64,000 bases of DNA from Leuconostocaceae bacterium ESL0958 (GTDB lineage: Bacteria > Bacillota > Bacilli > Lactobacillales > Lactobacillaceae): positions 23,168 to 87,167 of the forward strand of contig JAQTHT010000003.1 in assembly GCA_029433265.1 (NCBI GenBank). Direction: 5' to 3'. The position numbers were made by a program, and so were the translations under genes. The notes under the pieces are model-generated. The model was not told where the DNA came from. It saw only the letters and a program-made list of their open reading frames with translations, and searched no databases. Of the stretch, positions 1 through 64,000 are shown piece by piece. How positions within the stretch are numbered: the stretch's first letter is position 1; the number at the start of each line of letters is the position of its first letter.

Positions 1-208
<208 letters not shown>

Positions 209-215
209 TTAGCTA

Positions 216-2297
216 CTAAAAGAGATCTAAGTTTTCGTACTGGTCGCTAGCAGCAGGGTGATCCCCCTGGTCGTCATCGTGCGACTGCTGAGCCGGCTGA
301 TGGGGGTCCTGCCCTGCCTTGACCTGTTCAAAGACCTGGGCATTGTCGCCGTCGCCTTCGACCTTGTCTAAAATGGAACCCTCTTCCTCTAGCGTGAACT
401 GTACATTTTGTTCAATCCAAGTTCGCCGGGGATCCACCTTGTCGCCCATAAGCGTCGTCACTCGTTTTTCAGCAAGGAGCGCATCATCAATTTTGACCCG
501 AATGAGGGTTCTAGAGGTCGGATCCATGGTCGTTTCCCAGAGCAGGCCGGCATTCATTTCCCCTAAGCCCTTGAAACGAGTCAATTCGTACTTCATCTTG
601 GCCTGGGCCGTCAGAGTGGTCAATTCATCATTGGTCCAAGCAAACTGGTCCGCCTGCTTGCCCCGGTACTTAATGCGGTAGAGCGGCGGCAGGGCGATGT
701 AGACCCGGCCCGCTTCGATTAGTGGGCGCATGTACTTATAAAAGAAGGTCAGCAAGAGCGTCTGAATATGGGCCCCATCGTCATCGGCATCGGTCATCAA
801 AATCACCTTGTCAAAGGCAGCGTTGGCCAACTTAAAGTCCGGCCCAACGCCGGCGCCAATGGCGTAAATCAAGGTGGCGATTTCTTCATTTTTCATGATG
901 TCCGCCAATTTGGCCTTCTGGGTGTTCAAGACCTTCCCCCGCAAAGGCAAAATCGCCTGAAACTTGCGGTCCCGGCCCTGCTTGGCAGAACCACCGGCGG
1001 AGTCCCCCTCGACCAAAAAGAGTTCGTTTTTGTCGGCATTTTTCGACTGGGCCGGCGCCAACTTTCCAGAAAGCAGGCGGTCCCGCTTTCCCTTAGTCTT
1101 GCCGGTCCGGGATTCCTCCCGCGCCTTGCGGGCCGCTTCCCGGGCTTCCCGGGCACGCAAAGCCTTGCGAACGATTTTTTGACCAAAATCCCCGTTCTCT
1201 AAGAGGAAACGGGATAGGGTTTCGTTGACCACCGCATCGACGGCTCCCCGGGCTTCTGTGGTGCCCAATTTATCCTTGGTCTGTCCTTCGAATTGCAGCA
1301 GTTCTTCGGGCACCCGCAGGGAAATCACGGCAGATAGCCCTTCTCGAACGTCGGACCCTTCCAAATTCTTGTCCTTATCCTTTAGCAGTTTGGTCCGCCG
1401 TGCATATTCGTTAAAAGCCTTGGTCCAGGCGGAGCGGAAGCCCATTTCATGCGTACCGCCATCCTGAGTCCGGACATTGTTGACGAAGGACAGGAGGGTT
1501 TCCGAATAACCGTCATTGTACTGGGCAGCCACATCCACAACAATCCCGTCCTGTTGGCCTTCAAAAGTCATCGTCGGTCCGAGGGCTTCCTTCTCTTCAT
1601 TCAAAAACTCAACGAAGGAAGTCAGGCCGTGGTCATAATGGTAGTTTTCCACCCGGTTCGGCTCTACCCGCTCATCCGTCAGGGTAAATTGGACCCCAGA
1701 CATCAGGAAGGCGGCCTCCCGCAGGCGTTCCGCTAGGGTGTCAAAGTGAAAGACCGTGGCGGAAAAAATGCTGGGATCCGGTTTAAACGTGACGGTCGTG
1801 CCCGTTTTGGCTTTGGTGCTTCCTTGGTCAACCAAGGTGCCCACCGGCTGCCCCCCTTTTTCAAAGCGTTCTACAAAGCGGTGGCCATCGCGGACAATGT
1901 CGACGGTCAACGACTCTGACAGTGCATTGACAACGGAAGAACCGACGCCGTGCAATCCGCCGGAAGTTGAATAACCGCCCTGGCCGAACTTACCGCCGGC
2001 ATGGAGCACGGTCAGAATAACCTCTGGCGTCGGCTTGCCCGAAGCGTGCATGGCCACCGGCATCCCCCGGCCGTAGTCTTGGACCGTGATGGCATTATTT
2101 TCATGAATGGTAACCTTAATTTCATCACCATAGCCGCCCAGCGCCTCATCGACCGCGTTATCGACGATTTCATAGACCAGGTGGTGAAGGCCGCGACCAT
2201 CGGTGGAACCAATGTACATGCCGGGCCGCTTCCGGACTGCTTCCAAGCCTTCCAAAATTTTAATTGAATCTGAATCGTAATGTGTTTGCTTTGGCAC
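216..2297 (-). CDS. parE: DNA topoisomerase IV subunit B (ParE)
   Basis: This is a 693-residue type IIA topoisomerase ATPase subunit. The GHKL ATPase region carries EIVDNAVDEAL near residue 45 and GGLHGVGSSVVNALS further on. The TOPRIM region carries LVEGDSAGGSA near 430 and MTDADDDGAH near 502, the Mg-binding acidic cluster. GyrB and ParE look alike; ParE is chosen because ParC follows immediately. The start is GTG at 2297, supported by AAGGAC nine bases upstream. The last ~40 residues (after the conserved core near 650) form an acidic, Q/H/D-rich tail ending ENLDLF, which is not part of the usual fold. A strong promoter lies at 2363-2391. Confidence 0.95.
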   Translation of the reverse strand: MPKQTHYDSDSIKILEGLEAVRKRPGMYIGSTDGRGLHHLVYEIVDNAVDEALGGYGDEIKVTIHENNAITVQDYGRGMPVAMHASGKPTPEVILTVLHAGGKFGQGGYSTSGGLHGVGSSVVNALSESLTVDIVRDGHRFVERFEKGGQPVGTLVDQGSTKAKTGTTVTFKPDPSIFSATVFHFDTLAERLREAAFLMSGVQFTLTDERVEPNRVENYHYDHGLTSFVEFLNEEKEALGPTMTFEGQQDGIVVDVAAQYNDGYSETLLSFVNNVRTQDGGTHEMGFRSAWTKAFNEYARRTKLLKDKDKNLEGSDVREGLSAVISLRVPEELLQFEGQTKDKLGTTEARGAVDAVVNETLSRFLLENGDFGQKIVRKALRAREAREAARKAREESRTGKTKGKRDRLLSGKLAPAQSKNADKNELFLVEGDSAGGSAKQGRDRKFQAILPLRGKVLNTQKAKLADIMKNEEIATLIYAIGAGVGPDFKLANAAFDKVILMTDADDDGAHIQTLLLTFFYKYMRPLIEAGRVYIALPPLYRIKYRGKQADQFAWTNDELTTLTAQAKMKYELTRFKGLGEMNAGLLWETTMDPTSRTLIRVKIDDALLAEKRVTTLMGDKVDPRRTWIEQNVQFTLEEEGSILDKVEGDGDNAQVFEQVKAGQDPHQPAQQSHDDDQGDHPAASDQYENLDLF

Positions 2298-2362
2298 GAT
2301 TTTTGTCCTTATATCATGATTTTTTTATACAGTTGTTGGCCAATTCCGGCGCAATCTACTTT

Positions 2363-2391
2363 ATCATAGTTGAAATTCCAAAAACTGACAA
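2363..2391 (-). promoter_or_regulatory. Sigma-A promoter for parE-parC
   Basis: On the minus strand TTGTCA (2386-2391) and TATGAT (2363-2368) are separated by exactly 17 bases. Each box matches the consensus at five of six positions. Transcription would begin near 2355, leaving a leader of about 58 bases before the GTG of parE. No other promoter of this quality is seen upstream of the gene. Confidence 0.7.
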
Positions 2392-2464
2392 TAGAAAAAG
2401 CCGGGCCTAGTAAAAAAAGCGCGCTGTGATAGAATAAATAGTGCATTTTAAAGGAGATTTTAAC

Positions 2465-3079
2465 ATGAGTCAACTCATTCTGATGATTGGGCTGTCCTAC
2501 TTACTGGGCGCCCTCATGCCTGGCTACTGGCTGGGCAAATATGTCTACCATAAGAATATTCAAAATGAAGGGTCGGGAAACATCGGCACTAGTAATGCTT
2601 TCCGAATTCTAGGCCCCGTCCCGGGCGTCATCGTGATGATCCTGGATATTCTCAAGGGATCGGCTGCCGCCGCACTCCCATGGCTCTTTCATAGCAATGC
2701 CAATGCCATGTTAATCGGTCTGGCCGCAATCGTTGGCCACACCTATTCGATTTTCTTACATTTTAAGGGGGGCAAAGCCGTAGCGACTTCCGTTGGCGTG
2801 GTGGCTGTCTATAACTTCCCGGTATTCTTAGTGGCCTGGCTGGCTTTTTTACTCGGTCTCTTCCTCTTTTCCCGTGTATCGATTGCCTCCATGGCAGGCT
2901 TTCTCTTCGCCAGCCTATGGTGCTTACTGGTAGCCAAGGATCCCATTTTATCCGTCATTGCCGTGGTGCTGACGATTTTCGTCTTTTACCGACACCGCAG
3001 TAACATCCAACGGATCCTAGCGGGAACGGAAGCAACCATTCCCTTTGGCTGCTACTACTGGGCCAAGCATAAGTCTTAA
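2465..3079 (+). CDS. plsY: Acyl-phosphate:glycerol-3-phosphate acyltransferase PlsY
   Basis: PlsY is the membrane enzyme that transfers an acyl group from acyl-phosphate to glycerol 3-phosphate, the first step of phospholipid synthesis. The 204-residue product has several hydrophobic segments and the family motifs GSGNIGTSNAFRILG near residue 38, a GHTYSIFLHFKGGKAVATS block near 100 (second conserved loop), and a late loop near the C-terminus. A GTG at 2441 is in frame, but the ATG at 2465 is preferred because AAAGGAG sits eight bases before it. The gene is single, divergent from parE, and ends at a strong bidirectional terminator. Confidence 0.95.
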   Translation: MSQLILMIGLSYLLGALMPGYWLGKYVYHKNIQNEGSGNIGTSNAFRILGPVPGVIVMILDILKGSAAAALPWLFHSNANAMLIGLAAIVGHTYSIFLHFKGGKAVATSVGVVAVYNFPVFLVAWLAFLLGLFLFSRVSIASMAGFLFASLWCLLVAKDPILSVIAVVLTIFVFYRHRSNIQRILAGTEATIPFGCYYWAKHKS

Positions 3080-3097
3080 ACTAGGTGACACATAAAT

Positions 3098-3140
3098 AAA
3101 AACACTGCCTGTTCTCCATTTAGAACAGGCAGTGTTTTTT
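3098..3140. terminator. Bidirectional intrinsic terminator between plsY and rel
   Basis: An 18-bp inverted repeat with left arm at 3098-3115 and right arm at 3122-3139 (core CACTGCCTGTTCT) encloses a six-base loop. A-runs and T-runs flank the stem, so it can stop transcription from both plsY (plus) and the converging rel gene (minus). Confidence 0.9.
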
Positions 3141-3142
3141 GT

Positions 3143-5374
3143 TTAATGAAAGACATGTTTGGCATCGTAGACCAGGCGATCCGCATGAAGGGCATCTAAA
3201 ATGCCGTTCAGCTGGGCCAGGTTATGCACGCCGATGGAAGCTTGCACTTGAACCATGCCCCCCTTGGTCACGTGACCGTTAATTTCTTTGATAAAGCGCG
3301 TTTTGGCATTCAGTAACTTCAAAAGAGAGTTCAGTACTCCTGGTTCATTTTCCGCATGAATGACAAGGTCAGCGGTATAGTCATAGCGCAGGCCCTTTTC
3401 ATCGGCCCAGGCAACTTCTACCAGCCGCTGGCCCTCTTGCTGGGCCGCATGAATGTTCGGGCAGTCGAAGCGATGAACTGCCACGCCCCGACCATGGGTA
3501 ATGTAGCCCGTCACCGAATCGCCCGGCACCGGCGTACAGCACTTAGACAGGCGGACCAGTAGGTTATCCACCCCCGCAATGACCACATCCTTGGGCTGCT
3601 GCTGTTGCCGACTAGGCTGCGGCCCCTGGCTAATGGCCTGGCCTTCTTCGAGCATTCTTTTCTGTAAATCAGCTGCTGCTCGTTCTTCCTTCTGGCGACG
3701 AACCTCTTTCGTCAGTTCTTTGAAGACGGTCTGCCGCGAGAGATCGCCATAGCCGACTGCCGCCAACAAATCATCCCGACTGCCAATATTGACGGCAGTC
3801 GCCACCTGCTGGAGCTGGTCATCCGTCATAAAGTCGGCGGGCGTGTAACCTGCATCGGAAAGTTCCTTGGCGACGGTTTCATAGCCATCTTGGATGTTGT
3901 CCTGCCGGTCGAGCTTTTTTAGGTACTGCTTGATACGGTGCCGCGCTCTTCTAGAAAAGACGAGATCCAACCAATCCCGGGAAGGCCGGGCGTTGGGACT
4001 GGTGAGAATCTCTAAGATATCACCGTTTTGAATTTGATAGTCCAAAGGCACAATTCGGCCATTGGCCTTAGCCCCCGTGGTATGGATCCCCACCTTGGAA
4101 TGAATGGCGAAGGCCATATCGAGCGGCCCCGCGCCCTTGGGCAGCTCGTAAACATCCCCAGCGGGTGAAAAAGCGTAGACCCGGTCGACGAAGAGGTCCT
4201 TTTGAACGGACTCCATAAAGTCCCTGGCATCGGTCGCTGATTCTTGTAACTCCAGAATTCCCTGAATGATGTTCAGCGTCCGTTCATCTTGGTCTCGTAC
4301 ATCGGCCTCCTGTTCGGAACCTTTATTTTGCTTATAGGCCCAATGGGCAGCGACCCCATACTCGGCCACCTGGTGCATTTCGTGTGTCCGAATTTGAACT
4401 TCCAGTGGTCGCCCAGCAGGCCCGAGGACCGTTGTGTGCAGTGACTGATAGCCGTTTGGCTTGGGCAGTGCAATGTAGTCCTTAAAGCGACCAGGAATGG
4501 GGGTCCAACGGGCATGAATGGCCCCTAAAACGGCATAAGTGTCCGGAATCGAGTCGGTCAAGACCCGTACTGCAGACAAATCATAAATCTCGTCAAAGGA
4601 CTTGTGCTTATCCACTAACTTACGGTAGATGGAATAAATGTGCTTGGGCCGGCCGTAAACCGTCACGTTGGCTAAGTGCAGGTCTGCCACACTCTCATCA
4701 ATCAAGTCCACTGCCTCTTGAATGACTGCCAAGCGCTCTGTCCGCTTCATCGACATCAAAGAAGCAATCCGGTGATAGGCATCTGGCTCCAAGTAAGACA
4801 GGGACAGGTCTTCTAGCTCCCATTTAATAGCCGAAATTCCCAAGCGATCAGCCAGGGGGGCGTAAATGGACAGCGTTTCATTGGCAATGCGGCGCTGCTT
4901 CTCCGGGCGCAGGGAACCCAGGGTCCGCATGTTGTGCAGGCGGTCCGCCAACTTAACGATGATGACCCGAATGTCCTTAGCCATGGCTAGGAGCAGTTTC
5001 CGGTGGTTTTCGGCCAATTGTACTTGGCTGTCCTCGTACTTGATTTTTGAAATTTTCGTCACACCATCGACGATTCGACCGACGGCAGGACCAAATTGTG
5101 CCACCAACGTTGGTAGTTCGACGGGCGTGTCCTCAATGATGTCATGTAAAAAGCCAGCAATCAGCGTTGGGGCGTCCATTTTGATTTCAGCTAAAATCCC
5201 AGCTACCTGGATAGGATGAATGATGTAGGGCTGACCCGACTTCCGCCGTTGGTCAGCATGCCAGTCTGCTGCTAATTGATAGGCCGCGCGAACCTGGGCC
5301 ACCTGGTCGGCTGGTAAGTAAGTCGCCACCATCTCCAGAACTTCATCAGCCTGATATTCTTTATACTTGGTCAT
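3143..5374 (-). CDS. relA: Bifunctional (p)ppGpp synthetase/hydrolase Rel
   Basis: This is the long RelA/SpoT homologue (743 residues from the ATG at 5374). The HD hydrolase domain shows HDIIEDTPV near residue 78. The synthetase domain shows GRFKDYIALPKPNGYQSLHT near 296, including the RxKD motif typical of bifunctional enzymes. A TGS domain begins near residue 400 and an ACT domain ends the protein. The enzyme makes and degrades the alarmone (p)ppGpp on ribosomes during starvation. An upstream in-frame ATG at 5428 exists, but GAGGAG lies nine bases before the 5374 ATG, so the shorter form is chosen. The gene has its own promoter at 5446-5474. Confidence 0.95.
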   Translation of the reverse strand: MTKYKEYQADEVLEMVATYLPADQVAQVRAAYQLAADWHADQRRKSGQPYIIHPIQVAGILAEIKMDAPTLIAGFLHDIIEDTPVELPTLVAQFGPAVGRIVDGVTKISKIKYEDSQVQLAENHRKLLLAMAKDIRVIIVKLADRLHNMRTLGSLRPEKQRRIANETLSIYAPLADRLGISAIKWELEDLSLSYLEPDAYHRIASLMSMKRTERLAVIQEAVDLIDESVADLHLANVTVYGRPKHIYSIYRKLVDKHKSFDEIYDLSAVRVLTDSIPDTYAVLGAIHARWTPIPGRFKDYIALPKPNGYQSLHTTVLGPAGRPLEVQIRTHEMHQVAEYGVAAHWAYKQNKGSEQEADVRDQDERTLNIIQGILELQESATDARDFMESVQKDLFVDRVYAFSPAGDVYELPKGAGPLDMAFAIHSKVGIHTTGAKANGRIVPLDYQIQNGDILEILTSPNARPSRDWLDLVFSRRARHRIKQYLKKLDRQDNIQDGYETVAKELSDAGYTPADFMTDDQLQQVATAVNIGSRDDLLAAVGYGDLSRQTVFKELTKEVRRQKEERAAADLQKRMLEEGQAISQGPQPSRQQQQPKDVVIAGVDNLLVRLSKCCTPVPGDSVTGYITHGRGVAVHRFDCPNIHAAQQEGQRLVEVAWADEKGLRYDYTADLVIHAENEPGVLNSLLKLLNAKTRFIKEINGHVTKGGMVQVQASIGVHNLAQLNGILDALHADRLVYDAKHVFH

Positions 5375-5445
5375 GCAAGCGCTCCTCACAGCAGGATTTT
5401 CGCTGGCAGAAAAGACTGCGGCCAGCAAAGGGAAAGTTATTTCTT

Positions 5446-5474
5446 ATTATAGGGGAAAGGTAATAGCGCAACAA
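5446..5474 (-). promoter_or_regulatory. Sigma-A promoter for rel
   Basis: On the minus strand TTGTTG (5469-5474) and a perfect TATAAT (5446-5451) are 17 bases apart. Predicted transcription starts near 5439, about 65 bases before the rel start codon. The element lies in the divergent gap with the exporter gene. Confidence 0.7.
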
Positions 5475-5563
5475 GCTTTTTCCCCCGCTCTTTCGTGCAA
5501 AAAAAAGAAAAAAGCAGTAGAATGTTGCAATAGTAGTTTTAATTTTCGGAGGTCAACAAACAT

Positions 5564-6784
5564 ATGAATATTTTGAAGCAAGACGGTGAAGGCGATAATT
5601 GGCGCCGGAACGTTTGGGTTGTTTGGCTCGCCGTCTTTATGGCGGGCGTGGCCTTTTCCGAAGTCATGCCCTTCCTGTCCTTGTATATCGACACACTGGG
5701 CCATTTTAGCCGCTCAGAATTGACCTTTTATTCAGGTGCTGCTTTTGCCATCACCTTCTTGGTGTCAGCGATTGTTTCCCCCTTCTGGGGTAAACTAGCA
5801 GACCTGAAGGGCCGGAAAATCATGATGCTCCGAGCCGCCCTCGGCTTGGCTATCGTCATGTTTCTGATTGGTTACTGTCAAAACGTTTGGCAGCTGCTCT
5901 TTTTACGGGCGGTTTCTGGGGCACTGGGCGGCTTCATTTCCAATGCCAACGCCTTGATTGCTACCCAGACACCCAAGGAAAATGTCGGTCGGGCCCTCGG
6001 CATTGTCGTGACTGGCTTTACGGGGGGGTCGCTAGTCGGTCCCCTTTTCGGGGGGACACTCGCTTCCTTTACGTCTTACCGGACTGTCTTTCAAATCACC
6101 GGCTTGATTTTACTGGTCGTATTTGTCTTTATTTACTTTTTCATTACTGAAAAAAAGGTAGCTGCACCCGATCCCGACCAGGAGAAGGCACCCGGCCACA
6201 GCTGGAAAACGATGGCCAATAAGAAGTTGCTCATCAGCCTATTCGTGACCACCATGCTGGTCCAGGCCGTCAATATGTCCATCAATCCCATCGTCTCCCT
6301 TTTCGTGAAGGAAGTCCTTCATAACCGAGGCAATGTGACCCTAATTGCTGGGATTGTAGCAGCCATGCCAGGGCTGGCAACCATGCTCTTTGCGCCTAGC
6401 TTTGGCCGTTTAGGCGATCGCTTCGGCACCAGTAAAATGATTTCGATTGGTTTCGCACTGGCCATCCTCGCCTTTGTGCCAACCGCTTTTGTCACCACTG
6501 TGCCCCTGTTGATTTTCTTCCGCTTCGCCATTGGGGTGGCCGATGCTACCCTTTTGCCGGCCATCCAAACACTGCTCTCCCGCCATGCCGGAGAAGGTAT
6601 GGTTTCCCGGGTATTCTCCTATAACCAGTCCTTTCAATCCATGGGCTCTGTGATTGGCCCCATGCTGGGGACGCTGGTTGCCACACTCTTTGATTACCGG
6701 GCTATCTTTATTTGCTCAGCCCTCATCATGGCCATCAACGGCTCACTCTTTTATTTCAACGTTCACCGAAAAATCAAACAGTGA
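5564..6784 (+). CDS. MFS multidrug efflux transporter, PmrA-like
   Basis: This 406-residue polytopic protein has about 12 hydrophobic segments and the DHA1-family signature between TM2 and TM3, GKLADLKGRKIMMLRAA. A second-half copy of that loop reads GRLGDRFGTSKM. The TM5 antiporter motif C region reads GFTGGSLVGPLFGG. The opening, with SEVMPFLSLYI in TM1, resembles the pneumococcal efflux pump PmrA and its lactic relatives. It probably exports drugs by proton antiport; the substrate cannot be read from sequence. GGAGGT stands upstream of the ATG, and the gene ends at a bidirectional terminator. Confidence 0.85.
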   Translation: MNILKQDGEGDNWRRNVWVVWLAVFMAGVAFSEVMPFLSLYIDTLGHFSRSELTFYSGAAFAITFLVSAIVSPFWGKLADLKGRKIMMLRAALGLAIVMFLIGYCQNVWQLLFLRAVSGALGGFISNANALIATQTPKENVGRALGIVVTGFTGGSLVGPLFGGTLASFTSYRTVFQITGLILLVVFVFIYFFITEKKVAAPDPDQEKAPGHSWKTMANKKLLISLFVTTMLVQAVNMSINPIVSLFVKEVLHNRGNVTLIAGIVAAMPGLATMLFAPSFGRLGDRFGTSKMISIGFALAILAFVPTAFVTTVPLLIFFRFAIGVADATLLPAIQTLLSRHAGEGMVSRVFSYNQSFQSMGSVIGPMLGTLVATLFDYRAIFICSALIMAINGSLFYFNVHRKIKQ

Positions 6785-6827
6785 AAAAGGTTGCCTGTTC
6801 AACAATGAACAGGCAACCTTTTATTTT
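6785..6827. terminator. Bidirectional intrinsic terminator
   Basis: A 17-bp perfect inverted repeat (arms 6785-6801 and 6806-6822, core GGTTGCCTGTTCA) with a four-base loop is followed by T-rich sequence. It serves the exporter on the plus strand and the operon ending at 6821 on the minus strand. Confidence 0.88.
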
Positions 6828-7108
6828 GTATCTGATTGCGGCAATGGCATCGTTTCTTTCGTAAAACGGCCCAGTGGTTGATAATCGTGCCGATCCTTAA
6901 ATTTTAATGGATGCTCGGCCAAAATCACCAAGCGCATCTTTTTTTCGGTCAGTGCAATCTGCCCGGGCCCCTGAAAGCGACCTTTGGTATGTTTCCCAAT
7001 CCGCCACTGATGAACGGCTGCTTGGGGCAAGGGTTGATACTGACCGGGCCCAATTTCCGCTACCGGCAAGCAGTCATAGTAAGCGGTGTGATAAGTTGAC
7101 TGTCCCAT
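6821..7108 (-). CDS. Small protein of unknown function, last gene of the pyrR-carAB operon
   Basis: I do not recognise this 95-residue protein. It starts MGQSTYHTAYYDCLPVAEIG and is rich in Q, P, H and K, with no membrane segment or known motif. It is probably real: the ATG at 7108 lies three bases after the carB stop, with AGGAGG inside the carB end at good spacing, and the frame finishes at the shared terminator. Its position makes it a co-expressed partner of the altered CarA/CarB pair. No transfer signs are visible. Confidence 0.7.
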   Translation of the reverse strand: MGQSTYHTAYYDCLPVAEIGPGQYQPLPQAAVHQWRIGKHTKGRFQGPGQIALTEKKMRLVILAEHPLKFKDRHDYQPLGRFTKETMPLPQSDTK

Positions 7109-7111
7109 GCG

Positions 7112-9631
7112 CTAGTCCTCCTGTTCGAAGGCCACTAAACGCGGCCCCATCTCAAAGCGGGTCGCATCAATCACCTGGTCGGGTTGCAAATGCAAGGCAA
7201 AGTCCGAGCGACCGGCTACCATAGCCAAAGGCTTTTGTGGCATCGTTTGGGCTGCCAATAGCTGTTCTTGATCAGCTGGTGATAGTTGCCCCACTAGCGC
7301 CCGAATCAAATAGCGGACCAGCGGTAGGCCCAGCACCTTAGACAGGTAGGCTAAATGGCCGTAAGGCATCGGCCGAAGCCAGGCGTCCGTTGACAGATCT
7401 GGCATAGGGACCTGCTTCTGCCAAGCAAAGACTGGCCGCCGCCAGATAATTTGATAAAAACCAGGTTGCTGGGGCTGTAAATCAGCCAAAAAGTCCGCTG
7501 GAATGGTGTTCTTTAAGAGCCGCAGCTCTCCCTGTCTGTGCTGTGTCAGCGCCAACGGATAGGTTCGCTGTCCATCGTAAAAGAAACTCAAGTTAAATTC
7601 AGATTGATTGCTATCCGGTCCGTCTGGTTGATGCTTTTCCTTGGGCAGAACAAAGACCGTTTGGCCCAGTTTTTGCAGCGCATCAATCAATTTACGACGG
7701 TTTCCCGGCACCAAAATGGCCTGAGGGGCTTCCTGGTCAACAACAGCCATCACATCAGAAGTTTCCAATGGTTCCAAATACTGTTTGTCCGATAAATGCG
7801 GTAACAGCGAGGCATCCGCTGCCGAGTTATTGAGCACAATTGTCTGATAGTTCAACCGGCGGAGTTCAGCTAGCGCGACCGTGAGGACATAGCCGGCCGC
7901 CGCACCGTCCCCCATTCGAAAGGCGCCAGCACCCACAATCAATACCGACTGCTGCCCTAATTGGCTCGATTCATTTTCCGACTCAAAGGTTGCATAGTAC
8001 TGATGGGCATGTTCTGGAAATTCCCCTGCCGTTGGTTCCAAGGCCTTGTAGGTTGGCAAAATGTCCGCCAACTGTCCCTGGGCCCGAATTGTTTGAAAAT
8101 CTCGCTGCCAGAAGCGCGCAATCAAGCCGTCCGACAGGCCGGACTCTTTGCCGATTTGCAACATCTGCTGATTACCAGGGGCCGCTTCAATTTTTTGTTG
8201 GATGGCAATCAGACGCTGTAATTGATAAAAGTAAAATTCATCAATGTCCGTTAATTCGGATAGTTCATCCACCTCATAGCCCCGCCGCAGCGCTTCAATT
8301 AGCAGTAAGACCCGGTTATCCTGGGGATGAATCAACTGCTGAATCAGTTCGTCATCCGTCAGTCGGTCCATGAATTCCGGTGAAAAAGAACGGTTATTAA
8401 AATGGGCCGCCCGAATGGCCTTTTCCAAGGCCTCGATAAAGGTCCGGCCAAAGCCCAAAGCCGAGCCGACCGACTTTTGGATAGACCCTAGCTGTCGATT
8501 GACCGTTACACCAGCTGCCGCCAAATCCCCAAAAGAGAAGATGGGCAGTTTGACCGCAATATGATCCATCACGGGTTCCATCATCGCTAGTTTTTGATGG
8601 TAGGACTGAGGTAAAGTGACCGCGGTAATGGGCAAGCCCAGTGCCAGTTGCACGCCGACCAGCATGGCCGGATAGCCCGTTACCAGCGCTAAGCGGCTGG
8701 CCACCAAGTCTAAGTAAGGGGCCACCTTGATAATGTAGAGCGCATCCGTTTTTTCGTCAAAGGCAAACTGGACGTGTAAGAAGCCCTGCACGCCCAGCAC
8801 TTCGGCAGCGAGAAAGGCCTGGCTGCGCATTTCTTCCAAGACCCGGTCCGCCACCGTCAGGACGGGGGCAACGGACAGTGAATCCGAACTGTGGATGCCA
8901 ATGGGGTCCATGTCTTCGCTAGCCCCAATCTGCAAAGTATTGCCCCGTTGATCACGGGCGACCAATAAAGAAACCTCTTTCATGCCATTAATGGCCCGGG
9001 AAATCAGGACATCGTTGGTTAGCGACTGGGCCCGGACTTGTTCGATAGCTTGGTCAAAGTCATCCAGGCGGTCCACGATTCGCTGTGTATTGCCCACTTT
9101 AGGATGGTGGGCACGAATGACGAGTGGCAAGCCATAATCCCGCAAAAATTGATTAGCCTCGGCCGAAGAGCTCGCAGCTTCTGCCTCCAAAATGGGTAGT
9201 TCAGCTAGCGCCAACCGTTCCATCAGGGCCCGGCCGTCCCGGACATCCTGCACCGTTTGGACCGGTAAGCCCAGGGTTTCCGGTTGGAAGCCATTCCGTT
9301 CGTCCTGCCAATCGGACAGTACTTGCCCCCAAAGGCGGACGGCCCGCCGACCGCCAAAGACAGGGAGCACCGCCTCAATCCCTTCTTTTTGAATCAACGA
9401 CTGGACGGCGGTCACCGTCAGGGGTGCAATCACCGTCTCAGCTACTGTTGATTCCAAGGAAAGGGCGTAAGGATTATCGTCCAAGACATAGGGCTGGTAG
9501 CCCATCTTTTTCAACAGCGGAATCACCTGATAAATGGCGACATCGGTTTCCCCCTGGAGGCCAAAATCAGTTTCCCCGCCCCCAATCAAAAGAATTTTCT
9601 TGGCATTGGTTTTAGTTGGATTCTTGTACAT
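7112..9631 (-). CDS. carB: Short, active-site-degenerate carbamoyl-phosphate synthase large-subunit homologue
   Basis: At 839 residues this is over 200 shorter than ordinary CarB (about 1060). The N-terminal half is recognisable: a pre-ATP-grasp Rossmann part (KILLIGGGETDFG), an ATP-grasp domain (SEDMDPIGIHSSDSLSVAP, near 235), VKIPIF-type linker and IGRTF-like GFGRTFIEALEKAIRA, then the oligomerisation region to about 545. Residues 562-660 resemble only the Rossmann start of the second half (VLIVGAGAFRMGDGAAAGY). No second ATP-grasp domain follows; the last ~180 residues are unfamiliar. At the metal-binding site the usual E-M-N-P-R reads K-V-A-P-Y (near 300), and the glycine-rich ATP loop is replaced by RAHHPKVGNTQR near 175. 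The start overlaps carA by 20 bases, implying coupled translation. A normal synthetase activity is unlikely. Confidence 0.88.
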   Translation of the reverse strand: MYKNPTKTNAKKILLIGGGETDFGLQGETDVAIYQVIPLLKKMGYQPYVLDDNPYALSLESTVAETVIAPLTVTAVQSLIQKEGIEAVLPVFGGRRAVRLWGQVLSDWQDERNGFQPETLGLPVQTVQDVRDGRALMERLALAELPILEAEAASSSAEANQFLRDYGLPLVIRAHHPKVGNTQRIVDRLDDFDQAIEQVRAQSLTNDVLISRAINGMKEVSLLVARDQRGNTLQIGASEDMDPIGIHSSDSLSVAPVLTVADRVLEEMRSQAFLAAEVLGVQGFLHVQFAFDEKTDALYIIKVAPYLDLVASRLALVTGYPAMLVGVQLALGLPITAVTLPQSYHQKLAMMEPVMDHIAVKLPIFSFGDLAAAGVTVNRQLGSIQKSVGSALGFGRTFIEALEKAIRAAHFNNRSFSPEFMDRLTDDELIQQLIHPQDNRVLLLIEALRRGYEVDELSELTDIDEFYFYQLQRLIAIQQKIEAAPGNQQMLQIGKESGLSDGLIARFWQRDFQTIRAQGQLADILPTYKALEPTAGEFPEHAHQYYATFESENESSQLGQQSVLIVGAGAFRMGDGAAAGYVLTVALAELRRLNYQTIVLNNSAADASLLPHLSDKQYLEPLETSDVMAVVDQEAPQAILVPGNRRKLIDALQKLGQTVFVLPKEKHQPDGPDSNQSEFNLSFFYDGQRTYPLALTQHRQGELRLLKNTIPADFLADLQPQQPGFYQIIWRRPVFAWQKQVPMPDLSTDAWLRPMPYGHLAYLSKVLGLPLVRYLIRALVGQLSPADQEQLLAAQTMPQKPLAMVAGRSDFALHLQPDQVIDATRFEMGPRLVAFEQED

Positions 9632-10691
9632 AGTCCGCTACCGTTTCAAAAAAGTCTGTAATGATGACGCTGGCTTCGAGTGGTCCTGGTGCCCCGTCTG
9701 GGAAAAACTGCACAGAAAAAGCCGGAAAGTCCCGGTGGCGCAGGCCCTGAATGGAATCATCAACCAGATCACGATGAGTGGCGAAGAGCTTGTTGGCGTT
9801 CAAGGAATGCCAGTCCACGACATAACCCCGGCCCTGCCGGGCATAGAAAATCTGCTGAGAAATAATTTCCTGAATGGGATGGTTCATCCCATGGTATTCG
9901 GCTGGCAGTGCCTGAAGTGAAGCGCCGTTGGCAAGGGCAAATAATTCGTGGCCCAAGCCCACACCAAGCAGCGGTGCCTTGGTCTGCAAAACACGAATCA
10001 ACGTCAGCACTGATTCCGGTAGATCCTCCGGGTTACCAGGGCCAGTCGACAAAATAATGCCATCTGGATCCAAAGTCAATACCTCATCCACCGTGGTCGA
10101 ATAGGGTAAGACGGTCACATTGGCATCGTACTCCCCCAGAATCCGCAGAATTCCGTGCTTCAAGCCAAAGTCAATGACGATAATGTGAAAGCCATGGCCA
10201 GGATTGGCATAAGCCTTGGGAGTAGCCGTATTTTGTACCTGCTTATTGGTCAGCACCGTGGCATTTAACTGATCGAAGGCATGGTCGTCCACCACGTCAA
10301 CAATCGTCGCCTTCTGTGGGCCCGTTTCCCGTAAATGGCGAATGAGTTGGCGCGTATCCACCTGACAAATGCCGGGCACATTATGCTGCTTTAAAAAACG
10401 ATCCAAGTTCATCCGCCGCTGTCGGTTCGTGGAAACTTCAGCTAAATCATGCACAATCACCCCGCGCACTTTGGGCGCAATCGACTCATAGGCTTCTGCA
10501 TGAATCCCATCCGCCCCCACTACGGGCATGGCAAAAACAATCATTTGGCCGTCATAAATCGGATTTGTAATGGTTTCCTGATAGCCAACCATGGCGGTAT
10601 CAAAAATAATTTCGCCAAAGGTGGTTGCTGGTGAACCGAAGCCCTCGCCAGCAAAAACTGTTCCGTCTTCTAAAATGAGATGTCGTGTCAT
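9612..10691 (-). CDS. carA: Carbamoyl-phosphate synthase small-subunit homologue lacking the glutaminase triad
   Basis: The length (359 residues) and N-terminal domain are normal for CarA (LEDGTVFAGEGFGSP, VGYQETITNP, QVDTRQLIRHLRETG). CarA normally hydrolyses glutamine and channels ammonia to CarB. The class I glutaminase domain is intact in outline, but the nucleophile motif G-I-C-L-G-H-Q reads GVGLGHE near residue 245, so Cys is Gly. The His/Glu motif Q-Y-H-P-E reads QFFPDGAPGP near 329, so His is Phe and Glu is Asp. Both changes were checked in the bases (GGC and TTT codons). The frame is unbroken, GGGAGA precedes the ATG, and carB overlaps its end. Glutaminase activity should be absent. 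Confidence 0.9.
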   Translation of the reverse strand: MTRHLILEDGTVFAGEGFGSPATTFGEIIFDTAMVGYQETITNPIYDGQMIVFAMPVVGADGIHAEAYESIAPKVRGVIVHDLAEVSTNRQRRMNLDRFLKQHNVPGICQVDTRQLIRHLRETGPQKATIVDVVDDHAFDQLNATVLTNKQVQNTATPKAYANPGHGFHIIVIDFGLKHGILRILGEYDANVTVLPYSTTVDEVLTLDPDGIILSTGPGNPEDLPESVLTLIRVLQTKAPLLGVGLGHELFALANGASLQALPAEYHGMNHPIQEIISQQIFYARQGRGYVVDWHSLNANKLFATHRDLVDDSIQGLRHRDFPAFSVQFFPDGAPGPLEASVIITDFFETVADYVQESN

Positions 10692-10733
10692 AGTTCTCCC
10701 GCCTAGTCGCCCCGTCGTCTGGCCATCATTGCC

Positions 10734-11261
10734 TTAGTTCGTAATTTCTACGGCATCCCGGCCATCGACTTCTTCTACTAGGACCCGAATTTTTTCAGTC
10801 TGCGCCGTTGGAATATTTTTCCCAACAAAATCAGCCCGAATTGGTAGTTCCCGGTGGCCTCGGTCCACGAGTACCGCCAGAGAAATCGCTTGCGGCCGGC
10901 CAATTTGAATTAAGGCGTCCAAGGCGGCCCGGGTCGTCCGACCCGTGTAGAGCACATCATCCACCAAAACAATCTTCTGATCAATAATGTTGACCGTCTC
11001 ATCTGGATTAAGACCAAAATTATCTTCCTCATGCAGACGGTCATCCCGGTAATTGGTGATATCAATGGCCATCACCGGAATCTGAACCTGTTCTAATTGT
11101 TCCAAACGGTTGGCAATGCGTTGAGCTAAGAACTCGCCCCGGGTCTTGACCCCGACCAAAATCAAATCCTGGCCGCCCTTATTGCGTTCCAAGATTTCAT
11201 AGGTAATTCGTGTTAAGGCCCGTTGCATGGCGGCCTGATCCAATACGACTTTTTCTGCCAT
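10734..11261 (-). CDS. pyrR: PyrR: pyr operon regulator / uracil phosphoribosyltransferase
   Basis: The 175-residue product is PyrR, an RNA-binding attenuator of pyrimidine genes that senses UMP/PRPP and has weak uracil phosphoribosyltransferase activity. The PRPP loop [17 protein letters not shown] (near residue 100) is intact, as are [15 protein letters not shown] and DITNYRDD. An in-frame ATG lies five codons upstream, but the 11261 ATG is preferred because AAGGAG sits just before it. Only 37 bases separate it from rluD, so no attenuator can fit upstream here. It is followed by the altered carA/carB pair; other pyr biosynthesis genes are not in the window. Confidence 0.93.
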
Positions 11262-11298
11262 TTTTCTCTCCTTCATTGTGACGGCTACAACTAGGTCC

Positions 11299-12210
11299 CT
11301 ACTGGGCTGCTAATAGGTCGAGCACCCTTTGAAATACTGCCGGTAACGGTGCGTGAAAGGTCAGCTCTTGCCCCGTTTTTGGCTGGGTTAACGTTAGACT
11401 TTCCGCATGCAAGAGCTGCCCCGGCAAGTTAATCTGACCAATCTTTTTTTGCCTTCCGTAGACGGGATCCCCGACCACCGGGTGCCCGATATAGGCTAAA
11501 TGCACACGAATTTGATGCGTACGGCCAGTCTCTAACTGTAATTCTAGTAAGGTATAGCCAGTAAAGCGTTCCTTGACCTGAAAATGAGTCACGGCCTGCC
11601 GGCCACCAACTTGAACCGCCTGTTTCTTGCGGTCCTTGGGATGACGACCAAGGGGCGCATCAATCGTCCCCTCATCTTCTGCAAACTCTCCGGCGACCAG
11701 GGCCAGATAGTGCCGCCCCGTTTTATGGGCCTTTAGGTCCTGGGCCAGTGCTTGGTGGGCTTGGTCATTTTTGGCCACCATTAGCAAACCGGACGTGTCC
11801 CGATCAATCCGATGAACGATCCCCGGTCGAAAAGTGCCGTTAATCGTTGAAAGCGGGGCGTGATAAAGAAGGGCGTTGACCAGAGTCCCCTGCGCATGCC
11901 CCGGTGCCGGGTGGACGACCATCCCCTGCGCTTTGTTCACCACGATGAGATCATCGTCTTCATAGACAATGTCTAGCGGGATGTCTTCTGCTTGCAAGTC
12001 CGTTGTACTTGGCTCTGGAATAGTCAGTTCAATGACGTCCCCTGGTGCCACCTGGTAAGACCGTTTGACGACCTGTCCATTAACCAGCACCTGCCCGCCT
12101 TGAATTAGTTTGGTCAATGCTGAACGGGAGCTGGCAAAGGATTCGTTGGCCAAAACAGCATCCAAGCGGCCCTGTTCATCCTGAATGGTTTTCTGAAAAT
12201 GTTGACTCAT
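11299..12210 (-). CDS. rluD: RluD-family large-subunit rRNA pseudouridine synthase
   Basis: The 303-residue protein has an N-terminal S4 RNA-binding domain (about 1-80, [18 protein letters not shown]) and an RluA-type pseudouridine synthase domain. The catalytic aspartate is in [14 protein letters not shown] near residue 133. The C-terminal motif [21 protein letters not shown] is typical. It isomerises uridines in 23S rRNA. Its ATG overlaps the stop of the preceding ebsA gene (ATGA), and pyrR follows, a linkage common in lactic bacteria (usually with lspA upstream, absent here). Confidence 0.93.
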
Positions 12211-12587
12211 GACGTGCTTTCCTTTTTTAGTTGACGGGCAAAGGCAAAGGAAATCAAATAACGACTGGCAATGCCCTCACGCCAGATGGTTAACCGCCGG
12301 CCCTGTAGCAGCCAGTGACTACGATCCCTTAAATCAAAACTTTGATCCGCTTTCTTTCCTAAGAAGGAGATAATCAATTCATGGTCGGACAGGTAAATCC
12401 GCCGGCGTAGATGCAGCACTAAACCTAGCGCTAAGATAATGACTGTGTAAAGCAGCCAGGGTAAGTTGACCGCATAAAATAATTCACTAGCCCAAATCGG
12501 ACTAATCAATAGGAAGACCGTCCACCAAGTCCATAATATCTTGGACCCGGTTGTTATCGGTTGGTAGAAACCCCGAACAAAAGTCAT
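12207..12587 (-). CDS. EbsA-family membrane protein
   Basis: The 126-residue protein (from the ATG at 12587, AAGGAG seven bases upstream) has two hydrophobic segments near residues 20-60 followed by a soluble C-terminal part (RRRIYLSDHELIISFLGKKA). This layout matches the EbsA family of lactic acid bacteria, linked in enterococci to surface aggregation substance expression; the biochemical role is unknown. A longer reading from 12662 lacks a ribosome binding site. The stop overlaps the rluD start, so it is the first gene of this operon. Confidence 0.6.
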   Translation of the reverse strand: MTFVRGFYQPITTGSKILWTWWTVFLLISPIWASELFYAVNLPWLLYTVIILALGLVLHLRRRIYLSDHELIISFLGKKADQSFDLRDRSHWLLQGRRLTIWREGIASRYLISFAFARQLKKESTS

Positions 12588-12676
12588 GCGAACACTCCTT
12601 GTAACGAATTTGATTCCCTTTATTTTACCATTTAGGCAGGCAATCTGGTATGCTGTTCTCATGAAAGGGGGGGCTT

Positions 12677-13066
12677 ATGCTAACACTTGCCATCGATGCT
12701 GCTTTTCAAGCGCCCACCGGGCGAACCAGCGCCGGTTACGTTGCCCACGAAGCAGGTCAGCCACAAGCACAGAAAAAAACAAGGCTGGCCAATGCGCAAG
12801 ATAATCACGAAGCTGAATTTGCCGCCCTCCTATGGGCAATCGGTGACTTGCAGCCACGAATAGCAAGGTCTCCTATTTTAAAAATTCAATCCGATTCCAA
12901 ACTTTTGATTGATGCCTTGGAAAAAAATTATGCAAAACATTACCAGGCAGCCGTTGACCAAATCATCCAGGCGCTGCCGGCTCAAATAACTATCATCCTC
13001 TCCTGGGTGCCAGAAAAGGATAACCGGGGCCCCCACCAGTTAGCGTTACAGGCCTTAGCCAAATAA
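12677..13066 (+). CDS. RNase HI-family protein
   Basis: This compact 129-residue protein has the RNase H fold pattern: LAIDAAF with Asp7, NHEAEFAALLWAI with Glu47, and KIQSDSKLLIDAL with Asp73, followed by the typical late segment SWVPEKDNRGPHQLALQAL where HP..AD or similar normally supplies the fourth acidic residue. It may remove RNA from RNA:DNA hybrids, like the YpdQ/YpeP-type RNase HI relatives of Firmicutes. The fourth acidic residue is uncertain, so activity is not assured. AAAGGGGG precedes the ATG; the gene is divergent from ebsA. Confidence 0.75.
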   Translation: MLTLAIDAAFQAPTGRTSAGYVAHEAGQPQAQKKTRLANAQDNHEAEFAALLWAIGDLQPRIARSPILKIQSDSKLLIDALEKNYAKHYQAAVDQIIQALPAQITIILSWVPEKDNRGPHQLALQALAK

Positions 13067-13100
13067 AAAACAAGGAAGAAAATTTTCTTCCTTGTTTTTT
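13065..13100. terminator. Bidirectional intrinsic terminator
   Basis: An extended palindrome (AACAAGGAAGA and its complement around an AAAATTTT centre) with terminal A/T runs lies between the converging RNase H-like and GNAT genes and contains the GNAT stop. Confidence 0.85.
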
Positions 13101-13644
13101 AGTCTTCATCTGAAATTAACAATTGATAAGCCCAGCGAGCAGTGGAAATATTTTCCCCTTCCTGCATATGAACCGTGCCCCGCTTTTCAAAGCCGTTCTT
13201 GGCAATCACGCTCTGCATTGGCAAATTGCCAGGATGCGTATCAATCCGGAAGTCACGGGCACCCTGCGCATAGAAGTAAGAAATTAGCGCCGTAATAAAA
13301 CGGGGCGTCAAACGCTGGCCGCGGAACTTGTCCGACATTGCCACACGGTGCAAAGAGGCGTAATCATGGCCTTCCTTCAACCAGGTCCCATCTTCCAAGG
13401 CCGTATAAATAGGGTCTTCCCCTTCAAAGGCCGCTGCATAACCAGCAACTTCATGGTCCACCATCAAGACAAAGGCGTGGTGGGCATCTAAATCAGCCTG
13501 GACAGCATCCCGATTGGGATAGTCAGCCTGCCACTGATCAATTCCCTGTTCCTTCAAAAATCCCTTGGCCGTCTGCAAAATCGTCACGATTTCGTCAATA
13601 TCGCGGGCTTTTGCCCGACGCATAAATACTGCTGGCATACACAT
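13099..13644 (-). CDS. GNAT-family N-acetyltransferase
   Basis: The protein of about 181 residues has the GNAT fold: beta-strand VLMVDHEVAGYAAAFEG, the acetyl-CoA loop region SLHRVAMSDKFRGQRLTPRF (R-G-Q near the pyrophosphate-binding turn), and RIDTHPGNLPMQSVIAKNGF. The acceptor substrate is unknown. The start is unusual: AAAGGAG (13674-13680) is 29 bases from the chosen ATG at 13644, with a perfect 7-bp hairpin between them that would restore a spacing of about six. ATGs at 13638 and 13623 are alternatives. A GTG at 13674 overlaps the Shine-Dalgarno and is unlikely. Confidence 0.85.
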   Translation of the reverse strand: MCMPAVFMRRAKARDIDEIVTILQTAKGFLKEQGIDQWQADYPNRDAVQADLDAHHAFVLMVDHEVAGYAAAFEGEDPIYTALEDGTWLKEGHDYASLHRVAMSDKFRGQRLTPRFITALISYFYAQGARDFRIDTHPGNLPMQSVIAKNGFEKRGTVHMQEGENISTARWAYQLLISDED

Positions 13645-13680
13645 GCATCGCCTACCAGCAAGCTTGGTAGGCACTCCTTT
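13645..13680 (-). promoter_or_regulatory. Ribosome binding site split from its start codon by a stem-loop
   Basis: On the minus strand AAAGGAG (13680-13674) is followed after one base by GCCTACC (13672-13666), a nine-base loop, and GGTAGGC (13656-13650). Five bases then lead to ATG at 13644. Folding would bring the ribosome site to six bases from the start. Similar arrangements are known from phage T4 gene 38; function here is inferred. Confidence 0.5.
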
Positions 13681-13776
13681 CTTTTTTCATACAAGAATCA
13701 ATTGTAACACAGCAAAAGGACAAAACAAGGCGGGATAGCTATCTTTTTTGGCTGATTTTTAGGGACTGACTGTACA

Positions 13777-13814
13777 CAAAAAGAGCGTCCTCTTCATGAG
13801 AGAAACGCCCTTTT
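13777..13814 (-). terminator. Intrinsic terminator of the adhesin gene
   Basis: An imperfect hairpin (GGGCGTTTCTC pairing with GAGGACGCTC around TCATGAA) is followed on the minus strand by TTTTTGTG. It lies just beyond the adhesin stop codon at 13850. Confidence 0.7.
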
Positions 13815-13849
13815 CGGCACGAGTTACTAGGATTCCTTCCTTTCTTTTC

Positions 13850-16800
13850 TTACTTGGTCCACTTGGACTTTACTTGCGCCCAAGCAGCCAAAACCATTGA
13901 CAATGAAGCAAAGGCGAATAAGTAAGCCGACTGAAGCTGCCTGTTAGTCTTTGCCGTATTTGGTAGGGCCGTCGCTTGCTGGTCTTGCAGCAAATCCGCT
14001 GCTGCCTGCGACTGAGCCGGCCAGAGAATACGATGGGTTGGCGCATTGACAGCAACCGCAGCTGTTGAAACTGGCGCTCCCTGATCGCCAGCCGCCGTCG
14101 CGCTATCCAACGCTGTATTAACGACGGTCTCTTCTCCTTGATTAGCAGTTGCTACTTGCTTGCCAGCGCTCTGATTGTCAGTTGCTGCGGCTTGTTCGGC
14201 TGCTTGACTGACTCCCTTCTCATCTGATTCGGCTGGATTGCTGTCAGCCGCGTTAGCGGATCCGTCAGCCTTAGCCTGGTCTGCTTCGGGATCTGTAGTC
14301 GCGCCGTCCTTCGACTGGCCATCAGCCTTAGCCTGATCTGCAGCTGGAACTGTGGCTGCGCCATCTGCCGGCTGACCATTGTCATCTGACTGGTCTGTAT
14401 TTGAATCCGTCGCTGCGCCATCCTTTGGCTGCACATCAGTGCCAGCCTTATCGGCATTATCCTGCTGTCGCTGGCCAATTGCTTGTAACTGATGCTGCAA
14501 ATCCTGGAACAGTTGCCGTAAATCACGGTTCGTTTCAGCCACCGCAACCTTATCTAGGGCAGCTTGAACGGCATCCGCTACTGCCTTCAAATGCTGATCC
14601 AGTGCGGCAGGGTCTGCCGCCCAATCGTGACGCAGGCTGTCTTCCTTAGCGTCTTGTAAAGCCTTGATTAAATCAGTCACTAACTTTCTTTGGGCATCCG
14701 TTGGTACTTGATAATCCGGCTGTAGCGCTGGTGCTGCGACTGTCTGAATTGCTTCGATAGCCTTGCGTAAGGCATCCGCTAATTCGTCATTGGTATTCGC
14801 TGCTTGAATGGCCTTCAAAGCATCTTCCGTACGCTTGGCCAATTCGGCTAGTTGATCAGCCAAAGACTGGGCCTCTACATGGTCAATTTGGCGGAAGTCA
14901 TTGCCCTTATTGTCCGCTAACGCCCGAATTGTGTCTTCTGCCGCTGCTTTCTTAGCTGCTGGGACTGCTGCTGCCCCAGGGAGTTGCTTGGGATTAGCTA
15001 AGTCATTAATGTCTGAGAGCGTCTGGTCAAGGACCTGCTTCAAGTCTGCCTGGTTATTCGCCGCCGCCACTGCCTGAACGCCTGCCGCGACAATGTCGTC
15101 TAATTGTCGATTTTGTTCAGCCAGAGAAGCTGGGTCAACATTTGGTAACTGGGCCAACTGCCGCTTCTTCGCTGCTTGGGCCTGGTGAATTTGATCAAAG
15201 GCAGCCGCGCGGTCAGCAGCGGAGGGCCTGTCAGCGCTTTTGTCTGCTGGTGCTGGCAAAGTTGATGGCACCGCAACGGCCGCAATGTCTTGCAGGCCCT
15301 GTTCAACGGCGTCTGCCAGTTCTTGGTTAGTGGCCGCTTGCGCAACGGACCTTAATGCCTTTTGCAGAGCGATTTCCACCTGATCTCGCTGCCGCTGCAG
15401 GGACTGTGGGTCCACCTGATCAACGGCTGCCATGTCCGCTTTACGAGCATCGGCCTGTTCCGTCAAGGCATCACTTGCCTGTTGCCGTTGGTGAGCAGTA
15501 GGTGCTTGGTAGGCGGCTAACAAATCCGGGCTAGCAACTGCCTGCAAATCTGACAAAGCCTGCTGCAAAATTGGTTGAATGGCAGCGGCGTCTGTCGTTT
15601 TTTGAATCCGAGCAACGGCCTGCTTTGCAATGGCTGTCAGCTGCTCGCTTTGCGCCGCCAAGGAGCTTGGATCCACGTGGGCAATCCCTTGGAATTGTCC
15701 CTGCTTAGCCTTGGCAAAGGAAGTCACCTCTTGGCTCGCGAGCTCTTGTAGGGCCCGCAGATTATCTGCTTCAGATAGTCCCGGTGCCGTAGCAGCTAGC
15801 TTTGGTAAGGCCACTGCTTGAATGGCACCCAGTCCCCGCTTCAAAGCTGCGTCCAACTCCGCCTTTACCTTGGCCTTTTCCAGCTGTTGCTTAGCCTTGG
15901 CAAGCACTTGCTTTAATTCCTTGCTTTGGGCAGCTAAACTAGCAGGGTCGACTTGGTCTAGCTGGTCAAAGGCTTTTTGCCGCCAGACAGCAGCCTGGTC
16001 TAACATTTCATTGGCCAGTGCGCGGTCAGCCGCAGTGACCGGCCGGTACTGGTCTGCCACATTTGGTGCAGGAACCGCAGCAATTGCAGTCAATGCATTT
16101 TCTTTGGCCGCTGCCAGTGCACCATTGGTTGCAGCTGCTTCAATCGCCCGCTGTCCATTGGCTAAAGCCTGTGCTACTTGGCCTTTTTGAGCCAGCAGTT
16201 CTTGAGGATCAACATGATCAATCGCTTCGAAGGTCTGGTTGCGAGCTTTTGCAGCTGCAGCAATGGCTGCCTGTGCAGCCGCTTTCTTCACTGCATCCGC
16301 AGGCTGGTAATCGAAAAGCAGCGCTGGTGCCGGCACATTCTGAATGGCCTGTAGGCCATCAGCCAAGGCTTGTTGCAAAGCCACTGCATCTTTTGCAGCA
16401 GCCATGTTTTTGAGTCCAGTCGCAACGGCATCATCCACAGCTCGTTGGCTATCTGCCAGGGCCTGTGGGTCCACCCCAGCCAAATGGGCAAAAGCATCTT
16501 TTTGGTCTTGGCCAGCCTGTTTGAGGATTTCTTGACTCAGTGAACTTTGCGCCTGATCCAAATGTAGCGCAGCCAACTGGTTCAAGTATTTCTGCAACAG
16601 TTGGTGTACGGTTCCTTCGTATTGGGCTTGTTCAATAGCTTTTTCCCCTTGACGCTTAATGGTCGCCACTTGCCCAATCAAGGTCTTTTGCGCAGCATCA
16701 GCTAACTGTTGGTCTTCCTGAATGCTATCAATCACTTGCCTTGCTTTTGCTTCCAAAGCCTGCTTGGCCAGTGTTTTCGCTGCAGCCAACCGAGCCGCTG

Positions 16801-19177
16801 CTAAATCGTGCCCTTGTCCAGCCCGACTTTCGACTTCTTGGATATCCGCAATGGTCTGCCCTTCCACATCGGCGACCTGATTGACTGTGCCAGCCATGGT
16901 CAATTGACTGTTGGCACTGGCCACCAAGTTCGTTACTTCTTGGAAGTAACTAGCCAGTAGTGCATCATCCAACTTTGGTTGCAGGCACTTGATGACCACC
17001 TTCGTATGCAACGCTTGGGCTGCGATTGCTTGGGAAGCGGCCTGCTTCATTTGATTCAAAGCGTTTTGTGCCGGATCCGCATTGGCCGACCGCTTCTGCA
17101 GTACGCGCAGTTGCGTGCCCCGCAACGGAAGAACCTTGCCATTTTGCAGGGTCATCGTGCCGGTGTAGTAGACCGTAAACGGCCGATCATAGATTTCAAA
17201 GGCAGCTGGATCCGTAATTTGTCCTTGCGGGTCAAGTGATTTCTTAATGGTAACCTGCTTCACTAGTTGGTCACTGACCTGTTCTGATCCATAGACCCAG
17301 TAGTGTTTGTCAAAGTAATCCACCACATGATCAAAACGATAAGGATTATCCATGAACTTTTCGTCGACCAAGGTCACCATGCGATGGTCCAAATCAGATC
17401 CTGGCAGTCCGTCCGTCATGCCTGCCCATTCCGCCCATTGCGGACCATTCGTCGTTACCTTTTGACTATTCAACTGACCAGCTGTATCTCTAGGCGAAAT
17501 ATAGGCGCGCCAGGTTGGTACGGAGGAAAACGGTAAGGGATTCGCCTTTAGCTTGTCCTTCTTAATCGCAATGTCTCGACCCAGGTCTCCTTGGCCCCCA
17601 TAGTCCTTCTCTTCCTTGGACACCATGGTTTCAGCATCTAAGGCATACATGGTCGTGGCCACTGCGCCAGTGGGGTCCGGCGGCAGCTGCCCTCTGGTCA
17701 GTACCTTATGAGGACTGTCATCCGCATAAGGGGCCAGTTCTTGATATTGTTTGGAATCAGCACCAAAACGTTCCTTCAATTCTGATTGTGACCAATTCCC
17801 GGTATAGCGGTCTAAGTCAAAATTCAGGTAGCCATAGGCACCGCCCTTGATGTTGCCGCCCCAAGACAAAAGGTTCATAAAGAGTTTGGTGATCAGCACC
17901 TTGGCTTGCAAGAAGGCACCGTTGTGGTGCTTCAGATTATCACCACGGACTAGCAAATAAAGGCCGCGTGGATCCTTCGCCACGTTTGTTTTAATGTCCT
18001 TCGGGTAGAGGGTAATGGGATAAAAAGGGCTATCCAAACCAGCTAAGGAATAGTGGGTCCCATGTTCCTTGTTCACGGCATCAATAGCCCGCCCCAGGAT
18101 GGCATCCCCGATGGAACCGCCATAACCTGAAATAGGCAATCCCAGCGCGGTCGAGATGATGGTCGTTAATCCTGGTACTTGCCGGATCAATCGATCCAAG
18201 CCCAAGGTGACGTTCAAGTCCATCTGACTACCAAAGTGGGTATTCTTGAGATTTAACGTTTTAACAAATTCTTCTGGATTAACTCCTTCCGGCATCTCCA
18301 TCCGCAAATAAATGCCATATTGTCCCTGGTCATAGTTCTGATTCAGTTTATTTTGAACCAAGCCCAAGGAGAGTACGTTCGTGATGGAAGCAACCGTACT
18401 TTTCACCGCTTCATAGTAGTAAGCGGGATTGAGCATCGAATGGTTATTCGAAATAATATTCGCTGAAAAAGGGAAACCCCCGCCGTAAGAAAGCGTATTC
18501 TGATCCGGGTAATAGTTCGTTTCAGAACCTTTGACCTGACCACCATAGATTTTCTTCAGGCTGTCTAAGAGCTTTCCAATGGCTGATTCATCGGTAGTAA
18601 GCCGCATCACCGAAACGTTGGCATAGTCATTGGTTACGCCCGACAAGTAACTGTACTTTTCTTCTCCGAAGTCCATCTTGCCCGGGCGGTCGACATATTG
18701 TTTGCCATCATCTAACTGCGCATCGCCCGGATGGTCCGTATTCGCTGGGTAGCCGCCGACTGACTTCGTGATGGCTTCGTAAGCAGTTCCCTCCCGTGAA
18801 TAAATGCCGTCTGGACTAATTGCCTTGCGAACCGGCACCATTGGTTCCGCTGGCGCTACTGTTTCCTGCACCGGGTCGTTACTGCTATCCTGATCTTTTG
18901 TGACGGATGATGCTGTCTGCGCTTGGCTCGTCGTATCAACTGGTGGCTTCACCAGCGCCGCCGCTGCCTGTTCTTCGCTGGCGTTGGGGATGGCTGTCCC
19001 ATTTGTTGGATGAGTTTGATCCTGTTGTTGACCGGTCTGCGCCGTCTCGTCCGCAGCCGCTGCTGTCGGCCGTTCTGCCAAGAGCAGTCCTGCTGAAAGA
19101 AAGGCAGAAGAAGCCAATAGCCACGTTTTATTTTTTGAAATTTTAAACGAATTGGCCAAAAAAGTTTTGTTATCCAT
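13850..19177 (-). CDS. Large repeat-containing cell-wall-anchored surface protein (1775 aa)
   Basis: The N-terminus (FKISKNKTWLLASSAFLSAG, residues 11-30) resembles the KxYKxGKxW-type long signal peptides of lactic surface proteins, with cleavage likely near AAAADE. A T/Q/D-rich linker leads to a large unrecognised domain (about 130-700), probably the adhesive part. A helical A/Q-rich region follows with about eight repeats of ~90 residues (about 895-1590), each holding a VDPxSLAxQ-like motif and A-ValProxPxL-like linkers. Next is a low-complexity DGAATD/DQAKADG spacer. The C-terminus is LPNTA near 1739, then a hydrophobic segment and KSKWTK, a sortase sorting signal with Ala in place of Gly. 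AAAGGGAA precedes the ATG. The ligand is unknown; no sortase gene is in the window. Confidence 0.88.
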   Translation of the reverse strand: MDNKTFLANSFKISKNKTWLLASSAFLSAGLLLAERPTAAAADETAQTGQQQDQTHPTNGTAIPNASEEQAAAALVKPPVDTTSQAQTASSVTKDQDSSNDPVQETVAPAEPMVPVRKAISPDGIYSREGTAYEAITKSVGGYPANTDHPGDAQLDDGKQYVDRPGKMDFGEEKYSYLSGVTNDYANVSVMRLTTDESAIGKLLDSLKKIYGGQVKGSETNYYPDQNTLSYGGGFPFSANIISNNHSMLNPAYYYEAVKSTVASITNVLSLGLVQNKLNQNYDQGQYGIYLRMEMPEGVNPEEFVKTLNLKNTHFGSQMDLNVTLGLDRLIRQVPGLTTIISTALGLPISGYGGSIGDAILGRAIDAVNKEHGTHYSLAGLDSPFYPITLYPKDIKTNVAKDPRGLYLLVRGDNLKHHNGAFLQAKVLITKLFMNLLSWGGNIKGGAYGYLNFDLDRYTGNWSQSELKERFGADSKQYQELAPYADDSPHKVLTRGQLPPDPTGAVATTMYALDAETMVSKEEKDYGGQGDLGRDIAIKKDKLKANPLPFSSVPTWRAYISPRDTAGQLNSQKVTTNGPQWAEWAGMTDGLPGSDLDHRMVTLVDEKFMDNPYRFDHVVDYFDKHYWVYGSEQVSDQLVKQVTIKKSLDPQGQITDPAAFEIYDRPFTVYYTGTMTLQNGKVLPLRGTQLRVLQKRSANADPAQNALNQMKQAASQAIAAQALHTKVVIKCLQPKLDDALLASYFQEVTNLVASANSQLTMAGTVNQVADVEGQTIADIQEVESRAGQGHDLAAARLAAAKTLAKQALEAKARQVIDSIQEDQQLADAAQKTLIGQVATIKRQGEKAIEQAQYEGTVHQLLQKYLNQLAALHLDQAQSSLSQEILKQAGQDQKDAFAHLAGVDPQALADSQRAVDDAVATGLKNMAAAKDAVALQQALADGLQAIQNVPAPALLFDYQPADAVKKAAAQAAIAAAAKARNQTFEAIDHVDPQELLAQKGQVAQALANGQRAIEAAATNGALAAAKENALTAIAAVPAPNVADQYRPVTAADRALANEMLDQAAVWRQKAFDQLDQVDPASLAAQSKELKQVLAKAKQQLEKAKVKAELDAALKRGLGAIQAVALPKLAATAPGLSEADNLRALQELASQEVTSFAKAKQGQFQGIAHVDPSSLAAQSEQLTAIAKQAVARIQKTTDAAAIQPILQQALSDLQAVASPDLLAAYQAPTAHQRQQASDALTEQADARKADMAAVDQVDPQSLQRQRDQVEIALQKALRSVAQAATNQELADAVEQGLQDIAAVAVPSTLPAPADKSADRPSAADRAAAFDQIHQAQAAKKRQLAQLPNVDPASLAEQNRQLDDIVAAGVQAVAAANNQADLKQVLDQTLSDINDLANPKQLPGAAAVPAAKKAAAEDTIRALADNKGNDFRQIDHVEAQSLADQLAELAKRTEDALKAIQAANTNDELADALRKAIEAIQTVAAPALQPDYQVPTDAQRKLVTDLIKALQDAKEDSLRHDWAADPAALDQHLKAVADAVQAALDKVAVAETNRDLRQLFQDLQHQLQAIGQRQQDNADKAGTDVQPKDGAATDSNTDQSDDNGQPADGAATVPAADQAKADGQSKDGATTDPEADQAKADGSANAADSNPAESDEKGVSQAAEQAAATDNQSAGKQVATANQGEETVVNTALDSATAAGDQGAPVSTAAVAVNAPTHRILWPAQSQAAADLLQDQQATALPNTAKTNRQLQSAYLFAFASLSMVLAAWAQVKSKWTK

Positions 19178-19219
19178 ATCATTCCCTTTCGTAATTTAAA
19201 AATTATCATTACTGACTTG

Positions 19220-19247
19220 ATTTTATAATAGATATAAACTTTGTCAA
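19220..19247 (-). promoter_or_regulatory. Promoter of the large surface protein gene
   Basis: On the minus strand a perfect TTGACA (19242-19247) and TAAAAT (19220-19225) are 16 bases apart, in an AT-rich stretch upstream of the adhesin. The predicted leader is about 35 bases. The rest of 19178-19430 shows no gene. Confidence 0.7.
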
Positions 19248-19389
19248 TTTGGTAAATTTGGATTAAATTTTTAAATAATACAAGGAAAATATTTTTTTAC
19301 GTTTTTTGCTAACAAAAAAATGAAAAGTGGTGGCCATAAATTTATAAAAATAGCAAGGTGACTGGCCACAATTTGATAAAAAAAATTAG

Positions 19390-19419
19390 TAAAAAAACGC
19401 AGTCTGGTTAGACTGCGTT
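19390..19419 (-). terminator. Intrinsic terminator of the RNA methyltransferase gene
   Basis: AACGCAGTCT and AGACTGCGTT form a 10-bp stem with a four-base loop, followed on the minus strand by seven T, just after the stop codon at 19431. Confidence 0.88.
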
Positions 19420-19430
19420 CTGTTATAAGA

Positions 19431-20567
19431 CTATCGCCGGGGCTTTTGCCCCCAATATTGGTAGTAATCGACCCGTAACTGGCCGTTATAAAGCTTCCGT
19501 TTCTTCGTGGCTTTGCTGCCATAATACTTTTCAAAAGACAAATCAGAAGTCAAAATATACTTTGACCAACCGGGCAGCTGCCGGTACACCGTCCCCATTT
19601 GCTGGTAGAGCGTCCGGGCTTCCGCTTCTTCGCCCAACCGCTCACCATAAGGAGGGTTGGCGACTAGCACACCCCGTTCCTGATCTGTTTTAAAATCTTT
19701 TGCCGCCAGTTGGGCAAAGGTAATGTCCTGCGACAGGCCGGCATGCCGGGCGTTCTCCTGTGCAATGGCCACCAGTTGCTCATTGATATCATAACCGCGA
19801 ATGTCTAATGCCACATCGTAGTCGGCCTCCGCCTCTACCTCATCCCGAATCGTTTCAGAAAGGCTGTGATCAAACCAGTCCATTGATTCAATGGCAAAGC
19901 TTCTGGTCAGGCCTGGTGCCAGATGGCGACCAATCAGGGCTGCTTCAATTGGAATGGTTCCGGAACCACAGGTAGGATCCACAAAGGGCAGGTCTGGGCG
20001 CCAGTTCGTCAACAGCACCAAGGCGGCCGCAAAATTTTCCTTTAAGGGCGCTGGCCCCTTGGCCACTCGGTAGCCCCGCTTAAAGAGCGAGGGACCCGTC
20101 GTATCCAAGGTTAACAGCACCTGGTCTTTGTGAATCATGACTTCTAGCTGGGCAAAAAAACCACTTTCTGGCAGTATGGTCCGGACATGGTAAGCCGTCT
20201 GCAGGCGGGAAACAATGGCCTTCTTGGTGATTGCTTGAACGTCCGGCACCGAATGGAGCGTCGACTTTTGAGAACGGCCCGCTACCGGAAAGGCTGAATC
20301 GTAGTTGAGATAATCCTCCCAAGGTAAGGCCTTGACTGACTCAAATAGTTGGTCAAACGTAGTGGCTTCGAAAGCCCCCACGACAATTTTAACCCGGTCT
20401 GCTGTCCGCAGCCAAAGATTGGCCCGCAAGATATCTGCCTGGGTCCCCTCAAAGAAAACCCGGTAGTTCTCTACTCGGACGTCAAAGCCCAGTTCCTTCA
20501 ATTCTTTGCCGACGATGGCCTCTAACCCGGCTGCTGCGGTGGCCATTAACTGATATTTCTTTTCCAT
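19431..20567 (-). CDS. THUMP-domain class I RNA methyltransferase (RlmL/YpsC-like)
   Basis: The 378-residue protein begins with a THUMP RNA-binding region (about 1-160) and continues with an N6/N2-type methyltransferase domain. It shows FVDPTCGSGTIPIEAALIG near residue 195, DINEQLVAIAQENARHAG near 255 and the catalytic VANPPYGERLGEE near 305. It likely methylates a guanine in 23S rRNA, as the single-domain relatives of RlmL do in Firmicutes. AAGGA lies just upstream of the ATG. The gene is divergent from a small gene at 20582. Confidence 0.88.
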   Translation of the reverse strand: MEKKYQLMATAAAGLEAIVGKELKELGFDVRVENYRVFFEGTQADILRANLWLRTADRVKIVVGAFEATTFDQLFESVKALPWEDYLNYDSAFPVAGRSQKSTLHSVPDVQAITKKAIVSRLQTAYHVRTILPESGFFAQLEVMIHKDQVLLTLDTTGPSLFKRGYRVAKGPAPLKENFAAALVLLTNWRPDLPFVDPTCGSGTIPIEAALIGRHLAPGLTRSFAIESMDWFDHSLSETIRDEVEAEADYDVALDIRGYDINEQLVAIAQENARHAGLSQDITFAQLAAKDFKTDQERGVLVANPPYGERLGEEAEARTLYQQMGTVYRQLPGWSKYILTSDLSFEKYYGSKATKKRKLYNGQLRVDYYQYWGQKPRR

Positions 20568-20581
20568 ATTTTTCCTTTATA

Positions 20582-20896
20582 ATGAAAGCCATGATGACGA
20601 TAGCTGATTTTTTTACGTTAACCAATTTTCTTGATCCCAGGAGTCCCCTCTATCTACAAGTAAGCGCTGAACGTACTGACTGCCAACCAGTCACCCACCT
20701 TCGTTTTCGCCAAGATCAAACGGGGATTGTTTTCCAAGCTGGCCAGCAAAAGCCGCTCCGCCTGGAACAAGTACAAACCAGGCTGTCCCAAGTGGGCCAA
20801 CAGTGTCCACTCTACTGGCAGGCAACTGCAAAAACTGCGCCAGAGCCCATCCTTGGCTTCCACCAAGACGAACAGAACCGCCTCGTACTCCGCTAA
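20582..20896 (+). CDS. Small protein of unknown function
   Basis: I do not recognise this 104-residue product (core DFFTLTNFLDPRSPLYLQV, then PVTHLRFRQDQTGIVF and PILGFHQDEQNRLVLR), but its composition and amphipathic beta pattern look like a real soluble protein, and it converges neatly on dnaD with a four-base tail overlap. The ATG at 20582 sits within TATAAT (20578-20583). If that is a -10 box, the message would begin at about the ATG at 20591 and be leaderless. No Shine-Dalgarno is visible. Existence is likely but not certain. Confidence 0.5.
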   Translation: MKAMMTIADFFTLTNFLDPRSPLYLQVSAERTDCQPVTHLRFRQDQTGIVFQAGQQKPLRLEQVQTRLSQVGQQCPLYWQATAKTAPEPILGFHQDEQNRLVLR

Positions 20897-21603
20897 AAGC
20901 CTTCGAATTTAAAGGCAGGAACGCGGGGCTTTTTACTTTGTCCTTGCTGGGCTTGTTCGTGCTCTGTGCCAGCAGGCCGCCGGCCACTTCGTTGCAGCGA
21001 CCGCCGCTTCTCCTTGGCCGCCCGCACTGCTTGTGGGCTTTGCAACCGATCCCGCTGCCAATTGACCAAAATCGCTTCAATATAGCGCAGTGAACGGGCG
21101 TTATTGGCTACCGCTTCTTGAATGGCCAGCAACATCATGTTGGGGTCAAAGTGGTCTTGATCAAACCAGCCGGCGACCGTTTCCATTTCAAAGGCAGAAA
21201 GGCCCCGGCCAAACTCTGCTTCTAGTGTTTGCATCACCTCACGCCGGGACTTTTCACCAGTGGACAGGACTTTGGCACTAGCCTTTGGTTGCTGGCCCGT
21301 TACCAGCCGTTCAGCAAGCGGTGTAAAGTCATAATATTCACCACCTGCCGCCTGTTGGTTGATTTTCATCAATCCCTTCTGTAAAAGTGCTTTTAAACGT
21401 GCCACCACTGTTTTTTCCGTCACCTGCATCACCCGGGCCAATGTTGCGGGTAGCGCTGGTTCGCCCTGATCTTGTAGGCGGCAAACTTGGAGGTAGAGGA
21501 CCAAATCATCATTATCCATGCCCAAATCACGGTAATGCAATAAGATGGGATTATCAACCGTGGTGTGCCCAGCTGTGAGCCAGGCCTGCATTTTTGCATC
21601 CAT
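20893..21603 (-). CDS. dnaD: DnaD-type replication initiation protein
   Basis: This 236-residue protein has an N-terminal winged-helix part (residues 10-95, with a MarR-like VARLKALLQKGLMKI wing) and a C-terminal DnaD/DnaB2 domain (about 120-200; FGRGLSAFEMETVAGWF, ending SLRYIEAILVNWQRD). The YxxxIxxxW motif needed for DNA contact is present. It takes part in primosome loading of the helicase. The start at 21603 is chosen because GGAGG lies seven bases upstream; a nearer ATG would collide with that site. It follows asnS as in B. subtilis. Confidence 0.9.
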   Translation of the reverse strand: MDAKMQAWLTAGHTTVDNPILLHYRDLGMDNDDLVLYLQVCRLQDQGEPALPATLARVMQVTEKTVVARLKALLQKGLMKINQQAAGGEYYDFTPLAERLVTGQQPKASAKVLSTGEKSRREVMQTLEAEFGRGLSAFEMETVAGWFDQDHFDPNMMLLAIQEAVANNARSLRYIEAILVNWQRDRLQSPQAVRAAKEKRRSLQRSGRRPAGTEHEQAQQGQSKKPRVPAFKFEGF

Positions 21604-21665
21604 GAACATCCTCCGTAGAAAAACGCCCAAGATGTATCACCCTGAGCGTTTGGTTATCACAGTCT

Positions 21666-22976
21666 TTAAGGCTTTAAACGGTGCGTCATTCTTGGGAAGA
21701 AAGCCGCCTCCCGAATATGTTCCTCACCCGTTACGAAAGTGACCATTCGTTCGAGGCCTAATCCAAAGCCAGCGTGTGGCACAGAACCATACTTACGCAA
21801 GTCAAGGTACCAGCCGTATTCTTCTAGGCTTTGTCCCTCCTTTTCCAGCTCGGCCTTCAAGTAGTCGTAGTCCGTGTCCCGCTCCGAACCACCAATGATT
21901 TCGCCATAGCCTTCAGGGGCCAGCAAATCAGCTGATACCACTAAGTCTGGCCGTTTTGGATGACGCTTCATGTAGAAGGGCTTGATGGCCTTCGGGAAGT
22001 TGACGATGAAGACTGGCTTAGAGAAGTAGTTGGCCAAGAAGGTTTCCTCAGGGGAACCAAAGTCAATGCCCCAGTCAACGTCAAAGCCATTGTCCTGGAG
22101 CAGCTTGACGGCATCATCATAGGACAAGCGAGGATAAGGCAGCTGCGTGTAGGAACGCAGCAAATCTTTGTCCCGCTTTAAGAGGTCCAATTCTTGATCA
22201 TTCCGTTCCAACACCTTTTCAATCAGGTAGGCGACATAGCGTTCCTGCAAAGCCAGGGACCGTTCCTGGTCGTAGAAGGCCATTTCTGGCTCAATCATCC
22301 AAAACTCGGTCAAGTGCCGTCTCGTTTTTGATTTTTCAGCACGGAAGGCTGGACCAAAGGTAAAGACCTTGGAGAAGGCCATGGCCCCTGCTTCGGCATA
22401 GAGCTGACCCGTCTGTGACAGATAAGCTGGCTGACCAAAGTAATCGGTCTCAAAGAGTTCCGTCGTGCCTTCTGGCGCAGAACCCGTTAACAAAGGCGCA
22501 TCCAACTTGATAAAGCCTTCCTGGTTGAAGAATTCATAAGTGGCCGCAATCAACGTGTTGCGAATTTTCAACGTGGCAAAGGGCTTGACGTGTCGCAAGT
22601 ACAGGTGCCGCTCATCAAAGAGAAAATCCGTACCGTGCTCCTTGGGTGTGATGGGATAGTCATGGCTATCTCCAATCAGCTCAATATCCTGAACGGCCAT
22701 TTCATAGCCGAAGGAAGAACGGTCATCCTGGCGAATTTCACCAGTGACGTACAACGAAGCTTCCTGCTTGAGTTCTTTTGCTTTTTCGAACACCTCTGGG
22801 GCCACATCGGCCTTCGCGACGACGCCTTGGAAAAAGGCCGTACCATCACGTAGCTGCAAAAAGGCTAGCTTACCGGAACCCCGCTTTTGTCGAAGCCAGA
22901 CCCCGATCTTAACGGTTTGCCCAACATACTTGGGGGCATCAATAATTTGAATGGTTGGAAGATTATGTTCACTCAT
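21666..22976 (-). CDS. asnS: Asparaginyl-tRNA synthetase
   Basis: The 436-residue protein has an OB-fold anticodon-binding domain ([25 protein letters not shown]) and a class II catalytic core with motif 2 [20 protein letters not shown] near residue 215 and motif 3 GLGLERMV near the end. It charges tRNA-Asn. No T-box fits in the 45-base gap after aspB. The start is notable: AGGAG (23002-23006) lies 25 bases before the ATG at 22976, with a GGCAG/CTGCC hairpin between. A GTG at 23000 would stand one base from the Shine-Dalgarno and is unlikely. Confidence 0.93.
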
Positions 22977-23021
22977 ACTACTTGGGCAGAAAGCTGCCAC
23001 ACTCCTATCTATTAAGATTAT

Positions 23022-24233
23022 TTATTGTTGACCTGCTGCTGACGCCGGGGCCAAAAAAGTTTCGATACGATCCAGCGCAGCATCAATGACAGCCTGGTCC
23101 TTGGCATAGGACAGTCGCAGATAACCAGGCATGCCGAAGCCCTCCCCTGCTGGTAGGGCAACGTGTGCCTCCTCTAATAGGCGACTGGCAAAGGCTTGAC
23201 TAGAATCAAGTCCTAATGCTGCTAGAACTGCTGGTGCCACTTGGAAAAAGAGGTAAAAGGCACCGGCCGGTTTCACGGCAACCGACAGACCTGGGATTTT
23301 CGTCAACCGGTCATAGGTCCGGTTCAACCGGTCTTCCAGCTGCCGACGCATATCAGCGACGACCTGCTGGTCCCCACTAACAGCGGCCAAAGCGGCGTAC
23401 TGACTGACGGCCGTCGGGTTCGAAGTCATATGGGACAAGAGCTTGTTCATGGCCGCAATCACCGATTCATCCGCAATGGTCCAACCCAAACGCCAACCGG
23501 TCATCGAATAAGATTTTGAAACCCCGTCGACGATAATCAAGCGGCTATCCGTCAACTCCTGTAAGGATAAGCCAGACGTAAAAGTGTGTCCATTATAAAC
23601 TAAGTGTCCGTAGATTTCATCTAGGATGACAAAGGTATCATGGTCCTTGGCCCAATCCAAGAGGGCGCTGATTTCCGCTGCACTGTAAACTTGCCCCGTC
23701 GGATTCGTCGGGTTATTGAGTAGGAGCACCTTCACAGGCGTCTCCATCGCTTCCAAATCAGCCACTGTCAGCTTCATGGCCGCATTGTTCGGTGTAATAG
23801 CCCGAAAATCAGCCCCGGCCAGTGCCGCCTGTTCCGCATAAGAAACCCAGTAAGGCTTAGCCGTCACAATGACATCCCCCGGATCTAACAGGGCCTGCAT
23901 CAGTACATAGAGCGACAACTTGGCTCCCGTCGTGACCGTGACCTGCTTGGCTTGAATAGGTGCAAGCGAATAGCTGCTAGCCCGATCGGCAATCGCCTGC
24001 CGAAGGGGCAAAATGCCACCGACCGGCGTATAAAAGGAAGTTTGATCAGCTTCAATTGCCGCAATGGCTGCCTGGTTAATGGCCGCCGGCGTTTGAAAAT
24101 CAGGCTCGCCCATTCCCAAGTTAATGACATCGACGCCCGCCGCGGCCATCTCCTTGGCCTTCTTGGAAACAGCCAGGGTCGGTGATGGTGTCAGTGCCTG
24201 GTCTCTTTTTGAAAAATCACTTGCTGCTAACAT
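23022..24233 (-). CDS. aspB: Class I PLP-dependent aspartate aminotransferase
   Basis: This 403-residue fold-type I aminotransferase has the PLP lysine in VDGVSKSYSMTGWRLGW near residue 239, the substrate-binding LNNPTNPTGQVY near 170, and a C-terminal arginine region (PGYLRLSYAKDQ). It interconverts aspartate and oxaloacetate with glutamate. Its position between ypmB and asnS copies the B. subtilis order and points to AspB rather than an aromatic enzyme, though substrate breadth cannot be excluded. AGGAGA precedes the ATG. Confidence 0.9.
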   Translation of the reverse strand: MLAASDFSKRDQALTPSPTLAVSKKAKEMAAAGVDVINLGMGEPDFQTPAAINQAAIAAIEADQTSFYTPVGGILPLRQAIADRASSYSLAPIQAKQVTVTTGAKLSLYVLMQALLDPGDVIVTAKPYWVSYAEQAALAGADFRAITPNNAAMKLTVADLEAMETPVKVLLLNNPTNPTGQVYSAAEISALLDWAKDHDTFVILDEIYGHLVYNGHTFTSGLSLQELTDSRLIIVDGVSKSYSMTGWRLGWTIADESVIAAMNKLLSHMTSNPTAVSQYAALAAVSGDQQVVADMRRQLEDRLNRTYDRLTKIPGLSVAVKPAGAFYLFFQVAPAVLAALGLDSSQAFASRLLEEAHVALPAGEGFGMPGYLRLSYAKDQAVIDAALDRIETFLAPASAAGQQ

Positions 24234-24241
24234 GCTGTCTC

Positions 24242-24769
24242 CTAAATCCCGTTGATGGCCCGGTATACCTTGCCGGTTTTGTAGTCTAAGGTCAAATAGT
24301 TCAACTGACCGTCCTTGTCCTCATAGGCAATCTCCCAAACGAGGGCGTGCTCGTAGTAGGAGCGATTGGCCGAGTATAGATGCTTGGGATGATAGCGCTT
24401 GTTCACAAGGTCAACGACTGCTGCTTGACTCAGCGCCCCCTTTTGATCAAAAGTGCGCACCTTCCGGCTACCCGCTTGCACAATGGCTACTTCGGACTGA
24501 CCACTCGGATTCGTGCCTAAAACAGCGTAAGTGGTGCCATTCCGTTGATCCACCGTTAAGTGGTGGAGGTTGGTTAACTTGGTCTGTTCACTCACCAGTG
24601 CTTGCGTTTGCCTTGCCGCCTTGTCCATTGGCCGCAAGGCGAGTTTCCCATAACCCCAGAGGCAGAGCACAAATAAGAAAAGCAGTAGAAAAGCAATTAG
24701 GAAAAACTTGGCCCAAGAAAAGCGCTTCTTTTTGCCCAACTGGACCCGTAAATTATCGTGGACTTCCAT
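24242..24769 (-). CDS. ypmB: YpmB-like membrane-anchored protein
   Basis: The 175-residue product has a basic N-terminus, one transmembrane anchor (about 22-42, FFLIAFLLLFLFVLCLWGYG) and an extracellular domain with PepSY-like strands (VVDLVNKRYH, LVWEIAYEDKDGQLNYLTLD, TGKVYRAINGI). Such proteins are linked with cell-wall or protease regulation, but the exact role is unknown. Its place directly upstream of aspB and downstream of dinG is the main support for the name. GGGGAG precedes the start. Confidence 0.8.
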   Translation of the reverse strand: MEVHDNLRVQLGKKKRFSWAKFFLIAFLLLFLFVLCLWGYGKLALRPMDKAARQTQALVSEQTKLTNLHHLTVDQRNGTTYAVLGTNPSGQSEVAIVQAGSRKVRTFDQKGALSQAAVVDLVNKRYHPKHLYSANRSYYEHALVWEIAYEDKDGQLNYLTLDYKTGKVYRAINGI

Positions 24770-24837
24770 GATTTACTCCCCTACGAATGATATGTTCTAT
24801 TATAGCAAAAAGTCTCGCTGGCTGGCGACCAGTCCAC

Positions 24838-24872
24838 TCAAAAACCGCATCCATTGCCATCATGAATGCGGT
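24838..24872 (-). terminator. Intrinsic terminator after dinG
   Basis: ACCGCAT and ATGCGGT form a 7-bp stem with a 15-base loop, followed by TTTTTGAG on the minus strand, just beyond the dinG stop. A TATAAT at 24799-24804 (minus) beyond it may begin a separate ypmB transcript. Confidence 0.6.
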
Positions 24873-24883
24873 AATCAACTAGA

Positions 24884-27238
24884 CTATTGGTGAAAACGCA
24901 GCGCGGCTGCGCTGTTTTTTACCATTTTGACACTATCCCCTAAGGCACGTACCTGCCGGCGATTTAAGGAGCCAATCAAAATCCCATGCTTCGTTTTTTG
25001 AAGAGAACGAACCAAGGGCATTAAGTCGACCACTTCCTGCCATTGACGAGCTTGTGACAAAAGAACCGTTGCCGGTAACTGATAGGCCTGCTCCTGCACA
25101 TGGTCTAGATAACGCTGGTCCACCACTAAGATAGACTGCGCTGCCTGCTGGCTTTGCCAACTGACCTTCGCCAAACCAGCCGAAATATCCTGGCCAAAGA
25201 CAGCAAAATCAGCGCCATAGCGGTCGGATAGGCGGAAATACCAGTGCTTCACGGCCGCCGATCCACTTGCCACAATCACAATCTGCTGCCGGCCTCGCTC
25301 AACCAACTGCTGGAGCACCTGATCTTCTTGACTAGCCTGGGTAACCAGAAGCGGCACCGGGCTCTGCTGCTCAGCCGGCCCTTGTACTTGCTGCTGGAAA
25401 CCCTTGGGCGTGCTGGCCAGTAGTGCTTGCAGAGAATCTGGATAATAACGGGAGACGACCAGCAAACGATCCGCTACCTGTAACAGGTATTTTTGATAGA
25501 GCAAAGACACATCGACCAATAATTGGCAAAAGTCCGCTTCGCCTTCCTCTAGGAAACGAATGCCTTGTACGTACTGCTGGTTCGCCGCCAGAAAATCCAG
25601 CCGTTCTTGATACTGCTGCAAGAGGCGGGGCGACAGCCGGTAAGTAATAGCCGACTGGTCGGCCAAGTGCAGTAAGTCCTGAACACGACGTAAGAGCGAT
25701 TTGGCCGCCCTCATCTGCCCCGCCAATGACTGGCTCTGCTGCAGACGGGTCCGCGCCTGCTCGTAATTATGAACCGCCAACTTAAAAGCGCCGGCTGACT
25801 GCTTGTCTAGCTGCTGCCCTTGTTCCTGAATTTTTTCAACCTGTTCTTGATAAAAGGAAAGCGGTAGAGAGAACCCAAAGTAAGACTGAAGTTCATCTGC
25901 TAACTGCAATGGCTTCTCCATGATGACTGGCAGGGTTCCTCGCTGCCGCAATTGCTGGCTACGCAAGCGACTCCCCTGACTGAGCATGGCAGTCAGGGAT
26001 AGTAAGACCAAATCTGCTTCTTGAGCAGCTTGGTAAGCCTTTTGAAAGGCTGGACTAGTCGCCGTCCCCCGGAAGCGGTCAAGTAGGCCCTGGTTGCGCA
26101 ACCCCCTGGGTAGCTCTAACAAGCTTTGCTTGTCCGACAGGCTGGACCAAACCAGCAAACGGGCCAAGGTTGGGCTGCCACCAGCAGTCTTCGCGGCCGT
26201 TAAGGCCGCTTGGAAGGCCTGTTCATCCAAGTAATCACTGGGCTGTTCTAAGCGAGCAATGCGGTGGCGTTGCTTGCCACTCTGACGCACATTTAAATCC
26301 GCCAACAACCGCTCTTGTTGGGCCAAGAGCGCCTCATCACCGCTAACGAGCCAAACTGGGCTTTTTTTCTTTTGAAAAAAGAGGGGCAGCAAGTAAGCCG
26401 TTGTCTGCCCAAGCGCCGGGCCGTACTGTAACTGCCAAAGCGCCCGTTGGCTATTTTCCAAAAATCGATGTACAAAGTCCATGGCGTTGGCCTGGATAGT
26501 CGAAACAGTCTGATCCGCGGGTAGTAGCCGGTTTTTCTCAGCCAAGGTCTTGGGATAAGCATGATGGTTGGTTCGACCAGTCTGGTGCTTGGCCTGCTTT
26601 GCTGATGCTTGGTTGGCTGGAACTGAATCCTGCTGGCAGGCCATCTTCAAGAAAGCCTGGGTTTCGCGAATGAGTCCCCAATCGGCCAGCTGTAAGCTTT
26701 TTTTCACTGCTGCTGGTAGTGCCGCCGCTCGGTCCCAGAGATTGAGTAACAAGTGGGCCGTTGCTTCAGCATCAGCGTTGGCCCGGTGGGCCTGCACTAA
26801 TGGTAGAGAGAGACTTTGGGTTAAGTCAGACAGCCGGTAGCCCGCTTCAGTTGGGTACAGTATCTGCGCCAACTGGACTGTATCCACCGCCACTAAATCC
26901 AAGGGGGCTAAGCCCACCCGTTCAAACTCTGCATTTAAAAAGGGCAGATCAAAGTTAACGTTGTGGGCAACAAAAACCTGGCCCTGCAAGAGCGACTGAA
27001 GGGATGGCGCCAGCTCCTCAAAGTAAGGCGCATCACGCACTTCCTTGGGATGAATCTGCGTTAACTGCTGAATTTTTTTATCAATGGGCTGACCGGGATT
27101 CACAAAGGAATCAAAGTGCTCCATAATTTGATGATTTTTAACAAAAGTCATCCCGATTTGAATAATCCGGCCCCCCTTCTCAACAGAGGAGGCGGTCGTT
27201 TCCAAATCAACGATGGCAAAGGCGGCCGAACTTTTCAT
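24884..27238 (-). CDS. dinG: DinG-like exonuclease with a degenerate helicase region
   Basis: The N-terminal 170 residues form an intact DnaQ-type (DEDDh) 3'-5' exonuclease: FAIVDLETTA with Asp11 and Glu13, VFVAHNVNFDLPFL, and HRANADAEATAHLL. The rest corresponds by length and position to the XPD-like DinG helicase, but Walker A reads GPALGQT near 272 instead of G-x-G-K-T/S, the DEAH box is gone (MEKPL near 441) and no iron-sulfur cysteines are seen. The total, 784 residues, is shorter than the usual ~930. Expect nuclease without ATP-driven unwinding. AAGGAG precedes the ATG. Synteny with ypmB, aspB, asnS and dnaD supports the name. Confidence 0.85.
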   Translation of the reverse strand: MKSSAAFAIVDLETTASSVEKGGRIIQIGMTFVKNHQIMEHFDSFVNPGQPIDKKIQQLTQIHPKEVRDAPYFEELAPSLQSLLQGQVFVAHNVNFDLPFLNAEFERVGLAPLDLVAVDTVQLAQILYPTEAGYRLSDLTQSLSLPLVQAHRANADAEATAHLLLNLWDRAAALPAAVKKSLQLADWGLIRETQAFLKMACQQDSVPANQASAKQAKHQTGRTNHHAYPKTLAEKNRLLPADQTVSTIQANAMDFVHRFLENSQRALWQLQYGPALGQTTAYLLPLFFQKKKSPVWLVSGDEALLAQQERLLADLNVRQSGKQRHRIARLEQPSDYLDEQAFQAALTAAKTAGGSPTLARLLVWSSLSDKQSLLELPRGLRNQGLLDRFRGTATSPAFQKAYQAAQEADLVLLSLTAMLSQGSRLRSQQLRQRGTLPVIMEKPLQLADELQSYFGFSLPLSFYQEQVEKIQEQGQQLDKQSAGAFKLAVHNYEQARTRLQQSQSLAGQMRAAKSLLRRVQDLLHLADQSAITYRLSPRLLQQYQERLDFLAANQQYVQGIRFLEEGEADFCQLLVDVSLLYQKYLLQVADRLLVVSRYYPDSLQALLASTPKGFQQQVQGPAEQQSPVPLLVTQASQEDQVLQQLVERGRQQIVIVASGSAAVKHWYFRLSDRYGADFAVFGQDISAGLAKVSWQSQQAAQSILVVDQRYLDHVQEQAYQLPATVLLSQARQWQEVVDLMPLVRSLQKTKHGILIGSLNRRQVRALGDSVKMVKNSAAALRFHQ

Positions 27239-27315
27239 CGGGGCTCCTTCCTTAGACCAATGCTACCTAAAAGGAGCGTAGCATTCATCAACGCTATCAG
27301 AATAATTAGTCCCAT

Positions 27316-27345
27316 TTTACACCAGAAAGCCCACTGGGGTACAAT
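27316..27345 (+). promoter_or_regulatory. Promoter of the mevalonate cluster
   Basis: TTTACA (27316-27321) and TACAAT (27340-27345) are 18 bases apart and lie just upstream of mvk, giving a short leader of about 18 bases that holds GGAGGG. Confidence 0.6.
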
Positions 27346-27369
27346 ATTATTAACTATTGGAGGGATGAT

Positions 27370-28302
27370 ATGGAAGAAAAACGAATTGGCCAGGGGCAAG
27401 CCCATGGCAAAGCAATCTTAATTGGCGACCACGCGGTTGTTTATAACCAGCCAGCCGTGGCCATCCCCCTCTTGGACTTAACGGTCGCCGCGACCTTTGC
27501 AGCCAGTCCTGCTGGCCAAATGCTGCAACTAAACGAAGCCCGAATCGCCTTGGATGAATTAGGGGCTGATTTAGAGGGCATTCGCGTGCTCTTAAACCAA
27601 CTATTGGCTGATTTAGCACTGACCGAACAGTCCTTTCTCATTCAGGTACACGCAAATATCCCTCAGGAAAGGGGTTTTGGTGCTTCCGCCGCCCTGGCTA
27701 ATGCCATCACGAAAGCGGCTTTTGACTTTGCAGCACAACCACTCACAGCCGATGCGTTAAGCCAGTATGTGAACCTAGCTGAAACAATTGCCCACGGCTC
27801 CCCCTCTGGCATTGATGCCGCTACTGTCCAGGCCGACGAACCCATTTGGTTTGAAAATAAAAAAGCCCAACCCTTTCAAAGTCAACTACAGGCCTGCTTG
27901 GTCCTAGCTGACACGGGCGTGCGTGGCCAAACCGTTCGGGCCGTCAACATTGTCAAAGAACAGCTCAAAATGGACTATGATTACACTTGGGCCGCTATCG
28001 AAGATTTGGGGGCCTTGGCCAAGCAAGTTAGAGAAGCACTCGGCCTGGACGACCCAACTGCCTTAGGGGCCTATTTCACACAGGCCCACCAAGACCTAGT
28101 GCGCTTGCGCGTTTCTCACCCTAAATTAAACCAACTGGTGGATGCCGCTATTGCTGCCGGGGCCCTAGGCGCCAAGCTTACTGGTTCCGGCATCGGGGGG
28201 GCCATGTTAGCGTTGGCTAGCAATGAAAGCCAGGCCAAACAAATTGCCGCAGCCCTTCAGCGGGCTGGCGCTCAGGAGACTTGGGTGCAACCCCTCCACT
28301 AA
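27370..28302 (+). CDS. mvk: Mevalonate kinase
   Basis: This 310-residue GHMP kinase phosphorylates mevalonate, the first committed kinase step to isoprenoids. The GHMP motif 2 reads ERGFGASAALANAI near residue 100; the substrate/catalytic segment reads SPSGIDAATVQ near 150; and motif 3 reads KLTGSGIGGAMLAL near 275. The N-terminal GKAILIGDHAVVYNQPAVAI is the usual opening. GGAGGG precedes the ATG. It opens the mvk, mvaD, mvaK2, fni cluster, though a terminator-like hairpin separates it from mvaD. Confidence 0.93.
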   Translation: MEEKRIGQGQAHGKAILIGDHAVVYNQPAVAIPLLDLTVAATFAASPAGQMLQLNEARIALDELGADLEGIRVLLNQLLADLALTEQSFLIQVHANIPQERGFGASAALANAITKAAFDFAAQPLTADALSQYVNLAETIAHGSPSGIDAATVQADEPIWFENKKAQPFQSQLQACLVLADTGVRGQTVRAVNIVKEQLKMDYDYTWAAIEDLGALAKQVREALGLDDPTALGAYFTQAHQDLVRLRVSHPKLNQLVDAAIAAGALGAKLTGSGIGGAMLALASNESQAKQIAAALQRAGAQETWVQPLH

Positions 28303-28315
28303 GTCATTCGTCGTT

Positions 28316-28344
28316 AAACCGGCCAATCGGCCGGTTTCATTTTT
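28316..28344 (+). terminator. Terminator-like hairpin between mvk and mvaD
   Basis: AAACCGGCC and GGCCGGTTT form a perfect 9-bp stem with a four-base loop, followed by CATTTTT. It lies 13 bases after the mvk stop and would partly cut transcription into mvaD unless another promoter exists. Confidence 0.75.
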
Positions 28345-28365
28345 CAAGATAAGGAGCACCTTGCC

Positions 28366-29358
28366 ATGCCCATTTTAACTGGATCGGCCCAGGCCCACAC
28401 CAACATTGCCCTCATGAAATACTGGGGTAAAGAAAATCCCGAGGAAAACATCCCCAGCACTTCCTCCCTATCCCTCACACTCGATCGGTTTTATTCCCTG
28501 ACTGAGGTCTCTGCCGGCAAGGAAGATACCCTAACCATTAACAACTTGCAACAGGACCCTGCTCGCATTCACCGCTTCTTAGACTTTTTACGCCAGGAAG
28601 TACAGGATTTTCCACCCTTGAATGTTATTTCGAAGAACACAGTGCCGACAGCAGCTGGACTAGCCTCCTCCGCTTCGGCCTTTGCTGCGCTGACGGGCGC
28701 GGTCGCTTCTTATTGTGGCTGGGACTACTCCTTGACTACACTCTCTCGCCTTGCTCGGCATGGTTCGGGTTCCGCCACCCGTTCCTTTTACCCTGATTTT
28801 GCCATCTGGCACAAAGGAGAGGACGATGCCTCTTCCTACGCGGAACACTATGACACACCTGACTTGCCCATTGCTATGGTCATTTGTGAGGTGACTGGTG
28901 CTCGCAAAAAAGTCTCCTCTTCGGATGGCATGCAGCGAGCGATGACCTCCCCCCACTACCAGGACTGGGTCAACCAATCGGCCCAACAATTGACGGCCAT
29001 GCAGACAGCCTTACAGGCAGGAGATTTAGCAACCGTTGGGCAAATCGCAGAGGCAAACGCCCTCGCGATGCATGACTTAAATTTAACTGCAACCGACCGA
29101 CGCTTTACGTATTTTAATCAAAAAACGCTGGCCCTACTGGACGCTGTTAAAAAGCTTCGCCAGGAAGGCTTCTTAGCCTATGCCACGGTTGATGCTGGTC
29201 CCAACGTGAAAATCATTACCAATCAGGAGCAGGCACCCGCCATCGTCGATCGCATGGGCGAACTGGTCCGCCAAGTCAAATACGAAATTGTTGGTAAGGG
29301 GCCCGGCATTGTCATCAACAAAGCAAAAGAAGTGCCCCTCAATGAATACGACCAGTAA
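28366..29358 (+). CDS. mvaD: Diphosphomevalonate decarboxylase
   Basis: The 330-residue enzyme carries the family's opening AHTNIALMKYWGKENPEENI, the GHMP motif PTAAGLASSASAFAALTGA near residue 95, the RLARHGSGSATRSFYP segment near 130 and the catalytic Asp in TVDAGPNVK near 285. It converts mevalonate diphosphate to isopentenyl diphosphate with ATP. AAGGAG is upstream of the ATG. mvaK2 follows after 12 bases. Confidence 0.95.
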   Translation: MPILTGSAQAHTNIALMKYWGKENPEENIPSTSSLSLTLDRFYSLTEVSAGKEDTLTINNLQQDPARIHRFLDFLRQEVQDFPPLNVISKNTVPTAAGLASSASAFAALTGAVASYCGWDYSLTTLSRLARHGSGSATRSFYPDFAIWHKGEDDASSYAEHYDTPDLPIAMVICEVTGARKKVSSSDGMQRAMTSPHYQDWVNQSAQQLTAMQTALQAGDLATVGQIAEANALAMHDLNLTATDRRFTYFNQKTLALLDAVKKLRQEGFLAYATVDAGPNVKIITNQEQAPAIVDRMGELVRQVKYEIVGKGPGIVINKAKEVPLNEYDQ

Positions 29359-29370
29359 GAAGGCGAACGC

Positions 29371-30468
29371 ATGGTAGCAACCGCAAGCATACAAGTACCG
29401 GGAAAACTATTTTTGACGGGTGAATATGCCATTACCAGAGCTGGCCAGTGGGCAGTCATTGCGGCTGTCCAACAGGGCCTACAATTCAACTTTCGGCCGA
29501 TAGCAGGCAGATCCACTGCCAGCGTTCACGTTGACAGTCCCGCACTAGCAGCCAGCCAGTCCTGGCAGTGGACAGCCCAAACGTTCGCCGACTTGACCAG
29601 TTTGCAAGCAGGACCCTGGGCCTATGTCAAAATGGCCGCAGCCCTCTTCTATCAAGAGCACGCCGACCAACTGGCCCTGGCGGACCAACCAGATTTGCAG
29701 ATAACAATTGCCAGTCAATTACAAAAAGGCCAGGCAAAATTAGGCCTCGGTTCTTCGGCTGCCGTGACAGTGGGCATGGTAAAAACACTCCATCAGTACT
29801 ACCAACTAACCACTGACCCCCTCCGTATTTTTAAGGAGGCAGCCTTTGCCCACTACCTGGTCCAAGGGTCCGGCTCCCTAGGCGACCTAGCAGCGGCTAG
29901 CTTTGGCGGTTTGATTGCCTACCGCAGCCCAGCTTGGTTGCAGCAGGCAAAACAGGGGCCCTGGCAGCTTACGGACTTTGCTCAACTAGACTGGTCCCAA
30001 CTTAATATCCAATCCTTGCCTTGGCCAGGACAGTGGCAACTGGGCGTTGTCCCGAGCTTTGAACCAGCTTCGACTAAGAAAGCCCTTGCCAAGCAACTGT
30101 CCTTTCCCAAGCCTTTTTATGAGCAAGCAAATGAGGCCAGCCTCAATTTGGCCGATGCCTGCCAAAGGGGCCACTATGACCAGGCCATCCGGGCCCTCGC
30201 TGACAACCAAGCCGCCCTCCTGGCCCAACTACCAGCCGCTTATTTGACGCCAGCATTAAGCCGATTTTTAGCAGTCTGCCGCGAGCTAAGGTTAGCTGGA
30301 AAAGTTTCTGGCGCCGGCTTCGGCGACAACGGCGTCGTGATTTTGCCCGATCAGCAGGCGCAAATAAAACTCCAACAGCAGTTAGCAGCGGTTGGGCTCT
30401 CCATTTTTTACCCAGTCCTTGCAGAGAAGGAAAACCGACTTCATGGCGAATCTCCAATCACAACGTAA
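29371..30468 (+). CDS. mvaK2: Phosphomevalonate kinase
   Basis: This 365-residue GHMP kinase starts with VPGKLFLTGEYAITRAGQWA and carries the ATP motif KLGLGSSAAVTVGMV near residue 125, followed by GSGSLGDLAAASFGGLIAY and a C-terminal KVSGAGFGDNGVVI. It phosphorylates mevalonate 5-phosphate. It overlaps the next gene (fni) by 26 bases, indicating coupled translation. Position between mvaD and fni fits the standard lactic cluster. Confidence 0.93.
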   Translation: MVATASIQVPGKLFLTGEYAITRAGQWAVIAAVQQGLQFNFRPIAGRSTASVHVDSPALAASQSWQWTAQTFADLTSLQAGPWAYVKMAAALFYQEHADQLALADQPDLQITIASQLQKGQAKLGLGSSAAVTVGMVKTLHQYYQLTTDPLRIFKEAAFAHYLVQGSGSLGDLAAASFGGLIAYRSPAWLQQAKQGPWQLTDFAQLDWSQLNIQSLPWPGQWQLGVVPSFEPASTKKALAKQLSFPKPFYEQANEASLNLADACQRGHYDQAIRALADNQAALLAQLPAAYLTPALSRFLAVCRELRLAGKVSGAGFGDNGVVILPDQQAQIKLQQQLAAVGLSIFYPVLAEKENRLHGESPITT

Positions 30469-31483
30469 AAACGAACACCTGTCCTTGGCCACTAAATTTT
30501 GGCGGGATGGCAGTAATCAACAAGTCGGCCCCGGCTTTGAGGCTGTTCGCCTGATACCAGGCCCGTTGACGGACATGTCAGTGGCAGAAGCGGATCCGAG
30601 CTTGCTCCTTTTTGGCCAGCACTTTGACTGGCCCTTTTATATCGAAGCCATGACGGGTGGTTCCGCACAAGGCAAAGCAGTCAATGAAGCACTGGCCAAG
30701 GTGGCCGCGGAAACAAACCTAGCCATGGCCGTTGGCTCCCAATCGGCCGCCTTAAAAGACCCGACTTTGGCGGATAGCTACCAAGTCGTTCGCAAGCAAC
30801 ACCCAACGGGCTTCCTCATCGCCAATTTAGGGGCGGACCATCCCATTGACCATGTGCGTGCAGCCGTTGATATGATTGAGGCCAATGCCATTGAGCTCCA
30901 CGTTAACTTAGGCCAGGAATTATCAATGGCAGAGGGCGATCGGGCCTTCTTTTGGCTAGAAAACTTGAACAATGTTATTGCAAAAGCCCCCGTGCCCGTC
31001 ATCATCAAAGAGGTTGGCTTTGGCATGGGCCCGGCTTTGTTGCAGCAATTAGCCGCCCTAGAACCAGCGGCCATCAATATTGGTGGCGGTAATGGCACGT
31101 CCTTCCATCAGATTGAGCAGCGCCGGGATCGACAGAAGACGGCGCCGCTTGATTTGACCCAGTACGGCCTATCCACGGTTGAATCCCTCTTAGCCGCAGA
31201 AAAGGCCAATCTGACGACGCCAGTCATCGCCACGGGCGGCATTCAGTCAATCAATGACGTCCTAACAGCCCTCGTACTAGGAGCCAAAACCAGCTCCGTT
31301 GCCGGCTACTTCCTCAAGGTGTTGATGACTGATGGGCCGAACGCGCTGACCCAAGAAATTCTGAGCTGGCAGGCCGCCCTGCCCAAACTCATGACGCTCT
31401 GTGGCGCTCAGACCCTGGCTGATTTACCACAGCAGGACAGAATCTATAGCCCTGCTTTGCAAAATAGCTTCGACCAGCTTTAA
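30443..31483 (+). CDS. fni: Type 2 isopentenyl-diphosphate isomerase
   Basis: This FMN-dependent isomerase (346 residues from the ATG at 30443) converts isopentenyl diphosphate to dimethylallyl diphosphate. It shows RKNEHLSLA, the FMN-binding FYIEAMTGGSAQGKAVNEAL, ANLGADHPIDHV, VNLGQELSMAEGDRAF, VIIKEVGFGM and ATGGIQSINDVL blocks. A frame from 30392 exists, but AGAAGGA before 30443 and homology place the start there. It completes the mevalonate pathway cluster and ends at a bidirectional terminator. Confidence 0.93.
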   Translation: MANLQSQRKNEHLSLATKFWRDGSNQQVGPGFEAVRLIPGPLTDMSVAEADPSLLLFGQHFDWPFYIEAMTGGSAQGKAVNEALAKVAAETNLAMAVGSQSAALKDPTLADSYQVVRKQHPTGFLIANLGADHPIDHVRAAVDMIEANAIELHVNLGQELSMAEGDRAFFWLENLNNVIAKAPVPVIIKEVGFGMGPALLQQLAALEPAAINIGGGNGTSFHQIEQRRDRQKTAPLDLTQYGLSTVESLLAAEKANLTTPVIATGGIQSINDVLTALVLGAKTSSVAGYFLKVLMTDGPNALTQEILSWQAALPKLMTLCGAQTLADLPQQDRIYSPALQNSFDQL

Positions 31484-31541
31484 CATCCAGCAGGTCCCCC
31501 ACCCTCAATTTAGATTGCCTACGGTCATACCGGGCAACATC

Positions 31542-31578
31542 AAAAAAATCGTCCGACCTTTTGGTCAGACGATTTTTT
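31542..31578. terminator. Bidirectional intrinsic terminator
   Basis: AAAAAATCGTC pairs with GACGATTTTTT, with an inner GACC/GGTC stem around TTTT. It lies between the converging fni and aldo/keto reductase genes. Confidence 0.88.
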
Positions 31579-31585
31579 CTAATCT

Positions 31586-32506
31586 TTATTGAACAGGCTT
31601 GTTCATGTATTCATCATGGTCATCCCATGTGGATACTTCATCCTTAACCCCATTTTCAACACCCTTGTGCCAAGCAAAGGTATCATACCAGATGGAGTGC
31701 TTTTCTTGGTTCAAAGCCTTGATGGCTGCCATTTCCTCATCGGACAAGTCAAAGTCATCAATTTGTGAATTGGCAATGATTCGTTCTTCATGGGCAGACT
31801 TTGGAATGGTAATGGCGCCCATTTGGTAGTCGAAACGCAAGATAACTTGGGCAGCCGTCTTGTTGTGCCGTTCAGCGATGGCCGTCACAGCAGGATCAGA
31901 CAAGGCTTCGCCACCACCCAATGGTGACCATGCTTCCATCGCAATGCCCAAGCCGTTCATGTAATCAAAGAGCTTTTCTTCTTGAATCAATGGGTTAAAT
32001 TCCATTTGGTTCACGTGTGGCATAACCGTACCAGCAGCCAAAACTGTTTCTAACTTCTCTTCATCAAAGTTGGAAACACCGATTGCCCGGACCCGGCCGT
32101 CCTTGTAGAGCTTTTCCAAAGCACGCCAAGTATCAACGTAGGTCGCATCCACTGGCCAGTGGACCAACAACAAGTCCAAGTAAGTTAACCGGAGTTCCTT
32201 CATTTGCTGCTCAAAGTTATCCAAAGTAGACTGGTAACCTTGATCGCCATTGAAGACCTTAGTCGTGATGAAGAGATCCTTGCGGTTCAAGTGGTTATCC
32301 TTCAAGGCCTTTTGAATGCCGTAACCAACACCGGCTTGGTTACCGTATTGCTTGGCCGTATCGATCATCCGGTAACCATTCTTAATGGCAACCTGCACAG
32401 AGTTCGCTGCTTCTGCGTTTGAAGACTTCCAAACACCTAGACCAAAGACGGGCATTGCCACCCCATTGGCCAGCTTCGTGCTTTCTTGCAAAATTTTGTT
32501 TGCCAT
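31586..32506 (-). CDS. Aldo/keto reductase (2,5-diketo-gluconate reductase-like)
   Basis: The 306-residue NADPH-dependent oxidoreductase has the TIM-barrel catalytic tetrad: Asp in YRMIDTAKQYGNQAGVG, Tyr in the same block, Lys in LFITTKVF and His in LLLVHWP. The cofactor motif is IPKSAHEERIIAN. The substrate could be methylglyoxal or sugar aldehydes; it cannot be decided. Codon choice is biased (mostly GGT, AAG, ATC), suggesting high expression. AAAGGAAG stands 10 bases before the ATG. Confidence 0.9.
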   Translation of the reverse strand: MANKILQESTKLANGVAMPVFGLGVWKSSNAEAANSVQVAIKNGYRMIDTAKQYGNQAGVGYGIQKALKDNHLNRKDLFITTKVFNGDQGYQSTLDNFEQQMKELRLTYLDLLLVHWPVDATYVDTWRALEKLYKDGRVRAIGVSNFDEEKLETVLAAGTVMPHVNQMEFNPLIQEEKLFDYMNGLGIAMEAWSPLGGGEALSDPAVTAIAERHNKTAAQVILRFDYQMGAITIPKSAHEERIIANSQIDDFDLSDEEMAAIKALNQEKHSIWYDTFAWHKGVENGVKDEVSTWDDHDEYMNKPVQ

Positions 32507-32549
32507 GTAACAGTACTTCCTTTCTTTTTCTTCATTCTTATTCTAAACC

Positions 32550-32586
32550 AAAAGGCCGCTTGCATGCAATGCAAACAGCCTTTTTT
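32550..32586. terminator. Intrinsic terminator of the queT-SDR operon
   Basis: AAAAGGC pairs with GCCTTTT, with an inner TTGCAT/ATGCAA stem. It lies between the SDR stop (minus) and the aldo/keto reductase start and can act in both directions. Confidence 0.7.
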
Positions 32587-32611
32587 CTTTGAAAATATAA
32601 GCAAGACCAAT

Positions 32612-33349
32612 TTAATGGCCCAGTGTCCAACCGCCATCCAACGGAATAACCGTCCCAGCCAGATAATTGGCCTGTGGGCTCGTCACAAATAGCGTTAAAT
32701 CCGCGACCTCTTCTGGCTGAGCCCAACGCTTGGCCGGCGTCTGTGCCGCTACTTGGGCGGCCATGGCGCCATCCCCAGCAAAATCAGCTGCATTCATAGG
32801 CGTCTGTACCGCCCCCGGTGCAATGGCATTGACACGAATCCCGTCCTGGGCGTAGTCGAAGGCCAGTTGTTTGGTCAAACCCACTAAGGCATGCTTCGAC
32901 ATGGTATAGGCGGCACCACCCCCACCGGCAACCAGACCGGCAATGGAGGCCATATAGACCAAAGCGCCCTGGCCCCTTTTGATCATGGCCGGCAACAATG
33001 CCTGTGTTAAGACCACTGCCGGCCGTAAATTAGTGGCCAGCACCTGGTCAATGGTCCCCATAGACTGCTTTAACAGTGGCTGAAAACCATCTAACATCCC
33101 AGCCGTCGACAAAAAAATATCAAAGGGTGCTGCCTGTTCTAAGGAACGGGCCAGCGCCATCAGGGCATCTTCATCGGCTAAATCCACGACTTGACTCACT
33201 AAGTTTCGCTCCGTGATGGGCATGGGCTGGCGGTCAATCGCCAACACGTTGGCCCCAGCTGCTAAATAAGCTTTGGTCTGGGCTAGACCTATCCCGCTGG
33301 CCGCCCCCGTGATACAAACCCGTTGTTCCCGATAATCTTGTTCAATCAT
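32612..33349 (-). CDS. Short-chain dehydrogenase/reductase co-transcribed with queT
   Basis: This 245-residue classical SDR has the cofactor motif CITGAASGIGLAQ, Asp at the NAD(P) site in LAIDRQP, STAGM, the catalytic serine in VYMASIAG, YTMSK with Tyr/Lys, and RVNAIAPGAV. The substrate is unknown; annotation as 3-oxoacyl-ACP reductase is possible but not proved. Its ATG immediately follows the queT stop (TAAATG), so it shares the riboswitch-controlled message. A role linked with queuosine precursors is only inferred. Confidence 0.88.
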   Translation of the reverse strand: MIEQDYREQRVCITGAASGIGLAQTKAYLAAGANVLAIDRQPMPITERNLVSQVVDLADEDALMALARSLEQAAPFDIFLSTAGMLDGFQPLLKQSMGTIDQVLATNLRPAVVLTQALLPAMIKRGQGALVYMASIAGLVAGGGGAAYTMSKHALVGLTKQLAFDYAQDGIRVNAIAPGAVQTPMNAADFAGDGAMAAQVAAQTPAKRWAQPEEVADLTLFVTSPQANYLAGTVIPLDGGWTLGH

Positions 33350-33898
33350 TTATTTACTCAAATCCATTACTTTACTGAGCGCGGCAATCAGCAGGGCGCC
33401 TACCAACAGGGATACCGCTTCCCCAGGTAGAACGGACAGGTAGTAAGCCCACCACTGTGCCAAAAGCGTGTGCCCCTGGTCGGGAGGGAAGGCCCCGCTG
33501 GCGTTTATTTGAAAGGCCAAGGTAAATTCAGCCGCCAAAATGCCCATTCCCACGGTCAATACGGATAGTGAGGAAATGATTAATTTTAACCAAGTGGCCT
33601 TGACCCGCCGGGTTAGACAGTAGGTCAGGCTGGTCATCACCACCGTCCCCAAGGTCCCAAAGACCCAGTCAATCCAGCCCAGTGGTGACAACAAGTTGGC
33701 AATCAGGACGCCCAGTCCCAAAGCGACAATGTAGCGCTTATGCCAGGCTGCCAAGTGGTTGAGCCCTTCTGACAGACGTAGCTGCACTGGGCCAAAACCA
33801 ATGGGCGCAATGACCATGGTAATGGCAGCGTAGACAGCCGCCACCACGGCGGTCATCGTGATGGACTGTGTCCGAGACACTTTCTTTTCGTTTTGCAT
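33350..33898 (-). CDS. queT: QueT-type queuosine precursor transporter (ECF S component)
   Basis: This 182-residue membrane protein has about five or six transmembrane segments and matches the QueT family (SITMTAVVAAVYAAITMVIA and FGPVQLRLSEGLNHLAAWHK near residues 13-50, the conserved RLSEGL). It is an S component that binds preQ1/preQ0 and works with the shared ECF module, which is not in the window. GGAG is embedded in the end of a preQ1-I riboswitch at 33908-33945, which supports the function. The gene directly precedes an SDR gene. Confidence 0.9.
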   Translation of the reverse strand: MQNEKKVSRTQSITMTAVVAAVYAAITMVIAPIGFGPVQLRLSEGLNHLAAWHKRYIVALGLGVLIANLLSPLGWIDWVFGTLGTVVMTSLTYCLTRRVKATWLKLIISSLSVLTVGMGILAAEFTLAFQINASGAFPPDQGHTLLAQWWAYYLSVLPGEAVSLLVGALLIAALSKVMDLSK

Positions 33899-33907
33899 GA
33901 TTGTTCT

Positions 33908-33945
33908 CCTAGTTTTGTTAAAGCGGGATGGTTGATGAACCGCTT
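33908..33945 (-). promoter_or_regulatory. PreQ1-I riboswitch controlling queT translation
   Basis: On the minus strand AGCGG (33944-33940) pairs with CCGCT after a GGTTC...CCC loop, and the A-rich tail TTTAACAAAACTAGGAG follows. This matches the small preQ1 class I aptamer (known examples have GGTC/GGTTC, CCC and AACAAAAC tails). The tail contains the Shine-Dalgarno GGAG, so ligand binding should block ribosome access. A preQ1-II fold was considered and fits less well. Confidence 0.85.
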
Positions 33946-33960
33946 TTTGAAATTGGTATT

Positions 33961-33991
33961 GGCCTGAGCTTGACGGTCACCAAGCTCGGCC
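33961..33991. repeat. Long inverted repeat between the riboswitch and the rpoD terminator
   Basis: GGCC-T-GAGCTTG (33961-33972) and CAAGCTCGGCC (33981-33991) form an 11-bp stem with one bulge and an eight-base loop. It has no T-run. It lies where the queT promoter should be and could be an operator or leader hairpin. Confidence 0.55.
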
Positions 33992-33993
33992 CA

Positions 33994-34020
33994 TAAAAAA
34001 AGGCCAGGTTGCCCTGGCCA
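33994..34020 (-). terminator. Intrinsic terminator after rpoD
   Basis: On the minus strand GGCCAGG and CCTGGCC form a 7-bp stem with a four-base loop, followed by seven T. It is 12 bases beyond the rpoD stop. Confidence 0.88.
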
Positions 34021-34031
34021 AATTGCAAGGA

Positions 34032-35321
34032 CTATCCTTCGTCCATAAAGTCCTTGAGGTGCTTTGAGCGGGATGGATGGCGCAACTTTCGCAAAGCCTT
34101 GGCTTCAATTTGGCGAATCCGTTCCCGGGTAACGCCAAAGACACGGCCCACTTCCTCTAAGGTCCGAGTCCGGCCATCTTCCAAACCGAAACGCAGCCGG
34201 AGTACATTTTCCTCCCGGTCTGTCAATGTGTCTAAGACAGATTCGAGTTGGCCACGTAACATTTCATAAGCAGCGGAATCAGACGGTGAAACGGCTTCGT
34301 TATCTTCGATAAAGTCACCCAAGTGAGAATCATCCTCTTCACCGATTGGTGTCTCCAAGGAAACGGGTTCTTGCGCAATCTTCAAGATTTCCCGTACCTT
34401 CTCGGCCGTCAAATCCATTTCAGCACCGATTTCTTCAGGCATTGGTTCCCGGCCCAAGTCCTGCAAGAGCTGCCGTTGAATCCGAATCAACTTATTGATG
34501 GTTTCAACCATGTGAACCGGCACACGGATCGTCCGCGCCTGGTCCGCAATGGCCCGTGTAATCGCCTGACGAATCCACCAAGTGGCATACGTTGAGAACT
34601 TAAAGCCCTTGGTGTAGTCGAACTTATCAACGGCCTTCATCAAGCCCATGTTTCCCTCTTGAATCAAGTCCAAGAACTGCATGCCCCGACCAACGTAGCG
34701 CTTGGCAATGGATACGACTAAGCGTAAGTTGGCTTCCGCCAATTCCTGCTTGGCCTCTTCATCACCCTCTTCGATCCGCTTAGACAGCTCGATTTCTTCG
34801 TCCCCCTTTAACAGTGGGACCTTCCCAATTTCCTTCAGGTACATCCGAACGGGATCATTGATTTTGATGCCGGCTGTATCTTCGGCATTGTCCAATTCAT
34901 CCTTGGAAGGCTTGTTTTGCTTGGCTGCTAAGACTTCTGGGGCGGGCTCCCCCTTTTCATCGACAATGGCGATGCCGGCGTCTTCGACCTTTTCCATCAA
35001 GCGTTCAATGTTTTCTTCATCCAAACGGAAGGGCTCTGCCACTCGGTTGGACAGCTCGGAATACTTAATTTCTTTGGCTGGCTTAAATTCTTTGATTAGT
35101 TCCCGAACAGCCTTGTCATAGGCAGCCGACTTAATTGGGCCAGACTTTTTAGCTGGTTTTTTGGCAGGCTGCTTTCCAATTTCGGCAGCTTCTTCTGCTG
35201 ACTTTCCCTCAGCTAAGGCCAACAATTCTGCTTTCCGGGCCCGGCCATGGAAAGGAATGTTTTGCTCTTTCAAATATTCTTTAATTTCTTCAATTTTACT
35301 TGCACTTGAAATTTTTGCCAT
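34032..35321 (-). CDS. rpoD: Primary sigma factor SigA/RpoD
   Basis: The 429-residue housekeeping sigma factor has region 1.2-2 ([20 protein letters not shown], then [20 protein letters not shown]), region 3 and region 4 ([19 protein letters not shown] and [17 protein letters not shown]). The first ~120 residues are longer than in B. subtilis SigA and begin with a SAP-like helix pair ([20 protein letters not shown]) then a [11 protein letters not shown] linker, which may add DNA contact. It follows dnaG by eight bases as in other Firmicutes. AGGAG precedes the ATG. Confidence 0.96.
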
Positions 35322-35329
35322 TTTTGCTC

Positions 35330-37216
35330 CTATGTGTTTGTTGCATGCGCCCGTTTGAGCTGGATGAGCTGGGCGGACAGCGACAGTAACGCCTGGTCAT
35401 CGTGCTGACTTTTGGCGACGGCCATTTGTGCTTCGATTGCCTGCACCTGTTCTTCGAATGGGCCTTCTTTTAAAATAAGACGGAGATAATCATCGACCGC
35501 ATCCGGCTGAACTTCTAGTGTACCAAAATCTCGGTCCATCGCCATCAATTTTTGATTCAGGGCCGGTTTTTGCAGGTAGTCCATGAAGGCCGCCAAATCA
35601 AAGGGGCCTTTGTGTTCCTGCTGGTAGGCCGCAATGAGCATCATGATTAATTGATAATCCGGATGCTGAAAAGCAAAGTTCGGCATGGCCTGGACCCGGT
35701 CATAAACTGCCGGTTCCTTCATCATGGCCATTAACAGCCCCCGCTCCGCCTGTTCCACTTGGCTGACCTGCGGCCTGGGTCGATCCGCCCAAACACTTTG
35801 GCCCGGATTAACCGTAGCTGGACCGGGGCCCGCTCCCTGCAAATCGCTGGGCAAGCCCTCTGGTAAATCCGGCCCGGCTTCCGCAAACTCACGATCAGCA
35901 ACACTCGGCTGCGCTGCTTGTGCCTGTGCTAATTCGCTTTCTAAGGCTGATCGACTTGTCCCATATTCCTGTTCAAACTGATGTAAGAAATAATCTTGTT
36001 CGACGGGACTGGCATTCGCCAGCACCGCCATGGCCTCTTTTAGGAAATCGAGGTACTGGGACTGCTTGCTTAAGTTACGTCCATTTTTGGCCCCTTGAAT
36101 CAAAAATTCAGTGGGCGTTAAGACGGTCTGATTCAGCACGTCTGCCAGCGCTTGCCGTCCCTGTAAGCGGCGAATTTCATCTGGATCATGTTCGTCAGGA
36201 AGTTTAATCACCCCTAGTTCAAGATCAGGTGCTTGCGCGCTTAACAACGGGATGGCTCTTTTGGCAGCTTTCTGACCAGCTGCATCCCCGTCATAAACCA
36301 AAATAACACGGTCTGCTAACCGCTTCAGTAGCTTAACATGGTCTCCCGTCAAGGCAGTCCCCATCGTGGCGACTGCCTCCTCATGGCCAGCCAGATCAGC
36401 AGCCATCACATCCATGAATCCTTCGAAAATCATGACCTGGCCCTTGCTGCGAATAGTCTGCTGGGCCTGGTCCAGGTGGTAAAGTAATTTCCCCTTATTA
36501 AAGAAGGGACTTTCCGGCGAGTTCATGTACTTGGCAGGATTGTCCGGATCTAACGACCGGCCCGAGAACCCTAAGGTTTGTCCGCGTTCGTTTTGAATCG
36601 GCCAAACAATCCGTTTAGCAAAGCGATCCCCCTGTAACTGACCATCTCGTTCGTAAAAGAGATTACTAGCCGTCAAGAGCGACTCATCCATTTCTTGGCT
36701 ACGAACATAGGTCAACAGTTCGTTACTGGCAGGCACATAGCCTAGGCCATAGCGCCGAATCGTTGCCTCGTCTAACTGCCGTTCTTCCTTTAAGTAAGCT
36801 AAAGCGGTTTCCCCAGCCGTCGTATTGAGCAGGATGTGCGTGTAAAGTCTTTGCGCCCGCTGATATAGGTCATAGATTGGTTGATAGCGGTTTTGCTGGC
36901 TAGCACTTTGCTGATACTGGTCACCAATCGACAACCCCGCATCTTTGGCCAAGGTGACAATGGCTTCGGGATAAGAATAGCCCTCTTTTTCCATCAAAAA
37001 AGAGAAGACAGTACCAGAGCGGCCACAAGAAAAACAGTGAAAAACCTGCTTTTGATCATCCACAAAGAAGGAAGGATGACGATCTTCGTGGAAGGGACAG
37101 GAACCATTCCATTCCCGCCCCCGTTTGACAAGGTCGGTATAGGGGCGAATCACATCCACAATGTCCACTTTGCTACGGACTTCATCAATCACTGCTTGCG
37201 GAATCCTCTGCGCCAT
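35330..37216 (-). CDS. dnaG: DNA primase
   Basis: The 628-residue primase has the CHC2 zinc finger ([12 protein letters not shown] then HCFSCGRSG, residues 40-67), the TOPRIM catalytic core ([14 protein letters not shown] near 265 and [13 protein letters not shown] near 310) and a C-terminal helicase-binding region after a proline-rich linker near 460-480. It makes RNA primers for replication. AAAGGGGGG stands four bases from the ATG. It begins the dnaG-rpoD operon. Confidence 0.96.
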
Positions 37217-37332
37217 GACACCCCCCTTTCGAACCCAGTCACTGCTTATTAGATTGAGAACATACTAGTTAATAGTATAGGCGATTTCAGAGGGGCTGTC
37301 AAAGCACGCTCGCAAATTGGTCTAGTTTTATT

Positions 37333-37367
37333 TTAAAAAAAGAGTCGACCAAATTGGTCGACTCTTT
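37333..37367 (-). terminator. Intrinsic terminator after the first 2HCT carrier gene
   Basis: AAAGAGTCGACC and GGTCGACTCTTT form a 12-bp stem with a five-base loop. On the minus strand T-rich sequence follows the stem. It is 16 bases beyond the carrier stop codon. Confidence 0.85.
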
Positions 37368-37382
37368 GAAGCTGTGTTTGTA

Positions 37383-38735
37383 TTACAAGATGGTAATCAA
37401 GACACCACCCAAAATCAGGATGATGGCCCCACCGATTCGGTTACCCATTTGGGCAAAGGCAATCAAAGACATCCGGTCAGAGGCGGACAAAACCGCAACG
37501 TTTCCGGTACCACCCATGGAGTGGTTGATAAAGCCACCAGCAACGGCTGATTCGACTGGGTAAAGTCCAAAGAGCTTACCCAGGAAGCCAGCCACAATGG
37601 CCATTGTCGCAACAGAAACGATGACACAGACAGCTAACTGCCAAGTGAAGGCGTTGAAGAGCGCACCCAGGTCCAGCATGGACAAACCAATACCGGCCAA
37701 CAGGGCTTGCGTACAAGTAGCCGTTACCAAGTTACCGAACATGATGGCAGATGTTTCGTAGTAAGAAGGCATCCAACCAAGACCCTTAACCAAGATAACC
37801 AAGATGATCAAGAAGGCAAAGGAATTAATCTTTGGCACAAAGTGCGTCAACAAAGCACCTGACATGTAGAAGGACAAGGCAACCATCATACCAACCAAGA
37901 GTTGCTTAGCATTCATGGCAGGCACCTTTGGTGCATTGTCACCAGCATCGGCATCGTTGCCCTGCTTCAACAATTGACCGTGGCCGTTCATCTTGGACTT
38001 ATCAGTAAAGCGAACCAAGAGGGAAGCACCGATAATGGCCAAAATGTTGGCCAAGATCATGGATGGGAACAACTGGGACAAGATGGCTCCAGAGTTGGCC
38101 CCGTGACCCAAAGCACCGGCATAAATACCAGACAAAGGTACGATACCAGCGCCAACACCACCGGCCATCATTGGGAAGACAATGTACATGGCCGTGTGAC
38201 CGAAGCCAAGGCCAAGCAAAGCACCCAATCCGGAAACAACGAAGAAGGTAACAATCATGGCACCAAAGGCGACCGGCAAGAAACGTACCGCTGCTTTCAG
38301 CAGCAGATCACGGTCCATCTTAAAGATGGCTGACGTAATCAACGCCACGATATAGAATTCCAGGAAGTTCGTTGTTGAAACGAATGCGTAAATATCCTTC
38401 ACGGATGTTTCTGGAATCCAATGCAAGTAGTGGACCAAGGCCCCTGCCACAACGGCAAAGGCAGAACCACCGCCCAAGTAAGACTTGAAGATTGGCAAGT
38501 TGTTTCCTAGGTAGAAGAAGACTCCTCCGAAAGAAACCAGGGCAAAGAGCGCAAAGCCCATACTCTTACCGACTTTTGCATCGGAACCAGTACCGCCAAA
38601 GTTCAAGATGGCAAGTGAAGCGACGAGGAGGGCCGCCATAATAATGAAGGCGACGCCACCAATGCCAGCAATTTGGAATTTATTCTCAATTTTAGAGAAC
38701 AAGCCTGAATTGTTAGCAGAATTTTCTTCTGACAT
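37383..38735 (-). CDS. citP: 2-hydroxycarboxylate transporter family carrier (CitP/MleP-like)
   Basis: This 450-residue polytopic protein of the 2HCT family carries the two GGxG re-entrant loop motifs, MMAGGVGAGIVPLSGIYA near residue 195 and NHSMGGTGNVAVLSASDRM near 405, and the substrate-binding arginine region IAFAQMGNRIGG near 425. Such carriers exchange citrate or malate for lactate, generating membrane potential during citrate fermentation. The substrate cannot be fixed from sequence. A strong own promoter (38778-38805) and AGGAGA before the ATG suggest good expression. It is 42 percent-like similar by eye to its neighbour. Confidence 0.85.
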   Translation of the reverse strand: MSEENSANNSGLFSKIENKFQIAGIGGVAFIIMAALLVASLAILNFGGTGSDAKVGKSMGFALFALVSFGGVFFYLGNNLPIFKSYLGGGSAFAVVAGALVHYLHWIPETSVKDIYAFVSTTNFLEFYIVALITSAIFKMDRDLLLKAAVRFLPVAFGAMIVTFFVVSGLGALLGLGFGHTAMYIVFPMMAGGVGAGIVPLSGIYAGALGHGANSGAILSQLFPSMILANILAIIGASLLVRFTDKSKMNGHGQLLKQGNDADAGDNAPKVPAMNAKQLLVGMMVALSFYMSGALLTHFVPKINSFAFLIILVILVKGLGWMPSYYETSAIMFGNLVTATCTQALLAGIGLSMLDLGALFNAFTWQLAVCVIVSVATMAIVAGFLGKLFGLYPVESAVAGGFINHSMGGTGNVAVLSASDRMSLIAFAQMGNRIGGAIILILGGVLITIL

Positions 38736-38777
38736 AATTCATCTCCTGTACATATTTTGTCAAATAATTACTGAACA

Positions 38778-38805
38778 AGTATACCACCAGGCAGGCATTT
38801 TTCAA
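38778..38805 (-). promoter_or_regulatory. Promoter of the first 2HCT carrier gene
   Basis: On the minus strand TTGAAA (38800-38805) and TATACT (38778-38783) are 16 bases apart, with TGG directly before the -10 (extended -10). The leader would be about 35 bases. It lies after a terminator for the neighbouring carrier gene, so the two genes are separate units. Confidence 0.7.
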
Positions 38806-38828
38806 CCGACAAATATTAAATTCTGTTT

Positions 38829-38861
38829 AAAAAATCGCCAGTAGACCAACTACCGGCGATT
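38829..38861 (-). terminator. Intrinsic terminator after the second 2HCT carrier gene
   Basis: AATCGCC and GGCGATT with GTAG/CTAC form a nearly perfect 12-bp stem with a five-base loop, followed by T6 on the minus strand. Confidence 0.85.
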
Positions 38862-38867
38862 GCTTGT

Positions 38868-40193
38868 CTATAGAAAAGATGCCCAAAAGCCGGCAATGAC
38901 TAGGACTAGTGCGCCCCCAATCCGGGTCCCCATTTGCGCAAAGGCAATCAAATTGAGCCGGTTGGCGGCAGAGAGAACGGCCACGTTGCCGACTCCACCC
39001 ATGGAATTATTGACCATGCCAGCCGTAATCGCTGCCTCGACCGGATAAAGGCCAAAAAGGTAACCCAGATAACCGGCCGTGAACGTTAAGGTCAACACCG
39101 ATACCAAGACGCAGACGAAAAGCTGCCAGGAAAAAGTATGCATGAGGGCATCTAAGTCCAGCAGGGCAATGCCGACACCAGCCAGTACTGGCTTCGTCAT
39201 CGTCTGTACAATCAGCTGGCCAAAATCTACAGCTGCCTGTTCATAGGCTGCTGGTACTAATGAAAAGGTTTTCGCCAACACTGCCATCAAAATCAAGAAG
39301 GCAAAGGCATTCACAGCTGGTAGCAGCGCATGACAAACCTGCGCCAGCATAAAGAAGGCCAGGCCAATCAAGAGGCCGGTTAACAAATTTTGGGCCTGCA
39401 GTCCCTGCTGGGCTGCTGCTGACTGTTGCCTGTCATCCTGACCTTGCTTTTGTTTCAGTAACGCCCCCTGCCCGTTCCAGGGGCTATCTTGACTGTGACT
39501 GACGAGCAGGCCCGCCCCAGAGATGACCAATAAGTTGGATAGCACCAAGGGCGGAAACAACTGGGATAAAATGGGCCCGGCCGACTGGCCGAAAGCCTCC
39601 CCATAGATACTAGCAAGCGGCACAATCCCAGCGCCAACACCACCAGCCATCATGGGAAAGGTCACGTAAAGGGCCGTGTGCGTAAAGCCAAGGCCTAACA
39701 ACATCCCCGTCGTGCTGACCATGAGAAAAGTCACGATCAGTGAGAGAAAGGCCACCGGCAAAAAACGAACGGCAGATTGCAAGAGCAAGGCCCGGTCCAT
39801 CTTCAAAATGGCCGAAATAATCAAAGCCACAATGTAGAGCTCCAAAAAGTTCGAAGTCGACAAAAAACCGCGGACCGTGGCCACCGTGGTGGTCGGAATC
39901 CATCCCGCCCAGGCAAGCAAGGCAGCCACCAGCGTAGTAAAAACAGAACCGCCACCGAGATAGGTTTTCACGATTGGCAGATGGCTCCCCAGGTAATAAA
40001 GTAAACTACCAAAGAGAATCATGACAAAGAGCGCGCCGGTCATGTTTTTTGGTAGTACGTTGAGCGCCAGTGTCAGTAATAGCAGGGCGAAGAGGACAAC
40101 AAAAGTAAGCCCGCCGACAGCCCCTAGTCGGAAATTGTGCTCAAAGCGGTACAGCCAAGTTTGATTTGAATGTGAATGTTGCGTTTTTTTCAT
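38868..40193 (-). CDS. Second 2-hydroxycarboxylate transporter paralogue
   Basis: The 441-residue carrier aligns end to end with the gene at 37383-38735: MMAGGVGAGIVPLASIYG, NNSMGGVGNVAVLSAANRL and IAFAQMGTRIGG, with the same TM pattern. The second half of the cytoplasmic loop near 250 is Q-rich (KQKQGQDDRQQ). It is less like the usual CitP than the first copy, so it may move a different dicarboxylate (malate or similar). No clear Shine-Dalgarno is seen, and TGGTAAAAT about 50 bases upstream may be its -10. Confidence 0.83.
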   Translation of the reverse strand: MKKTQHSHSNQTWLYRFEHNFRLGAVGGLTFVVLFALLLLTLALNVLPKNMTGALFVMILFGSLLYYLGSHLPIVKTYLGGGSVFTTLVAALLAWAGWIPTTTVATVRGFLSTSNFLELYIVALIISAILKMDRALLLQSAVRFLPVAFLSLIVTFLMVSTTGMLLGLGFTHTALYVTFPMMAGGVGAGIVPLASIYGEAFGQSAGPILSQLFPPLVLSNLLVISGAGLLVSHSQDSPWNGQGALLKQKQGQDDRQQSAAAQQGLQAQNLLTGLLIGLAFFMLAQVCHALLPAVNAFAFLILMAVLAKTFSLVPAAYEQAAVDFGQLIVQTMTKPVLAGVGIALLDLDALMHTFSWQLFVCVLVSVLTLTFTAGYLGYLFGLYPVEAAITAGMVNNSMGGVGNVAVLSAANRLNLIAFAQMGTRIGGALVLVIAGFWASFL

Positions 40194-40251
40194 GTGATGA
40201 CCACGAAATCCGCAACTCGTGCACCCCTATTTTACCATGGTTGTGGGCTAA

Positions 40252-41040
40252 TCATGACAAAAATTGAACAAGTTTTTTATTAAAGAAGGCTGGCTGTTCT
40301 AGCTGGGGCAAATGCCCACTAGCCGCCACCCGCACAACCTGTGCGTCTTGGTTGAAGAAATCGGCAAATTCCGTCTCATAGCCCGGTCGCCAAAGTGGTG
40401 ATTCGGCCCCGACAAAGAACAAAGTGGGGACAGTTGTTTCCTTGATATTTTCCCGCCAGTCAGCCAGTAGGTGGTTTTTCAAGAGCGGGTACAGGAGTTC
40501 AAAGGAAGTCGGATACCGCGTTTTTTCTTCCTGTAACTGCTGCCGTAAGCGATCATCAATGGGACTCACCGTCATTTTCTGCTTCAGGAAAACAGGGGCT
40601 AATTGATGAAAATTGTCCCAGGTTAAGTCACGAATACCGGCCGTCCATGCACCCTCGTTGAGCAACTTGGGCGATTCATCCACCAACACTACTTTCGCGA
40701 GACCCTGCTCACCAAACAAGGAGAGATAAGCCCAGATAATGGACGCGCCCATGGAATGACCCAGGAGCACAAATTGGTCCAAGGCCAAGGTCGCAATCAG
40801 TTCCCGCAAGTCAGCGGCAAAACGGCTAATCCGCAAGTTGCGACTCGTCCTTTCTGAACGACCATGCGACCGCCAGTCCAGGGTAATGACTCGAAAGCCA
40901 GCTGCTTGGAGGGCCGCCACTTGACTAACCCACTGCGCTTGCCTAGCTGAAAAACCAGATAAGAGGAGCACTGCCTGGCCCGAGCCACCAGCATCTTGAT
41001 AGTCAATTGCCACCCCATCCGTCGTGATTAGTTTCGCCAT
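40252..41040 (-). CDS. Alpha/beta-hydrolase fold protein
   Basis: This 262-residue hydrolase has the nucleophile elbow LLGHSMGASIIWAY with Ser near residue 95, an oxyanion region LLLSGFSARQAQWV, TLDWRSHGRS, the acid in FVGAESPLW-type strand and the late His in VAASGHLPQLEQP. The substrate is unknown; ester or lactone hydrolysis is plausible. It sits inside the citrate locus between citXG and a carrier gene, which is unusual. The ATG at 41040 is preferred (AAAGGA eight bases upstream) over 41049. Confidence 0.85.
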   Translation of the reverse strand: MAKLITTDGVAIDYQDAGGSGQAVLLLSGFSARQAQWVSQVAALQAAGFRVITLDWRSHGRSERTSRNLRISRFAADLRELIATLALDQFVLLGHSMGASIIWAYLSLFGEQGLAKVVLVDESPKLLNEGAWTAGIRDLTWDNFHQLAPVFLKQKMTVSPIDDRLRQQLQEEKTRYPTSFELLYPLLKNHLLADWRENIKETTVPTLFFVGAESPLWRPGYETEFADFFNQDAQVVRVAASGHLPQLEQPAFFNKKLVQFLS

Positions 41041-41055
41041 GCGATTCATCCTTTC

Positions 41056-42477
41056 TTAGTCCGGTAATAAACCGGTCATTTTCCCTACCAAAATGGTCAA
41101 AATCAAATAGTCGGCAGCGCCGCCCAGCGTCCAATTCTTGGCGATAAAGTCCTGATCCAGTGCTGTTAAGTAACGAAAACCAGCGCTAGTCTGGGCACCG
41201 CCCAGCGCAAAGTATTTGGCAACGGCCGCTTTCACGGTGCTAACCGCTGCAGGGTCACCGGCCCGCTTAATTAAAGTCGAATCGTCGATGGCCCCTGCAA
41301 GCGCTAATAAACTATCTAACAAGCGTTCATTCACGGTCCCACTTCCTTCCCGAAGGACCGGCAGGCCGACGGTCGCTAAGGGCTGCAAGCCCCTTTCGAC
41401 TTCTCCCCGCACACCCGTTAGCTGAAAGCGTGCATACTGTTTTTGGCCGGCTGTCGCTTGTGCCGTTGTTCTTGCTGCCAATTCTTGTGCCACTAAATGG
41501 CGAGCCATGGCCCGAATAACCGTTTGCACTTGTGCCAGAGTCGTCGCCCCCGCTTGGCTAGCATAGCCATAAGCCGCTAGGAAAATGCCCATGGTGAAGA
41601 GGATGCCTTTATGCGTGTTGGCCCCGGTTGTATGCGCGAACATCACTGTCTCCGCCTCCCGGCCGATGGGCCGAATGGCGGCCAGCAGAGCTGTTACGTC
41701 GTCTCCTTGAAAACGGCGACCCTGAACCAACATTTTTTCAAAATAAGGTTGTAAGACCAGAGCGGAATCCATAAACGTAAAGGCCGTCATGTCCCGATGT
41801 GCGCCCACTGAAAAGGGATCCACCAATCCTGGCTTAATGGTCGCCGTTGCCTCGTAAAGGCAGGCCGCCACGCCCATGCGCGCAACTTGGGCGCTCGACC
41901 AATGCGGGAGAACCGGCTCTCTGACAAAGTAGGCCTGGTAGCGTTCGTCCAGCGCAGCCAAAATGGTTGCCAGATCATGGCGGCCACTTTTGGCACAGTA
42001 TTTAGCCGGTTGGTCACAGACGAGGCAGGGCCGTGGGGCAAAGCCCAAATCCTGCCGTGACAACGCTTGGTCGGAACTGGCCCCTAACACATCCACATCA
42101 AACAGGCGGCCAAAGAAAAAGTCACGTTCAAAAGACATGGCCAGGGATTTCATCTCCCGCAAACTTTGGCCCTGTACGAGGATGTAGGCGGCTGGTCCCG
42201 TTATCAGGGTCCGCTCTTGCTGGGCCGTCACACAGTTCAAGTCTGCTAATTGTTCCCAGAGTGCTAACCAGCCCGCTTGAAAAATGTGCTGTATTTTCGG
42301 ACTATTCTTCACTGGACCGGGGATGTTTAGTTTAATAGCCAGTAAGATTGCCTGGGGATTGTCGGCCAGTAATTGCCTTTGATAAGCAACCCGCTGTTCC
42401 CGACTGGCTAGTAGCGCTGTTAACGAAACGGGTTGGCCTCCGGCCGTGACTGCCTTGGCTGTGTGCTCTTCCTGCAT
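41056..42477 (-). CDS. citXG: CitXG fusion: apo-citrate lyase prosthetic-group transferase and synthase
   Basis: The 473-residue protein joins two activities. Residues about 20-190 are CitX (transferring the 2'-triphosphoribosyl-dephospho-CoA group to CitD; motifs GRLFDVDVLG and PRPCLVC). Residues about 200-473 are CitG (making that group from ATP and dephospho-CoA; motif TTGANTHKGILFTMG near 286, with GAHRDM and GVRGEV). Fused CitXG occurs in several lactic bacteria. It follows citF after a terminator and is close upstream of the hydrolase gene (15 bases). Confidence 0.9.
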   Translation of the reverse strand: MQEEHTAKAVTAGGQPVSLTALLASREQRVAYQRQLLADNPQAILLAIKLNIPGPVKNSPKIQHIFQAGWLALWEQLADLNCVTAQQERTLITGPAAYILVQGQSLREMKSLAMSFERDFFFGRLFDVDVLGASSDQALSRQDLGFAPRPCLVCDQPAKYCAKSGRHDLATILAALDERYQAYFVREPVLPHWSSAQVARMGVAACLYEATATIKPGLVDPFSVGAHRDMTAFTFMDSALVLQPYFEKMLVQGRRFQGDDVTALLAAIRPIGREAETVMFAHTTGANTHKGILFTMGIFLAAYGYASQAGATTLAQVQTVIRAMARHLVAQELAARTTAQATAGQKQYARFQLTGVRGEVERGLQPLATVGLPVLREGSGTVNERLLDSLLALAGAIDDSTLIKRAGDPAAVSTVKAAVAKYFALGGAQTSAGFRYLTALDQDFIAKNWTLGGAADYLILTILVGKMTGLLPD

Positions 42478-42511
42478 GTCTATTACTCCACTTTCTACCC
42501 AATTAGTGTAT

Positions 42512-42538
42512 CAAAAAAGACCAGGTCGCACCTGGTCT
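42512..42538 (-). terminator. Terminator between citF and citXG
   Basis: AGACCAGGT and ACCTGGTCT form a 9-bp stem with a CGC loop, followed by TTTTTT on the minus strand, placed just past the citF stop and before citXG. Confidence 0.82.
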
Positions 42539-42548
42539 TCAGCATGAG

Positions 42549-44087
42549 CTAATCTTTGACTTCTTTGATGACATCAATCAAGGAGCCATCGCGATATTCC
42601 GCCAAGGCTACCACGCGGTCCGTAAATTCAAGGGGCTTTGCTTGACCGACAATTTTTTCGGCTCGCTGTTGCAATTCTTCGATGGTAAAGATTGGCAAAC
42701 CAGGGACCTTCTCCAAGGCGGCCTGCAAATCAGTCCGTCCTGGATTAATGGCGATGCCCAATTCGGTTACCAAAACATCAATGGAAGCGCCCGGCGTAAT
42801 AGCCGTCGTCACCTTGGGCACAACGGTCGCAATCCGCCCCCGAACCAAGGGCGCCGAAATAATGGTCAAATTGGCAGTGGCCGCATCCTGGTGACCCCCG
42901 ATGGCCCCCCGGATTACCCCATCAGAACCCGTCATGACATTGACGTTGAAGTCTGTGTCGATTTCTAGGGCTGACAAAATAGCCACATCAAGCTTATCAA
43001 CCATGGCGCCTTTATTGGCTGGGTCCGCATACCAAGAAGCATCGATTTCTTGCTGGTTGGGACTTTCCTTCATCGAGAATGCCGCGCCCTTATCAAAGTC
43101 TTGCACATCCATGACCTTTTGAACAAGACCTTCCTTTAACAAATCCGTGGTTGGCTTGGTGATGCCCCCCAGCGCAAAGGAAGCGCGAATCTGCTTTTCA
43201 ATCATGGACTGGCGCAAGAAGCGGGTCACTGCCAAAGCGGCCCCACCAGAACCCGTTTGGAAAGAGAAACCATCCTTAAAGTAAGGCGAATGAATAATGA
43301 CCTCATTGACCATCCGAGCAATTTGTAATTCCTTCGGATTCTTAGTAAAACGTGTTGCGCCAGAACCAATCTTATCTGGATCGCCTACTTTGTCCACCTG
43401 CACGACATAGTCCACTTGGGTCTGCTTAATCGATGCCGGTGTGTTCGGATAAGGCATCAGTTCATCCGTTAACAATACCAAACAGTCCGCATACTGGGCA
43501 TCCATGAGTGCATAACCCAAAGAACCAAAGGCAGCAGTGCCGTTTTGCCCGTTAGCATTGCCCATTTCATCCGCATTAGGGACCCCCAGAAAAGCCACAT
43601 CAATCTTAATGTCACCCGCTTCAATGGCCCGCGCTCGATTACCGTGGGAACGGAAAATGACAGGGTTTTTCAAGGCACCATGGGAAATGGCATTGCCCAA
43701 AGAGCCCCGCATGCCCGAAGACGTAATGTTGGTCACAACGCCCTTTTCGATGGCCTCCACGACAATATCATTCATGACATTGGTCAAAGAAGAAGGTGCC
43801 AAAGTCAAATCCTGATAGCCCTGGTCGATCACTTCCCGCATCACCTGGTTGAAGACAAAGTCCCCTTCCCGAAAATGGTGGTGGAAGGAAATGGTCATGC
43901 CATCCTGTACCGTTTCAGCCACCACTTTTTTGACAGAGTCCAACACCTTGGAAGGACCGGTCTGCGCCGTGACCTTTGGCGCCACCCTTTGAATGGTTGG
44001 CTGGCCAAAGTCCGTACTTTCAAAAGGTTGATAGTGCCCTGCTTGCAAAATTTTGTCGGGGATTACCCGCTTACTCTTATTCTCCAA
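42549..44087 (-). CDS. citF: Citrate lyase alpha subunit (citrate CoA-transferase)
   Basis: The protein (about 512 residues) is the acetyl-ACP:citrate ACP transferase. Motifs include [10 protein letters not shown] near residue 70, [17 protein letters not shown] near 150, [18 protein letters not shown] near 280 and [20 protein letters not shown] near 390. Start choice: an ATG at 44105 lies inside the citE end with no ribosome site, while GGAGG stands eight bases before TTG at 44087, so TTG ([14 protein letters not shown]) is preferred. The gene overlaps citE by 11 bases. It is the last gene before a terminator. Confidence 0.93.
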
Positions 44088-44991
44088 CGTAATTGCCCTC
44101 CGCATCTAATAAATGGTTGGCCGTTGCCAATTTCATAACCCGCTCTGCGCGCAGCGCCACGGGCCGATCGACCATTTGGCCGTTCAAAGCGATGACGCCA
44201 GAGCCCTTCTGCTTAGCCGCTTCAATGGCCGCGAGCACGTTCTGCGCGTTCAAAATTTCTTGTTCACTTGGCTGATAGACGGCGTTGACCAGTGGAATCT
44301 GCCGTGGGTTGATGATGGACTTGCCATCGTAACCCAACTGGTGAATCAACTTGGTTTCCCGAATGAAGCCTTCTTCATCATCCAAATCCGTAAAGACCGT
44401 ATCAAAGGCAGCGACACCAGCGGCCCGAGCGGCATGGAGAATCACATTACGCGCGTACAGTAATTCCTGTCCATCCGGATAACGGTGGGTCTTCATGTCT
44501 GTCGTGTAATCTTCCGCTGATAGCGCAATCCCAATCATCCGCTCGGAAGCTGCCGCGATTTCATTGGCATTCACCACCCCTTTGGCTGATTCAATGGCCG
44601 CCATCAAATGGGTACTGCCAACCGGACGGCCGAACTCTTTTTCAGCCGTTAGTACCAGATCTTCTAGCGTGCGAATCATTTCGGCCGATTCGGTTTTTGG
44701 CAGGCGAATCACATCGATACCTGCTTTGACCATGGCCTTAATGTCATTTTCATAGAAAGGGGTGTCTAAGCCGTTAATCCGGACCACCAGTTCTGCTTGG
44801 CCAAAGTCCAAAGCTTGCAAAGCTTCATAAACTAAGTAGCGGGCCGAATCTTTTTCAGCTAGCGACACCGCATCTTCTAAATCAAACATGATTGAGTCTG
44901 CGCCGAAAATTCCGGCATCCTTAATCAAGCCCGGGTTATTCCCAGGGACGAACATCATGGTTCGCCGTAAGCGTTCATCTGCTGCTGGCAT
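44077..44991 (-). CDS. citE: Citrate lyase beta subunit (citryl-ACP lyase)
   Basis: This 304-residue TIM-barrel lyase cleaves citryl-ACP to oxaloacetate and acetyl-ACP. It has [62 protein letters not shown] and [17 protein letters not shown] blocks, all usual for CitE. The ATG at 44991 (GGGAGG upstream) is chosen over 45006. The ATG overlaps the citD stop (TAATG). Metal ligands Glu and Asp of the AIES/EDY region are present. Confidence 0.95.
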
Positions 44992-45284
44992 TAGAGCACC
45001 TCCCACTGTGGTTGATCAGCAATGGCCAAAGCCCGTTGGCAGGCCGTAATGGCACGGGCCTTAATCACCGGGTCTAAGGCGCCTTTGTCAACGACCTTGA
45101 CGGTGACTTGGTCAATATCATAGGCGGCCAAAACGGCTAGCACCGTTGCCTTGATTTGATCTCCAAACTGCTTGGCCACATCCGATACGAGATCAAATTG
45201 AATGCCTTGCTTGGCTGGGCTTAGCATAATCTGCACGTCGGATGATTCAAGCGTGCCCGCTAGGGCGCTTTGCTTAATTTGCAT
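44991..45284 (-). CDS. citD: Citrate lyase gamma subunit (acyl carrier protein)
   Basis: The 97-residue carrier begins MQIKQSALAGTLESSDVQIM; Ser14 in the GTLESSDV motif carries the phosphoribosyl-dephospho-CoA arm installed by CitXG. AAAGGAAG precedes the ATG at 45284. A longer frame from 45428 runs antisense-like through citC and is not needed. It overlaps citC and citE, so translation is coupled along the cit operon. Confidence 0.93.
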   Translation of the reverse strand: MQIKQSALAGTLESSDVQIMLSPAKQGIQFDLVSDVAKQFGDQIKATVLAVLAAYDIDQVTVKVVDKGALDPVIKARAITACQRALAIADQPQWEVL

Positions 45285-46335
45285 CTGTTTTGCTTCCTTT
45301 CTTAAGTCGTGCTTGTAGTGTCTGTAAGTGTTGGTGAATAAAGGCCTGGGTACAAGATGGTAGGTAGTCAACCAAAGCGGCGAGGTCCCCACTAGCAATC
45401 TTCTGCCGGACAGTTGTTGCCGAAACAACGCTTTGTCCGTCTGCTAGCGTTAAACGGGGAATTTCTAGCACTTGGACGGTTGGCGGCAAGTATTTTTTCA
45501 TTTGCTGGTTATAGATGGCCGTTGTTCGAGAATGGGGTTCGCTACCTACCACGCGCAGGTTAATTCCTAAAGGCTGCGCAATCTGATCTTTAAAAAGGCT
45601 GATATCCAGCGCAGTTTGAAAGGTAACGGCCTGTTCCTGGTCGGCGATAAAGTAGGCTGGGAAGGACAGGTAAGAAACCATGTAAGGCCCCCCTGGAACC
45701 ACGGCCAGCCCGTCTAAGTCTGCTGTACCGGCCTTAACGAGTGCCAGCCGTTCTTCACTGGTAAAGAGCGATACATCTTCGCTAACGACAAAGACGTAGA
45801 GAAAGTCCGCCTGGGACAGTGCGCGTTCAATCAGGTAACGGTGCCCTTTGGTAAAAGGATTGGCATTCATCACGATGGCCGCCCGCCGCTTGGTGGTTGC
45901 GGGTGCTTTCGGCAGGCTCTGGCGGTAATCATTGATATCAGGCCGTCCCTTTTCCAAAATCAAGCCTTGATCCGTCTTAGCCAAAGTCTGAAAGCCCACA
46001 TGTTCAAATGACTGCTGGTACTGAATTTTCGTCACGACAAACAAGTGAAAAATACCGGCAGCCGCCAAGTGACTCTCTAAAGCAGAGACTAACTGATTGA
46101 ACCGGGCCCCTGCTGGCGCATCCGGGTCTTCGTTCACGGCCAAATATTTAATAGTTTGACCAGCAACTGAACCGGTCCCAACTAGCTGCCCTTGCCCATC
46201 ATAGAGTCCCAAAGTGGCATCAAGTCCAGCCGTTTCCTGTTCTGAGAAGTCATGAATGCCGTGGTCATCCAGAAAAGTCTGCCATTGTCGCCGTACAGCA
46301 GGTGTTGTCAAAAATAAATCACGCACTTGCTCCAA
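45274..46335 (-). CDS. citC: [Citrate (pro-3S)-lyase] ligase
   Basis: This 353-residue enzyme acetylates the citrate lyase prosthetic group, activating the complex with acetate and ATP. An N-terminal GNAT-like part (about 1-130) is followed by a cytidylyltransferase-like domain with MNANPFTKGHRYLIERAL near residue 155 and SEDVSLFTSEERLALVKAG. The start is TTG at 46335, backed by AGGAGG seven bases upstream inside citM. It is two bases from the citM stop. The last bases overlap citD by 11. Confidence 0.93.
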   Translation of the reverse strand: MEQVRDLFLTTPAVRRQWQTFLDDHGIHDFSEQETAGLDATLGLYDGQGQLVGTGSVAGQTIKYLAVNEDPDAPAGARFNQLVSALESHLAAAGIFHLFVVTKIQYQQSFEHVGFQTLAKTDQGLILEKGRPDINDYRQSLPKAPATTKRRAAIVMNANPFTKGHRYLIERALSQADFLYVFVVSEDVSLFTSEERLALVKAGTADLDGLAVVPGGPYMVSYLSFPAYFIADQEQAVTFQTALDISLFKDQIAQPLGINLRVVGSEPHSRTTAIYNQQMKKYLPPTVQVLEIPRLTLADGQSVVSATTVRQKIASGDLAALVDYLPSCTQAFIHQHLQTLQARLKKGSKTDAN

Positions 46336-46337
46336 GA

Positions 46338-47489
46338 CTAGCCCTCCTGCTGACCGTAATCAATGACCGCCTGCGTGACGGTTTGCACAACGCCTTCATC
46401 AAAAACCCCCGGAACAATCCGGTCCGCTTTGCCAGCTGGCACCAATCCAGCTAAGGCTTTGGCCACGGCAATCTGTAAATCAAAGTCAACATGCTGAATG
46501 CCCGCCGCTAAGAGCCCCTTAAAGAGCCCCGGGAAGACCAGAACATTGTTAACTTGGTTTTCATACTGGGAGGAACCCGTTGCGGTCACGGCTGCCCCAG
46601 CTGCCTGCGCCTCTTCCGGTAGAATTTCCGGGACCGGGTTGGCTAAGGCAAAGATAATGGAATCGGTTGCCATTCTTGCCACCTGTTCTTGGCTCAAGAC
46701 ATGGGCATCGGACAGGCCAATGAAGACATCCTGATTGGCAATCACCTCATCTAGACTTTGACCTGGGGCTTGATTGACTGCCTGGGCTCGTTCCTGCTGA
46801 AAGGAGTTAAAGCGGTCATCCCCCACTCGCACAACCCCAGGCAAATCAACCAAGGTTTGTTGGTGGATGCCGGCAGCTGACAAAAGTCGGCTGGTAGCAA
46901 CGCCAGCGGCCCCCATGCCGTTCACAACAACCCGTAATTCGGTAAGTTCCTTTCCAACAACTTGCGCCGCGTTGATCAGTGCCGCCAAGACCACGATGGC
47001 CGTCCCCGTTTGGTCATCATGGTAAACCGGAATCGACAGTTCCTCACTCAAACGACGCTCAATTTCAAAGACCTTTGGTGCCGCAATATCCTCCAAGTGG
47101 ATGCCGGCAAAGGAGGGCGCCATGTTTTTAATGGTGGCCACTAATTCGTCCGGCGCAGTCTGTTCCAGGGCCATTGGAATGGCATCGACGTCCGCAAAGG
47201 ACTTATACAGCAGCGCCTTTCCTTCTACAATGGGCAGTCCAGCCCCAGGTCCAATATTGCCCAAGCCCAAAACAGCCGACCCATCCGTGATGACTGGAAT
47301 GAGCTTACCAGACATCGTATAAGTGCCCTTCTCTTTGGGATTGGCCTCAATCACTTTGGCTAATTCTGCCACACCAGGCGTATAGGCCTTCCCTAAATCT
47401 GCCCGGTTTTTGACGGCAAAGGTGCCCTTCACTGAGAGTACCCCGTGATTTTTGCCGTGCAACGCAGCGATTTCATCGAAATCTACCAT
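46338..47489 (-). CDS. citM: Malic-enzyme-family oxaloacetate decarboxylase CitM
   Basis: The 383-residue protein is a short NAD-type malic enzyme. Tyr in GKAYTPGVAELAK, Lys in IVEGKALLYK, metal ligands in GIHLEDIAAPKVFEIER and VYHDDQTGTAIVV, and the Rossmann motif VVNGMGAAGVATSRLL are present. In lactic citrate loci this enzyme decarboxylates oxaloacetate from citrate lyase to pyruvate. It is the first gene of citM-C-D-E-F and lies divergent from citI. GGAGG is eight bases before the ATG. Confidence 0.92.
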   Translation of the reverse strand: MVDFDEIAALHGKNHGVLSVKGTFAVKNRADLGKAYTPGVAELAKVIEANPKEKGTYTMSGKLIPVITDGSAVLGLGNIGPGAGLPIVEGKALLYKSFADVDAIPMALEQTAPDELVATIKNMAPSFAGIHLEDIAAPKVFEIERRLSEELSIPVYHDDQTGTAIVVLAALINAAQVVGKELTELRVVVNGMGAAGVATSRLLSAAGIHQQTLVDLPGVVRVGDDRFNSFQQERAQAVNQAPGQSLDEVIANQDVFIGLSDAHVLSQEQVARMATDSIIFALANPVPEILPEEAQAAGAAVTATGSSQYENQVNNVLVFPGLFKGLLAAGIQHVDFDLQIAVAKALAGLVPAGKADRIVPGVFDEGVVQTVTQAVIDYGQQEG

Positions 47490-47526
47490 AAAACTGCCTC
47501 CAGTCTGCCTACTTATTGCTAGCCCA

Positions 47527-47555
47527 AGTATAAAGCCGCTATTTGTGAAAGTAAA
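47527..47555 (-). promoter_or_regulatory. Promoter of the citM-citF operon
   Basis: On the minus strand TTTACT (47550-47555) and TATACT (47527-47532) are 17 bases apart. The weak -35 box fits an activator-dependent promoter, as known for CitI-regulated cit operons in related bacteria. Confidence 0.55.
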
Positions 47556-47600
47556 GCAAATATTTCATATTTTTTTAAATTAAACTTATTTTTATTATTT

Positions 47601-47615
47601 TTTCAATAATTGAAA
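47601..47615. promoter_or_regulatory. Palindrome in the citM-citI gap, candidate CitI operator
   Basis: TTTCAATAATTGAAA is a perfect 15-bp palindrome in the very AT-rich 255-base divergent region. It lies about 45 bases upstream of the citM -35 box and 50 before the citI -35 box, fitting a shared regulator site. Assignment to CitI is inference. Confidence 0.5.
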
Positions 47616-47664
47616 TCTTTTGTAATTTTTTAATCACCCCGACTTTTCAAAAAAGAGAGAAAGA

Positions 47665-47694
47665 TTGCTAAAATCATAAAAATAAGCGTAAAAT
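47665..47694 (+). promoter_or_regulatory. Promoter of citI
   Basis: TTGCTA (47665-47670) and TAAAAT (47689-47694) are 18 bases apart upstream of citI, which begins 50 bases later. Confidence 0.5.
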
Positions 47695-47744
47695 AAACTC
47701 AAATATTCGCAAGCACCTACAAACAGACGAAAAGGAGCAGCACG

Positions 47745-48689
47745 ATGGCCAGAACAGATCCAAATTTACTAGCGCAAATCGCTGAAGACTACTACTTGAA
47801 CAAACTCTCCTTCGGTAGCATCTCGGAAAAATACGGGACTTCCCGCTATTTAGTCAATAAGTTCCTGAACGAGGCCGTCAAAGAAGGCATCGTCAAAATT
47901 GAAATTGCCAGTACCGCTAATCGAAATGCCCAGCTAGAACAAATTTTCAAAGAAAAATTTCCAGATACTGCCTGCTACATTGTGCAGGACGATACGACCA
48001 CGACTGAAACCGATGAACTTGTGGCGAATTATGCCGCCAACTTTGTGGTCAAGCATTTGGAAAACGGACCGCACGTGGTTGGCTTGAGCTGGGGCGACAC
48101 CATGCATTCAATGATTGACGCCATTACCACCAATCCCATTGATCACATCAAATTCACCCAATTCATCGGGGAGAATATGAAATACAATTCAACAGCTGGT
48201 TCCGTCCGCTTGGTCGAACAGGCAGCCAAAAAAGTCGGGGGAGAGTTTTTAACCATGCCTGCCCCCCTCTACCTCTCGGATAATGCAGTTCGAAACGGTC
48301 TGTATGAAGCTGTCTCGATCAAACAAGCCTTGGATTTGGCCCGGCAAATGGACACCGTCTTAACCGGTTTGGGCACTGTCGCTTCCCTGGAATCAATTTC
48401 CATTTGGAACCAGCACATTAACCGCTTCTTCCCGGACGTCAAATTGGGCGAAGTGGCTGGGATGATTTATGGCCGACCCTATGATATCAACGGTCAGGTC
48501 CTGAATCAGGCCAGCGACAAAGTGGTCGGCCTTAGCTTAACGAAAATCTTGTCGACGCCGCACCGCATTGGGGTTGTGCGCTCCAAAGCAAAGGCCGCTG
48601 CCACCCTGGGGGTGCTGCGGGGCAAGTTCTTAACGGACTTAATTTTAACGGAATCGCTCGCCTATCGTATTTTAAATGAAGCCCAATAA
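47745..48689 (+). CDS. citI: CitI: SorC/DeoR-type citrate-responsive regulator
   Basis: The 314-residue protein has an N-terminal helix-turn-helix (about 8-55; LSFGSISEKYGTSRYLVNKFL) and a C-terminal SorC sugar-binding-type effector domain (GLSWGDTMHSMIDAI, TVLTGLGTV). In Weissella and Leuconostoc, CitI activates the cit operon when citrate binds. It is divergent from citM, and AAAGGAG precedes the ATG. It is followed by a bidirectional terminator. Confidence 0.9.
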   Translation: MARTDPNLLAQIAEDYYLNKLSFGSISEKYGTSRYLVNKFLNEAVKEGIVKIEIASTANRNAQLEQIFKEKFPDTACYIVQDDTTTTETDELVANYAANFVVKHLENGPHVVGLSWGDTMHSMIDAITTNPIDHIKFTQFIGENMKYNSTAGSVRLVEQAAKKVGGEFLTMPAPLYLSDNAVRNGLYEAVSIKQALDLARQMDTVLTGLGTVASLESISIWNQHINRFFPDVKLGEVAGMIYGRPYDINGQVLNQASDKVVGLSLTKILSTPHRIGVVRSKAKAAATLGVLRGKFLTDLILTESLAYRILNEAQ

Positions 48690-48724
48690 AAAAAACGGTT
48701 GTCGCTATACGACAACCGTTTTTT
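48690..48724. terminator. Bidirectional intrinsic terminator
   Basis: AAAACGGTTGTCG and CGACAACCGTTTT form a 13-bp stem with a five-base loop between the converging citI and brnQ genes. Confidence 0.9.
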
Positions 48725-50078
48725 ATGATGCAGTTCGCTGCTGTAAGTACCTCTGTAAGATCAAAGCGACAATTAACGTCAGCACTGCCGGCAGCACCCA
48801 GCCAAAGCCAGCCGCTGCCCCAAGAAAATACTGTTGGTACCAGCCTTGATGGCCGCCTCCGGCCACCAAACCGCCAAGATCACCGGCAAAAGGTGCAGCC
48901 GTCAGGCCATCCAATAGGGCTGGAATCAAAGTTACCCCAATCGTTAGCCGGTAAACCAATGGTTGGCGGCCAATAACAGGGGCCAACAAGTTTAAGAGTA
49001 CCGTCACCATCCCGATTGGGTACAAGAAGACTAACACGGGCGTCGCCCAGGCAATAATCGTGTCCAGTCCCAAGGTGGCCATCAAGAAAGACAACAGGGC
49101 CGCAATACTAAGCCAACCCTTGTAAGGGACCTTCGGGAACATCCGGTGAATATCAAAGGCAAAGGAGGCCCCGACCCCCATGGCCGTTGTGAAGACAGCC
49201 AGTGTACCCATGACGGCTAGAAAGGCCTGTCCAAAACGGCCGAAGTAATAAACGGTAATGTTGGACAAAGCCACCGCGCCGTTATCTGAAACGCCCATGT
49301 GGGCCAAGGACGTTACCCCTAATAGAATGAGGCCAACATAGACCAGAGCCAAAACCGCCATCGACAGGGCCCCAGTTTTCATAATGGCTTTCGCTACGTT
49401 GGCCGGTTGACGGATGCCGAGCTGATGAATGGCCGACACAATCGTTACGCCAAAGGAGAGCGCCGCCATGGCATCGATGGTGTTGTAGCCTTCAATAAAG
49501 GATTTGGCAATTGGTTGAGACTGGTAGTCAGTGGACACCACTTGGTGCAAACTGCCCATTGGCGCCACGAGCGCTAGGATAAAAATCAAGGCCAACATGA
49601 CCAAGAAGATGGGATTCAAATACTGACCAATCAACGCCGTCAACTTTTGCCCCTGAAAAGAAGCCCAAAGCACTGCGATGAAAAAGATGGCAGCGAAAAT
49701 CACCAAGCCCAGTTGTTGCTGGTTCTTGGGCAACCAGTTGGCGAAGGAAAGTGAGTAAGCCACCGTCGCCGTTCTAGGCAAGACAATCATCGGACCCAAG
49801 CAGAGGTGTAAGGCAATCAAAAAAAGCATGGCCGGGTAATGGCCCAAGGGTTTAATCAAGTCAAAAACTGATTCTGACTTTGTCAACGCCAGGGCCACCA
49901 AGGCCAGCAAAGGCAGGAGGACTGAAGACAGCAAAAAACCAAAAGTTGCGGGTCCATAAGCGGCCCCGGCCAACTGTCCTAAGTGGACCGGAAAAATCAA
50001 GTTACCAGCACCAAAAAACATGCCGAAAATCAAAGAAAAAAGCAAAATGGTTTGCTTAAAAGAAAGTTTCTTTTCCAT
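48723..50078 (-). CDS. brnQ: BrnQ branched-chain amino acid:cation symporter
   Basis: The 451-residue LIVCS-family transporter has 12 predicted hydrophobic segments and the family motif FGMFFGAGNLIFPVHLGQLA near the N-terminus, plus KLTALIGQYLNPIFL and SFIEGYNTIDAMAALSFG. It imports leucine, isoleucine and valine with sodium or protons. The long AT-rich gap upstream probably holds the promoter; no T-box is visible. The stop overlaps the shared terminator. Confidence 0.93.
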   Translation of the reverse strand: MEKKLSFKQTILLFSLIFGMFFGAGNLIFPVHLGQLAGAAYGPATFGFLLSSVLLPLLALVALALTKSESVFDLIKPLGHYPAMLFLIALHLCLGPMIVLPRTATVAYSLSFANWLPKNQQQLGLVIFAAIFFIAVLWASFQGQKLTALIGQYLNPIFLVMLALIFILALVAPMGSLHQVVSTDYQSQPIAKSFIEGYNTIDAMAALSFGVTIVSAIHQLGIRQPANVAKAIMKTGALSMAVLALVYVGLILLGVTSLAHMGVSDNGAVALSNITVYYFGRFGQAFLAVMGTLAVFTTAMGVGASFAFDIHRMFPKVPYKGWLSIAALLSFLMATLGLDTIIAWATPVLVFLYPIGMVTVLLNLLAPVIGRQPLVYRLTIGVTLIPALLDGLTAAPFAGDLGGLVAGGGHQGWYQQYFLGAAAGFGWVLPAVLTLIVALILQRYLQQRTAS

Positions 50079-50207
50079 CGCAGTACTCCTCTAACAAGCA
50101 GATTTTTTCTAATTATTTTTACATAAAAGTATTAAAAAACCCAACTTTATTTATTTTTTAAAATTGTAACATGATGAGAAGAAAGGCACAAGCTCCTTGT
50201 TCAAACA

Positions 50208-50441
50208 CTACTTTTGCTGGGAACGCACATATTCCCCTAGTTTTTTAGGAGAAAAGCCCAACCAATCGCCCACCGAAGAAGTGACAATCGGTGTCCGAGC
50301 CTTCCCTTCTTTTTTAAACTGGTCAAAAAGGGCTGGATTTTGATCTAGCGAAACCTCTTCGTAGGGCACTCTTTTGGCCTTGAGGTAGAGCTTGGTGCTA
50401 GCGCACTCTGCGCAAAGTTTCCGAGTATACAACTTAATCAT
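50208..50441 (-). CDS. NrdH/glutaredoxin-like redoxin
   Basis: The 77-residue thioredoxin-fold protein has the active site LCAEC near residue 9-13 and the cis-proline/TPIVT strand followed by DWLGFSPKKL, as in NrdH. It may reduce a ribonucleotide reductase or other disulfides; nrdE/nrdF are not in the window, so the partner is unknown. AAGGAG precedes the ATG. It stands alone in an AT-rich gap. Confidence 0.82.
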   Translation of the reverse strand: MIKLYTRKLCAECASTKLYLKAKRVPYEEVSLDQNPALFDQFKKEGKARTPIVTSSVGDWLGFSPKKLGEYVRSQQK

Positions 50442-50464
50442 TGTGAGCTCCTTTTTATATCAAA

Positions 50465-50488
50465 GAAAAAACGGCTTAAGCCGTTTTT
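50465..50488 (-). terminator. Terminator after the second aldo/keto reductase
   Basis: AAAAACGGCTTAAGCCGTTTTT is a near-perfect palindrome with T and A runs, located seven bases past the stop at 50495 on the minus strand. Confidence 0.82.
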
Positions 50489-50494
50489 CATCCC

Positions 50495-51487
50495 TTAGGA
50501 CTGAATAATGCGTTCAATTTCCGCCAATTCGTCCGTTGTAAATGTCAGGTTTTCCGTGAAGGACAAGTTCTGTTGTAAGTGATCAACTGACGAAGTCCCA
50601 ATCACCACCGAAGCGACCCGCTGGTCCTGCAGCAACCAGGCCAAAGACATTTGTGTTAAGGTTTGCTGCCGGTTCTTGGCCAGTTGGTTAAGCTGCTGTA
50701 ATTTTTCAACCAGGACATCCCGTCCCTTTTCAAAAAGAAAGGCATTGGTCTTGTGGATGGGGAAATCTTCTGGCAGCCCGTTCAAATAGCGGTCCGTCAA
50801 CAGACCTTCCGCCAGTGGGCCATAAGCGAACAAGCCGGCATGGTGTTCGTCTAGAATGTCCAATAGGCCGGAATTCTTTTCCTGCTGGTTTAACATGTTG
50901 TAGGACACTTGGTTCCCAATAAAGGGGGTCCCAAGTTCCTGGAAGATTTCGGCAATCGCCTTGGTCTGCTCTGCCGTGTAATTGGAAACGCCAACGTAGA
51001 GGGCCTTGCCTTGGTGGACCAAATCGTCCAATGCCCGGGCCGTTTCTTCCAAATTCGTGTTGGGGTCAAAACGGTGGGCATAAAAAATATCGACATAGTC
51101 CAGGTGCATCTTTTGCAAGGACGTATTCAAGGCATTGATTAGTGTCTTACGACCAGAGAATTCGCCCATGGGGCCAGGCCACATGTGATAACCCGCCTTC
51201 GTGGTAATGACCAATTCATTCCGGTAGGGCTTCAGGTCTGATTGGTAAACCTGACCAAAGGTTTCCTCTGCGGAGCCATTGCTAGGCCCGTAATTAAAGG
51301 CATTGTCAAAGGAAAAAATACCCCGGTCAAAGGCTTCCAAAATTACCTTCCGTGAGTTCTCCAAGGGCATTTGATCGCCCAGGTTCCGCCAGAGACCAAA
51401 AGAAACGGCGGGGACAATTAAGCCGGAATCTGACACGCGCCGGTAAGGTAATTGATCATACCGATCTGCTGCTGCTTGATAAACCAT
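50495..51487 (-). CDS. Aldo/keto reductase (AKR14-like)
   Basis: This 330-residue reductase has the AKR tetrad: FSFDNAFNYGPSNGSAEE with Asp and Tyr, LVITTKAGYHMWPGPMGE with Lys, and FYAHRFDPNTNLEETARALD with His. The GPMGEFSGRK insert is typical of the YghZ/L-glyceraldehyde 3-phosphate reductase group. AGGAGG precedes the ATG at 51487, which lies inside the end of the preceding SGNH hydrolase gene (32-base overlap). Confidence 0.88.
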   Translation of the reverse strand: MVYQAAADRYDQLPYRRVSDSGLIVPAVSFGLWRNLGDQMPLENSRKVILEAFDRGIFSFDNAFNYGPSNGSAEETFGQVYQSDLKPYRNELVITTKAGYHMWPGPMGEFSGRKTLINALNTSLQKMHLDYVDIFYAHRFDPNTNLEETARALDDLVHQGKALYVGVSNYTAEQTKAIAEIFQELGTPFIGNQVSYNMLNQQEKNSGLLDILDEHHAGLFAYGPLAEGLLTDRYLNGLPEDFPIHKTNAFLFEKGRDVLVEKLQQLNQLAKNRQQTLTQMSLAWLLQDQRVASVVIGTSSVDHLQQNLSFTENLTFTTDELAEIERIIQS

Positions 51488-52403
51488 GTGCTTCCTCCTC
51501 TAATAAAGTCAGTATATGTTCACTAATGCGCTGATGGGCCGCGCCATCGGGGTGGTTCGGCCTAGTGGCAATGCCCCAATCGGTCGTATCCACCACGGTA
51601 AAACAGTCGAAGCGGGCGGCTTCTTGTTTGAAAATATCAACAAAGGCCCCGTTCCAGGGCGTCAACAAAAACATCCGAGCGTGGTGAAAACGCTTCACAA
51701 GCTCGAGCAAGTAAACCCGCAAGCCAAAGGCAAAAGTATTGGCGCTAGCACCATAATTGGCATCATTTAAGCCGTAGGCGACCACCACCGTATCCGTTGG
51801 GACCAAGGGTCTCGGAAGATGATCACCTACTTGCCACAAAGCCTGAATGGCAGTGGGCTCCTGGAAAGGCGCCGCCACCGTTAATCCCGTCCCACCGTAG
51901 GCAATTCGGGCTAACGGCCGCTGCTTGGCCCGGGCCACCAATGCCGGAAAAGATTGACTAGGCTGATGCTGGTCGTGGTTGGGTCCCGTCATGGCTTCCC
52001 CTGCCACAATTGAATCCCCAACAAAGGTGAAGTAGGGCTGATCAGACTGAACAGGCACCGGGGCCGCTGCCCCAGTAAACTCAATGGTCCTAATCTGCAA
52101 ACCCTGTTGCCAAAAAGCAACTTGACCGGTCTGCCATTGATCCAGCACAAGGGTGACCGCTTCGCCTGCTGCAGGCAAAGATAGGGACAGACTGTCCTCT
52201 TCCGCCCAAAGGGTTGCTTGGTCTTGGCCATTAACAACTTTGGTAAAGCGTAACGCCGGATAAGTAGTCGCGAAATGCAGCGTGATGGTGCCGGGACCCT
52301 GACTGCGAAAAGTCAAACTGGCGCCGTACTGGCTGCTTTGCAGACCCGTGTCGGTTGCCGCCCACTCGGGTGACGCATAGGCGAGGGCATCTAGCTCTGT
52401 CAT
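51456..52403 (-). CDS. SGNH/GDSL-family hydrolase
   Basis: The 315-residue protein has an N-terminal beta-sandwich of about 110 residues and an SGNH domain: FVGDSIVAGEAM near 130 with the catalytic Ser, YGGTGL with Gly, YGLNDANYG with Asn, and NHPDGAAHQRISE near 285 with Asp/His. It probably removes an acyl or acetyl group from a carbohydrate; the substrate is unknown. It overlaps prs (ATGA) and the aldo/keto reductase. No signal peptide is seen, so it may act inside the cell. Confidence 0.88.
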   Translation of the reverse strand: MTELDALAYASPEWAATDTGLQSSQYGASLTFRSQGPGTITLHFATTYPALRFTKVVNGQDQATLWAEEDSLSLSLPAAGEAVTLVLDQWQTGQVAFWQQGLQIRTIEFTGAAAPVPVQSDQPYFTFVGDSIVAGEAMTGPNHDQHQPSQSFPALVARAKQRPLARIAYGGTGLTVAAPFQEPTAIQALWQVGDHLPRPLVPTDTVVVAYGLNDANYGASANTFAFGLRVYLLELVKRFHHARMFLLTPWNGAFVDIFKQEAARFDCFTVVDTTDWGIATRPNHPDGAAHQRISEHILTLLEEEAHGLSSSSRSV

Positions 52404-53371
52404 TGGCCAGCCTCCTCTCGGGCCGCCGGGCTCAACAACACAGGGGCCAAAGAATCGTGGTGAATGACATGTTGAATGCCTTCGGCAAAGAGTGCTGCCA
52501 CCGATAGGGTCACTAATTTATCAAAACGGGCATTTTCCGGCACAGCCACCGTATTGGTCACCACCACTCGGTCCAATACCGAATCTTGTAAATCCTTAGC
52601 CGCACTGCCCGATAAGAGCGCGTGCGTGGCCAGGGCGTCAATTTTTGTTGCGCCCGCCTGCTGCACGGCTTTGGCAGCTTTGACCATGGTCTGACCAGTA
52701 TCGATCATATCATCGACAATAATGGCATGCTTACCAGCCACATGGCCAGTGACAGCCGGCTCAATATTTGGATCCCGGTCTTGATCAACGATGGCCCAGG
52801 GGGCATCGAGCACTTCGGCTAAGCGCTGGACCATTTTCAAGGAATTGGCATCCGAAGAAACCACAACGATATCCCCGCCCGTCAGACCTTGTTGTTCATA
52901 GTAGGCTGCTTGTACTGGCATGGCCAATAGATGGTCTACTGGAATGTCAAAGAAGCCCTGTAACTGACTAGTATGTAAATCCATCGTCATCAGGCGCTTG
53001 ATACCCCGGTCCTGCAAGAGATTAGCAACTAGGCGACCAGCGATTGGTTCGCGGGGCTTCGCCTTCCGGTCCGAGCGGCCATAGGCTAGATAAGGCACAA
53101 TCAAGTTGATCGATTTGGCCGAGGTGCGCTTGGCAGCATCAATGAAGATCAGTAGCTTCATCAAACTGTCGTTGACCGGCGCCGACACCGGGGCCACCAC
53201 GTAAACGTCAATCCCACGCACTGAATCCACAATGCGTTCATAAATTTCATTATCCGCAAAGGTTTTTAACTCAACGGGGGCGACGGGCACCTCCAGTTCT
53301 TCGGCAATGGCTGCCGTCAAAGCGGAATTGGTGCCCAAATCAAAGAGGCGGAAAGCGGGATTAGCTGTCAT
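52400..53371 (-). CDS. prs: Ribose-phosphate pyrophosphokinase
   Basis: The 323-residue PRPP synthetase shows ELKTFADNEIYERIVDSVRG, TMDLHTSQLQGFFDIPVDHL and the PRPP loop AIIVDDMIDTGQTMVKAAK. It makes PRPP for purine, pyrimidine and other pathways. The ATG at 53371 (GGAG six bases upstream) is preferred to an in-frame ATG at 53428. It overlaps the SGNH hydrolase. A TATAAT on the minus strand (53420-53425) may be its -10. Confidence 0.94.
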   Translation of the reverse strand: MTANPAFRLFDLGTNSALTAAIAEELEVPVAPVELKTFADNEIYERIVDSVRGIDVYVVAPVSAPVNDSLMKLLIFIDAAKRTSAKSINLIVPYLAYGRSDRKAKPREPIAGRLVANLLQDRGIKRLMTMDLHTSQLQGFFDIPVDHLLAMPVQAAYYEQQGLTGGDIVVVSSDANSLKMVQRLAEVLDAPWAIVDQDRDPNIEPAVTGHVAGKHAIIVDDMIDTGQTMVKAAKAVQQAGATKIDALATHALLSGSAAKDLQDSVLDRVVVTNTVAVPENARFDKLVTLSVAALFAEGIQHVIHHDSLAPVLLSPAAREEAGQ

Positions 53372-53442
53372 GATTACTCCAAATTTATTCCACGTTTCAA
53401 AAGAGGTTTTGCTGCCTCTATTATACAAAAATTTTACTAGGC

Positions 53443-55887
53443 TTACAGAAAATCGGTCGGTTCTAGGCCGGCCATTCCTACAAGCGGATTGGCCATGGCC
53501 AAAGGCAGACTGTCCCGGTAAAGGCCCGCCGGCTTTGGTGCGTCCAATTGGGAAGACGAAGCCGGACTGCTGGTTGGCTGCGCTTGTTCGCTAGTCAGGG
53601 ACGGGTTGGCGCTTTTCGAACGGTCCCCGCTGCTTTCCTCTGTTAGTGCTTGACCCTGCAAATACTGCTTCAGGAGCGTTTGCCGAAGAGGTACCGGGTG
53701 TTCCGCGGCATAGGCATAGGCCCCGTAGTCGCCAATCATGACCAAGGCCTCCTTGGCCCGCGTAATGGCCGTATAGACCAAATTTTGGTTGAGCATGTAA
53801 GTGAAGGACCGGGTCAGGACCAGAATCACGAGCTTAAATTCGTTACCCTGGGCCTTGTGAATCGTAGTGGCATAAGCTAGCGAAAGTTGGCCCAGCGTTT
53901 TACTGGTATACCAGACCTCCTGACCATCAAAGTCGACCACCAGCGAGTCCGCGCCGACGTCAGCTTCCTTCTTATAGTGGATACCGACGACTTGGCCCAT
54001 ATCGCCGTTGTAGATGTCCCGTTCCGCATCATTTTCTAGCTGAAGGACCTTATCGCCAACCCGGAACACCTTTTGACCATAGGTTAGGCTTTTTTGCGCC
54101 TCTTCCTCAGGATTCCAAAGGTTCTGGGCGAGTTCATTGAGCGCGCTGACGCCCGCTGACGTCCGGTACATGGGGGCTAAGATTTGGACATTTTGGGCCG
54201 TCATGCCCTTTTTTTGAGCAGCTCTTAGGACCTGCTCAATGGCCCGTGGCACCTGCTCTGCACTAGCTTCGAAAAAGGAACGGTCCACTTGTTTTTGCCT
54301 GAAGTCCGCAGGTAGATAGCCGTCGTTGATGGCCGTTGCCAGCATTGAAATGGTCGACCCTTTCCCTTGGCGGTAAATGCGTTCTAAAGCAACGTGGGCC
54401 ACCGCCCCACTGTGAATCAAATCAAACAGCACATTACCTGGTCCAACAGAAGGCAGTTGGTCGGCATCCCCAACAAAAATCAAGTGCATCCCCTTGGGCA
54501 ATGCCTGTACCAAGAGTGCGGCCAGGTGAATATCCAGCATGGAGGCCTCGTCGATAATCAATAAGCCCCCACCAATCGGATCGTCTTGGTCAAACTCCGG
54601 TCGATCTGTGTCAGTAATCCCTAAAAGTCGGTGAATGGTGCTGGCTTCAAAACCAGTCACCTCCGTCATCCGCTTGGCTGCTCGGCCCGTTGGGGAGGCC
54701 AGCCGCACGCGTTGGGCCCGTAACCAGTCTTTATCCTTATCACGCCCCCGTTCTTTGGCTGCCTTTTTGACCAGTGCCTGCCAAGTGGCCGCAATCGTCT
54801 TGGTCACCGTGGTTTTGCCGGTCCCAGGACCGCCGGTCAAAACAAAAACCTGATTGGTTAACGCCGTTACGACGGCCTCCCGTTGGACATCGTCCAGCGC
54901 GATGCCTTGGCCCGTGACCAGACTGTCTCGCACCAATCTTTCGCTAGTTTGCACCTCGGCTCGCTCGCTAAGCAAACGCTGCAAGCCTTCGCCAGTGACC
55001 TTCTCTGCTCGGCCTAGCCAACTTGGTTGGACTAAGTCGTCTGTTTTGATAATCAGTTCTTGATCCACCAAGGCCGTCAAAGCTTGGTCAATCAGCGCGT
55101 TATCATCTGCAATAACCGCGCCCAGTGGGCGGGCCACCGCCTCGTAAACTTGCGGCAGGGTCAGATAAGTGTGCCCGTTCGCAAAGCAGCTATTGGCAAT
55201 GGCCGCATAGAGCCCGGCTTGAATCCGAGCGCTGTCATCTGGTTCATAGCCATTTTGCTGGGCAAAACGGTCAATTTTCGCAAAAGTTAAGCCATCAAAT
55301 TCGTAAACCAAGCGGTAGGGTTCTGCTTCTAGAATCTGTTGGGCCTCTTCCCCATAAAGGTCATAGAGCTTACCCATCACTTCTGCGGACCAACCCGCCT
55401 GGTTTCCCAGCAGAAAGAGTTGTTCTAAGCCTAATTTATTCTGCAAGGACTGGGCAATTTGTTGGGCTTGCTTGGGTTTGATCAGCCCTTCCAAAACACT
55501 GTCATCATCTAAAATCTGCTGAATGGCCGAAGCCCCTAGTGCTGACACAATTCGCTCAGCCGTCTTACGGCCAATGCCACTAAATTCAGCAGAGGCAAAG
55601 TAGGCAATCAGTCCCTCTTCGTCCGAGGGCAGTTGATTTTCATAGCGACTGGCCTGGAACTGTTGCCCATACTTTGGGTGGCGGACCAGTCCGCCGTAAA
55701 AAAGATACTGGGCACCAGCTTCAACTGCTGCAAAAGACCCCGTCACGACGATATCTTCTGCTTCCCAGTCAAAATTTGCATCCAAGACCTTCACGGCTAG
55801 AATTTTGAAATATGAATCCTTGGCTGCAAAAATGACGTTTTGCAATTGACCAGAAAGATAATTGTCCGCTGTTCCTGTCGTTGCCAT
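53443..55887 (-). CDS. recD2: RecD2-type SF1B DNA helicase
   Basis: The 814-residue 5'-3' helicase has an N-terminal region with helix-hairpin-helix motifs (GIGRKTAERIVSALG), then Walker A GGPGTGKTTVTKTI near residue 345, Walker B LIIDEASMLD, DADQLPSVGPG and the late motifs TIHKAQGNEF and YTAITRAKEALVMIGD. RecD2 aids DNA repair and replication fork processing without RecBC. The C-terminal ~80 residues are low-complexity Ser/Ala/Gln rich. AGGG precedes the ATG. Confidence 0.93.
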   Translation of the reverse strand: MATTGTADNYLSGQLQNVIFAAKDSYFKILAVKVLDANFDWEAEDIVVTGSFAAVEAGAQYLFYGGLVRHPKYGQQFQASRYENQLPSDEEGLIAYFASAEFSGIGRKTAERIVSALGASAIQQILDDDSVLEGLIKPKQAQQIAQSLQNKLGLEQLFLLGNQAGWSAEVMGKLYDLYGEEAQQILEAEPYRLVYEFDGLTFAKIDRFAQQNGYEPDDSARIQAGLYAAIANSCFANGHTYLTLPQVYEAVARPLGAVIADDNALIDQALTALVDQELIIKTDDLVQPSWLGRAEKVTGEGLQRLLSERAEVQTSERLVRDSLVTGQGIALDDVQREAVVTALTNQVFVLTGGPGTGKTTVTKTIAATWQALVKKAAKERGRDKDKDWLRAQRVRLASPTGRAAKRMTEVTGFEASTIHRLLGITDTDRPEFDQDDPIGGGLLIIDEASMLDIHLAALLVQALPKGMHLIFVGDADQLPSVGPGNVLFDLIHSGAVAHVALERIYRQGKGSTISMLATAINDGYLPADFRQKQVDRSFFEASAEQVPRAIEQVLRAAQKKGMTAQNVQILAPMYRTSAGVSALNELAQNLWNPEEEAQKSLTYGQKVFRVGDKVLQLENDAERDIYNGDMGQVVGIHYKKEADVGADSLVVDFDGQEVWYTSKTLGQLSLAYATTIHKAQGNEFKLVILVLTRSFTYMLNQNLVYTAITRAKEALVMIGDYGAYAYAAEHPVPLRQTLLKQYLQGQALTEESSGDRSKSANPSLTSEQAQPTSSPASSSQLDAPKPAGLYRDSLPLAMANPLVGMAGLEPTDFL

Positions 55888-55918
55888 AGCCTTCCCTATA
55901 CAAAAAATCGACGACTGC

Positions 55919-56563
55919 CTAGACGGTCGTCTGTTCGCCAGTCAAATAGCTGGTATCATTCCACGCTAACAGCTGAAAGTGTTGGCCATCAGCGCTCGTT
56001 AAACTAGTGGTACTGGTATTGGCCAAGCCACCTAGCTTTTGTGCTTCTTGCCGGGAGTAGCCCAAAAGGGCCGTCAAAGCAAAGTTCAAAACCAAGCCGT
56101 GCGCCACAAAAAGCACTGCCTGGTCAGGATACTCCTGGCAGACCCGGCTGACCAGGCGACGGACGCGGTCAGCGACAGCTTCGTAAGTTTCTCCCCCAAA
56201 GTTAGCCGGGTTAAAGTCGGCGTCCTTGACCCGATAGTGGGCGTAATTTTCGGGGTCAGCTGCCTGCACAGCCGTCATCGGCTGCCCTTCCCAGCTGCCC
56301 AGGGCCACTTCCTTTAAGTTGGAATGGAGACTCAATTTTGGCGCAGCAGGCAAGCAAGTTTGAATGTTGGCCGCCGTAATCCGAGCCCGCTTCAAAGAGG
56401 AGGCGTAGATGCGGACAATTTGCTTATCCTGCAAAAAATGACCGACTGCCCGCATATCTGCGTAAGATTTAGGCAAAAGGGGCGAATCTCCGTTGGCGCC
56501 CTGAAAGCGGCGCTCGATATTCCATTCTGTCTGTCCATGGCGAACAAAATAAAGTGTTGTCAT
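55919..56563 (-). CDS. Histidine phosphatase (phosphoglycerate mutase-like)
   Basis: The 214-residue protein has the RHG catalytic motif YFVRHGQTEWN at residues 5-15, EVALGSWEGQPMT near 85 and VLFVAHGLVLNFALT near 155 with the second His. It is in the branch of small histidine phosphatases that often act on phosphorylated sugars or cofactors; the substrate is unknown. AAAGGTAG precedes the ATG. It overlaps the DUF1831 gene by four bases. Confidence 0.88.
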   Translation of the reverse strand: MTTLYFVRHGQTEWNIERRFQGANGDSPLLPKSYADMRAVGHFLQDKQIVRIYASSLKRARITAANIQTCLPAAPKLSLHSNLKEVALGSWEGQPMTAVQAADPENYAHYRVKDADFNPANFGGETYEAVADRVRRLVSRVCQEYPDQAVLFVAHGLVLNFALTALLGYSRQEAQKLGGLANTSTTSLTSADGQHFQLLAWNDTSYLTGEQTTV

Positions 56564-56895
56564 ACTACCTTTTCCACGACCTGACGGTCTACTAATTCTT
56601 GCATGAAATAACGGTACAGGGTCAGCAAGTCCGCTGCATCCTGCCGCTTTTCAATGCTAACCGGTAAGTCAGCAGCCGAAACGACCTGAATTTTCAACTT
56701 AGTCAAGTCGGCATTCACGGCTACTTTTAATTGAACTGCTTGATCAATGGGCAGTGCTGGCTGCAGTGAACGCTGCAGCGTGTAAGCGCCTGCTTTGTTT
56801 TGAAAGAAACCAAGGTCAAGCAGGGCGTATTTTTTAATATTGGGATTGATTTGGTAACTACCTTCCGGTGCTGTTAACCGTGTTTGAAAAGCCAT
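56560..56895 (-). CDS. DUF1831 family protein
   Basis: This 111-residue protein has the lactic-acid-bacterial DUF1831 pattern: PNIKKYALLDLGFFQNKAGA, YTLQRSLQP and VAVNADLTKLKIQVVSA. It lies, as often, near a phosphatase gene. The function is unknown; members are small cytosolic proteins sometimes linked with cysteine desulfurases. AAAGGA is seven bases before the ATG. Confidence 0.75.
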   Translation of the reverse strand: MAFQTRLTAPEGSYQINPNIKKYALLDLGFFQNKAGAYTLQRSLQPALPIDQAVQLKVAVNADLTKLKIQVVSAADLPVSIEKRQDAADLLTLYRYFMQELVDRQVVEKVV

Positions 56896-56930
56896 GGGTT
56901 GTCCTTTCTGTCGTTATTCAAGCAATCTGG

Positions 56931-58298
56931 TTAAAAACGAAGCCCCTTCGGGAAAAAGTTCTTGAGCTGGCCGTTGACGTACTTGCCCCAGCCGATACCA
57001 TTCCCGTTGGCTGTTACCAAGACAAAACCTTTTTTCAGTGCAACATTGTTGCCTAACTGCAGCACTTCCCCATGGACATAGGGAGCATACTGACTAGCCA
57101 AATCTAGGGCATATTGCTGCTTGGCTTGTGCCGGCTGGATGGCTAGCGCCAGCGCATGGTCCGGTTCAAAGCGGTTCTTTTTCAGCGTTCCTAGGCAGAG
57201 ACCGGCACGCAATACTTTAATCTTTTTTAAACTAGGGCAGTCGACTGGCAGTAGGAAAATTCGGTCCCCAAAACGGGCCAACCGCTGGCTGTCGAGCGGA
57301 AAGTCCTGCAAATTTGCTTGCACAAAATCCTGGACCAACTGGTAGTCGGCAGGCGCTAAACGGGCTGGCTTGGCTGCCTTGACCTGGGTAGTCATCGCAT
57401 CCTCGCTGGCCACTTTTTCAAAGGCAGCGACAAAGTGGCCCTCCCCAGACAAATGCTGGGGCCAGAGCCGGGCCGTCTTCGTTAGGTCCTTGTTGCCAGA
57501 AGCCCAATCTGGCCGACCATCATCAATGCCTGCTTTTTTGGCGGTAATTGGCAACAAGCGCATCTCTGGATAAGTGGTCAACAGCCAGTCCACCAGCTGC
57601 TCGTCTTCTTCTGGAGCGAAAGTACAAGTGGAGTAAACCAGACGGCCACCAGGTTTGAGCATGGCAATGGCTGCTGGCAAAATGTCTTTTTGCCGGCTGG
57701 CACAGGCGGCCGGATAATCGGCTGCCCAATAGGTCTGAGCTTCGGCATCCTTGCGGAACATGCCCTCCCCAGAACAAGGGGCATCTAGCAAAACCCGGTC
57801 AAAGTAGTTTGGCAAAGCCAGGGCTAAGTCGGGCGCCGGCATAGACGAGACGATGGCATTGCTGACGCCAAAGCGTTCCAAGTTTTCTGAGAGGATCTTC
57901 GCCCGGGAGAAAAAGATCTCGTTAGCTACCAAGAGACCCTGGCCTTGCATTTGACCAGCCAGTTGCGTGCTCTTCCCACCGGGCGCAGCCGCTAAGTCGA
58001 GCACCCGCTCGCCAGGTTGGGCATCGACCACTTCCGCCACAAATTGGGCAGACGGTTCCTGGGAATAAACGAGGCCCGTTACGTGATCGACCCCGTGACC
58101 GTTCACAGAACCAAAATAGCCATAACGACTATAGGGAATCGGTGTTGCCAACGATAATTCGGCTGGTTGTTGCTGCTTTTTCAGCGGATTCAAACGAAAG
58201 CCTTTGACAACCGGCTGCTCAAAAGACGCAAGAAAAGCAGGATAGTCTGCCCCTAGCAGTTGCTGGTATTTAGCTGTAAAGTCCGCTGGTAAAGGCAT
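56931..58298 (-). CDS. RsmF/YebU-type rRNA cytosine-C5 methyltransferase
   Basis: The 455-residue NOL1/NOP2/Sun-family enzyme shows the SAM motif ERVLDLAAAPGGKSTQLAG near residue 95, VANEIFFSRAKILSENL, the catalytic LLDAPCSGEGMFRKD near 170 with Cys, and the second TCTF Cys in LVYSTCTFAPEEDE near 225. A C-terminal PUA-like part (residues 300-455) resembles RsmF. It methylates cytosine in 16S rRNA. It is 18 bases downstream of map. Confidence 0.88.
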   Translation of the reverse strand: MPLPADFTAKYQQLLGADYPAFLASFEQPVVKGFRLNPLKKQQQPAELSLATPIPYSRYGYFGSVNGHGVDHVTGLVYSQEPSAQFVAEVVDAQPGERVLDLAAAPGGKSTQLAGQMQGQGLLVANEIFFSRAKILSENLERFGVSNAIVSSMPAPDLALALPNYFDRVLLDAPCSGEGMFRKDAEAQTYWAADYPAACASRQKDILPAAIAMLKPGGRLVYSTCTFAPEEDEQLVDWLLTTYPEMRLLPITAKKAGIDDGRPDWASGNKDLTKTARLWPQHLSGEGHFVAAFEKVASEDAMTTQVKAAKPARLAPADYQLVQDFVQANLQDFPLDSQRLARFGDRIFLLPVDCPSLKKIKVLRAGLCLGTLKKNRFEPDHALALAIQPAQAKQQYALDLASQYAPYVHGEVLQLGNNVALKKGFVLVTANGNGIGWGKYVNGQLKNFFPKGLRF

Positions 58299-58316
58299 CA
58301 GTCGTTCACTCTCTTA

Positions 58317-59105
58317 TTACAAGTATTTGGCATCTGCTTCCGGATCCTGAGAAGTCAAAATTTTAGGACCATCCTTAGTGATGGCTAACGTATGCTCATA
58401 CTGAGCCGACCAAGAACCATCCGCCGTGGTGACGGTCCAGCCGTCTTCTTCGGTCTGGTCAGTGTTGACCTCCCAGCCTCCCATATTAATCATGGGTTCA
58501 ATAGTAATGGTCATCCCTTCCTTCAAGCGGAGACCATGGCCAGCTTTACCGTAGTGGGGAATTTGTGGATCTTCGTGCATCGTCGGACCAACGCCGTGGC
58601 CAATGTACTGGCGAACGTCCCCATAACCCATTTCATCTTCCGTGTAGTGCTGAATGGCGGCGCCAATGTCACCAACGCGATTGCCAACCACCGCTTGGTC
58701 GATACCCAAATACAGTGATTTTTTAGCAACGTCCATGAGCTGTTGCACCTCTGGTGAAACTTCGCCAACCGCATAAGTCCAGGCAGAGTCAGAGACGGCA
58801 CCATTCAAGCCGACAACCGTGTCAACCTTGACCAAATCACCGTTCTTCAACTTCAAGCCCTTCCGGGGCAGACCGTGGGCCACCTCGTTATTGACCGAAA
58901 CCGTCGTAGCATATTTAAAGCCTTCAAAGCCAATTTGTAGTGGCACACCACCGTGGCTTTCAATGTATTCTTTACACTTGCTTTCAATAACCCAAGTGTC
59001 CAACCCCGGCTTAATCAAATCGCGCAGCATCAAGTGCATACCAGCAATGATGGCGCCGGATTGGCGCATCGCTTCGATTTCTCTTGGTGACTTCAAACTA
59101 ATCAT
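58317..59105 (-). CDS. map: Methionine aminopeptidase
   Basis: The 262-residue type I enzyme removes N-terminal Met. Metal ligands appear as Asp in VKVDTVVGLN (near 95), Asp in AVSDSAWTY (106), His in QYIGHGVGPTMH (about 170), Glu in ITIEPMIN (about 203) and Glu in AQYEHTLAIT (about 236). It begins the map-rsmF-like operon. AAAAGGGG precedes the ATG. Confidence 0.94.
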   Translation of the reverse strand: MISLKSPREIEAMRQSGAIIAGMHLMLRDLIKPGLDTWVIESKCKEYIESHGGVPLQIGFEGFKYATTVSVNNEVAHGLPRKGLKLKNGDLVKVDTVVGLNGAVSDSAWTYAVGEVSPEVQQLMDVAKKSLYLGIDQAVVGNRVGDIGAAIQHYTEDEMGYGDVRQYIGHGVGPTMHEDPQIPHYGKAGHGLRLKEGMTITIEPMINMGGWEVNTDQTEEDGWTVTTADGSWSAQYEHTLAITKDGPKILTSQDPEADAKYL

Positions 59106-59192
59106 TTTGCATCCCCTTTTACTAGACTCAACTATTCCCTAGTATAGCATTTTTTCACTATTCATGACGGGCCCCTTGGTCCACTCGACCAT

Positions 59193-59221
59193 TTGACATT
59201 GCCCAGAAATTCTTTAATAAT
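59193..59221 (+). promoter_or_regulatory. Strong sigma-A promoter
   Basis: A perfect TTGACA (59193-59198) and AATAAT (59216-59221) are 17 bases apart, directly upstream of the 101-residue gene at 59254, whose ribosome site AAAGGAG follows. Confidence 0.78.
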
Positions 59222-59253
59222 ATAGGCAAAGCAAGACAAAAGGAGAATGTCTC

Positions 59254-59559
59254 ATGAAGAACTTTTTGCTCGGTTTGTCCCTATTTGGTAACGCCGCTTT
59301 GGCCTACCAATTGTTAAAGAAAGAAGACAAGATTGACGAATGGCAAGACAAGGCCAACGAATTGGTCGCTACTGGTAAGCTCAAGTCCGAAGACTTGATT
59401 GCCAAGGGCAAGGTTCGTGCTGCCGATATGGCGGAACAGTCCAAGGCCAAGGCCGACCACTTGGTGGCGACCGGCAAAGAGAAGGCCGTCCAAGCAAAGA
59501 GTGCAACCAAGGCTGCGGTTGATGACACGGTCGCCAAGGTGAAGAACCAGGCGAACTAA
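59254..59559 (+). CDS. Small Ala/Lys-rich membrane-tethered protein (YtxH-like)
   Basis: The 101-residue protein begins with a short hydrophobic N-terminus (LLGLSLFGNAALAYQLL) followed by a long charged helix rich in Lys, Ala and Asp with repeated VATGK and AKGK segments. This is the look of YtxH/LEA-like stress proteins. Codons are very biased (AAG, GCC, GAC), and a strong promoter and a strong terminator flank the gene, so it is probably abundant. The exact function is unknown. Confidence 0.8.
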   Translation: MKNFLLGLSLFGNAALAYQLLKKEDKIDEWQDKANELVATGKLKSEDLIAKGKVRAADMAEQSKAKADHLVATGKEKAVQAKSATKAAVDDTVAKVKNQAN

Positions 59560-59575
59560 TGCCGTGGTCCACAAA

Positions 59576-59619
59576 GCAAAAGGCAGTGAAACGAAGTATT
59601 CGTTTCACTGCCTTTTTTT
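59576..59619. terminator. Strong bidirectional terminator
   Basis: AAAGGCAGTGAAACGA and TCGTTTCACTGCCTTT form a 16-bp perfect stem with a five-base loop, then T7. It stops the small gene (plus) and the dac gene (minus). Confidence 0.9.
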
Positions 59620-59630
59620 CATCTTATCGG

Positions 59631-60956
59631 CTAGTGCCAGGGTGTCAGCCAGTGCCAAACTTTCTCTAGGACATTTGCTGAAGATTGCCGGTCCTTCTTG
59701 GCGGACAGCTGCCAGTTCTGCTGATCCTGCCGGTCTAATAGGGGTGCGACCAGAGCCGGCCGGAGCAGGACCTGTTTCCAACCGTTCATCTGTCTAGGAT
59801 GCGCAAAGGACAGCTTTGCCTGTCCCTTCTTAGGCAGCCAGTAGGTCCGGCTGTCTTGGGCTTGCACGCTCGTCCAGCCCTTTTTTGCCGAAAGGTCCCG
59901 GACAGCTTTCGCCTCCGTAACCTGCTGGCCTTTTGCAATGTTTACGGCCTGCCGAGCGGCAAGAACTTGGTTCACAGCGTCCACGCTTTCCTGGTAGCGC
60001 GGTACTTGGGAACGGTAGTCCCCTGCGCCCGAAACCACAGTAATGAACTCGTGCCCTTGTTGATCACGAATCAAGCCTGTCAGTGCCCCACCCGATTCGG
60101 GTGTCGAACCTGTTTTTAGCCCTTCAAAGCGCAACTGGTTGGGATTGTTTAGCTTGCTAATAATTTCTTGGGTAACTTTGGCCCCTTCCGTCTGCTTAAT
60201 TTCCGCCTGATCCGGACTTGGATGGTAAACCAGGCCCTGTCGGTCATAAAGCTGGCGGATCTGTGGGTGTTGCTGCACAATCTGGTAGGCCATCACCGCC
60301 AGCTGACGGACGGAAGCTTGATTTTCGGCATTCGCAGGCGCAGTGGCCAATCGGTAAGCATCCGCATCTTCATTGACCTGGCCGGCCGCATTGTACCAGC
60401 TCGACCCCTTGAGGCCGAGCTGAGCCGCCCAACTCTGTAAGGCTTGCTGCTGGGTTTGCTGCGGCCGTTTGACGTAATCCGCCAAGGCCAGTGCCGCATC
60501 ATTGGCAGAGGATGTAAACATAGCGTCGAAGAGTTCATGCAAGGGAACAGCCTGGCCCGCATGGATTTCCAGATGAGCAAACATATTCGTGTCCTTCGCA
60601 GACCAGTCGGCACCAGCTGGAATTGGAACCAAACTATCCCAGTTAAAACGTTTTTCCTGAATACCCCGAAGCGTGGCATACGCCGTTAACATTTTCGACT
60701 GGGAGGCAATCCCCACCTGTTGGTCGGCCGCCTTTTCCCCTAAAATCTGCCCTGTCTTAGCATCCAGGACGATGGCATGGCGGGCCGACAAATTAAGAGA
60801 AAGTGCTGGCGCGGCGATGGTCCGTTCCGCTTTGACTGTCCCGGATCGGTTGGCATAGGCACAGTAAGCGAGATAGCTGAAGACCAAGCACAATAGCAGC
60901 GCCAAGAGGATCCACTGCCAGAGGCGCTTACGATCTTTTTTCTGATTCCAAAACAT
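59631..60956 (-). CDS. D-alanyl-D-alanine carboxypeptidase (PBP5/DacA family)
   Basis: The 441-residue serine-type carboxypeptidase has an N-terminal membrane anchor (13-35) and the penicillin-binding motifs SQSK (Ser85 to Lys88), SAN (150-152) and KTG (near 282, LKTGST). It trims pentapeptides in peptidoglycan. The usual C-terminal amphipathic anchor is replaced by a beta-rich tail and a short hydrophobic end. It lies two bases after upp; the ribosome site is weak and within upp. Confidence 0.88.
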   Translation of the reverse strand: MFWNQKKDRKRLWQWILLALLLCLVFSYLAYCAYANRSGTVKAERTIAAPALSLNLSARHAIVLDAKTGQILGEKAADQQVGIASQSKMLTAYATLRGIQEKRFNWDSLVPIPAGADWSAKDTNMFAHLEIHAGQAVPLHELFDAMFTSSANDAALALADYVKRPQQTQQQALQSWAAQLGLKGSSWYNAAGQVNEDADAYRLATAPANAENQASVRQLAVMAYQIVQQHPQIRQLYDRQGLVYHPSPDQAEIKQTEGAKVTQEIISKLNNPNQLRFEGLKTGSTPESGGALTGLIRDQQGHEFITVVSGAGDYRSQVPRYQESVDAVNQVLAARQAVNIAKGQQVTEAKAVRDLSAKKGWTSVQAQDSRTYWLPKKGQAKLSFAHPRQMNGWKQVLLRPALVAPLLDRQDQQNWQLSAKKDRQSSANVLEKVWHWLTPWH

Positions 60957-60958
60957 GA

Positions 60959-61588
60959 TTATAACGTTCCAAACAAACGATCCCCAGCGTCGCCCAAGCC
61001 AGGCACAATGTAGCCCTGCTCATTCAGCCCGTCATCAATAGCCGCCGTGTAAATTGGTACATCTGGATGGGCCGCCTGCACTGTTTTGATGCCGACCGGC
61101 GCTGAAACCAAGGTCAACAATTTGATACTGGTGGCGCCCCGCTTTTTGAGGGCATTAATGCCATCCACAGCAGAACCACCAGTAGCTAACATGGGGTCCA
61201 CCAAAAAAACTTCCCGTTCCGCAATGTCTTCGGGTAATTTCACAAAGTATTCCACCGGCTGTAACGTACTTTCATCACGGTACATGCCAATGTGACCGAC
61301 CTTCGCTGCCGGAATCAACTGCAAAACACCGTCGACCATGCCTAAACCAGCCCGCAGAATAGGCACAACAGCCAACTTTTTGCCGGCCAATTGCTTAGTC
61401 TGGGCCTGCTGGACAGGCGTCATGACCGTGGTTTCTTCCAGTGGTAAATCACGACTGGCTTCATAAGTGAGCAGCATCGCAATTTCATCGACTAATGCCC
61501 GAAATTCCTTGGTGCCCACTTCCTTGTTGCGCAAAATTGTCAGCTTGTGCTGAATTAATGGATGATCAACTTCTGTTACTACCGCCAT
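60959..61588 (-). CDS. upp: Uracil phosphoribosyltransferase
   Basis: The 209-residue salvage enzyme makes UMP from uracil and PRPP. The PRPP loop [15 protein letters not shown] is near residue 138, with the substrate segment [20 protein letters not shown] at the C-terminus. GAGGAG precedes the ATG. A perfect TATAAT on the minus strand (61620-61625) may be its promoter -10. With de novo carbamoyl phosphate synthesis in doubt here, this gene may be important. Confidence 0.95.
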
Positions 61589-61659
61589 GATTTACTCCTC
61601 TTGTTACAGTATTATGACTATTATAGCAAACTTAAGCCCACTCTTCCCATTGCGCAGAA

Positions 61660-61688
61660 TTGAAAAGCCCCAAGCTTTCCGCTATAAT
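61660..61688 (+). promoter_or_regulatory. tRNA-Arg promoter
   Basis: TTGAAA (61660-61665) and a perfect TATAAT (61683-61688) are 17 bases apart, with the tRNA beginning 12 bases after the -10 box. Confidence 0.8.
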
Positions 61689-61700
61689 AACAGGAGTTCC

Positions 61701-61773
<73 letters not shown>

Positions 61774-61836
61774 TGAAACGCATTGGTATAGTGCGGTTTG
61801 ACAACATTATGTAGCACTTTTGTAGCACTTAACAAA

Positions 61837-61866
61837 AATCCAAGTAGCAATTAAGCTACTTGGATT
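61837..61866. terminator. Hairpin terminator near the tRNA
   Basis: AATCCAAGTAGC and GCTACTTGGATT form a perfect 12-bp stem with a six-base loop, followed by TGTTTTG. It may end the tRNA transcript or serve as a terminator for the minus strand genes. Confidence 0.7.
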
Positions 61867-61896
61867 GTTTTGTTTTTGAAGTCCGTGAATTGCCGA

Positions 61897-62056
61897 CTAA
61901 CTGCGTTGTTCTTTAATCAGCTGCTCTAGTTCGTCGAGATCATCCGTCGTAGCTAATTTAGGGATAAAGGAGCCTGACGTTGGACGGTTCTTTAAATACT
62001 TACTGCGCTCTTTATTTTTTCTTGCCAAATTTTATTTTCATTCTGCGTTAATGCCG
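61897..62056 (-). pseudogene. Degenerate copy of the small gene at 62331-62558
   Basis: Reading the minus strand gives LARKNKERSKYL, then GSFIPKLATTDDLDELEQLI and KEQRS, stopping at 61897. The 62331-62558 protein has AAKNKEHKKYL, RSFIRKLATKDDLNELEQLI and KERRS at the same places. Upstream the similarity continues in another frame (ALTQNENKIWQ against TTAQNEANKRW), so a frameshift is present and the N-terminal part is lost. It is a duplicated and decaying paralogue in AT-rich DNA. Confidence 0.7.
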
Positions 62057-62057
62057 T

Positions 62058-62144
62058 CTATACCAACAAGGAAATGATTGCTACAACAAGAGCTAAAACA
62101 CTGATAGCTAAGGTTATATAACTGTATTTTTTTCTTTTATCCAT
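62058..62144 (-). CDS. Putative 28-residue membrane peptide
   Basis: MDKRKKYSYITLAISVLALV followed by VAIISLLV is a basic N-terminus and one hydrophobic segment. There is no clear Shine-Dalgarno. It could be a toxin-like or phage-derived peptide; the function is unknown. The stop TAG lies at 62058-62060. Confidence 0.35.
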   Translation of the reverse strand: MDKRKKYSYITLAISVLALVVAIISLLV

Positions 62145-62192
62145 TACGCTATTATTGTGAGGTATACGAAGTCGCCATTTTGGGCTGTCGGT

Positions 62193-62261
62193 TCATTTGA
62201 ACAGAACCATTACTAAGTTGATTACTGCAACAATTAAATTGATGATGGCCATTTGTCGCAT
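62193..62261 (-). CDS. Possible 22-residue hydrophobic peptide (gene remnant)
   Basis: The frame reads MRQMAIINLIVAVINLVMVL then FK, a single membrane segment. The region just upstream (GKRKKLTTAKI) is in frame without a start, while a well-placed ATG with GGAGG is one base out of frame. A frameshifted small gene is likely. Confidence 0.25.
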   Translation of the reverse strand: MRQMAIINLIVAVINLVMVLFK

Positions 62262-62330
62262 GATTTTAGCAGTGGTCAGCTTTTTTCTTTTACCTTTCTT
62301 CCTCCATTATTCATGATAGTCTAAATGATT

Positions 62331-62558
62331 TTATAACTCGTCAATCTTAGACTGGCTCCGCCGCTCTTTAATTAACTGCTCCAATTCGTTGAGATCGTCT
62401 TTCGTGGCCAATTTACGAATAAAGGAGCGCGACGTAGAGCGGTAATTCAAGTACTTTTTATGTTCTTTATTCTTTGCAGCCCATCTTTTATTAGCTTCAT
62501 TTTGTGCCGTGGTTGTACTTTCATAAACAGCCGGCCTTCCCAATGGTTTTTCTGTCAT
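62331..62558 (-). CDS. Small hypothetical protein with accessory-element look
   Basis: This 75-residue basic protein (MTEKPLGRPAVYES, then KNKEHKKYLNYRSTSRSFIR and LEQLIKERRSQ) is similar in style to small proteins seen on lactic plasmids and prophages; I cannot name a family. A degenerate second copy lies at 61897-62056. GGAAGG is 11 bases before its ATG. The ATG immediately follows the stop of the small membrane gene at 62559. Confidence 0.6.
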   Translation of the reverse strand: MTEKPLGRPAVYESTTTAQNEANKRWAAKNKEHKKYLNYRSTSRSFIRKLATKDDLNELEQLIKERRSQSKIDEL

Positions 62559-62699
62559 TTAAAACAATACCTTCCATACAATGATGATTGCCACTACGAT
62601 ACCCAAAAAAGCGAAGAATTATTTCATTTCTTGTTTGCTTCCTCTAGTTACTTCAATCGTTAATTTTTTTCCTTTTTTGCTAGTGTATTCTTTTTTCAT
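62559..62699 (-). pseudogene. Small membrane protein gene broken by an in-frame stop
   Basis: The frame reads MKKEYTSKKGKKLTIEV, TRGSKQEMK, then TAA at 62619-62621, then FFAFLGIVVAIIIVWKVLF to a second stop at 62559. The N-terminal half matches the gene at 63010-63144 (MKKEYISKKG). The hydrophobic segment after the stop is the expected membrane anchor, so the gene is probably inactivated by one nonsense change. A readthrough product cannot be excluded. Confidence 0.6.
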
Positions 62700-63009
62700 G
62701 TGTAGTAATATGAGTGTATACGAAAGGGCTTACGCCCCGTGGTATCTTTTACCACTGAATCGTAATTGCGAACTTAAGAATTTTGAAGTTGATTTCAAAG
62801 GTGACTTCAATTTTCTTAGGTTTTTTATTACACTCACGCCCCCTTTCTCATGTTCATATAATATCATTTACTCGAAAGACTAACACTGTTTACATTTTTG
62901 TGGCATCAAGAAACTTGCCACGAACAGGTCGACCGATGTAACTTGTACGCTTTGCTGTTCAAACATGCATTGAGCGCTTTGCATAACAACTATATTGTTG
63001 TGCATACAA
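62700..63009. other. AT-rich gap with gene fragment
   Basis: No complete gene is seen in this 310-base stretch. On the minus strand 62749-62842 reads KKPKKIEVTFEINFKILKF and then AITIQW, a peptide-like fragment without a start in frame, near a GTG with AAAGGGGG in another frame. This may be the remains of a small element gene. Confidence 0.3.
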
Positions 63010-63144
63010 CTATTTGACTAAATACCAAATGATGCCAGCAACCACAGCTAGTGCTATCCCTGATGTTACGCCTTCTTTTAGGGTAGTCCGTCTAATTTCA
63101 ATCGTGGTGCGGACACCTTTTTTGCTAATATATTCTTTTTTCAT
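63010..63144 (-). CDS. Small single-pass membrane protein (44 aa)
   Basis: The frame encodes MKKEYISKKGVRTTIEIRRT followed by TLKEGVTSGIALAVVAGIIW and YLVK, a basic N-terminal part and one membrane segment. It is a paralogue of the broken gene at 62559-62699, and their shared N-termini support both being genes. Function unknown. There is no strong ribosome site directly upstream. Confidence 0.45.
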   Translation of the reverse strand: MKKEYISKKGVRTTIEIRRTTLKEGVTSGIALAVVAGIIWYLVK

Positions 63145-63461
63145 AACGATGATAGGGTACGTACATAACTGTTTCCAGTTATTTTACCAATGTTCCCATA
63201 ACTGCATGTCACGAATCCAAATGTAATTTTATTCAATGAATTCGTTGCATGTTTTTATGTTCGCTTTACCCTTTTCTCCTTTCTGTAACCAAAAATGCAA
63301 TCATTTGAAGCGCAACCTTACCTATGGTTGCGCTTACTAACAGCTGTTAAATACTTTATCCAACTGATCCAGTTTTGCATTTCATCTTCTCTTCTTGCGG
63401 CTAGTGGCAAAATCCTTTTAATCAATTCAAATCGACTTTGGTAAGAGATAAAATTTGATAT
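63145..63461. other. Non-coding stretch between small gene and CRISPR array
   Basis: The only clear element is a perfect 10-bp hairpin at 63308-63335 (AAGCGCAACC/GGTTGCGCTT, eight-base loop), lying where transcription of the array on the minus strand would end. The minus-strand frame here is an extension of repeat sequence and is not considered a gene. No tracrRNA anti-repeat was found. Confidence 0.5.
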
Positions 63462-64000
63462 AAGGAAAATCGCATTAATCTGACATACATCTAAAGCAGA
63501 AGGCTTTGCTAAGACAGCTGATCCACAGGAAGTAACCCCATTAATCTGACATACATCTAAAGCACCAACAAAGGTGTCACGAATGAGCATTTAGGAAGTA
63601 ACCCCATTAATCTGACATACATCTAAAGCAACCAATGATAAGGCCCTTCTGGGTTGCCGGGAAGTAACCCCATTAATCTGACATACATCTAAAGCTTGTA
63701 TTACAAAAGGAGGTCATAACAAATGGGAAGTAACCCCATTAATCTGACATACATCTAAAGCACCAGAATGGGAATCTTACCATAGGTGTTAGGAAGTAAC
63801 CCCATTAATCTGACATACATCTAAAGCAGTGATGGAATTGCTGGCTGTACGCCAGAAGGAAGTAACCCCATTAATCTGACATACATCTAAAGCGGCCAAT
63901 TCTTCCTCGTCACTGACATATGAGGAAGTAACCCCATTAATCTGACATACATCTAAAGCCACCAGGAATGTTGGCTGCAAGCGGTGTGAGGAAGTAACCC
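63462..64000 (-). CRISPR. Type II-style CRISPR array, 9 repeats visible (last cut by the window edge)
   Basis: Eight complete 36-base repeats and the first 11 bases of a ninth are spaced exactly 30 bases apart. Starts are 63462, 63528, 63594, 63660, 63726, 63792, 63858, 63924 and 63990. On the minus strand the repeat begins GCTTTAGATGTATGTCAGAT and ends TTACTTCC, like type II-A arrays of lactic bacteria. The leftmost repeat differs in its first ten bases (plus strand), as is normal for the trailer end. The leader and cas genes should therefore lie right of 64000. Seven inner repeats are identical, so the array is probably active or recent. Confidence 0.95.

Follow-up and report, generated by a model that had tools for sequence, protein, structure and literature searches.

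The carA and carB genes behind pyrR in Leuconostocaceae bacterium ESL0958 encode relatives of the two carbamoyl-phosphate synthetase (CPS) subunits, and it is well supported that they represent a conserved pseudo-CPS. Judged by its sequence, this pair, here called pseudo-CarA and pseudo-CarB, would not be predicted to synthesize carbamoyl phosphate. Within the window (the whole stretch of 64,000 nucleotides that was analysed) the locus lies on the minus strand and begins with an rluD-like gene for an RluA-family pseudouridine synthase (11299..12210), which scored above the cut-off of TIGR00005 but below that of the RluD equivalog. It is followed by pyrR (10734..11276; NCBIfam PyrR models above cut-off), which is the only PyrR found in a search of this genome, by pseudo-carA (9612..10691; open reading frame, small-subunit family match and alignment) and by pseudo-carB (7112..9631; open reading frame, alignment and structure model). 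According to the coordinates of the open reading frames, the end of pseudo-carA and the start of pseudo-carB overlap by 20 bases (9612..9631). A preliminary description of this DNA had proposed a search for a second, normal carAB. Indeed, a full-length canonical carAB was found within a normal pyr operon elsewhere in the same genome (contig C20), which rules out that the pseudo-pair is the only CPS copy.

In the alignment, pseudo-CarA carries Gly in the column of the nucleophilic Cys and Phe in the column of the catalytic His, which leaves the glutaminase triad incomplete. All 79 pseudo-CarA rows, at least three of which are the same genome fetched twice, share this Gly, whereas all 10 canonical rows have Cys, and the catalytic His is present in none of the 79. 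The Gly and the Phe had both been named in the preliminary description and were confirmed. The Asp, which it had listed as a replacement of the triad Glu, is no distinguishing loss, as canonical CarA rows also have Asp at the third position.

In pseudo-CarB, the alignment places KVAPY where the site-1 metal and carboxyphosphate ligands E-x-N-P-R are expected, and the glycine loop GGSGGG is absent. The metal-binding Glu of site 1 is replaced by Lys in the aligned pseudo-CarB rows and by Arg in Weissella (g18). ATP-grasp 2 is mostly gone, with an alignment gap across its ATP-binding lobe and an overall length of 839 aa. A structure model based on 87 sequences, which replaces a first model (24 sequences, pLDDT 70.9), predicts the CPS large-subunit fold, aligning over residues 1-925 of the E. 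coli protein (1a9x). As this structural alignment stops at residue 925, the allosteric (MGS) domain is missing. PF02142 was likewise not matched in pseudo-CarB, a result which is weak when taken alone, as the live CarB of this genome is also without a PF02142 match. Alignment and model agree with the earlier claims that the site-1 ligands, the glycine loop and most of the second half of the protein are lost. Because the allosteric domain is absent, UMP or ornithine sensing through it is ruled out for the short form of pseudo-CarB, and with it the UMP sensor that had been suggested, as far as it would use this domain.

A changed enzyme, with an ATP- or carbamate-linked catalysis other than carbamoyl-phosphate synthesis, has to be considered. 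Several site-1 residues are kept in pseudo-CarB, including the equivalents of the His243 loop and of Arg169 (alignment), and an ammonia-dependent CPS, as in CPS-I, can presumably stay active when only the small-subunit Cys is lost. CPS-I is also without the glutaminase Cys. Human CPS1, however, retains both synthetase sites and the allosteric domain, unlike pseudo-CarB. With the metal-binding Glu changed to Lys or Arg, the glycine loop lost and ATP-grasp 2 incomplete in the short forms, such a new catalysis appears improbable. The fold predicted for pseudo-CarB is the same as that of human CPS1 (CPS-I, 5dou). With CarAB of E. coli (1a9x; PyrAaAb) the pair shares the small-subunit family, the large-subunit fold (by the model) and the carA-carB order, but it lacks the triad Cys and His, the site-1 metal ligands, the glycine loop, a full ATP-grasp 2 and the allosteric domain.

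The loss of the active site is not specific for this assembly, as an alignment of homologues across genera, likewise proposed in the preliminary description, found it to be common to 28 of 40 sampled genera (dead CarA; tail census and further loci read). In a profile census, the tail of pseudo-CarB was matched in 195 of 397 Lactobacillaceae genomes, which is a lower bound, as Lactiplantibacillus, Lactobacillus and others were missed; pseudo-CarA was present in 12 of the 28 tail-negative genomes whose rluD locus was inspected. The pair was not found in 12 of the 40 genera (g10, g11, g12, g14, g21, g22, g25, g27, g29, g30, g31 and g33), for each of which one to three genomes were covered to about 1.5 kb past rluD, so that a more distant pair would be missed. 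Order-wide, tail matches occurred in 23 of 345 genomes, every one of them belonging to the Lactobacillaceae. The dead sequences group on one side of the tree, near-duplicate sequences being excluded from all trees. The unverified record L028, whose carA and carB frames are shorter, was left out of all alignments, and the CarB picks of L006 and L027, which are surface proteins, were removed from the pseudo-CarB set.

Lost catalytic residues and CarB lengths that range from 659 to more than 1050 aa might point to a decaying relic or an assembly artefact. However, no stops were present in pseudo-CarB among the matches listed in the tail census. Values of dN/dS were obtained from 22 pairs for pseudo-carA in 16 and for pseudo-carB in 12, the rest being saturated, and in the seven pairs with dS < 1 they amounted to 0.008-0.027 for pseudo-carA, 0.020-0.052 for pseudo-carB and 0.010-0.105 for rluD. 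The relatives are thus under purifying selection and show no drift, a check that had also been proposed at the outset. The intact frames, the Gly in 79 of 79 rows and the low dN/dS rule out error or decay, an explanation to which we give hardly any credence. Loss of the catalytic residues together with purifying selection supports the original suggestion of a non-catalytic pair.

Such a pair could serve the live CPS as a regulator or a structural component and join it in mixed complexes. The predicted large-subunit fold of pseudo-CarB and the formation of oligomers by CPS would fit this. Yet canonical CarB was not matched at E<=1e-30 in 47 of the 195 tail-positive genomes, including 22 of 24 in g15; this absence was taken from the list of genomes with a match, three of these 47 genomes fall below 90 percent completeness, and three genomes with weak canonical matches (G020, G270 and G294; 3e-39 to 2e-45) were counted as having the gene. 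These 47 genomes rule out that partnership with the live CPS is what the pair generally does, and we consider it very improbable altogether. Separately, the carB locus used in Leuconostoc MLST spans 3180 bases by its coordinates (PMC4063691), and because of this length it is probably the canonical gene.

Among 35 loci fetched by the pseudo-CarB tail, pyrR lies immediately upstream of pseudo-carA in 30, and the full order rluD-pyrR-carA-carB is present in 29. The rluD-like gene, found upstream in 34 of the 35, accompanies the pair more constantly than PyrR does. In loci read from g2, g5, g17 and g37 (Lactobacillus) pyrR does not adjoin the pair, and no PyrR was detected in four genomes with the dead pair, namely G017 (87 percent complete) and the near-complete G242, G298 and G330. 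Because of these four genomes and the non-adjacent loci PyrR is not an obligatory partner, and in PyrR-less lineages the pair probably has some further, PyrR-independent action. A Fisher test on the association "no PyrR-less genome among 195" was discarded as misleading, since the tail profile misses divergent pairs. An rluD-like gene followed by pyrR presumably also stands at the pyr operon site of B. subtilis, and the adjacency of pyrR and the pair could be a leftover of an old pyr operon site. The constancy of rluD and the persistence of the pair in the three near-complete genomes favour a pseudo-CPS that is independent of PyrR throughout and has another target, for example the RluD-like enzyme or central nitrogen and carbon sensing, with pyrR being a neighbour by history. 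This appears somewhat unlikely to us, as pyrR adjoins pseudo-carA in most genera read, and as Lactiplantibacillus retains a second PyrR exactly at the locus of the pair, the first one heading the canonical operon (three of three genomes read). The partnership with PyrR put forward in the preliminary description is supported by synteny in most loci read and by this second PyrR, but not for the non-adjacent and PyrR-less cases.

In B. subtilis, PyrR heads an operon of live enzymes. In the genome studied here it instead stands before the dead pair, and the live pyr operon lies elsewhere. In common with the attenuator system of the B. subtilis type (RF00515), the locus-linked PyrR retains, in an alignment with operon-type PyrR, the motifs which we take to be those for PRPP and for the RNA-binding region, and PyrR leader sites (RF00515) precede pyrB, a uracil permease gene or a nucleoside-deoxyribosyltransferase-like salvage gene in many pair-bearing genomes. 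RF00515 was unmatched in the genome studied here and in three other Fructobacillus (g1) genomes; ahead of pyrB this genome has a hairpin with TCCGTGAG and a terminator, again with no RF00515 match. The locus itself yielded no PyrR attenuator, either in the window and 15 other loci at the gathering threshold or in the window at a looser threshold.

A putative PyrR-linked bicarbonate or nucleotide sensor is the best reading of the pair's role. More precisely, it seems quite possible, and we hold this tentatively, that pseudo-CarA and pseudo-CarB are a pseudo-enzyme pair derived from CPS which acts as a ligand-sensing regulatory complex with the neighbouring PyrR. The two proteins would still assemble as a CPS-like heterodimer, whose residual first ATP-grasp site may bind a CPS substrate, e.g., bicarbonate or a nucleotide, without turnover. 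Occupancy of this site would alter the activity or amount of PyrR, and thereby the attenuation of pyrimidine biosynthesis and salvage genes. The pyr genes of L. plantarum are described in one study as responding to pyrimidine via PyrR1 and to inorganic carbon via PyrR2 (PMC3582564). The second PyrR in the rluD-pyrR-carA-carB locus of three Lactiplantibacillus genomes would correspond to PyrR2, which was assigned to this locus via its genus, and the proposed mechanism would then underlie the reported PyrR2-dependent response. The wider idea is that, throughout this family of lactic acid bacteria, PyrR and the pair form a regulator that senses bicarbonate, with a retired CPS reading its former substrate and signalling to PyrR. 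It is more speculative, and we regard it as somewhat unlikely. In the open literature that was covered, to which the original L. plantarum PyrR2 studies do not belong, no description of the dead pair was found, nor any report that the carA and carB beside PyrR2 have a function.

Many genomes of lactic acid bacteria contain genes that are named as CPS but would not be predicted to synthesize carbamoyl phosphate, and where the dead pair is the sole pair, predictions would overstate prototrophy for arginine and pyrimidine. An old pseudoenzyme pair is present in a family of food and probiotic bacteria that has been well studied, and is tied by position to the reported CO2-response regulator of L. 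plantarum. To our knowledge, no sensor has been identified for this response. If the bicarbonate-sensing idea holds true, PyrR together with pseudo-CarA and pseudo-CarB would be the missing sensor through which L. plantarum and related bacteria adjust their pyrimidine and arginine metabolism to CO2.

On the minus strand of the window, an rluD-like gene (11299-12210) is followed by pyrR (10734-11276), carA (9612-10691) and carB (7112-9631), the latter two overlapping by 20 bases. Pfam and NCBIfam assign the last three products to PyrR, the carbamoyl-phosphate synthase (CPS) small subunit (CarA, 359 aa) and CPS large-subunit domains (CarB, 839 aa), respectively. The residue changes that a preliminary description had claimed for this pair proved correct: aligned with the canonical CarA of ESL0958, the window copy reads GVGLGHE for GICLGHQ, QGRGY for QNHGY and QFFPDG for QFHPDA, while in its CarB EVNPR is changed to KVAPY, neither the glycine loop nor the allosteric domain is present, and little of ATP-grasp 2 remains. 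Both subunits are referred to as dead in the following. Nearby, a strong inverted repeat (13064-13101), which separates two convergent genes and drew chance Rfam matches on both strands, is probably a two-way terminator. Very long repetitive proteins, which from their sequences look like surface adhesins, are encoded on the minus strand both in the window (13850-19177; 1775 aa) and in L042, the locus of the live pyr operon (13264-17979; 1571 aa); going by its abstract, PMC12863079 deals with large surface proteins in fructophilic lactic acid bacteria.

The second, normal carAB for which a genome search had been proposed does exist. Besides the dead pair, the ESL0958 genome (1.30 Mb, 25 contigs) contains one carA and one full-length carB with intact catalytic motifs, located on contig C20 between pyrB-pyrC and pyrD-pyrF-pyrE. 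This live CPS (L042 7662-10793) is evolving fast, its CarA branch in the tree described below being far longer than that of the dead copy (1.74 vs 0.12), and the CarB gives no match to Pfam MGS although it comprises 1044 aa. The window copy is the only PyrR in the genome; the sole further match was a hypoxanthine phosphoribosyltransferase-like frame with 23 percent identity.

Whether relatives share the dead pair had been left open by the preliminary description, and it indeed extends well beyond the ESL0958 assembly. Of the 33 loci that a species-level search with dead CarA yielded, three, from Loigolactobacillus, turned out to be canonical; three others come from Apilactobacillus, and Fructobacillus, Convivina, Leuconostoc and one other Lactobacillaceae genome account for the remaining 27. 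Dead CarB matched 262 proteins, the best 120 of which included full-length forms of this type (~800-870 aa) in Leuconostoc, Fructobacillus, Eupransor, Periweissella, Weissella, Nicoliella, Secundilactobacillus and Lentilactobacillus, and a second protein search added Lactiplantibacillus and Levilactobacillus. Of 397 Lactobacillaceae genomes, 195, spread over 19 of 40 genera, were matched by a profile of the dead CarB C-terminal part (tail), and among the matches listed no frame contained a stop. Reading the neighbours of PyrR and rluD uncovered dead CarA also in g38 (most likely Lactiplantibacillus), g37 (most likely Lactobacillus in the strict sense) and the genera g3, g4, g8, g9, g17, g35 and g40, so that, together with the tail profile, at least one dead CarA was found in 28 of 40 genera. 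At 1054-1057 aa, dead CarB has kept its full length in g17 and the four g37 genomes read, where both of its sites are altered; in g9 it is 659 aa long. In an order-wide sample of 345 genomes the tail matched in 23, none of them outside Lactobacillaceae.

The alignment of the triad and the dN/dS analysis, both proposed beforehand, point to conservation. The catalytic Cys is Gly in all 79 dead CarA rows (at least three of which represent the same genome fetched twice) vs Cys in 10/10 canonical rows; the His is likewise gone in 79/79, and GHQ is changed to GHE in 69. In dead CarB the metal-binding Glu is replaced by Lys, or by Arg in Weissella (g18), the Asn position mostly holds Ser, Ala, Thr or Asn and the Arg position mostly Tyr, Phe or Leu, two mis-picked rows being left aside; divergent rows from the rluD-neighbour reading are more variable. 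The GIH--DS loop is mostly retained; exceptions occur among some distant rows and within g26 and g28. For the seven pairs with dS below 1, Nei-Gojobori dN/dS was 0.008-0.027 for dead carA, 0.020-0.052 for dead carB and 0.010-0.105 for rluD. In the CarA tree, built from 53 dead and 9 canonical rows, all dead rows fall on one side of a single branch with support 100 (93 in a larger tree with 62 and 8). A single origin of dead CarA is not rejected by these sequences, with the deepest part of the tree being unsure because of long branches. The pair is very probably a conserved pseudo-CPS.

Among 35 loci fetched by the tail profile, rluD lies upstream in 34 and pyrR directly upstream of dead carA in 30 (both in 29); the five loci without pyrR belong to g2 and g5. 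For Apilactobacillus micheneri, the stretch between rluD and dead carA (L030, region 5434-5961) yielded no intact pyrR frame, while the sister loci L031 and L032 contain one. Three Lactiplantibacillus genomes carry one PyrR at the head of the canonical pyr operon and a second in rluD-pyrR-carA-carB with identical dead motifs (CarB 853-854 aa), and two PyrR copies occur in 21/21 census genomes of this genus. PMC7911632 lists pyrR1 (lp_2704) and pyrR2 (lp_1782) for L. plantarum, where PyrR1 is reported to respond to pyrimidine and PyrR2 to inorganic carbon (PMC3582564); as none of the records read bears the name L. plantarum, this PyrR2 is tied to the dead-pair locus via the genus only. In the L. 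plantarum operon the genes carry the names Aa1 and Ab1, which suggests that its annotators were aware of a second pair. Searches of the open literature brought up no description of the dead pair. A review assigns two CPSases to L. plantarum (PMC6245113).

Of 40 genomes selected for the search, 34 had sites of the Rfam PyrR attenuator (RF00515), 23 of them above the curated cut-off. The sites precede pyrB in Leuconostoc, Convivina and others, a uracil permease gene in several genera, and in g15 a nucleoside-deoxyribosyltransferase-like gene. Canonical CarB is absent from most members of g15, which, from its close match to named proteins, would be Secundilactobacillus. In two g15 loci (L124, L127) such a PyrR-type leader precedes a nucleoside 2-deoxyribosyltransferase-like gene, a putative salvage target that to our knowledge has not been described for PyrR. 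No site was detected in the four Fructobacillus-genus genomes searched, ESL0958 included, in the genomes G060 and G144, or, at the gathering threshold, at the pyrR-dead pair locus of the window and of 15 other loci. The pyrB leader of ESL0958 (L042 4160-4352) has an unusually stable predicted fold (z -3.0), with a terminator at its end; a hairpin that contains TCCGTGAG has no Rfam match and resembles a PyrR loop yet departs from it, as a degenerate version might.

At E<=1e-30, the second half of canonical CarB went undetected in 47 of the 195 tail genomes, among them 22 of 24 from g15, so that the pair would be more than an accessory of the live enzyme. Nor is it a mere accessory of PyrR, since four genomes have the dead pair and no detected PyrR (G017, 87 percent complete; G242, G298, G330). 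In g29, PyrR was detected in 0/7 genomes and canonical CarB in 5/7, and the rluD loci read from three genomes (G029, G065, G095; loci L135, L136, L138) showed no dead pair, making a joint loss of PyrR and the pair possible.

The most likely role of the pair would be that of a ligand-sensing complex which acts together with PyrR. Such a role is favoured because pyrR and the pair are adjacent in most loci read, because both survive where the visible PyrR targets are salvage genes, and because PyrR2 has an inorganic-carbon phenotype in the one genus studied. Since CPS handles bicarbonate in ATP-grasp 1, bicarbonate is the natural candidate ligand. Ligand binding is predicted, and the PyrR-less genomes pose a real difficulty; a ligand-sensing pseudo-CPS that may work with PyrR in Lactobacillaceae is therefore put forward as a tentative model, its bicarbonate version being less likely still.
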